A stretch of DNA of 25,653 nt from a virus, in IMG/VR virus record IMGVR_UViG_3300025168_000593, positions 1 to 25,653 of that record, one strand, 5' to 3'. This document shows, piece by piece, positions 1-25,653 of the stretch. How positions within the stretch are numbered: the first letter of the stretch is position 1; every line of letters starts with the position of its first letter. A program made the translations under genes and the position numbers. A model generated the notes under the pieces. That model worked only from the letters and a program-made list of their open reading frames with translations, made no database searches and was not told the origin of the DNA.

Positions 1-143
1 TAGATGTTAAAACGGCAAGTATCCGTAAGACTTGGCGACCTGGCACAATGATACATAGAAATCAAAGTAAATATCAAAAACAATTAGGAGTAAAAATTTT
101 ATATGTCTTTAAAGATGGAAGCTGCAAGTTTAAGCGATCTTAA
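1..143 (+). CDS. 3' end of an unidentified phage gene (partial)
   Basis: An open frame enters at the window edge (first full codon at 3) and stops with TAA at 141-143. The visible tail of 46 residues begins DVKTASIRKTWRPGTMIHRN and ends in the basic sequence FKDGSCKFKRS. It is rich in Lys and Arg with alternating hydrophobic residues, so it looks like a real protein rather than a chance frame. It overlaps the lysozyme start by 41 bp in another frame; the overlap shrinks to 29 bp if the lysozyme starts at its second Met (115). It precedes the lysis module, so it probably belongs to the late operon. I do not recognise the family, and no function is assigned. Confidence 0.5.
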   Translation, partial: DVKTASIRKTWRPGTMIHRNQSKYQKQLGVKILYVFKDGSCKFKRS

Positions 144-552
144 AAATAGAGTAGTTTTACATGAGGGTAAAGTAAATAAATGTTACGCAGACTCACTTGG
201 AAAATTAACTTTTGGAATAGGTCATCTTGTTACAAAAGAGGATAATATTGATCCTAATAAAGAATATTCAGACGAATATATTTATAAACTATTTGATAAA
301 GATTTCGATAAAGCAATCGAAGGAGCAGCAAGAGTATGTCAAGGTATGGATTTACCAGACAGAAAATTTGGTGTGTTTATTGAAATGGCATTTCAGCTTG
401 GAGCAACTGGTTTGTCTAAATTTAAAAAAGCTCTTGCAGCAGCTAGAGATCATCAATGGCAAATGTGCCACGATCAACTTCTCGATAGTCGCTGGTATAA
501 ACAAACGCCAAACAGAGCAAAACAATTGGCGCAAATAATGTTGGAGGACTAA
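103..552 (+). CDS. Endolysin, T4-type lysozyme (GH24 muramidase)
   Basis: This protein would cleave the glycan strands of peptidoglycan at the end of infection. The 149-residue length fits single-domain phage lysozymes. The GH24 catalytic pattern E-x8-D-x5-T is intact: Glu21 (LHEG), Asp30 (YADSLG) and Thr36 (KLTFGIGH), matching E11/D20/T26 of T4 lysozyme. The C-terminal SRWYKQTPNRAKQLAQIM matches the usual W-x5-P-x-R-A end of the family. There is no signal peptide or signal-arrest-release helix, so export would need a holin. An AGGAG at 86-90 lies upstream of the ATG at 103 with somewhat long spacing; Met5 at 115 is an alternative start. The next genes encode small membrane proteins, which fits a lysis cassette. 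Confidence 0.92.
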   Translation: MSLKMEAASLSDLKNRVVLHEGKVNKCYADSLGKLTFGIGHLVTKEDNIDPNKEYSDEYIYKLFDKDFDKAIEGAARVCQGMDLPDRKFGVFIEMAFQLGATGLSKFKKALAAARDHQWQMCHDQLLDSRWYKQTPNRAKQLAQIMLED

Positions 553-553
553 T

Positions 554-658
554 ATGGAAAAAATTAAATACTTTTGGAAGGGATTAACGAAAAGAGGGAA
601 ACTTCTTACAGTTGTTCTAATCGTTATTCTTGCCGTTATAGCTTACGGACAATTCTAA
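554..658 (+). CDS. 34-residue single-span membrane peptide of the lysis cassette
   Basis: A short ORF starts at ATG 554, with GGAGG at 543-547 upstream and good spacing, and stops with TAA at 656-658. The N-terminal half is basic (MEKIKYFWKGLTKRGK). The C-terminal half is a single hydrophobic helix (LLTVVLIVILAVIAYGQF), giving a predicted inside-N, outside-C topology. It sits between lysozyme and a holin-like gene, and its stop overlaps the next start as TAATG, so translation is probably coupled. A role as small holin, holin modulator or spanin-like peptide is inferred from position only. There is no lipobox and no periplasmic domain, so a classical spanin is unlikely. Confidence 0.6.
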   Translation: MEKIKYFWKGLTKRGKLLTVVLIVILAVIAYGQF

Positions 659-1053
659 TGTGGCAATTACTTTTGAAACCCCTAATAGGAGTAGTATCTC
701 AAAGTGTTGGGGGTTTCGTTGAAACTAAAAAATTAAAAGCAGAAACAAAACTTACTGAAATAAAAGCAAATAAAAAAAGATTAGAAGATATTGCTTCTGG
801 AAAAATTAAGTGGGAAGCATCGGCTGTTGATCAAATGAAGGGAAGCTGGAAAGATGAACTAATTTTAATTTGCCTCCTGACACCAGCTTGTGCCGTTTTC
901 GTGCCTAGTTGGACACCTCATATTAAAGCTGGCTTTGAGGCACTCCACAGTCTGCCGTCATATTATACCAATTTATTATACATTTCGTGCTTGGCGAGTT
1001 TTGGAATTAAGGGAGCATCAGGTGCGATGAAAATGTTTGGCAAGAAGAATTAA
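658..1053 (+). CDS. Holin-like membrane protein (3-TM type)
   Basis: I choose the ATG at 658, which overlaps the previous stop as TAATG, rather than an upstream in-frame start at 574 that would run through the 34-residue gene. The protein of 131 residues has an N-terminal amphipathic segment (WQLLLKPLIGVVSQSVGGF), a charged helix rich in Lys and Glu, and then two hydrophobic stretches (ELILICLLTPACAVFVPSW and YYTNLLYISCLASFGIKGA). It ends in a basic tail. This order resembles the family known as holin of 3TMs found beside lysozymes in phages and gene transfer agents. Holin activity is inferred from this resemblance and from the neighbouring lysozyme. Confidence 0.65.
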   Translation: MWQLLLKPLIGVVSQSVGGFVETKKLKAETKLTEIKANKKRLEDIASGKIKWEASAVDQMKGSWKDELILICLLTPACAVFVPSWTPHIKAGFEALHSLPSYYTNLLYISCLASFGIKGASGAMKMFGKKN

Positions 1054-1078
1054 AAAACAAATAATTATTATTCCTGGA

Positions 1079-1255
1079 ATGTGGTTTCACTCAATGACTA
1101 GGACCGAACAACAAGAATATAAAAATAAAAATAAACCATCTGGGTGTGAAAATTGTGAGGAATATTTAATTCACTCCAATGATAACTTACGAACTTGGAT
1201 GTGTGGAAACTGTAAATTTAACGAGTTTTCGCCAAAAAAAAACCCTCATATTTGA
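1079..1255 (+). CDS. Small zinc-ribbon protein of unknown function
   Basis: An ORF of 58 codons from ATG 1079 (ATG 1094 and a TTG at 1037 are alternatives) contains two CxxC pairs: CENC and CGNC, about 20 residues apart (SGCENCEEYLI and TWMCGNCKFNEF). These would form a four-Cys zinc ribbon. The rest is hydrophilic, with a Lys-rich N-terminal region (TEQQEYKNKNKPSG). There is no obvious ribosome binding site, so the start is uncertain. It is the last rightward gene before the convergent integrase gene. No family is recognised; nucleic-acid or protein binding is only suggested by the zinc pairs. Confidence 0.55.
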   Translation: MWFHSMTRTEQQEYKNKNKPSGCENCEEYLIHSNDNLRTWMCGNCKFNEFSPKKNPHI

Positions 1256-1299
1256 CCATACAAAGGTTTTAAAGAGTAGGGTAGTATGATTGTAACCCC

Positions 1300-2508
1300 C
1301 TAATTATTCATTAAAGCGGCAATTTTATCTGCTGACTCTTGTTCCTTTTCTAAATTTCTCCAATTACCTTTTACATACAAATTAGATATTTCTTTTGTTG
1401 CATGACCATGATCTCTCATCATTGCTTCTTTATTTTCTTCCAGGTATTCTTTTAAAGTTATAACAAACACCCTAAAACTATGTGGTGTTATTGTTCCCAC
1501 TATACCAATCTCCCTATTATATTTATTTAAAACTCGGTTCACAAAATTATTACGATGTATACGAGTATTTTTTTCTGATGAAAAAATTAGTTGTTCTGGA
1601 TCAATAATATTTTTTTGTTTAATATATTCACACAACAATGCTGTCATACTTGATGATAAAGTTACTGCTCTATCCCCAGTCATAGTTTTTGGTCTATGTT
1701 TTAATTTATTACTAGAGGTATTAACATTTTTATTAATATCTAAATATCCAATACCATTTTCCATTTTAAAATCTTGTAATAGTAATGGAATAATCTCTCC
1801 AAACCTTCCCCCCAATTCTCTCATTAAACGAACTAAAACAAATCCTTGGTAATTATTTTTTTCCAAAATATTTGTTAATTGTTTTAATTTTTCCAATGAC
1901 TCTTTATACCCACCTTGTACAATAACTGGATCTGATTTATTTTCTTTGTGTTTTTTTTGTATTCTTTTAAAGTCGCTACGATCCACTTGATCACAATAAT
2001 TAAATATTATTCCTCGTTCTTCTTCTGCTGCATACTTATATAAACGACCTAATAGTTTAAAACATTCCCTATTATATCTCATAGAAAAATGTTTATTCAT
2101 AAATTTATTTATTCTTGATGTTATTCTTACATTAAAATCTTTTAACTTCATGTCTTGAATAGACACATCATCAAGCTTTACAGTCCATAATTTTTTTGCT
2201 TCATACTCATAGTTATTTATTGTTTCATCTTGTGGACCATATTGAACACTCTCCATATAATTCTTCCAATCATCATATAATTTTTTTAATGTATCTTGTT
2301 TTCCATAAGTGCCATTATTAATTGCTTTTTGTATACGATCTTTTTCTTTTGCCAATTCCTCTATATCTGATGGAAATCCAAATTTTTTTGTAGCAATTCT
2401 TTTTGTCTTTATTTGTTTTCTTTTTCCGTCATCACCAATTTTATATTCATTAATTTCAAAAAAATATCTATCTTTCCATGGAGAGATTTTTGTTATTTCA
2501 TAATTCAT
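1300..2508 (-). CDS. int: Tyrosine-family site-specific integrase
   Basis: The enzyme would recombine phage attP with a host attB through a covalent 3'-phosphotyrosine intermediate. In 402 residues the catalytic set is visible: Arg235 (ELGGRFGEI), Lys274 (RPKTMTGDRAV), His343 and Arg346 (TPHSFRVF), His369 (HGHATKE) and Tyr378 (SNLYVKG). Residues 1-60 resemble an arm-binding N-terminal domain (basic, KRKQIKTKRIATKKFG). Residues 70-180 form a SAM-like core-binding domain. The gene is alone on its strand here, and a 15-bp operator-like dyad lies only 11 bp in front of its ATG. That suggests control by the phage repressor. There is no clear ribosome binding site, so low or leaderless translation is possible. 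It ends convergently with the rightward lysis genes. Confidence 0.93.
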   Translation of the reverse strand: MNYEITKISPWKDRYFFEINEYKIGDDGKRKQIKTKRIATKKFGFPSDIEELAKEKDRIQKAINNGTYGKQDTLKKLYDDWKNYMESVQYGPQDETINNYEYEAKKLWTVKLDDVSIQDMKLKDFNVRITSRINKFMNKHFSMRYNRECFKLLGRLYKYAAEEERGIIFNYCDQVDRSDFKRIQKKHKENKSDPVIVQGGYKESLEKLKQLTNILEKNNYQGFVLVRLMRELGGRFGEIIPLLLQDFKMENGIGYLDINKNVNTSSNKLKHRPKTMTGDRAVTLSSSMTALLCEYIKQKNIIDPEQLIFSSEKNTRIHRNNFVNRVLNKYNREIGIVGTITPHSFRVFVITLKEYLEENKEAMMRDHGHATKEISNLYVKGNWRNLEKEQESADKIAALMNN

Positions 2509-2518
2509 AAATATTTTG

Positions 2519-2533
2519 TAGCATTAAATTCTA
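2519..2533 (-). promoter_or_regulatory. Operator-like dyad at the integrase promoter
   Basis: TAGCATTAAATTCTA is a near-perfect inverted repeat of the form TAG-C-ATT-N-AAT-T-CTA. Read on the minus strand, it lies between a weak -35-like TAGATT and a -10-like TACAAA in front of the integrase. The same element occurs at 2825, 7298 (right end degenerate) and 7637. The likely ligand is the phage repressor encoded at 7351-7617; this is inference from the shared sites. Confidence 0.6.
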
Positions 2534-2824
2534 TTTTAATCTATTAAAATCGTTGACAAAAACAACACTTGTCAGTTGATAATTTGTCAGTCATTCTGTC
2601 AACTGCTATATGGGAATTGACAGATTTACTAGGTATTCTATGTCTTTCTATAGGTTTGTATGACAACAAAAAATAAGTAAATAAAGAAAAAAAATAGGTT
2701 AACAGACTATTAAGAATAGCAGAAAACTAGGAAAAAACTATTGTTTGTCAGTTAAATATTCAACGAGGTAAAAAAAAAGCAAAGAGTAATAGGCGAAAAA
2801 AGATAAATAATTAATTTTATAATA

Positions 2825-2839
2825 TAGCATTTTATTCTA
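2825..2839. promoter_or_regulatory. Operator-like dyad upstream of the tRNA
   Basis: TAGCATTTTATTCTA differs from the perfect dyad at 7637 at one position. It ends 16 bp before the tRNA-Asn. Possible roles are control of tRNA transcription, or of a leftward transcript entering the attP region. A TATAGA overlapping its right end could serve as a -10 for the tRNA. Confidence 0.5.
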
Positions 2840-2855
2840 TAGACCTTTTTGGTAT

Positions 2856-2930
2856 TCCTGGGTAGTTCAATGGTAGAACACCTGACTGTTAATCAGGGGG
2901 TTGTTGGTTCGAGTCCAATCCCAGGAGCCA
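2856..2930 (+). tRNA. tRNA-Asn (anticodon GTT), CCA encoded
   Basis: All parts fold. The acceptor TCCTGGG (2856-2862) pairs with CCCAGGA (2920-2926), followed by discriminator G and an encoded CCA. The D arm is GTTC/GAAC. The anticodon arm CCTGA/TCAGG has loop CTGTTAA with GTT at 2888-2890. The variable loop has 5 nt, and the T arm GTTGG/CCAAT has loop TTCGAGT. It is clearly less A/T-rich than the DNA around it, which suggests host origin. It lies on the integrase side of the early operon, and its 3' end is 2 bp from the stop codon of the next gene. It may supply tRNA for the many Asn codons of an A/T-rich phage, or carry the attP crossover point for a host tRNA-Asn gene, or both. Confidence 0.95.
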
Positions 2931-2932
2931 AG

Positions 2933-3361
2933 TTATATAGTGCCACCATATGACCAATTTTCATCTAAATGTTTTTGATCAGGACAATTTTTAGCATGAT
3001 CGTCTTGCAATTCTTTTAAATATTTAAACCATTTATCTGGTTTAACATTCTCATGCAGCATCCCAACTGTTCTTGCTACTCTCTTAACTCTAAATTTAAT
3101 TATCTCATTGTTGTCATTAACTTTATAAAAAACAACAAAACCTGGCACATCAAATTTTAATGCTAATTTTTTTGTTAATGTATATGCCTTAAATGTTTGA
3201 CCAGTATCTTTTGCCAATTCTATAAAAGCAAGGGGTTGATAACAATGTTTACATACTTCAACACTGTCTACATCTATCATGGCAATACCTTCAAATTGAC
3301 GATGCCATTTACTATAAGCTTCTTGTTTTAAATTACTGTACCACTGTCTAGCCATTACCAA
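2933..3361 (-). CDS. Small phage protein, possible PD-(D/E)XK-like nuclease
   Basis: The protein has 142 residues; an alternative start at 3355 gives MARQWYSNL. The core reads IDVDSVEVCKHCYQPLAFIE followed by a basic stretch and FDVPGFVVFYKV. The acidic IDVDSVE, the CxxC, the strand ending in Glu (LAFIE) and the later hydrophobic strand recall small phage proteins with a restriction-endonuclease-like fold. The usual Lys two residues after the Glu is absent here (IELAK), so the active site is doubtful. It is the last gene of the leftward operon. It overlaps the methyltransferase gene by 14 bp and ends 2 bp from the tRNA. Whether it pairs functionally with the methyltransferase is untested. Confidence 0.6.
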   Translation of the reverse strand: MVMARQWYSNLKQEAYSKWHRQFEGIAMIDVDSVEVCKHCYQPLAFIELAKDTGQTFKAYTLTKKLALKFDVPGFVVFYKVNDNNEIIKFRVKRVARTVGMLHENVKPDKWFKYLKELQDDHAKNCPDQKHLDENWSYGGTI

Positions 3362-4385
3362 ACTCCGCTTTAATTATTGCTCGACCTATTTCTTCGACTA
3401 TCTGTGGCACAACTCCGTTACCCAGTGCCTTCAATCTTTTCGTACGATCTTTGTCCAATTCTGTGGTAATCCCATAAGGAACTCCACGAAGTTTGGATTC
3501 AATTTGCCACCAGGTTTCGTCATATTTTTTCTTATCATTGATCCTATTAAAGATGTTCTGTTCGTTTGACTTTTTGGAAATGTCAGATTTTTTGCATCGT
3601 TGTAAGTCGGTGTTGGTAGCATCTTGTAATGATCCAGATACTTCACTACATCGTTCAGTTTCGCTCCAAACTTTGTTCCCGTTTTTTTTCTCGTTACCGA
3701 CCATCCACTGCTGTTCGGTTTGATGTATTCCACTGGCATCGTTACATCCAAACTGTTCCCCGCTGTCGGTGTCGGTAGCATTCTGATCATTTCTGATAGA
3801 TACCCTGTCTTTCGATTGGTTGCTGCTCTGCTCGGTCGCATTCCTTTTCTGTCGATGTAATCCATCGTTGTAGGTGTTGGATATGTTTGATGCAATAAAC
3901 CAGATTCTTTCCCTCTTGTGCCACGCGCCTTTGCTGATAGCTGGTATATTAAACGCTTGGACTTCGTAACCTTCACTTTCCAAGTCAGTATGCACAGTGT
4001 TGAATGCCAAGCCGTCTTGTGTCGTAACAATTCCTCGCACATTTTCTGCAATAACCCATCTGGGTTTCGTGTGTTTGATGACATCAAACATTTCTCCCCA
4101 GAGATAGCGGTCATCTTCCGTTCCTCGTTGGAGTCCTGCTTGGGAAAATCCTTGGCATGGGAATCCTCCACAAACAAGGAAGGTTGGTTCGTTGATTTTG
4201 GTGTCTTTGATGTCATTGTATAATTTAACTCCTGGAAAGTTTTGTTTTAAAACTTCTTGGCAAAAAGGTTCAATCTCGCAAAAGGCAATCGTTTTAAATC
4301 GTGGATCTGCTCGGTGTAGTCCAAGGGAAAAACCACCAATCCCACTAAAGAGATCAACTATGTTTAAACTAGCTGATGGGTTCAA
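3348..4385 (-). CDS. DNA (cytosine-5) methyltransferase
   Basis: The enzyme would transfer a methyl group from S-adenosylmethionine to C5 of cytosine in a specific DNA site. In 345 residues the motifs appear in order: motif I VDLFSGIGGFSLGLHRA (10-26), motif IV GGFPCQGFS with catalytic Cys77, motif VI AENVRG (113-118), motif VIII KRERIWFIAS, and motif X RLKALGNGVVPQI near the C-terminus. Between VIII and X lies a hydrophilic region rich in Asn, Asp, Gln and Lys with repeated NATDTDS/DATNTDL, where the target-recognition domain should be. That region is also read through by a long ORF in another frame (3431-4216). The gene is visibly less A/T-rich than its neighbours, a sign of recent transfer. 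It overlaps the LexA-like gene upstream and the small gene downstream. A likely role is protection of phage DNA from host restriction. Confidence 0.93.
   Translation of the reverse strand: MNPSASLNIVDLFSGIGGFSLGLHRADPRFKTIAFCEIEPFCQEVLKQNFPGVKLYNDIKDTKINEPTFLVCGGFPCQGFSQAGLQRGTEDDRYLWGEMFDVIKHTKPRWVIAENVRGIVTTQDGLAFNTVHTDLESEGYEVQAFNIPAISKGAWHKRERIWFIASNISNTYNDGLHRQKRNATEQSSNQSKDRVSIRNDQNATDTDSGEQFGCNDASGIHQTEQQWMVGNEKKNGNKVWSETERCSEVSGSLQDATNTDLQRCKKSDISKKSNEQNIFNRINDKKKYDETWWQIESKLRGVPYGITTELDKDRTKRLKALGNGVVPQIVEEIGRAIIKAEFGNG
3431..4216 (-). CDS. ORF embedded in the methyltransferase gene in another frame (PTPT / LNPxFVEFLMG type)
   Basis: A frame of 261 codons lies wholly inside the methyltransferase gene on the same strand. 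It begins MTSKTPKSTNQPSLFVEDSH and carries three LPTPT/YPTPT-type motifs (YPTPTTMD, LPTPTAGN, LPTPTYND). It ends near GGKLNPNFVEFLMGLPQNWT. Proteins with an N-terminal SLFxEDSHAK, repeated PTPTAxD and a C-terminal LNPEFVEWLMGFPxGWT are, from memory, common in phage annotations. Here EDSHAK is the other-frame reading of the methyltransferase GGFPCQ codons, and LNPNFVEFLMG that of the WWQIESKLRGVPYG region. Either both frames are translated (overprinting), or the second is an artefact of conserved codons. An AGGAG ends 12 nt before the ATG, which is rather far. No function is proposed. Confidence 0.4.
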   Translation of the reverse strand: MTSKTPKSTNQPSLFVEDSHAKDFPKQDSNEERKMTAISGEKCLMSSNTRNPDGLLQKMCEELLRHKTAWHSTLCILTWKVKVTKSKRLIYQLSAKARGTRGKESGLLHQTYPTPTTMDYIDRKGMRPSRAATNRKTGYLSEMIRMLPTPTAGNSLDVTMPVEYIKPNSSGWSVTRKKTGTKFGAKLNDVVKYLDHYKMLPTPTYNDAKNLTFPKSQTNRTSLIGSMIRKNMTKPGGKLNPNFVEFLMGLPQNWTKIVRKD

Positions 4386-4572
4386 TGGATCGATGACTAA
4401 ATTTTACTCGCTTTATTTTGTTATGTTTTTCCAGTGCTTCAATTAATCGGTGAACACCAGATTTAGATTTAAGATTAATTGCTGCCTTCATTTCATCAAA
4501 AGAAGGAGAATAATCTTTTTCTTTAATATAATTTTTTATGTATTTTAATAATTCAGATTGTTTTCTTGTCAT
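4369..4572 (-). CDS. Free-standing LexA-type DNA-binding domain
   Basis: All 67 residues align with the N-terminal winged-helix domain of alphaproteobacterial LexA: MTRKQSELLKYI, then SPSFDEMKAAINLKSKSGV as helix 2, turn and recognition helix, then HRLIEALEKHNKIKRV and a short wing. The S24 self-cleavage domain and hinge are missing, and the ORF stops just after the wing (RSIEPIS). It could therefore bind SOS-type operators without being inactivated by RecA, or regulate phage promoters. It probably cannot dimerise by the usual LexA C-terminal route. It overlaps the methyltransferase start by 17 bp and a coiled-coil ORF upstream by 20 bp, so these are likely translated together. Assignment to the domain family is firm; the role is inference. 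Confidence 0.88.
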   Translation of the reverse strand: MTRKQSELLKYIKNYIKEKDYSPSFDEMKAAINLKSKSGVHRLIEALEKHNKIKRVKFSHRSIEPIS

Positions 4573-4717
4573 TAATTTTCTTTTCTAATTGGTCAACTTT
4601 TTGTCGCAATACAAAATTTTCATCTGTTTTTGTTGTTAATAATTTTTCCATAAATTCATCATTTAATTTTTTTTCTTTTTTTAATTTTCGTAATTCTTTC
4701 TCAAAATCTTCAGACAT
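4553..4717 (-). CDS. 54-residue coiled-coil peptide
   Basis: The ORF runs from ATG at 4717 (minus strand) to TGA at 4555-4553. It begins MSEDFEKELRKLKKEKKLND and ends VLRQKVDQLEKKINDKKTI. It is almost entirely charged residues with leucines, isoleucines or valines at heptad-like spacing, so it is predicted to be one long helix forming a coiled coil. It overlaps the end of the MazG-like gene by 8 bp and the start of the LexA-domain gene by 20 bp, filling what would otherwise be a gap in the operon. Overlaps of this kind support a real gene. A partner in the adjacent LexA-like protein is possible but unproven. Confidence 0.6.
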   Translation of the reverse strand: MSEDFEKELRKLKKEKKLNDEFMEKLLTTKTDENFVLRQKVDQLEKKINDKKTI

Positions 4718-4970
4718 TTTTATATTTATCTTTAATTTTTATTAATTTTAATTTTACATCTTCCAAGTACACTGCAAGATCAAGAGCTTCTTCAATGGCA
4801 TTATCTATTCCTGAAATTAAACCATAATTAGCACCAGACATTGTGTTGCCATATTTTTTAATTCCCATGTTGGACCGATTAATCATTTTCTCACAAATTT
4901 TTTTAACAAGTGGGTCTTTTGCCATTTCATCAGGTATTGTTATTAAATCTTTAGTAGACAAATCTGTCAT
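4710..4970 (-). CDS. MazG-like nucleotide pyrophosphohydrolase-type protein
   Basis: I choose the Met at 4970, which overlaps the upstream stop codon, rather than the longer form from 4991. The 86 residues contain a helical pattern seen in phage MazG/dUTPase-like all-alpha proteins: RSNMGIKKYGNTM, then GLISGIDNAIEEALDLAVYL, with the EExxD-type acidic cluster (EEALD) that binds Mg2+ in the family. The family hydrolyses nucleoside triphosphates to monophosphates, or nucleotide alarmones. The first half of a normal MazG metal site is not obvious, so activity is uncertain. It is a member of the leftward early operon between a small HTH gene and a coiled-coil peptide. Confidence 0.6.
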   Translation of the reverse strand: MTDLSTKDLITIPDEMAKDPLVKKICEKMINRSNMGIKKYGNTMSGANYGLISGIDNAIEEALDLAVYLEDVKLKLIKIKDKYKNV

Positions 4971-5176
4971 ACTTGTTCTTCTTTCATCCATTGTTCTAAT
5001 CGCTGCAATGAAATATAAAAAGTTTGTCCAATTTTTTTCATAGGAAAATTATTTTTTTCCCTCATACGGAATACTCTTTTACGAAGTGCTACATCGGACA
5101 AGTTTGGCTGGGAGGAAAATAAAATCTTCCCAGCCATAACTGCATCTAATAATGATAATTTTTTAAGGGAGTCCAT
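4967..5176 (-). CDS. Small helix-turn-helix protein, excisionase-like
   Basis: The protein has 69 residues. The central part, PNLSDVALRKRVFRMREKNN, is followed by FPMKKIGQTFYISLQRLEQW. This reads like a MerR/excisionase-type winged helix: recognition helix with RKRVFRMR, wing with IGQTFYI, then a helix with RLEQWM. Proteins of this size and form act as recombination directionality factors or as minor regulators. The integrase of this phage has no other obvious Xis partner, so this is the best candidate, but only by position and fold. It lies 3 bp after the SSB gene and overlaps the next gene at its stop codon. Confidence 0.55.
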   Translation of the reverse strand: MDSLKKLSLLDAVMAGKILFSSQPNLSDVALRKRVFRMREKNNFPMKKIGQTFYISLQRLEQWMKEEQV

Positions 5177-5179
5177 AAT

Positions 5180-5521
5180 TTAAAATGGTATATCATCACT
5201 ACTAGATGAACTGGTTGCATTGTCTTTTGGCTTGGCATCATCTCTTGCTTTAGCGTCATTAAATGCTTGTTCAAATGGTATTATTTCAATGTTACAAACA
5301 GTAGACTTTTTATCATTGTTTGTTTGTCCACCCCAAACTTGCACATGAACCTTCGTCCCCGCTTTTAACATTATATCTTCTTTGATTTCCCAACCACCAC
5401 TATCCTTATTATCTAAAAATAATAAAGACTCCCCAATTGGAAATTTATTTCCTTGTTCTCGAAAACTATCAAGAAATGTTTTAAATAGTTTGCCAGGAAA
5501 AACTTTAAAAGTTAATTTCAT
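5180..5521 (-). CDS. ssb: Single-stranded DNA-binding protein (phage SSB type)
   Basis: The protein has 113 residues. The first 85 are rich in beta-strand residues (LTFKVFPGKLFKTFL, GWEIKEDIMLKAGTKVHVQV, KKSTVCNIEIIPFEQAF), consistent with an OB fold. A disordered tail rich in Asp, Lys and Ser ends in the acidic tip SDDIPF, nearly identical to the DDDIPF tip through which bacterial SSBs recruit partner enzymes. It overlaps the Erf-type gene by 4 bp, forming the usual annealase-SSB pair. Its likely role is to coat single-stranded DNA during replication and recombination. The fold is inferred, but the tail is clear. Confidence 0.75.
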   Translation of the reverse strand: MKLTFKVFPGKLFKTFLDSFREQGNKFPIGESLLFLDNKDSGGWEIKEDIMLKAGTKVHVQVWGGQTNNDKKSTVCNIEIIPFEQAFNDAKARDDAKPKDNATSSSSSDDIPF

Positions 5522-6225
5522 TTTGATTTTACCTCTATGTTTTTGTTATTGTACATTCCCACAACTTCTTTTTTATTGTTCTCGCTTAAACCTTCAATCC
5601 AATGTTTAAAAGGAGTTGCAAGCTCTCGTAAGTTTCCTGGATGGGATGCTTTCTCTATGACGGAGGAAAAATGTTGAATTTGTTTTACTAAATCCAAGGT
5701 ATCCCACCCAGAAGGTAAAGCCAAATCAGGTTGCGAGCTTCCACTAATCGCCTTATTGCTAGTAGTAGATTGATTTGACTTCTTTTCAGCAGAAACTACA
5801 TTGTTACTTGCCGAAATCTTTTTATTTTGTTGTGCTATAGCAATTAATACTTCGTCCCCAGATGGATATTCTCCACCTTGTAAACCAAGATTTGCTAATG
5901 CACGACCTATAGAAGAAGTTTCAGCATTTTCTGCTGCCGAAGTTTTGTTTATCATTCCAAATCTTCGATCTTCTTCTGCTATACCATTGGCAACTCTTTC
6001 GCCACCAACGGAAATTGTTGTATCGGATCGCACATAGTATTCATCAAATGTTTGAGTTGTATCTATTTGTGCATCCACACCAAAATGTTTTCTAAATATA
6101 CGAACACGATCAGCAACCATGGTATATCTCTTGCCACCTTTTGTTGGTGCTTTTCTTTTATTATCGATTGTTGCTAATTCTAATGTAGCAGCAGCTAATG
6201 TTTTATTAAAATCTTTTTCAGGCAT
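5518..6225 (-). CDS. Erf/Rad52-type single-strand annealing recombinase
   Basis: The protein has 235 residues. The N-terminal half carries the family pattern KGGKRYTMVADRVRIFRKHF, a beta region with TTISVGG, then AEEDRRFGMINKTSAAENAE and TSSIGRALANLGLQGGEYPS. The signature (vN-TSAxENxETSxIGRALaxLG, GGEY-S) is that of the Erf-like annealing proteins common in phages of alphaproteobacteria. The C-terminal part is low in complexity (Ser, Asn, Lys) and then helical, resembling a linker and interaction tail. It lies between an exonuclease and an SSB, the standard Red-like set for recombination and concatemer formation. Confidence 0.78.
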   Translation of the reverse strand: MPEKDFNKTLAAATLELATIDNKRKAPTKGGKRYTMVADRVRIFRKHFGVDAQIDTTQTFDEYYVRSDTTISVGGERVANGIAEEDRRFGMINKTSAAENAETSSIGRALANLGLQGGEYPSGDEVLIAIAQQNKKISASNNVVSAEKKSNQSTTSNKAISGSSQPDLALPSGWDTLDLVKQIQHFSSVIEKASHPGNLRELATPFKHWIEGLSENNKKEVVGMYNNKNIEVKSK

Positions 6226-6394
6226 CTTGCAAAACTATTTGGTTAAAAATTCTTTTTTGTAATGGTGTAGCTTGTGAAAGATTTTTCTTTCTTTCTGCAC
6301 AATCTTTTTTTACAGCTTCTTCTCTCCACAATCTTATCCAATCAAATCGTGTCATTAAATATTTAACTGGTACTAATGAGTTTACATTTTCCAT
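6218..6394 (-). CDS. Small protein between exonuclease and annealase genes
   Basis: I choose ATG 6394 because a good GAGGAA ribosome binding site precedes it; a longer frame from 6439 lies mostly inside the exonuclease gene. The 58 residues begin MENVNSLVPVKYLMTRFDWI and continue RLWREEAVKKD. They are basic and helical with two Trp residues, and there is no known motif. It overlaps the exonuclease end by 13 bp and the annealase start by 8 bp, so all three are probably translated together. It may be a small recombination accessory factor; that is position-based inference only. Confidence 0.6.
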   Translation of the reverse strand: MENVNSLVPVKYLMTRFDWIRLWREEAVKKDCAERKKNLSQATPLQKRIFNQIVLQDA

Positions 6395-7266
6395 AAATTC
6401 CTCGCTTCCTCTAAATCTTCTTGACTTAAATCTTTCCAATAAAAACTAGAAAAATCAGATGCAATATATTTGGCTAAAACTTTTGGATCTGTAGAGATCA
6501 TTAATAAATTTTGCCTTCTATGCTGCACTTGTCTGTGTCGCTCCAAACATTCTTCAAAATATTCTGGAGTCATTAGCTCGCAATTCGTTTTGTCAAAAAT
6601 TTTGTATTCGTTTTTTGTTTTTTTTGTTGTTCTATCTTTAGCTGGCATCCCAGTATGATAAATTAAGATCGGTTCTAATCCCGTTGCTTTCCAATAAAAG
6701 GCAACTTGATTTAAGTAATTTTGATCTGGTTCGTTAGGAATATATCCTTTGTTTAATGCTTTTGTGTGCCACTTTGTTTTTAACTCCACAGTGAAGTCTT
6801 TTGTCATTACATCTGTTCTGCCAATTGTTGTGATACCAATGCCAGGAAATTGATATTCGCAATATAATTCTGTTGAATAATCTTCTGCATTATCATTATT
6901 CAAACCAATCCATTTTAAAGCTCTTATGCCATTACCAACACACAATGACATTGCTTCTAAATTTTTTTCAAATAATTCTAATTGTTTGTCTTTGTATAAA
7001 ATTTTATTTGTTGAATAATTTTTAACTGCATCTGCTTGTGCTTCTTCTGGTGTATATTTATCAAATAACCACCGATTAACTCCGTCTTGAGCCACATTAC
7101 CACCCACCATGTTAGGATTGGGTGTCTTTCCATTTCTACGCCACTCTTGGTCTTTAAAAACATAATTAAAGAGCCATACATCATCTGGTAAATTATTTTG
7201 TGATGGCGATCCGTGGTTTAAATCAATATCCAAATAGTGTTGTGGAACATAATCAATACCACTCAT
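6382..7266 (-). CDS. PD-(D/E)XK exonuclease (RecB/Cas4/YqaJ-like)
   Basis: The enzyme would degrade one strand of linear DNA to give single-stranded tails for the annealing protein. In 294 residues the nuclease core is visible: Asp152 (GRTDVMTKDF), then Glu161 and Lys163 (TVELKTKW), which make the D-(10)-ExK metal site. A following DQNYLNQVAFYW (181-192) matches the Q-xxx-Y/Q helix of RecB-family nucleases. An early GGNVAQDGVNRWLF segment resembles the upstream conserved helix. It is the first gene of the leftward operon, about 30 bp from a good minus-strand promoter (TTGACG and TAATAA), with a repressor-like operator between the two promoter boxes. Confidence 0.82.
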   Translation of the reverse strand: MSGIDYVPQHYLDIDLNHGSPSQNNLPDDVWLFNYVFKDQEWRRNGKTPNPNMVGGNVAQDGVNRWLFDKYTPEEAQADAVKNYSTNKILYKDKQLELFEKNLEAMSLCVGNGIRALKWIGLNNDNAEDYSTELYCEYQFPGIGITTIGRTDVMTKDFTVELKTKWHTKALNKGYIPNEPDQNYLNQVAFYWKATGLEPILIYHTGMPAKDRTTKKTKNEYKIFDKTNCELMTPEYFEECLERHRQVQHRRQNLLMISTDPKVLAKYIASDFSSFYWKDLSQEDLEEARNLWKM

Positions 7267-7293
7267 AAACTGTACCTAAACATAATAGGAACA

Positions 7294-7323
7294 TTATTAG
7301 CATTAAATGACAAGTTTCGTCAA
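7294..7323 (-). promoter_or_regulatory. Leftward early promoter with operator between -35 and -10
   Basis: On the minus strand, TTGACG (7323-7318) and TAATAA (7299-7294) are separated by 18 bp, in front of the exonuclease gene. The spacer contains TAGCATTAAATGACA (7298-7312 as read on plus), which shares the first 11 positions of the 15-bp dyad found at 2519 and 7637 but has a degenerate right end. A repressor bound here would block RNA polymerase, as at lambda PL. Confidence 0.6.
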
Positions 7324-7326
7324 CAA

Positions 7327-7350
7327 AGACTTTGCAAAAAAAACTAATTA
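7327..7350. repeat. 24-bp direct repeat, copy 1 (downstream of repressor)
   Basis: The sequence AGACTTTGC, an A-rich 8-mer and CTAATTA recurs at 7672-7695 with one difference in 24 positions. This copy abuts the repressor stop codon and the other lies in the repressor-Cro spacer, so the two flank the repressor gene. Confidence 0.8.
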
Positions 7351-7617
7351 TTATTTTTGTAAAATATCTAAAAAATGTTGTTCGTAAGTTGTTTTTTCTA
7401 CAGTTTTACACTGTGGGTATAGTAAATCGTGTTCATTTGTATGTAATAAAGTAATTTTTGACAGTTTATGAGCCAATTTTTTTGTAAAATCGACCTTACC
7501 ATTTAAAACTTTATTAAAATGAATGACATTTACCTCAATAATTGCAGCTATTTGTTTTTGTTGTAACCCACTATTTTTGATGATTTTCCTTAATATTATA
7601 ATATTATTAGGTATCAT
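7351..7617 (-). CDS. Small XRE-type HTH protein, likely phage repressor
   Basis: The 88 residues hold an HTH_XRE domain at about 5-60: IIILRKIIKNSGLQQKQIAA, IIEVNVIHFNKVLNGKVDFT and KKLAHKLSKI, with the typical second and third helices and the N-G turn. There is no S24 peptidase or oligomerisation domain as in lambda CI, and the rest is only a short tail (YEQHFLDILQK). It is divergent from a Cro-like gene across a spacer of about 97 bp, the classical lysogeny switch. A perfect 15-bp dyad lies 20 bp before its start, so autoregulation is likely. Since it cannot self-cleave, induction must use another route. Confidence 0.75.
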   Translation of the reverse strand: MIPNNIIILRKIIKNSGLQQKQIAAIIEVNVIHFNKVLNGKVDFTKKLAHKLSKITLLHTNEHDLLYPQCKTVEKTTYEQHFLDILQK

Positions 7618-7636
7618 ATAAGTATTATATATTATT

Positions 7637-7651
7637 TAGCATTTAATTCTA
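7637..7651. promoter_or_regulatory. Operator-like dyad in the repressor/Cro spacer
   Basis: TAGCATTTAATTCTA is the best copy of the TAG-C-ATT-N-AAT-T-CTA dyad. Twelve bp further right lies another perfect palindrome, TCTAAATTTAGA (7663-7674), a possible second operator. Both lie between the divergent HTH genes. Confidence 0.65.
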
Positions 7652-7669
7652 TAACTAATTATTCTAAAT

Positions 7670-7699
7670 TTAGACTTTGCAAATAAAACTAATTAATAT
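7670..7699 (+). promoter_or_regulatory. Rightward early promoter for the Cro-like gene (24-bp repeat copy 2)
   Basis: TTAGAC (7670-7675) and TAATAT (7694-7699) are 18 bp apart, in front of the gene starting at 7715. The predicted transcript would have only a few leader bases, and no ribosome binding site is seen, so leaderless translation is possible. The segment 7672-7695 is the second copy of the 24-bp direct repeat found at 7327-7350. Confidence 0.45.
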
Positions 7700-7714
7700 A
7701 GAGATATTTGCTAT

Positions 7715-7921
7715 ATGACTTTACAAGAATGGAGAACCCTAAAAAAAATTAAAACTTTAGGGGAATTAGCGAAAACATTAAAGGTTGCAAACTCTAAAAA
7801 CCCATCAAGATTGGTCCATAGATGGTTAAATGGGACTTCTTTTCCCAGGAAACACCATTTGGATATAATTTTTAAGGCAACCAATGGCAAAGTTACAGCA
7901 AACGATTTCTTTACCAACTAA
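7715..7921 (+). CDS. Cro-like small HTH protein
   Basis: The protein has 68 residues. The helix-turn-helix is seen as LGELAKTLKVANSKNPSRLV followed by HRWLNGTSFPRKHHLDIIFK, with a final ATNGKVTANDFF segment typical of Cro/CII-like or YdaS-like small regulators. It is the first rightward gene after the divergent switch region and leads into the replication genes, as Cro does in lambda. It overlaps the next gene by 38 bp. It would counteract the repressor or control early transcription; binding sites are not proven. Confidence 0.65.
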   Translation: MTLQEWRTLKKIKTLGELAKTLKVANSKNPSRLVHRWLNGTSFPRKHHLDIIFKATNGKVTANDFFTN

Positions 7922-8228
7922 AATTAAAGTTGGATCAGTGGACATATCTGTCCAGTGTTTAGACGGATTAATTGATATTTCTGAAGATGAAGGCAGCTAT
8001 GATGGTTCAAAACAAACTATTATTTTAGATAAAAATTTAATAGAAAAAAATAATTCGTATTCTTTATTGTTGGTTTTACATGAATTAGATCATGTTATTT
8101 TTGATCATCATTTATTAAAGAATGCCGAGGAGGAAATAGTTGTTAATGCTTTCTCCCATGCCACTGTTCAAATATTGCGAGATAACCCCCAATTAAACAA
8201 ATGGATGCAACAATGTCTGATGCCATAG
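7884..8228 (+). CDS. HExxH zincin-like phage protein (ImmA/IrrE-related?)
   Basis: The protein has 114 residues with a zinc-protease motif HELDH at 66-70 (LLLVLHELDHVIFDH) and a downstream acidic cluster NAEEEIVVNAF that would give the third zinc ligand. The end, HATVQILRDNPQLNKWM, matches a family of small phage proteins with HExLH...EExVvxxLaxxLxQVLRDNPxLxxW. An AAGG six bases before the ATG at 7884 supports this start despite the 38-bp overlap with the Cro-like gene. Related ImmA proteins cleave phage repressors. Because the repressor here lacks a self-cleavage domain, the protein could serve that purpose; this is a hypothesis. Confidence 0.7.
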   Translation: MAKLQQTISLPTKIKVGSVDISVQCLDGLIDISEDEGSYDGSKQTIILDKNLIEKNNSYSLLLVLHELDHVIFDHHLLKNAEEEIVVNAFSHATVQILRDNPQLNKWMQQCLMP

Positions 8229-8638
8229 GAAGAATACACGCCAGTGAACAGAAAATTGTCAATAATATTAAATTTCAGGGAAAAAAAGAGGAGTTAGAGG
8301 AGTTGAGTCAAAATGAAATAAAATTAGTAAAATTATTTATTAATAAACCAGCTATCATGCATATGTTAGTTGAATACCCTAATGCTGCTATAAAAGATGG
8401 TTTATTTGATTGTGCCTACAAAGTTATAAAATATTACGGAATTTCTATAGATCAATTAGTTTGTAGAAAACGAGATCGTCATTTTGTCCATGCTAGACGA
8501 GATTTTTGTCATTTAGCTATTCAACACACTAGTTGTACTAAATCAAAAATAGGTCGTTTCTTAAAGCGAGATCACACCATGATTATTCATTATCTAAAAA
8601 AACCACCTATTAATTTGGATAAGATTGATGCTTCTTAA
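8201..8638 (+). CDS. DnaA domain-IV-like DNA-binding protein
   Basis: Residues 80-132 of 145 match the C-terminal DnaA-box-binding domain: GISIDQLVCRKRDRHFVHAR, RDFCHLAIQHTSCTKSKIGR and FLKRDHTMIIHYLKK. The signature RDHTxxxHxxK is present, with IIH in place of the usual VLH. The AAA+ ATPase domain of DnaA is absent; the first 75 residues are helical and unrelated. ATG 8213 is an alternative start. Such proteins are found beside phage replication initiators. This one is followed directly by a winged-helix replication protein with iteron-like repeats, so a role in origin recognition is likely. It overlaps both neighbours. Confidence 0.8.
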   Translation: MDATMSDAIGRIHASEQKIVNNIKFQGKKEELEELSQNEIKLVKLFINKPAIMHMLVEYPNAAIKDGLFDCAYKVIKYYGISIDQLVCRKRDRHFVHARRDFCHLAIQHTSCTKSKIGRFLKRDHTMIIHYLKKPPINLDKIDAS

Positions 8639-9245
8639 ACGATGGCACTTATTAAAAGAGGTTATGTCAGATAAACATCTAAATGCTGCATCATTAAGAG
8701 TTATGTTTTTTTTATTAAATAGAGAGAACAGTAAGACAAAAGCTCTATTTCCTAGCCACTTACGACTATCCGAGGACACAAAGTTATCGGAAAGACAAGT
8801 GAGAAGGGGGATTAAGAGCTTAATTAATGAAAATTACATTGTTATTTTACGAAAAGGATCGCCAGGTCGTGCAACATCCTATCAAATTAACTATCAACAG
8901 AGGACAAGAATGGTCGTAACAGAGGACAACATTGGTCATAAAAGGGGGTCAAAAGCGTCCGACCAATCTACCAAACAATCTACTAATGAATCTAGTAAAG
9001 TAAATAAGGAGGATGTGGATAGAATAATCTCTAAATCCACGAAGATGTTTAACCCTAATTATAAAGCAGTCGTTAATGGACAAAGACCACGATACAATTC
9101 TGATGAAAAAATCTATGAAAGAATATTACGGAAAACAGAAGATCCCAACCTGGCAGAACAATGGTTAAAACTACAAAAGAGTCCAGATTGGAACGATAAG
9201 GTGCGAGCTGAAGAAATTGCAAAACACCTACAATGCCTGAAATAA
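8628..9245 (+). CDS. Winged-helix phage replication protein (lambda O-like position)
   Basis: I use ATG 8628 (a TTG at 8625 gives one more residue; ATG 8664 is possible). In about 205 residues the N-terminal part is a winged HTH of the HTH_36 kind: LNAASLRVMFFLLNRENSKT, FPSHLRLSEDTKLSERQVRR and GIKSLINENYIVILRK. A low-complexity linker (SDQSTKQSTNESSKVNKED) follows, then a basic C-terminal region with KIYERILRKTEDPNLAEQWL. This layout, an origin-binding wHTH followed by a linker and a helicase-loader-interacting tail, is that of lambda O-type initiators. As in lambda, repeats that could be the origin lie inside the gene (8896-8999). Confidence 0.68.
   Translation: MLLKRWHLLKEVMSDKHLNAASLRVMFFLLNRENSKTKALFPSHLRLSEDTKLSERQVRRGIKSLINENYIVILRKGSPGRATSYQINYQQRTRMVVTEDNIGHKRGSKASDQSTKQSTNESSKVNKEDVDRIISKSTKMFNPNYKAVVNGQRPRYNSDEKIYERILRKTEDPNLAEQWLKLQKSPDWNDKVRAEEIAKHLQCLK
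8896..8999. repeat. Iteron-like repeats inside the replication gene, putative origin
   Basis: Two adjacent 22-bp units at 8896-8917 and 8918-8939 share AACAGAGGACAA and TGGTC and agree at 19 of 22 positions. The unit is not a multiple of three, so the two copies are read in different codon phases and encode different residues. That points to selection on DNA rather than protein. Downstream, three 12-bp units (CAATCTACCAAA, CAATCTACTAAT, GAATCTAGTAAA) run from 8964 to 8999 and could be a protein-level repeat. A GACCAATC at 8961-8968 partly mirrors TTGGTC of the second unit. Confidence 0.6.
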
Positions 9246-9667
9246 CAACCCAAGATATCATTAATCTTTTTGAAGATGCAGCTAGAACAGACAAACGACT
9301 TCCTAGTGCCATTAAAAAGCAAAAAACAACTGCTTGGATGGACCATACACAAGAGAAAATGTACAAACATAGTTATTATGCTGCTAATTTTAAAATAGTA
9401 CCTAGTTCAAGAGATATCAGTCGTTGGTGGATTGCTAGTGAAATATTACGATCGGTCGTTGAGGATATAGAAATAAAAAAATTAATTTGGGTTAGAGCTA
9501 ATAAATTTCCCTGGACTTTCATCGGTCGTAGATTTGGTTATAGTAGACGAAAGGCAAAACAAGTATTTGAAGAAGAAATAATTTATATTAGACTGTGGTT
9601 GCAACTCCATGAGAAACATAAAAAAGTTAATGACATGATTGACAAAATTGTGCTAAAAAAAAGATAG
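9233..9667 (+). CDS. DUF6362-type phage protein
   Basis: The 144 residues match a family common in phages of alphaproteobacteria: LPSAIKKQKTTAWMDH at the front, RDISRWWIASEILRSVVED in the middle, then LIWVRANKFPWTFIGRRFGY and SRRKAKQVFEEEIIYIRLWL. The last part (WxxIGRRFGYSRRKAKQ) is a sigma-factor-like HTH. Members usually lie near packaging or replication genes and are thought to bind DNA; the exact role is unknown to me. It overlaps the replication gene by 13 bp and ends convergently with an HTH gene. A long A/T inverted repeat that may be a terminator begins in its last codons. Confidence 0.72.
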   Translation: MPEITTQDIINLFEDAARTDKRLPSAIKKQKTTAWMDHTQEKMYKHSYYAANFKIVPSSRDISRWWIASEILRSVVEDIEIKKLIWVRANKFPWTFIGRRFGYSRRKAKQVFEEEIIYIRLWLQLHEKHKKVNDMIDKIVLKKR

Positions 9668-9690
9668 AATTAACTTACTTATCTTTTTTT
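9656..9690. terminator. Bidirectional A/T inverted repeat between convergent genes
   Basis: AAAAAAAGATA (9656-9666) and TATCTTTTTTT (9680-9690) are perfect 11-bp inverted repeats with a 13-nt loop. They lie between a rightward gene ending at 9667 and a leftward gene ending at 9679. The T run on either strand suits a bidirectional terminator, although the stem is weak in G/C. Confidence 0.5.
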
Positions 9691-9903
9691 ACTTTGATAT
9701 ATTACTAATTCAGAATTTTTTTCATTAAGAATTAAAGCTTCTAATCTTTTGGGTAACCAACGAGGTACTTTGATAACACCATTTAACCACCTTGATACAA
9801 TCACTCGATCGGTCATGGTGCTACTATCAAAGAGTATTCTGCATAAATCTGCATTAATTAAATTGTGATCAGATAAAAATTTTTTTAATTGTTTGGAGGT
9901 CAT
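9679..9903 (-). CDS. Second small HTH regulator
   Basis: The protein has 74 residues. A helix-turn-helix is suggested by KQLKKFLSDHNLINADLCRI, LFDSSTMTDRVIVSRWLNGV and IKVPRWLPKRLEALI. The RWLNG turn resembles that of the Cro-like protein at 7715. It has its own probable promoter on the minus strand, TTGTTA with TATAAC 16 bp further on, just upstream of ATG 9903. That region holds TAATATTAACAAA (9926-9938), repeated exactly at 11663-11675 in front of the late operon. It may therefore control both itself and the late genes; this is inference from the shared sequence. Confidence 0.6.
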   Translation of the reverse strand: MTSKQLKKFLSDHNLINADLCRILFDSSTMTDRVIVSRWLNGVIKVPRWLPKRLEALILNEKNSELVIYQSKKR

Positions 9904-9925
9904 AACCTGGTTATAAACTATTATA

Positions 9926-9938
9926 TAATATTAACAAA
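9926..9938. promoter_or_regulatory. Possible operator of the second HTH regulator
   Basis: TAATATTAACAAA overlaps the -35 region of the gene starting at 9903. The exact 13-mer recurs at 11663-11675, and a shorter form, TATTAACAAAT, at 11631-11641. Confidence 0.4.
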
Positions 9939-9943
9939 TAGAA

Positions 9944-9973
9944 AACCCCCTATAAAGCTAATTATAGAGGGTT
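9944..9973 (-). terminator. Terminator of the leftward small-gene operon
   Basis: AACCCCCTATAA (9944-9955) pairs with TTATAGAGGGTT (9962-9973), 12 bp with one mismatch and a 6-nt loop. On the minus strand the stem is followed by TTTTC. It lies just after the stop codon at 9980, where leftward transcription from the small genes should end. Confidence 0.7.
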
Positions 9974-9979
9974 AATTAT

Positions 9980-10198
9980 TTAATTAAAAAAACTATAAAA
10001 GATTGTATTTATTGTTTTTCTATACTGTTCTTGGTCATTCTTAAATTGACTAATCATTAATGAACCAACGATTTCAGTAAGTCTTTCAATATCCTTGTTT
10101 ATATCGTTTATAAGGTCTTTTTTATCCTCTTTGTCTGTGATTGATCCAAAACCTAGGGTGTAATTAGATAAAATATTTTTTAAAAGTTTATCTTTCAT
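9980..10198 (-). CDS. Hypothetical protein, 72 residues
   Basis: The reading is supported by a clear ribosome binding site, AAGGAG followed by TCTAAACA and ATG, and by a 4-bp overlap with the upstream gene. The protein is highly charged and helical, with KEDKKDLINDINKDIERLTE and a C-terminal QYRKTINTIFYSFFN rich in aromatics. No membrane span and no known motif are seen. It is the last of three overlapping small genes and is followed by a hairpin terminator. No function is assigned. Confidence 0.65.
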   Translation of the reverse strand: MKDKLLKNILSNYTLGFGSITDKEDKKDLINDINKDIERLTEIVGSLMISQFKNDQEQYRKTINTIFYSFFN

Positions 10199-10560
10199 TG
10201 TTTAGACTCCTTGTTATAGATTTCTTTACAATTATCTTTTGTAAAATATCCTTCTATGTCTTCATCAAGAAGTTTATTTCCGTTTTCGTCTTGGTGTTCT
10301 TGATAGTTATTTAAAATAAATGTTTTCATTTTATCAATGTTAACATCTCCATTTAAAATATCTTGAATCCAACCATCGGAACAGTTACCATCAAATTGAT
10401 CTGTAAAAGACCTAATTTGTGCATATGTTATTTCAATTGGTTTTTTATAATATTTAACAATATTATTTAAACTTTCTATAACATCTTTAGAATTACATTT
10501 ATTCCTTCCATATTGGTCGGTAATATCCTCTAAAGATTGTAATAATTTTTTATCAATCAT
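10195..10560 (-). CDS. Hypothetical protein, 121 residues
   Basis: An acidic soluble protein, mostly helical: LLQSLEDITDQYGRNKCNSK, VIESLNNIVKYYKKPIEITY and QFDGNCSDGWIQDILNGDVN. The C-terminal part is rich in Asp, Glu and Asn (HQDENGNKLLDEDIEGYF). No known domain is recognised. It overlaps the gene before it by 8 bp and the gene after it by 4 bp, so the three form one translational unit. As an accessory early gene of unknown role, it might act on host processes, but nothing in the sequence shows this. Confidence 0.65.
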   Translation of the reverse strand: MIDKKLLQSLEDITDQYGRNKCNSKDVIESLNNIVKYYKKPIEITYAQIRSFTDQFDGNCSDGWIQDILNGDVNIDKMKTFILNNYQEHQDENGNKLLDEDIEGYFTKDNCKEIYNKESKQ

Positions 10561-10834
10561 TTTCTATCCTTTGTTCTTTTGGTTCATGGTCTTTGCATCC
10601 CCATTCTCCTCGATGTGGTGCATATTCGTCTAATGATAGTTTTAATGGATAATTTGTTATAAATGGTTTTAAATCATTTATATTAAATCCATATTCTTCG
10701 TAATCTATGACAGATTCTTGGATTGAATAAATTAACTTTGATAATTCATTCATTTTTTGTAATATTTCAATTTCTTTTTGAATCATGCCAACTTCTTTTT
10801 GTTTTGCAAAAATGTTATCTTTTAATTCAGACAT
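10553..10834 (-). CDS. Hypothetical protein, 93 residues, N-terminal coiled coil
   Basis: The protein begins MSELKDNIFAKQKEVGMIQK and continues EIEILQKMNELSKLIYSIQE, a likely coiled coil. A hydrophilic C-terminal part with YAPHRGEWGCKDHEPKEQRI follows. A strong AAGGAG site lies before the ATG (spacing 6-7). Directly upstream are two stacked hairpins (10856-10905) that end the transcript of the gene at 10916, so expression of this gene needs read-through or its own promoter. No function is recognised. Confidence 0.62.
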   Translation of the reverse strand: MSELKDNIFAKQKEVGMIQKEIEILQKMNELSKLIYSIQESVIDYEEYGFNINDLKPFITNYPLKLSLDEYAPHRGEWGCKDHEPKEQRIEND

Positions 10835-10855
10835 ATAAACTCCTTTTCTAGTTTA

Positions 10856-10905
10856 TTTGGTATTCTAATTAATACCCAAAAAGGGGATTGTATAAATCCC
10901 CCTTT
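10856..10905 (-). terminator. Two stacked hairpins, at least one a terminator
   Basis: The right-hand hairpin pairs GGGGAT (10883-10888) with ATCCCC (10896-10901). On the minus strand it is followed by TTTTT, a standard intrinsic terminator for the gene at 10916-11221. The left-hand one pairs TTTGGTATT (10856-10864) with AATACC(C)AAA (10871-10880). The two share bases 10878-10880, so they may compete. Confidence 0.65.
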
Positions 10906-10915
10906 AAGGTAGCAA

Positions 10916-11221
10916 TTATAACCAACTGTGTTTGATGGCATAACCATTGTTAAAAAGTGTTTGTGATAAAGTGTAAATAAGGTGAAACCCCATATCCATA
11001 CCACAACCACCGATTTTAATACCTTGATTGTCTTTTGATAATTTCCAATCCAAGGCAATTGAAACTTGATAATCCCAATTTAAAGGATAATTTTTTTTAA
11101 TTTGTCTTACTGATATATGTCGCATCATACCAGATTGCGAAACATGTCGTATTTGTGTGTATAGTGTATCGCCTTTTTTTATTTTAGTTTTCAAAAATTT
11201 AATTGCATCTTTTTTATTCAT
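10916..11221 (-). CDS. Conserved phage hypothetical protein (HVSxSGMxRxI / GCGMDMGF type)
   Basis: The 101 residues contain IKKGDTLYTQIRHVSQSGMM and GIKIGGCGMDMGFHLIYTLS. These match a protein seen in many unrelated phages: G-DTVYTxxRHVSRSGMxRxI near the front and GCGMDMGFxxVYxL near the end. Its function is unknown to me. The Cys and repeated Gly-Met-Asp residues might be a binding site. A good AAGGAG sequence precedes the ATG at 11221. It is followed by an intrinsic terminator. Expression is probably shared with the two upstream genes at 11257-11600. Confidence 0.75.
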   Translation of the reverse strand: MNKKDAIKFLKTKIKKGDTLYTQIRHVSQSGMMRHISVRQIKKNYPLNWDYQVSIALDWKLSKDNQGIKIGGCGMDMGFHLIYTLSQTLFNNGYAIKHSWL

Positions 11222-11256
11222 TTTTTTGACTCCTTTTTAAGTTTATTTATTATTAA

Positions 11257-11331
11257 TTAAATCCAATGTGGAATATATAAGGCTATGAAACAGACAAATA
11301 AATACAACACGACCCAATGAGATTTAAACAT
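11257..11331 (-). CDS. 24-residue membrane microprotein
   Basis: An ORF starts at the ATG that overlaps the stop of the upstream gene as TAATG and ends with TAA at 11259-11257. It reads MFKSHWVVLYLFVCFIALYI and ends PHWI: a single hydrophobic span with a short basic N-terminus and aromatic residues at both borders. The stop-start overlap gives it a way to be translated by coupling, which favours a real gene, but the ORF is very short. If real, it is an inner-membrane peptide of unknown purpose. Confidence 0.45.
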   Translation of the reverse strand: MFKSHWVVLYLFVCFIALYIPHWI

Positions 11332-11600
11332 TAGATAACTTCTATTTTATTGGATATATTACTATCTTTAGTAGTATCGTTTAAAATTAATTCATCATTG
11401 TTAATAATATTTGAAATTCTATTAATTATTAATGTTGCAACACTCATTTCGGTTGCACCAGGTACAGACAATAAAATTTTAGTATGATTACGAATGTAAA
11501 TATCAAAATGATAATCAATCTTTTTGAGTTCTTCTAATTTTTTGATATTATTAAAATGATTTAAATTATCTTTATTAAATATTTGTTCAAGTTTAGTCAT
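11331..11600 (-). CDS. Hypothetical protein, 89 residues
   Basis: The protein begins MTKLEQIFNKDNLNHFNNIK and continues KLEELKKIDYHFDIYIRNHT. It is helical, charged, and has no membrane span. The middle LLSVPGATEMSVATLIINRI is more hydrophobic. The ATG is preceded by AAAGGAG at good distance. It is the first leftward gene from a divergent promoter region shared with the late operon. No family is recognised. Confidence 0.65.
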   Translation of the reverse strand: MTKLEQIFNKDNLNHFNNIKKLEELKKIDYHFDIYIRNHTKILLSVPGATEMSVATLIINRISNIINNDELILNDTTKDSNISNKIEVI

Positions 11601-11692
11601 AATAACTCCTTTATTTAGTTAATAAAAGAGTATTAACAAATATATAATAGTTATACAACAGTTAATATTAACAAAATGATAATAAGGTTAAA
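11601..11692. promoter_or_regulatory. Divergent control region of the late operon
   Basis: About 90 bp separate leftward and rightward genes. They contain a perfect 12-bp palindrome GTTAATATTAAC (11661-11672), the 13-mer TAATATTAACAAA (11663-11675) also found at 9926, and TATTAACAAAT (11631-11641). TATAAT-like boxes are at 11643-11648 and GATAAT at 11678-11683. Since all late genes follow without a large gap, the late promoter probably lies here. Confidence 0.5.
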
Positions 11693-11959
11693 ATGGTAGG
11701 TAGACCACTCTATAAGATATATTGTATGGCAAAACGAAAGTATGACGGAAACCCTTGCAGATGTAAGGGAATATTGCAAAAAAATGGTAGGTATATATGT
11801 CGGTATCATGGGGGATTATCAGAAGGACCAACAACAATTGAAGGAAAAATCAAGGCAATTAGGAATTTAAAACAATATAAGGATAAAGAATATGAAGAAA
11901 TCAGACAAATTGTTGTCAGAAATAGTCGAAAAGCTACAACTAGGAAATACCCTTACTAG
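11693..11959 (+). CDS. Small phage protein with HGG motif, next to small terminase
   Basis: The 88 residues contain the pattern common in proteins encoded near phage terminases: GNPCRCKGILQKNGRYICRY followed by HGGLSEGPTTIEGKIKAIRN. Three Cys and a His (CRC, C, H) look like a zinc site. AAGG lies five bases before ATG 11693. It overlaps the small terminase start by 68 bp, a large overlap, so either the terminase begins later or both are read as drawn. Its role is unknown; the position suggests packaging or regulation of late genes. Confidence 0.7.
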   Translation: MVGRPLYKIYCMAKRKYDGNPCRCKGILQKNGRYICRYHGGLSEGPTTIEGKIKAIRNLKQYKDKEYEEIRQIVVRNSRKATTRKYPY

Positions 11960-12350
11960 TATTTGTGAGTCAAAACATATGCCAAACTTGGCAACTGTTT
12001 ATAAGTGGACGAATGCAGATAAAGATTTATTTAATAGAATAATGGATGCAAGAAAGATTGGTGCTATGACTGTTATTGATCAATGTCGTGATCTATTGAA
12101 TAAGGAAACACCACCTCAAGAAGTTATGTTGTTAAGGGAGAGGGTTGGTTTTGGTAAGTGGTTGGCAAGTAAGTTGGTTGGAGTCTACGGAGATAAACAA
12201 ACTATTGAGAATGTTGGAGATCCACTCATTAAAATAGTGTGGGATGATGGGTCTTATAAAGACAAGGACGAAGTTTCCACACACGAGGTACAAAGTTCGG
12301 ATAATGATACACCAATTGACAGAATAATTGACAAGGATACAATTAATTAA
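11892..12350 (+). CDS. terS: Terminase small subunit
   Basis: The 152 residues fit the phage small terminase family. An N-terminal HTH is made of LLSEIVEKLQLGNTLTSICE and HMPNLATVYKWTNADKDLFN. A helical part with ARKIGAMTVIDQCRDLL follows, then the typical LLRERVGFGKWLASKLVGVYGDK end of the oligomerisation region. An acidic disordered tail follows. The small subunit would recognise phage DNA and feed it to the large subunit encoded at 12669. It overlaps the HGG-motif gene by 68 bp. Confidence 0.8.
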   Translation: MKKSDKLLSEIVEKLQLGNTLTSICESKHMPNLATVYKWTNADKDLFNRIMDARKIGAMTVIDQCRDLLNKETPPQEVMLLRERVGFGKWLASKLVGVYGDKQTIENVGDPLIKIVWDDGSYKDKDEVSTHEVQSSDNDTPIDRIIDKDTIN

Positions 12351-12411
12351 GGAACACAACAAAGAGTAATAGTTGATTGACCTATAACAAAGGATATTGC
12401 CAGGAAAAGCT

Positions 12412-12669
12412 ATGTTTTTAGCCATTTCACGACCTCGATACCATCCAAACTGGGTTGCATCCTTTATTATATATACATGGGAGAAAAAGACACTGACAAA
12501 CAAAGACATTCAGGCAATCGTTTTATTTGACGATGACCAAAACACAGTAAAAGTCGAGCTATCAAATTTTATTGATAAAGCAGAAGCAATGGAAACAGCT
12601 AATTTAATCATAGCTGCACTAGGTATTGCACAAGTACAACCAATAAAAATTTCGGAAACTTTACACTAA
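12412..12669 (+). CDS. Hypothetical protein between terminase genes
   Basis: I choose ATG 12412, preceded by AGGAAA, rather than an upstream TTG at 12397. The 85 residues start MFLAISRPRYHPNWVASFII and include LTNKDIQAIVLFDDDQNTVK and a C-terminal helix AMETANLIIAALGIAQV. It appears to be a small alpha/beta protein. Its stop overlaps the large terminase start as TAATG, so the two are translated together. No family is recognised, but the position suggests a packaging accessory. Confidence 0.6.
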   Translation: MFLAISRPRYHPNWVASFIIYTWEKKTLTNKDIQAIVLFDDDQNTVKVELSNFIDKAEAMETANLIIAALGIAQVQPIKISETLH

Positions 12670-13958
12670 TGAAAACAATTAAGATTGCGTATTCGCCAAG
12701 ACCACAACAACGAGAACTGCACAATGCGTTAAACAAATATCGTTTTGCCGTATGCTGTATGCATCGCAGAGGAGGGAAAACAGTTTTCTCGATTAACCAT
12801 TTAATTAAGCTTGCACTCACAAGCCAAAAAAAGAATTTTCGTGGCGCGTTCTTTTCTCCAACGAGGGTGCAGTCAAAATTAGTGGCATGGGATTATTTAA
12901 AAGAATTTTCCAGAGTAGTGCCAGGAATGAAGTACAATGAAACAGAACTGCGTGCCGATTTCCCTACGGGAGGAAGAATAACATTATATGGTGCAGAAAA
13001 TCCAGATAGTGCAAGGGGACAATATTTTGATTTTGTTGTTTGTGATGAATATGCACAAATGGATAGCAGAATGTTTGCAGAAGTAATCAGACCAGCTATT
13101 GCAGATAGATTAGGATCTGTTTGTTTTATTGGGACTCCACAAGGAATGAATGCTTTTTATGATTTGTTTGAAGAAGCAAAATCATTACCTGATTGGTACA
13201 CTTGTATGTTCAAAGCAAGTGAAACGGGGTTAGTACCCCAAGAAGAATTAGAGTCTGCACGAAAATTAATGACCGAAGATCAGTATGCACAAGAGTTTGA
13301 ATGTAGTTGGTCTGCTAATTTACAAGGTGCAATCTACGGAAAAATAATTTCTAAAATGGAAGATGATAATAAGATTTCACATTTCCCGTATGATCCTGGA
13401 TACCCAGTTGATGTATATTTTGATTTAGGTATTAGTGATCAAACAGCAATTTTATTTACGCAGCAAATTGGTCGAGGATTATTTATTATTGATTGTTATA
13501 ATGATAGTAATAAATCACTAGACTTTTATGCCGATTATATTAAAAAGAAAGAATACAATATCCGCAATTATGTTTTTCCGCATGATATAGAACAGCGCGA
13601 GCTCTCTACGGGACATACTCGAAAAGAATATGCTTTTTCCATGGGGATGCGACCAATTAAAGTTTGTCCAAAATTACCCATAGAAGAAGGAGTACACGCA
13701 GGTCAAATTTTATTAGCAAAAACATATATAGATAGAAGTAATTGTAAACCTTTTCTGGATGCTATGAAGTGGTATCATCGTAAATGGTTAGACAAACAAC
13801 GAGTTTTTTCAAAACCAGTACATGATCATTCCAGTCATTATGCAGATGCTTTTCGCACTTGTGCAATTGCTATTCGTGAATTGGATTTGGATGAAAATAG
13901 ACGATTAGAAAAATTTGCACAAGGCACAAACTATAACCCCCTAGATACAAGGAATTAA
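12669..13958 (+). CDS. terL: Terminase large subunit
   Basis: The motor and nuclease would package DNA into the prohead. In 429 residues the ATPase has an N-terminal Q-like motif (RPQQREL), a Walker A with CMHRRGGKTVF (30-40), and a Walker B with DFVVCDEYAQM (Asp126-Glu127). A coupling motif lies near FIGTPQG. The C-terminal RNase H-like nuclease shows Asp252 (VDVYFDLGISD), PHD around 306 and Asp393 (SSHYADAFRT). Length is normal for the family. The gene is coupled to the upstream one by TAATG. Confidence 0.95.
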   Translation: MKTIKIAYSPRPQQRELHNALNKYRFAVCCMHRRGGKTVFSINHLIKLALTSQKKNFRGAFFSPTRVQSKLVAWDYLKEFSRVVPGMKYNETELRADFPTGGRITLYGAENPDSARGQYFDFVVCDEYAQMDSRMFAEVIRPAIADRLGSVCFIGTPQGMNAFYDLFEEAKSLPDWYTCMFKASETGLVPQEELESARKLMTEDQYAQEFECSWSANLQGAIYGKIISKMEDDNKISHFPYDPGYPVDVYFDLGISDQTAILFTQQIGRGLFIIDCYNDSNKSLDFYADYIKKKEYNIRNYVFPHDIEQRELSTGHTRKEYAFSMGMRPIKVCPKLPIEEGVHAGQILLAKTYIDRSNCKPFLDAMKWYHRKWLDKQRVFSKPVHDHSSHYADAFRTCAIAIRELDLDENRRLEKFAQGTNYNPLDTRN

Positions 13959-13962
13959 GATT

Positions 13963-14184
13963 ATGGGATTTTTAAAACCAAAAATGCCACCACCTCCACC
14001 GCCAGCACCAGCACCACCCGTGTTGCCACCAGCAACGGAGGATGAAATGGCAGTAAAAGATAAAGAAATAATACAAGCAAAATTATTAGAAAAGAAAAAA
14101 GGGTATACTGATACTATCTTGACAAGCACACAAGGCGATACCAGTACACCAGATATTTATAAAAAAACTCTATTAGGAGCTTAA
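13963..14184 (+). CDS. Small proline-rich phage protein
   Basis: The protein has 73 residues. A Pro-rich start (KPKMPPPPPPAPAPPVLPPA) is followed by a charged helix (MAVKDKEIIQAKLLEKKKGY) and a conserved-looking end TILTSTQGDTSTPDIYKKTL with final LGA. Small proteins with PPxPPP, a basic helix and a terminal TLLG are common between terminase and portal genes of podoviruses. The function is not known to me. Four bases separate it from the terminase stop. Confidence 0.7.
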   Translation: MGFLKPKMPPPPPPAPAPPVLPPATEDEMAVKDKEIIQAKLLEKKKGYTDTILTSTQGDTSTPDIYKKTLLGA

Positions 14185-14185
14185 T

Positions 14186-14860
14186 ATGAGTTCAAGTACA
14201 GCATCAAAAGATAGAAAAGAAAGACAAGACAATTCTAATAAACAACAAGCAAATGAAATTAAAAAAGTTGTTAATAAAAAATTAGGTTTGACTGCTGTTG
14301 GAGGTTTAGGGGGAAACAACGAAGGGTTTATTGCTGCTAATTTAAAAGGTAAAAATAATTCAGGAAAAAGTAATAAGTTGTTTTATGGACAAGAAGCATC
14401 AAAATTTACTAATGATGAAATGGTTAAAAGAGGTTTGTTATCCTACAATGAAAAAACTGGTGGATATAGTAATGTTGTCGATGGAAAAATTATATCTAAT
14501 GCTAATGCAATAAAGTATGGTTCGTCTAATGGTGCAATGGGTAGTGGCGATCCAACTGGTGCAATGACATCAATACCTATTTCTAGTGATATGTTACAAA
14601 AACAAAATAAAATTAAAGGATTAACAACAGCTGCTTTATCTTTAGCTGTGCCAGGTATAGGGGGAACTGTTATGCGAGCTAGTGCAACAAAAAATTTAGC
14701 GGATGCCGCACAACCTGGATTAGCATACAATGATTATTCACAAAAATTTGATGCTACACAAAAAGGTAAAAAATTTACTTCTACTAGAAATGTATTAGGG
14801 GTTATGAATTTAGGACTTACTAAAGGTAAAAAATCACTTAAAGATAAATTAGGAATATAA
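14186..14860 (+). CDS. Hypothetical protein between terminase and portal genes
   Basis: The protein has 224 residues. It begins with a polar region rich in Lys, Asn and Gln (RKERQDNSNKQQANEIKKVV), continues with Gly/Asn-rich stretches, and has one hydrophobic segment near residues 145-165 (GLTTAALSLAVPGIGGTVMR). It ends in a basic tail. TTAGGAG before the ATG supports the start. The context is structural, and it could be a minor virion or ejected protein. The sequence gives no recognisable family. Confidence 0.62.
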   Translation: MSSSTASKDRKERQDNSNKQQANEIKKVVNKKLGLTAVGGLGGNNEGFIAANLKGKNNSGKSNKLFYGQEASKFTNDEMVKRGLLSYNEKTGGYSNVVDGKIISNANAIKYGSSNGAMGSGDPTGAMTSIPISSDMLQKQNKIKGLTTAALSLAVPGIGGTVMRASATKNLADAAQPGLAYNDYSQKFDATQKGKKFTSTRNVLGVMNLGLTKGKKSLKDKLGI

Positions 14861-14863
14861 TCT

Positions 14864-16450
14864 ATGGATAATGCTAAAATGATAGCTCATCAATTTGATA
14901 AGCTAAAAGGAAAAAGACAAAACTGGGAAAGCCATTGGCAAGAAATAGCTGATTATGTTTTACCTCGTAGAGCTGATGTTAATAAAACAAGATCGCAAGG
15001 CGATAAACGCACTGAATTTATTTATGATGGTACGGCACTTCATGCTGCTGAATTATTATCATCTTCTTTGCACGGAATGTTAACAAATGCGGCAACTCCT
15101 TGGTTTAGTATGCGATTTAAAAATGAACAACTGGCATCAGATAATGAAAGTCGTTTATGGTTAGAAGCGTGTACCCAAACAATGTACATTGCTCTTGATA
15201 GATCAAATTTTCAACAAGAAATCCATGAATTATATACAGACCTAGTTACTTTTGGCACTTCATGTATGATGATTGAAGAAGATGATCAAAAATTTTTACG
15301 ATTTTCTACAAGACACATTAAAGAAATATTTGTTGCCGAAAATGATAAAGGAGTAGTTGATACAGTCCACCGAGAATTTAAAATAACCGCTAGAGCTGCC
15401 TATCAACGATTTGGCGATAAATTACCACAACGATTAATTAAAATTTCAAATGATAATCCTTATGATGAAATTACACTACACCACTGTGTAAAACCTAATG
15501 ATAAACAAAATCCGTATAAAATGGAAAATACTTCCATGCCATTTATATCGATTTATTATGACCATGAAGATAAAAAAACAATATCGGTATCAGGATTTAA
15601 TGAATTTCCATTTGTTGTACCGCGTTGGTTAAAATCATCATCGGAAATTTATGGTCGTTCTCCAAGCATGACAGCGCTTGCTGATGTAAAGATGCTTAAC
15701 AAAATGTCAGAAACAACTATTAAGGCAGCACAAAAGATGGTTGATCCACCTTTGTTAGTACCTGATGATAGTTTTGTTTTACCCGTAAGAACACAACCAG
15801 GAGGATTAAATTATTATCGTTCTGGAACAAGAGATAGAATTGAACCTTTAAACATTGGTGCAAATACACCCGTTGGATTAAACCTAGAAAATCAAAGACG
15901 AGAAGCTATTCGCCAAGCATATTTTGTGGACCAATTATTAATGTCCCAAGATGTACGCATGACAGCAACAGAAGTAATGCAGCGAAACGAAGAAAAAATG
16001 AGATTACTTGCACCCGTATTAGGCAGACTCCAAGCAGAAATGTTACAACCCCTTATTACAAGAAGTTTTAATATTATGTTGCGTAAAGGTTTATTACCAA
16101 CACCGCCAGTCGCACTGCAAGGTAGCACAATCGACATAGAATATGTATCCCCTTTAGCTAGATCGCAACGAACTGGCGATGTACAAGCAATACTTCGATC
16201 ATTAGAAATTATCACACCACTTGCACAAATGTTGCCAGTAATGGATTATTTAGATTCTGATAAACTTGTTAAACATATAACGGATGTATTAGGAGTACCA
16301 AGAAAAATTTTACGATCTGATCAAGAGGTTGCCGAGATAAGAGAACAACAACAAGAAGCAGCAGCACAACAAGCGGAATTAGACCAAGCATCGCAAATGG
16401 CAGAAGCGGGTGGTAGAGCTGCACCATTGTTAAAGGAATTAAGTGGCTGA
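14864..16450 (+). CDS. Portal (head-to-tail connector) protein, podovirus type
   Basis: The 528 residues match the Head_tail_con family. The N-terminus has FDKLKGKRQNWESHWQEIAD followed by YVLPRR and the block LLSSSLHGMLTNAATPWFSM. Later come EFPFVVPRWLKSSSEIYGRS and PSMTALADVKMLNKMSETTI. The C-terminal part has RMTATEVMQRNEEKMRLLAP and a Gln/Ala-rich tail. It would form the dodecameric ring at one capsid vertex. Its stop overlaps the GTG of the next gene. Confidence 0.93.
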   Translation: MDNAKMIAHQFDKLKGKRQNWESHWQEIADYVLPRRADVNKTRSQGDKRTEFIYDGTALHAAELLSSSLHGMLTNAATPWFSMRFKNEQLASDNESRLWLEACTQTMYIALDRSNFQQEIHELYTDLVTFGTSCMMIEEDDQKFLRFSTRHIKEIFVAENDKGVVDTVHREFKITARAAYQRFGDKLPQRLIKISNDNPYDEITLHHCVKPNDKQNPYKMENTSMPFISIYYDHEDKKTISVSGFNEFPFVVPRWLKSSSEIYGRSPSMTALADVKMLNKMSETTIKAAQKMVDPPLLVPDDSFVLPVRTQPGGLNYYRSGTRDRIEPLNIGANTPVGLNLENQRREAIRQAYFVDQLLMSQDVRMTATEVMQRNEEKMRLLAPVLGRLQAEMLQPLITRSFNIMLRKGLLPTPPVALQGSTIDIEYVSPLARSQRTGDVQAILRSLEIITPLAQMLPVMDYLDSDKLVKHITDVLGVPRKILRSDQEVAEIREQQQEAAAQQAELDQASQMAEAGGRAAPLLKELSG

Positions 16451-16673
16451 TAAAACACAAGAAGATGTATTAAAAGAAATAAAGAGTAATTATCAAATAA
16501 CATTTAGCACAAAAGAAGGATCAGCAGTATTAGCTGATTTAGAAAAAAGAACGGGTATACATAATTCAACTTTTGATATTGATCCGTATAAAAGTGCTAA
16601 TTTAGAAGGAATGCGAGCAGTAACATTGTTTATTAAATCAATGTTAATGACAACGGAGAAAAAAAATGGCTGA
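16443..16673 (+). CDS. Small Bbp19-like phage protein
   Basis: A GTG at 16443 overlaps the portal stop by 8 bp. The 76 residues have a short pattern FSTKEGSAVLADLEKRTGIH, then a region with NLEGMRAVTLFIKSMLM, as in small proteins placed between portal and scaffold in BPP-1-like podoviruses. Such proteins are all-helical and of unknown function. It overlaps the scaffold start by 8 bp. Confidence 0.65.
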   Translation: MADKTQEDVLKEIKSNYQITFSTKEGSAVLADLEKRTGIHNSTFDIDPYKSANLEGMRAVTLFIKSMLMTTEKKNG

Positions 16674-17502
16674 TGAACAGACAACTGCACCAGAAGTGCA
16701 ATCTGAACCGACTACAACCGAGCAACCACAAACACAAGAACAACCACAATCGTTTATTAATACTTTACCAGAAGATATACGAGAAGATGCGTCTTTAAAA
16801 AATTTTACGGATGCTGGACAACTAGCAAAAAGTTATGTTCATGCACAGCGTATGGTAGGTGCTGATAAAATGCCAATACCAACAAAAAATTTTACGGATG
16901 ATGATTGGAAAGAAACATTTACAAAATTAGGTGTACCCGAAACACCTGATAAGTATGATGTTAAATATACAGTACAAGAAGGTTCTAGTGATCAACCCGT
17001 TAAAGATTTTGTATCACACGCACATAAATTAGGTTTAATGCCACAACAATTACAAGGGGTATTAGATTATTATACGGGTATTGAACAATCAGCAGTTGAT
17101 ACTGCACAAAAAGATTTAGAATTAAATCGTGTTAATAATGAGTCAGATTTACGAAAAGAATTTGGTTTAGCATACGATCAAAAAATGAATCAAGCAAATA
17201 CAGTTTTTAAAAATTTTTTTGCAGAAGATATGGCAGAAGTAAAATTACAAGATGGTACACCAATTGGTAATCATCCAGGTTTTATTCGTGCCTTGACAAC
17301 AATGTCAGAAAAATTTAGTGAAGATAGTATAAGTGCGGGTCAGGAAACTGCGGGAACAATGACACCTAATGAAGCACAAAGAGAAGTTACAAAAATCATG
17401 GGAGATCAATCACATCCATATTGGTTGAAAGATCATCCAGGTCATGCTGCTGCTGTTAAAGAAGTAGCTGATTTACAAAACATGATACATCCAGTTTTAT
17501 AA
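16666..17502 (+). CDS. Capsid scaffolding protein
   Basis: The 278 residues start with a disordered Gln/Glu/Thr/Pro-rich segment (PEVQSEPTTTEQPQTQEQPQ) followed by LPEDIREDASLKNFTDAGQL. Then come MPIPTKNFTDDDWKETFTKL and a C-terminal helical part with MTPNEAQREVTKIMGDQSHP. This layout, and the position between portal and major capsid genes, are standard for podovirus scaffold proteins. It would guide capsid assembly and leave before DNA packaging. Translation overlaps the previous gene. Confidence 0.82.
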   Translation: MADEQTTAPEVQSEPTTTEQPQTQEQPQSFINTLPEDIREDASLKNFTDAGQLAKSYVHAQRMVGADKMPIPTKNFTDDDWKETFTKLGVPETPDKYDVKYTVQEGSSDQPVKDFVSHAHKLGLMPQQLQGVLDYYTGIEQSAVDTAQKDLELNRVNNESDLRKEFGLAYDQKMNQANTVFKNFFAEDMAEVKLQDGTPIGNHPGFIRALTTMSEKFSEDSISAGQETAGTMTPNEAQREVTKIMGDQSHPYWLKDHPGHAAAVKEVADLQNMIHPVL

Positions 17503-17629
17503 GGGTAGTGTGTAAGCATCCTTATTGACCATCTGAATAGTAGAGCAACTAACAGTTGTAAAATGCAGACGAACCTACTTGGTAGATAATTCATCGAAAC
17601 TTTAACCTTTCACAAAATGGAGGACAATT
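17503..17629 (+). promoter_or_regulatory. Leader of the major capsid gene
   Basis: The longest gap in the late operon (127 bp) is visibly less A/T-rich than the other spacers. It contains small hairpins, CAACT-AAC-AGTTG (17546-17558) and CTAC-TTG-GTAG (17575-17585), and a strong GGAGG (17619-17623) before the capsid ATG. It may serve mRNA stability or extra transcription for capsid production; no clear promoter boxes are seen. Confidence 0.4.
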
Positions 17630-18502
17630 ATGTCTAGTGAAATTACAACAGCTTTTGTACAGCAGTATTCGTCTAATGTACAAATGCTATCACAACAAAT
17701 GGGTAGCCGTTTGCGTGAAGCTGTTGATGTGGAATCTATTACGGGGAAAAATGCTTATTTTGATCAAGTTGGAAGTACAACGGCTCAAATTAAAAGCTCA
17801 CGCCACGGAAATACTCCACAAGTTGATACACCACATTCAAGAAGAAGGGTTTCTTTAGCTGACTACGAGTGGGCGGATCTAATTGATGATTCGGACAAAG
17901 TAAGAATGCTTATTGATCCTACTTCAAGCTATGCCAAAGCTGCTGCTGCAGCAATGGGTCGTAGCATGGATGATGTTATCATTACAGCTTTAGGCGGAAC
18001 TGCCTTTACTGGCGAAACTGGTGCTACATCAGTTGCGTTACCTTCAACTCAAAAGTTTGCAACATCATCACAATCTGATGGTTTAACTGTTGCTAAACTT
18101 CTTGATGCGAAGAAAAAATTGGATTTAAAAGATGTAGATCCAAGCATAGCGAGATATATCGTATGCGGAGCAACTCAAATAAGTGATTTGCTTAACACAA
18201 CAGAAGTAAAATCTTCTGACTTCAATACAGTTAAAGCTTTAGCACAAGGTCAAATTGACTCTTTCCTAGGATTTAAATTTATTATGTCAAATAGATTAAG
18301 CTTTGATGCAAGTAATACTGACGACAGATTAGTTTTTGCTTTCACTAAAGATGCTATCAAACTTGCCATTGGTAAGGATGTTACAGCGAGAATATCTGAA
18401 AGAGATGATAAATCATACTCTACCCAGGTGTACTACTGTATGTCAATTGGTGCAACTAGAATGGAAGAAGAAAAAGTTGTTCAGATTCCTTGTGATGAAT
18501 AG
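17630..18502 (+). CDS. Major capsid protein
   Basis: The 290 residues fit the HK97-fold capsid proteins of BPP-1-like podoviruses. The N-terminus has SSEITTAFVQQYSSNVQMLS and SRLREAVDVESITGKNAYFD. The middle has SRRRVSLADYEWADLIDDSD and YAKAAAAAMGRSMDDVIITA. The end has FLGFKFIMSNRL and STQVYYCMSIGATRMEEEKV. There is no long cleavable N-terminal delta domain; the separate scaffold gene takes that role. The strong ribosome binding site and long leader fit high expression. Confidence 0.92.
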   Translation: MSSEITTAFVQQYSSNVQMLSQQMGSRLREAVDVESITGKNAYFDQVGSTTAQIKSSRHGNTPQVDTPHSRRRVSLADYEWADLIDDSDKVRMLIDPTSSYAKAAAAAMGRSMDDVIITALGGTAFTGETGATSVALPSTQKFATSSQSDGLTVAKLLDAKKKLDLKDVDPSIARYIVCGATQISDLLNTTEVKSSDFNTVKALAQGQIDSFLGFKFIMSNRLSFDASNTDDRLVFAFTKDAIKLAIGKDVTARISERDDKSYSTQVYYCMSIGATRMEEEKVVQIPCDE

Positions 18503-18514
18503 GAGGATTAAGAT

Positions 18515-18952
18515 ATGGCTAGTGTAAAAAGTGTTGCAATAACAAGTCTTGATGCTGTTCCTAGTGTTATGAGTGATGGAGGTAATCTATCACCTATGAT
18601 GGTTTGGCACGATTCCTATGAAGCTTCTTCACTTGGTAGTGGTTCTGACATCACTATTGCTAGAATACCAGCGGGTGCAACAATTCATGATGTAATCTTG
18701 AAATGTGATGCTCTTGGTGGTTCTTCAACTTTAAAAGTTGGGGATGCTGGCGATGATGACAGATACCTTGCTGCTGTAGGCACATGGAATGCTGCTGGAC
18801 AAGCACAATCAATGTTAGCTGGCTCAACGGCTGCTAATACGGCTGTTGCTGGTTTAGGATATAAAGTATCAGAATCGACAGATTTAAAAATTACTACGGG
18901 TGGCGCTGCTATCACGGGTACTATTTATTTCTGGGTTTACTATACTCAATAA
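18515..18952 (+). CDS. Capsid decoration (cement) protein, probable
   Basis: The 145 residues are rich in Gly, Ala, Ser and Thr and predicted to be beta-rich: SDITIARIPAGATIHDVILK, GGSSTLKVGDAGDDDRYLAA and LKITTGGAAITGTIYFWVYY. This is consistent with a jelly-roll. Genes of this size directly after the capsid gene encode cement proteins in BPP-1-like phages. AGGAGG eight bases before the ATG supports strong translation. A strong terminator follows, so head genes may be read at higher level than tail genes. Confidence 0.65.
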   Translation: MASVKSVAITSLDAVPSVMSDGGNLSPMMVWHDSYEASSLGSGSDITIARIPAGATIHDVILKCDALGGSSTLKVGDAGDDDRYLAAVGTWNAAGQAQSMLAGSTAANTAVAGLGYKVSESTDLKITTGGAAITGTIYFWVYYTQ

Positions 18953-18959
18953 ATAATAC

Positions 18960-18986
18960 GGGGGGATTTTATTCCCCCCTTTTTTT
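18960..18986 (+). terminator. Intrinsic terminator after the head genes
   Basis: GGGGGGA (18960-18966) pairs with TCCCCCC (18973-18979) around a six-base loop, followed by seven T. It is the most G/C-rich hairpin in the window and a textbook terminator. Tail genes downstream need read-through or a further promoter. Confidence 0.9.
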
Positions 18987-18999
18987 AACAAGGAGATTT

Positions 19000-19134
19000 A
19001 TGGCTAAAAAAGGATTATACGCAAATATAAACGCCAGGAAAAAATCTGGTACTTCAAGACCAAAATCAAAATCAACAATAACCTCAAAATCATATTCAAA
19101 TATGAAAGCTGGGTTTCCAAAAAAGAAAAAATAA
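19000..19134 (+). CDS. 44-residue Lys/Ser-rich phage protein (MAKKGLYANI type)
   Basis: The gene runs from ATG 19000, with AGGAG directly in front, to TAA 19132-19134. It begins MAKKGLYANINARKKSGTSR and ends in FPKKKK. Small basic proteins starting MAxKGLYANIxAKRKR are common in podoviruses between head and tail genes. The role is not known to me; the basic and disordered character suggests nucleic-acid or capsid contact. It touches the start of the tail tube gene (ATG at 19135). Confidence 0.8.
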   Translation: MAKKGLYANINARKKSGTSRPKSKSTITSKSYSNMKAGFPKKKK

Positions 19135-19722
19135 ATGGCATCTAAAGTAGAAATATGTAACTCGGCATTAAATATGTTGGGTGCAAACAACATTACTGAC
19201 ATTACAGAAGATAGTAAAAATGCAAGGTTATTAAACCAGAGGTATGAACCTATTAGGGATGCAATCTTTCGTAGTCATACATGGAATTGTTTAATTAAGC
19301 GTGTTGAACTAGCTGCTGAAACAGATACACCTACACATGAATACACCTATCAGTATACTTTACCATCTGATTGTTTACGCGTATTAAAAGTAGGAGGTCA
19401 TCATGATGGAAGCTCATCAGATTTAGATAATGGACAAAAATTTAAAGTTGAAGGCAGAAAAGTATTAACTGATGAAGCAACAATATATTTAATTTACATT
19501 GCTAAAATTACCGATGTAAATTTATACGACACATTACTCCAAGAAACAATTGCTGCACGATTAGCGTCAGAATTATGTTATGCAATAACATCATCAACTT
19601 CTCTTGCTGGTCAAATGAAAGAAACTTATTTAGAAAAATTGCGTGAAGCAAGATTTGCTGATGCAACTGAAGGCACAGCAGATAATTTAGATGCTGGATC
19701 ATTTATTAATTCGAGGTATTAA
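19135..19722 (+). CDS. Tail tubular protein A / head-tail adaptor (gp11-like)
   Basis: The 195 residues match T7 gp11-type adaptors: ASKVEICNSALNMLGANNIT, ARLLNQRYEPIRDAIFRSHT with WNCLIKR, then TYQYTLPSDCLRVLKVGG. A C-terminal helix region follows (QETIAARLASELCYAITSST). It would form the ring between portal and nozzle. It is coupled to the nozzle gene by TAATG. Confidence 0.88.
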   Translation: MASKVEICNSALNMLGANNITDITEDSKNARLLNQRYEPIRDAIFRSHTWNCLIKRVELAAETDTPTHEYTYQYTLPSDCLRVLKVGGHHDGSSSDLDNGQKFKVEGRKVLTDEATIYLIYIAKITDVNLYDTLLQETIAARLASELCYAITSSTSLAGQMKETYLEKLREARFADATEGTADNLDAGSFINSRY

Positions 19723-21722
19723 TGGCTAAACAAACTGTTGCCTTTACAAATTTTACCGCTGGGGAATTATCGCCACGATTAGATGGTAGGACCGATTTAG
19801 GTAAATATTTTAATGGGACAAAAACATTAGAAAATATGGTTGTCCATCCTCATGGTGGTGCAAGTCGTAGACCTGGCACAAAGTTTGTACATGAAGTTAA
19901 AAGTAGTGCTGCTGCAACACGATTAATTCCGTTTGAGTTTTCAACAACACAAACTTATATTTTAGAATTTGGTAATCAATATATTCGTTTTTTTAAAGAC
20001 CAAGGTATTATTACAGAAAGTAATAAAACTATTTCTGCAGCAACTCAAGCTAATCCAATTGTTATAACAGCTAATACTCATGGTTATACAAATGGCGATC
20101 ATGTTATTATTACTGGTGTTGTTGGTATGACAGAATTAAATGGTAAAACATTTAAGGTTGCTGATAAAACAACAAATACATTTGAATTACAAAATGTGGA
20201 TGGTACAGATATTAATTCATCATCATTTACAGCATATTCTTCTGGTGGTGTAGCTAATAAAATTTATGAAATTACATCGCCTTATGTAACAGCAGATATA
20301 CCAACAATTAAATTTGCACAAAGTGCGGATGTTATGTATTTGGTTCATCCAAGTTATGCTATTAGAAAATTAACACGATCTGGACATACAAATTGGACAT
20401 TATCAACTCCAACATTAAGTGGTTCTCCCAGTCCAACAATAAATAATGCTAGTAATAAATATCCTAGTTCTGTTACATTTTTTGAACAACGATTAGTTTT
20501 TGCTGGATCAAATGATAATCCACAAACATTATGGTTTAGTAAATCTGGTGCATTAGAAAATTTTACAACTGGCACAAATGATACTGATGCGATGGTGTAC
20601 ACTATTGCATCGAATAAAGTAAATGCCATTCGGTATATGTCTGCACAACGATCATTAATTGTAGGTACAGTAGGAGGGGAATTTGTTGTTAGTGGTTCTG
20701 GTACTACTTTACCTATAACACCAACAAATGTACAAATTCAAAAGCAATCAAGTTATGGTTCAGCAAATGTTGATGCTGTACAAATTGAAAATGTTACAAT
20801 GTTTTTGCAACGAGCAAAAAGAAAAATACGAGAATTAACATACAATCTTAATATTGACCAATATCAAGCACAAGATATGACTTTATTAGCAGAGCATATT
20901 AGTGAAAATGGTATTGTAGAAATGGCATACCAACAAGAACCAGATAGTGTTTTGTGGTGTGTGCGTGGCGATGGAACATTATTAGGATTAACTTATGCAC
21001 GAACAGAGCAAGTTGTTGGATGGCATCGTCATATATTAGGTGGTGTTTTTGGTTCTGGTCAATCAGTTGTAGAAAGTGTTGCGAGTATTCCAACAGATTC
21101 AAATGAAGATGAATTATATATTATTGTTAAACGCACTGTTAATAGTGTTACTAGACGATATGTAGAATATTTAAATTTATTTGATTATGGAACGGATCAA
21201 ACTGATGCTTTTTTTGTTGATAGTGGTTTAACTTATTCTGGTAACGCCACAACATCTATTAGTGGATTAGATCATTTAGAAGGTCAAGCTGTAACAATAT
21301 TAGCAAATGGATCTACACATCCAGATAAAACAGTTTCAGGAGGAACAATAACTTTAGATCGTTCTTCAACTAAAGTACATATTGGATTACCTTATACTTC
21401 ATTGTTACAAACAATGCGTATTGAAAGTCAAAGTAATGAAGGTACTTCCCAGTCAAAAACAAAAAGAATTAATGAAGTTACATTACGACTCCACGAAACA
21501 GTGGGGGTAGAAGTGGGTGCGAGCTTAACAGATATGGAACGCATACCTTTTCGGTCAAGTGCTGCTGCAATGGATACAGCCGTTCCACTCTTTACTGGCG
21601 ATAAGCAAGTTGAGTTTAGGGATGATTTTAATACGGATGGTCATGTGTATGTTCGACAAACACAACCACTACCATTAACATTATTATCAATCTATCCAGT
21701 GCTTACAGTTAATGATGGCTAA
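19722..21722 (+). CDS. Tail nozzle protein (tail tubular protein B-like)
   Basis: The 666 residues begin with the typical FTNFTAGELSPRLDGRTDLG and MVVHPHGGASRRPGTKFVHE of podovirus nozzle proteins. A beta-rich inserted domain lies at about 110-185 (NPIVITANTHGYTNGDHVII and VVGMTELNGKTFKVADKTTN). Beyond it are VTFFEQRLVFAGSNDNPQTL and a long beta-rich platform. It would form the tip of the short tail through which DNA leaves. It follows the adaptor gene with a stop-start overlap. Confidence 0.88.
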   Translation: MAKQTVAFTNFTAGELSPRLDGRTDLGKYFNGTKTLENMVVHPHGGASRRPGTKFVHEVKSSAAATRLIPFEFSTTQTYILEFGNQYIRFFKDQGIITESNKTISAATQANPIVITANTHGYTNGDHVIITGVVGMTELNGKTFKVADKTTNTFELQNVDGTDINSSSFTAYSSGGVANKIYEITSPYVTADIPTIKFAQSADVMYLVHPSYAIRKLTRSGHTNWTLSTPTLSGSPSPTINNASNKYPSSVTFFEQRLVFAGSNDNPQTLWFSKSGALENFTTGTNDTDAMVYTIASNKVNAIRYMSAQRSLIVGTVGGEFVVSGSGTTLPITPTNVQIQKQSSYGSANVDAVQIENVTMFLQRAKRKIRELTYNLNIDQYQAQDMTLLAEHISENGIVEMAYQQEPDSVLWCVRGDGTLLGLTYARTEQVVGWHRHILGGVFGSGQSVVESVASIPTDSNEDELYIIVKRTVNSVTRRYVEYLNLFDYGTDQTDAFFVDSGLTYSGNATTSISGLDHLEGQAVTILANGSTHPDKTVSGGTITLDRSSTKVHIGLPYTSLLQTMRIESQSNEGTSQSKTKRINEVTLRLHETVGVEVGASLTDMERIPFRSSAAAMDTAVPLFTGDKQVEFRDDFNTDGHVYVRQTQPLPLTLLSIYPVLTVNDG

Positions 21723-22161
21723 TTTACAATTAATACAATTTAAAAAAGAACACGCACATAAAATGGTTACTTCAATAATGAATGATCCACAAACCGAGAT
21801 AGATAAAAAATATCACGAACAATTAAATGGATTAGAAGTTGAGTCTATGTCTTTCACAGCTATTTATGATAATTTAATTGTATGTGCTGGTGGAGTTATA
21901 CCCGTATGGGATCAAGTGTTTGAAGGTTGGGTTATGGGTTCTCATTTAATTTGGCAACACCGATTAGGTGCAGCTAAAATAATTAAAAAAGGAATGGAAG
22001 TTTTAATTCAAGAATATAAGATTACACGATTACAAACTGCTGTAAAAAAAGATTTTATTTTAGGTCATCGTTTTGCACAATGGCTTGGTATGGAGGAAGA
22101 AGGAATAATGAAAAAATATCAAAACAACGAAGATTATATTAGATTTGCGAGGGTAAAATAA
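21712..22161 (+). CDS. T7 gp13-like protein (GNAT-like fold)
   Basis: The 149 residues (start 21712 or 21715) include IMNDPQTEIDKKYHEQLNGL, FTAIYDNLIVCAGGVIPVWD and GWVMGSHLIWQHRLGAAKII. The pattern resembles the T7 gp13/DUF2833 family, which has an acetyltransferase-like fold. The final GHRFAQWLGMEEEGIMKKY matches the GNAT end with a GFxxEG-type motif. In T7, gp13 is needed for virion assembly. It precedes the ejection protein genes here too and overlaps the nozzle gene by 11 bp. Confidence 0.75.
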   Translation: MMANLQLIQFKKEHAHKMVTSIMNDPQTEIDKKYHEQLNGLEVESMSFTAIYDNLIVCAGGVIPVWDQVFEGWVMGSHLIWQHRLGAAKIIKKGMEVLIQEYKITRLQTAVKKDFILGHRFAQWLGMEEEGIMKKYQNNEDYIRFARVK

Positions 22162-22793
22162 TGTCCCCTCCAATGATGATTGCTGCTGGTGTAAGTGCAG
22201 TAGGAAGTTTACTTGCTGGTCAATCAGCGATGGCTGCTGGTCAATATCAAAAATCAATTGCTGATCGTAATGCTGATATTTATGATAGTAAAGCTGATCA
22301 AGCTTTAGCTATAGGCGAAAGAAATGTTAAAGTTTTTAATAAATCTTTTGCTGAACAACAAGCATCAACAGAAGCAGCATACATGAAAGCGGGTGTTAAA
22401 ATGGCTGGTACACCTCTTGAAATCATGGAATATAATTTAACCGAAGCTGAAATGGAACGACAAAATATTTTATATGACTCCCAGGTTATGAGCCACGATG
22501 CAAGACAACAAGCAGTCATGGCACGCATGGAAGGTAATGTTGCTATGTTTAATGCAAGAGCGCAACGATCAGCTGCTTTTATTAGTGCTGCGGGTACAAT
22601 AGGAGGTGCATTTGCTACAAATAATTTACTTAATACACAAGCAAAAAATGCTTCAATATTAAATCAAAAAATTTACGATCAACAAAAACAACTTATTGAT
22701 ATTTCTAATAACAACATGAAAAGAACAATACAGTTGCAAATTAGTAATGCAGAAAAGCTGCATAATAAATACGGCAATTTATTAAATAATTAA
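22161..22793 (+). CDS. Internal virion protein (T7 gp14-like)
   Basis: The 210 residues begin with a hydrophobic Gly/Ala segment (MMIAAGVSAVGSLLAGQSAM), followed by a long Ala/Gln-rich helix (QYQKSIADRNADIYDSKADQ). EAAYMKAGVKMAGTPLEIME and a second hydrophobic part (SAAFISAAGTIGGAFATNNL) follow. T7 gp14-type proteins of this size insert in the outer membrane during DNA ejection. It is coupled to the preceding gene by TAATG. Confidence 0.78.
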   Translation: MSPPMMIAAGVSAVGSLLAGQSAMAAGQYQKSIADRNADIYDSKADQALAIGERNVKVFNKSFAEQQASTEAAYMKAGVKMAGTPLEIMEYNLTEAEMERQNILYDSQVMSHDARQQAVMARMEGNVAMFNARAQRSAAFISAAGTIGGAFATNNLLNTQAKNASILNQKIYDQQKQLIDISNNNMKRTIQLQISNAEKLHNKYGNLLNN

Positions 22794-22795
22794 TT

Positions 22796-24697
22796 ATGGT
22801 ACAAATTCCTAAATTTACAAATAAAAATTTATCACAACGCACTAGTGGCGTTCCTTTTAATATTCCTAATGTTAGTGAGGGTGCAACTTTACCTTTTCGT
22901 GCATTAAGTAATGAAGCTAATAAATTAACAAATATTGCTACTAATGTTAAAAAACAAAAAATTGATCAAAAAATTGCAATAGATAAATTAAATACACAAA
23001 ACGAAATAAAACAATATCAATTAGATGAAAAATATAAAACAGATGTTTTTAAATTAAATGAAACATTAGATTCTGATTTTAAAAAAGCACAATTAACTTT
23101 AAATCGCAAAACAGAAGTTAAATCTATTTATCATAGTATTCTCCCAGAAATTAATCAATTAAAAATGGATATAGCTAGTGATCCTGATACAAAAAATTCA
23201 GCTAATAATTGGGAACAAACATCTAAAAAAATTTATAACAAAGCAATAAAAAATGTAGATGATCAAGTTGTAAAAGAATTATTTACGATGAAGTATAATG
23301 ATTTAATTGCTGCTGAAGGTATTGAGGTTTCATCAAGTATTAGAAAAACAGATATTCAAAATGCTATTGGTATTCATCAAATAGAAAAAGAACAGTTATA
23401 TAATGATTATTTAAATTATGAACCTGGTCATCCTAAAAGAGAAGCAGCATGGGAAAGATTATTTGGTGTTGATGATGAAAATCCAAATATATTTATTGAA
23501 GCAGCGGGTGATTTAATCTTAAACGATTTACCTCATATTGCTATTATTAAAGCGCAGAAAGAATTATACACCATGGAAGCACAGCAAATGGTAGATAAAA
23601 ATCCTCATAAATTTTTAGAATTATTAAAAAGTGATTATTGGAAAACAAGATTAGATCCAACAACAATAACATCTTTAATTGACCCCGCTACAGATAATGC
23701 AAGAAGAATGGATATTGATACATTAGTATCGTTTATGCCAGTTGTTCCAAATCAAACATTAGAAGAAGCAGATGAAATATATAAAGAAGCAAAGACTGGT
23801 AATTTTTATGACAATGAAGAATTACAATCTATTTATGAAAATTTAGATACACAAGGTAAAGCTGATTTTAATACAGCAATTAATGCACAACGAGCTAATG
23901 TTCGAGCAGAAATAGGATTTCAACAATCACAAGAAATTAAATTAGAGCTTGATGCAAACAATGATTTATATGTTAAAACTTTTGATCAAATTATATTAGG
24001 CGATTTAAGTATATCCGATATTGATAATATTGAGTTTGAAGGAAAAATGGGAACACAATATAAAAGTTTATTAAAAGATTTAATTGTAAAACGAGAACAA
24101 AATTTATTACCTAGTGATCAAAATTTAAAATTACACGATCAAATATTTCAAAAAATTATGAAAGGAGAAATTCAATCTCTTACGGATCAAGTTATTCCAC
24201 ATGATGGTAAAATGAAAAGTATTTTAGAATTAACGGGTGGCGAAGATGGATTGGGTACTAATCAAACAAAAGATTTTTATAATTTAATTGCTAATAAAAA
24301 TAATGCTGATGTATTACAAAATGCAAGATATTTTGAAGAATTTATTGCTGCTAATAAAGATAATATTTTAGGTAATGCGGCATTTGCTAAATTAAATTTA
24401 AAAGCTGAACCAAGATTTTTTCAATTTAAGTTAATAATGAAACAACGATTTGAAGAAGGTATTAAAGAAGGAAAGAATGTTTTTGAATTATTAGATAGAG
24501 GATCAAAAGATTATATTTTAAAAGACATTATAAATTATATTCCTTCTAAAGAAACACAAATGAATGAAGTAAAAGATAGTATGACTTTTAAAGAGGATTT
24601 AGATACAGAAAATTTACCACCACAAAAAAAACCTAATCAATCAATAGCAGAATGGTTAAATAGTGATGAATACAAAGCTTGGGAAAATAGTCAGTAA
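22796..24697 (+). CDS. Internal virion / ejection protein (T7 gp15-like position)
   Basis: The 633 residues are mostly charged helix. An N-terminal polar stretch with QRTSGVPFNIPNVSEGATLP leads into a coiled-coil region around 50-110 (VKKQKIDQKIAIDKLNTQNE). Many repeated helices follow, then a Pro/Gln/Asn tail. It sits between gp14-like and gp16-like genes, the gp15 position in T7, where the protein forms part of the periplasmic ejection tube. Assignment rests mainly on order, size and helical content. Confidence 0.65.
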   Translation: MVQIPKFTNKNLSQRTSGVPFNIPNVSEGATLPFRALSNEANKLTNIATNVKKQKIDQKIAIDKLNTQNEIKQYQLDEKYKTDVFKLNETLDSDFKKAQLTLNRKTEVKSIYHSILPEINQLKMDIASDPDTKNSANNWEQTSKKIYNKAIKNVDDQVVKELFTMKYNDLIAAEGIEVSSSIRKTDIQNAIGIHQIEKEQLYNDYLNYEPGHPKREAAWERLFGVDDENPNIFIEAAGDLILNDLPHIAIIKAQKELYTMEAQQMVDKNPHKFLELLKSDYWKTRLDPTTITSLIDPATDNARRMDIDTLVSFMPVVPNQTLEEADEIYKEAKTGNFYDNEELQSIYENLDTQGKADFNTAINAQRANVRAEIGFQQSQEIKLELDANNDLYVKTFDQIILGDLSISDIDNIEFEGKMGTQYKSLLKDLIVKREQNLLPSDQNLKLHDQIFQKIMKGEIQSLTDQVIPHDGKMKSILELTGGEDGLGTNQTKDFYNLIANKNNADVLQNARYFEEFIAANKDNILGNAAFAKLNLKAEPRFFQFKLIMKQRFEEGIKEGKNVFELLDRGSKDYILKDIINYIPSKETQMNEVKDSMTFKEDLDTENLPPQKKPNQSIAEWLNSDEYKAWENSQ

Positions 24698-25653
24698 TGT
24701 CTGGAGAAGGTTTATCAGTATTAGAAAATTTAGAAAAAGGAGGATTTTCTTCAACGGAAATTGATGAATATCGAAAAAAAGAAACTTTAAATTTACAACG
24801 AGGTGGTTTTTCTGAAAATGAAATATTAAATTATTGGGGTGTAGAAGAACCTAAAACAAGTATTGTTAAAGAATATTGGAATAGTGTTTCAAATAGTTTT
24901 AAAGAACCTATTAAACAAGTACAAAAATTTGATGTTAAAAGTCCAGAGGTAACAGAACCCAAACAAAAAATGGATTCTATATTAGCCGACTATCAAGCAA
25001 AAAAAATTGATGAAAAAACTTTTGATTCATTAATGAATGAACAAAATGACATATTACAAAATTTAGAAAAAGAAACACAAACAGAAGTATTAGGTATTAG
25101 TGCTGATGATGTTCTTTCTATTCCAAGCAATATAAAAGAAAGTGCTGTTGGCGAAAATTTTGAAGTTTCTAAATATTGGGAAAGAGGATTTAGTCAAAGT
25201 ATTTACAATCTTGCTAAACAATATCATACTGATGGAGAATTACCCCAATCATTTTTTGAAGAAGAATTTGATGATACGGGACATATAGAAAGAGCCATAC
25301 AAAGTTTTGGTACAATTATACCAGACTTACCAGTGTATATTGTTGGTGCTATTCCAGGATATTTATTAACAAGAAAAAAAGAAGGTGCTGCTGCTAGTGC
25401 TGGTTTTACGGCTGGTACTATCCGAGAAATGTATACACAAGCATTAATACAAGGGGATGTAGATACATTTTCTGAATGGTGGGATATATTTATTAAAGAA
25501 GGAATGAAAGCGGGTGGTAAGGAAGCTTTACTTCTTGGAGCAGCATCATTTGCTGGTGGTTTTGGTACTAATCCTATTACATCTTTTATAGCTATGTACA
25601 CTGCCTTTGTTGGTGTGGGTGCAGCATTAGAACAAAAAATGCCAACAAAAAAT
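24697..25653 (+). CDS. Large internal virion protein, T7 gp16-like (5' part)
   Basis: The frame opens at ATG 24697, overlapping the previous stop as TAATG, and stays open for 319 codons to the window edge. The N-terminus holds two related helical units, LEKGGFSSTEIDEYRKKE and LQRGGFSENEILNYWG. A charged region follows, then FGTIIPDLPVYIVGAIPGYL and Gly/Ala-rich hydrophobic segments (LLLGAASFAGGFGTNPITSF) that may span or enter a membrane. Very large proteins here are the inner-membrane part of the ejection machine. No lysozyme or transglycosylase motif appears in the visible part. Confidence 0.7.
   Translation, partial: MSGEGLSVLENLEKGGFSSTEIDEYRKKETLNLQRGGFSENEILNYWGVEEPKTSIVKEYWNSVSNSFKEPIKQVQKFDVKSPEVTEPKQKMDSILADYQAKKIDEKTFDSLMNEQNDILQNLEKETQTEVLGISADDVLSIPSNIKESAVGENFEVSKYWERGFSQSIYNLAKQYHTDGELPQSFFEEEFDDTGHIERAIQSFGTIIPDLPVYIVGAIPGYLLTRKKEGAAASAGFTAGTIREMYTQALIQGDVDTFSEWWDIFIKEGMKAGGKEALLLGAASFAGGFGTNPITSFIAMYTAFVGVGAALEQKMPTKN

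Follow-up and report, generated by a model that had tools for sequence, protein, structure and literature searches.

How genome replication starts in the temperate relatives of Pelagibacter phages seems undescribed in the literature that we searched. One such relative, an uncultured marine virus, carries a set of short repeats in the middle of a gene for an O-like replication initiator, raising the question of whether these repeats are the origin of replication, operators of the replication operon, or simply the trace of a repetitive protein segment. Comparison of related sequences leads us to regard the array as very probably a lambda-type replication origin, of a variant form that includes a distal site and a module of ordered 12-mers. 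A lambda-type origin would be new in this phage group, and the finding gives a precise, testable origin together with its initiator.

The virus and its replication genes

The stretch of DNA analysed, called the window here, is the whole IMG/VR virus record (25,653 bp). The relationship of the virus to Pelagibacter phages is reflected in its head–tail connector, which is 58–60% identical to those of such phages (e.g. HTVC203P and HTVC010P). An integrase gene lies within the window (1300–2508, minus strand) and is adjoined by a tRNA-Asn (2856–2930), the only structured RNA found with Rfam, which is likely an attachment site or a carried tRNA. The genes around the repeats follow one another in this order:

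7715–7921, cro-like HTH gene
7884–8228, plus strand, phrog_1233 gene, metallopeptidase-like at most weakly, which holds the distal palindrome
8201–8638, plus strand, gene for an ATPase-less, box-binding DnaA domain IV protein (PF08299, 46.5 bits)
8625–9245, plus strand, gene for the O-like winged-helix initiator (HTH_36), starting at ATG 8628 or TTG 8625
9233–9667, plus strand, DUF6362 gene in the position of lambda P (PF19889, 49.2 bits), found in 27 of 27 records

The initiator matches Pfam HTH_36 above the cut-off (30.5 bits) and, among the PHROGs, phrog_678 (E 1.8e-11), phrog_345 and phrog_391, annotated as ‘replication initiation O-like’; its match to Phage_rep_O is weak and below the cut-off (14.4 vs 28.7 bits). 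Its AF2 model consists of a winged helix, a disordered linker (96–126) and a helical C-terminal part. Relatives of the initiator were taken from 26 other viral contigs, making 27 records with the window, and codon-aligned. Matches in cultured phages are weak only, and scans of genome collections for prophage copies found no relative.

Three palindromes within the initiator gene

The original prediction had pointed to two adjacent 22-bp units, followed by three 12-bp units, as the likely origin. The tandem is real: its copies (8896–8917 and 8918–8939) are identical at 19 of 22 positions and, since 22 mod 3 is 1, are read in different codon phases. It is the sole tandem in the window with a period of 15–40 and at least 86% identity, and it is not explained by chance, none of 60 Markov-2 simulations having given such a tandem with a period of at least 20. 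The inventory of repeats needs amending: the three 12-bp units stand, but the true repeated element is a 14-bp degenerate palindrome (consensus GGACA-n4-TGTCC) in three copies, the last of which (8947–8960) had been missed. About twenty relatives have the three palindromes, spaced by 22 and 22–23 bp, and then three 12-mers headed AATC[C/T]. The elements in the window are:

8891–8899, plus strand, weak DnaA-box-like 9-mer CTATCAACA (two mismatches), just left of iteron 1
8902–8915, iteron 1, degenerate palindrome GGACAAGAATGGTC, in register in relatives
8924–8937, iteron 2, degenerate palindrome GGACAACATTGGTC, 22 bp from iteron 1
8947–8960, iteron 3, degenerate palindrome GGTCAAAAGCGTCC, 23 bp from iteron 2
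8965–9000, three 12-mers AATC[C/T]AnnAAnn, candidate unwinding module
9014–9022, minus strand, DnaA-box-like 9-mer CTATCCACA (one mismatch), just right of the 12-mers

No array of the set strays further from the consensus than that of the window (8/10 in each unit). The cleanest palindromes are those of L005 (GGACAGTTTTGTCC, GGACAGTATTGTCA and GGACAGATATGTCC), the last of which is also the reading of iteron 3 in L006, and the spacing in L013 is 22 and 22 rather than the 22 and 23 of the window. In relatives with the same initiator, the bases of the repeats are themselves conserved, and the rest of the window yielded no second iteron array; both results support the placement of the origin in the initiator gene. 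The records are fragments, and replication could start in a part of the full genome outside them. The origin would extend over 8902–9000, and probably as far as 9022.

Conservation as DNA rather than as protein

Iterons and 12-mers fall in the DNA that encodes the predicted disordered linker of the initiator. Were the repeats only a low-complexity protein linker and the DNA pattern a by-product, the predicted disorder would be accounted for, as would the in-phase QSTN/INKS repeats that the 12-mers encode in most relatives. The different codon phases of the 22-bp units speak against this explanation, and so do three further observations, on the strength of which we consider it refuted.

The first is that synonymous sites are frozen. 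Over 8894–8993, the excess of identical codons among codon pairs with identical amino acids is 0.37, compared with 0.09 elsewhere in the gene, and none of 100,000 column permutations reached this value. A scan of four genes placed the segment among the strongest peaks; the other strong ones were at the distal site, at an overlap of two genes and at the DUF6362 3' end. The second is that the palindromes exceed what codon choice would supply: with the protein fixed, 0 of 1,000 synonymous resamplings yielded phased palindromes as good as those observed, in 13 of 13 lineages, although the palindrome consensus was learned from the same family, so that the test is not fully independent.

The third observation, persistence of the DNA through reading-frame shifts, is the strongest single argument for selection at the DNA level. 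In L013, a change of one base in the interval from palindrome 2 to palindrome 3 puts the following codons in another frame; the DNA of palindrome 3 and of the three 12-mers is retained, and the protein reads GGQKCPTNPLTNPLSNP, not the DQSINKSIN type. The phase change in L018 and L025 lies inside the 12-mer array, and L044 and L045 are also on the other phase. Taken together, these alignments indicate that the DNA of the array is itself under selection, conserved as DNA and not as protein, and the frame-shifted copies present an unusually clean natural case of intragenic DNA selected independently of the protein.

In four lineages (L018, L025, L044 and L045) the array departs from the consensus, and in the two of them that were tested the array score was reached by 46 of 1,000 (L018) and 100 of 1,000 (L045) resamplings. 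With the consensus lost, the origin model needs a changed specificity in these four lineages. In L018 (941–1531) and L025 (5001–5594), the 22-bp units now read CATGACAAAAA.GGTAAA and I replaces R60 in the recognition helix, making this pair a candidate for a joint specificity switch of iteron and initiator.

The 12-mer module and strand stability

The AATCT heads of the 12-mers are at 8965, 8977 and 8989 in the window, and the 12-bp spacing of the heads is kept in nearly all of 19 relatives. The units are in codon phase in the window; because some or all of them are in another phase in five relatives (L013, L018, L025, L044 and L045), they too are DNA elements. At the boundary between iterons and 12-mers, the instability percentile jumps from the 5–13th to the 84th (40-bp windows), the 12-mer side being at the 75–80th percentile in 80-bp windows. 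The 12-mer region is only modestly less stable than the average of this AT-rich genome. This local step, in a profile of the kind that the original prediction had proposed as a check, would fit an origin. GC skew was dropped as evidence, being uninformative on the origin because it follows gene orientation.

The distal palindrome and the operator alternative

One further copy of the element lies apart from the array:

7940–7953, distal site, perfect palindrome GGACATATCTGTCC, inside the upstream phrog_1233 gene, about 960 bp upstream of the array

All lineages with a consensus array except L013 have a distal palindrome, 565–690 bp upstream of the initiator start. The encoded residues are not constant (V, T or L; S, F, I or N), yet the palindrome is preserved through the use of rare codons, ACG and GTC among them, and the probability of its arising by synonymous choice is 0.0005–0.005 per lineage. 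The site is missing too in the lineages without a consensus array (L018, L025, L044 and L045), a co-loss that fits a single shared binding protein. The distal palindrome probably gives the initiator one more site, with a role in looping, copy control or operon regulation; this reading is weaker than that of the array itself.

A perfect copy so far from the array, together with the fact that operators typically comprise palindromic sites in two places, raises an alternative in which the initiator or another regulator controls transcription of the replication operon through these palindromes, with the copy at 7940 as a second operator and the origin elsewhere. Three phased copies with a 12-mer module in the middle of a gene are, however, the anatomy of iterons; there is no promoter-like match at the array, and a regional promoter scan gave fewer sites than shuffles; no alternative array was found in the window; and the divergent region beside the repressor gene has different repeats. 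We therefore judge the operator explanation very unlikely and retain the origin as the reading of the array.

The repeats beside the repressor-like gene (7351–7617, minus strand) are near-identical stretches, AGACTTTGCAAA.AAAACTAATTA, on either side of it (7335–7365 and 7673–7700), and are likely the operators of the lysogeny switch. A CI-type operator reading of the iterons was rejected because these repeats have another sequence.

The DnaA domain IV protein and the flanking 9-mers

The gene preceding that of the initiator had been described as encoding a DnaA box-binding domain without an ATPase, and both the PF08299 match and the predicted fold bear this out: the fold matches the DnaA DNA-binding domain (3pvp_B, rmsd 0.8 over 67 columns), and by sequence the protein matches 1j1v (E 1.9e-7). 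The gene is directly upstream of that of the initiator in 25 of 27 records. The accompanying suggestion, that two phage proteins recognise the origin, is less settled, with boxes in a subset of relatives and one lineage, L013, in which the array is present and a DnaA_C match is absent. In L013 (1908–2117), the slot of the DnaA domain IV gene is taken by a 69-aa ORF that begins like the product of that gene (MDGSM) and has no DnaA domain.

Box-like 9-mers (at most one mismatch, 18-bp windows) occur on the right flank of the array in 7 of 14 lineages and on the left flank in 6 of 14, against a background with a mean of 0.41 and a next-best window of 4, so that the two maxima within 3 kb fall exactly on the two flanks. 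The left 9-mer, which has one or no mismatch in several relatives, overlaps the codons of a conserved I-N-Y. Five lineages have neither flank box, and in three of these the protein has a KHN instead of an HT signature; boxes go with the HT signature (8 of 9 vs 1 of 5, Fisher p 0.02, uncorrected for ancestry).

How the domain might be used is informed by gene transfer agents, in which DnaA domain IV serves as a transcription activator: GafY, a homologue of this domain, is a promoter-binding protein that contacts RpoD, GafZ is an HTH protein resembling sigma factors, and GafA of Rhodobacter fuses such domains (PMC11150451, PMC9632790, PMC6363796). The DnaA domain IV protein, perhaps with DUF6362, could form an activator pair of this kind, leaving the O-like initiator alone to recognise the origin, an arrangement compatible with the array as origin. 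This precedent, the L013 array and the five lineages lacking both boxes favour such a pair, whereas the position of the 9-mer maxima and their association with the HT signature oppose it, and we rate its chances slightly short of even. Comparison of DUF6362 with solved structures gave nothing meaningful, and neither solved structures nor Pfam linked it to sigma factors. The DnaA domain IV protein may act at the origin. A fuller scheme, in which the phage initiator binds the iterons, the DnaA domain IV protein binds the flanking boxes and replaces or blocks host DnaA, and the distal iteron 1 kb away loops to control the origin, seems to us rather unlikely as a whole. Whether phages borrow the DNA-binding domain of DnaA for replication or for transcription is a question that can be put to the gene of this protein and to the distal site.

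Comparison with known systems and a proposed mechanism

The lambda origin consists of 19-bp inverted-repeat iterons in the middle of O, bound by O dimers and located beside an AT-rich tract (PMC7466680, PMC5043065). The system described here resembles those of lambda and lambdoid (Stx) phages in the cro-O-P-like position of the initiator and in the mid-gene, dyad-symmetric iterons that encode a disordered linker and are followed by DNA that is, here modestly, less stable (PMC7466680, PMC5043065). It differs in its iterons (three palindromes of 14 bp, with a different sequence, in place of four iterons of 19 bp) and in the tract beside them (three ordered 12-mers rather than purine-asymmetric AT DNA). 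It also has a conserved distal palindrome 960 bp upstream, a DnaA domain IV gene upstream, DUF6362 in place of P, and only a weak Phage_rep_O match.

From the anatomy shared with lambda we infer that dimers of the initiator, encoded by the same gene, would bind the three dyad-symmetric iterons, about two helical turns apart, and would wrap or strain the DNA; the adjacent 12-mer module would then open, and helicase would be loaded at the opened 12-mers.

Initiator repeats beside short AT-rich 12–13-mers, with DnaA-box-like sites nearby, are likewise found in Escherichia coli oriC and in iteron plasmids of the RK2/P1 type (PMC5043065). Here, by contrast, the initiator repeats are palindromic and within the initiator gene, whereas plasmid iterons bind monomers, and the DnaA boxes are weak and not universal. 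With GafY/GafZ and GafA the system shares a stand-alone DnaA domain IV protein encoded close to a small HTH protein in a phage-like element of alphaproteobacteria; in the present case, however, the replication initiator sits between the two genes (DUF6362 being one gene away), and an origin-like array adjoins.

Further conserved sites

One clade (L010 at 7970, L011 at 7700, L012, L015–L017 and L020–L022) keeps a further palindrome, TGACAAGATTGTCC, about 2.7–3.2 kb downstream of the initiator start. At the 3' end of the DUF6362 gene (9614–9667 in the window), synonymous sites are frozen in all relatives; the segment, AATGACATGATTGACAAAAT, has two TGACA words 10 bp apart and is possibly a promoter −35 element (TTGACA) or another protein site.
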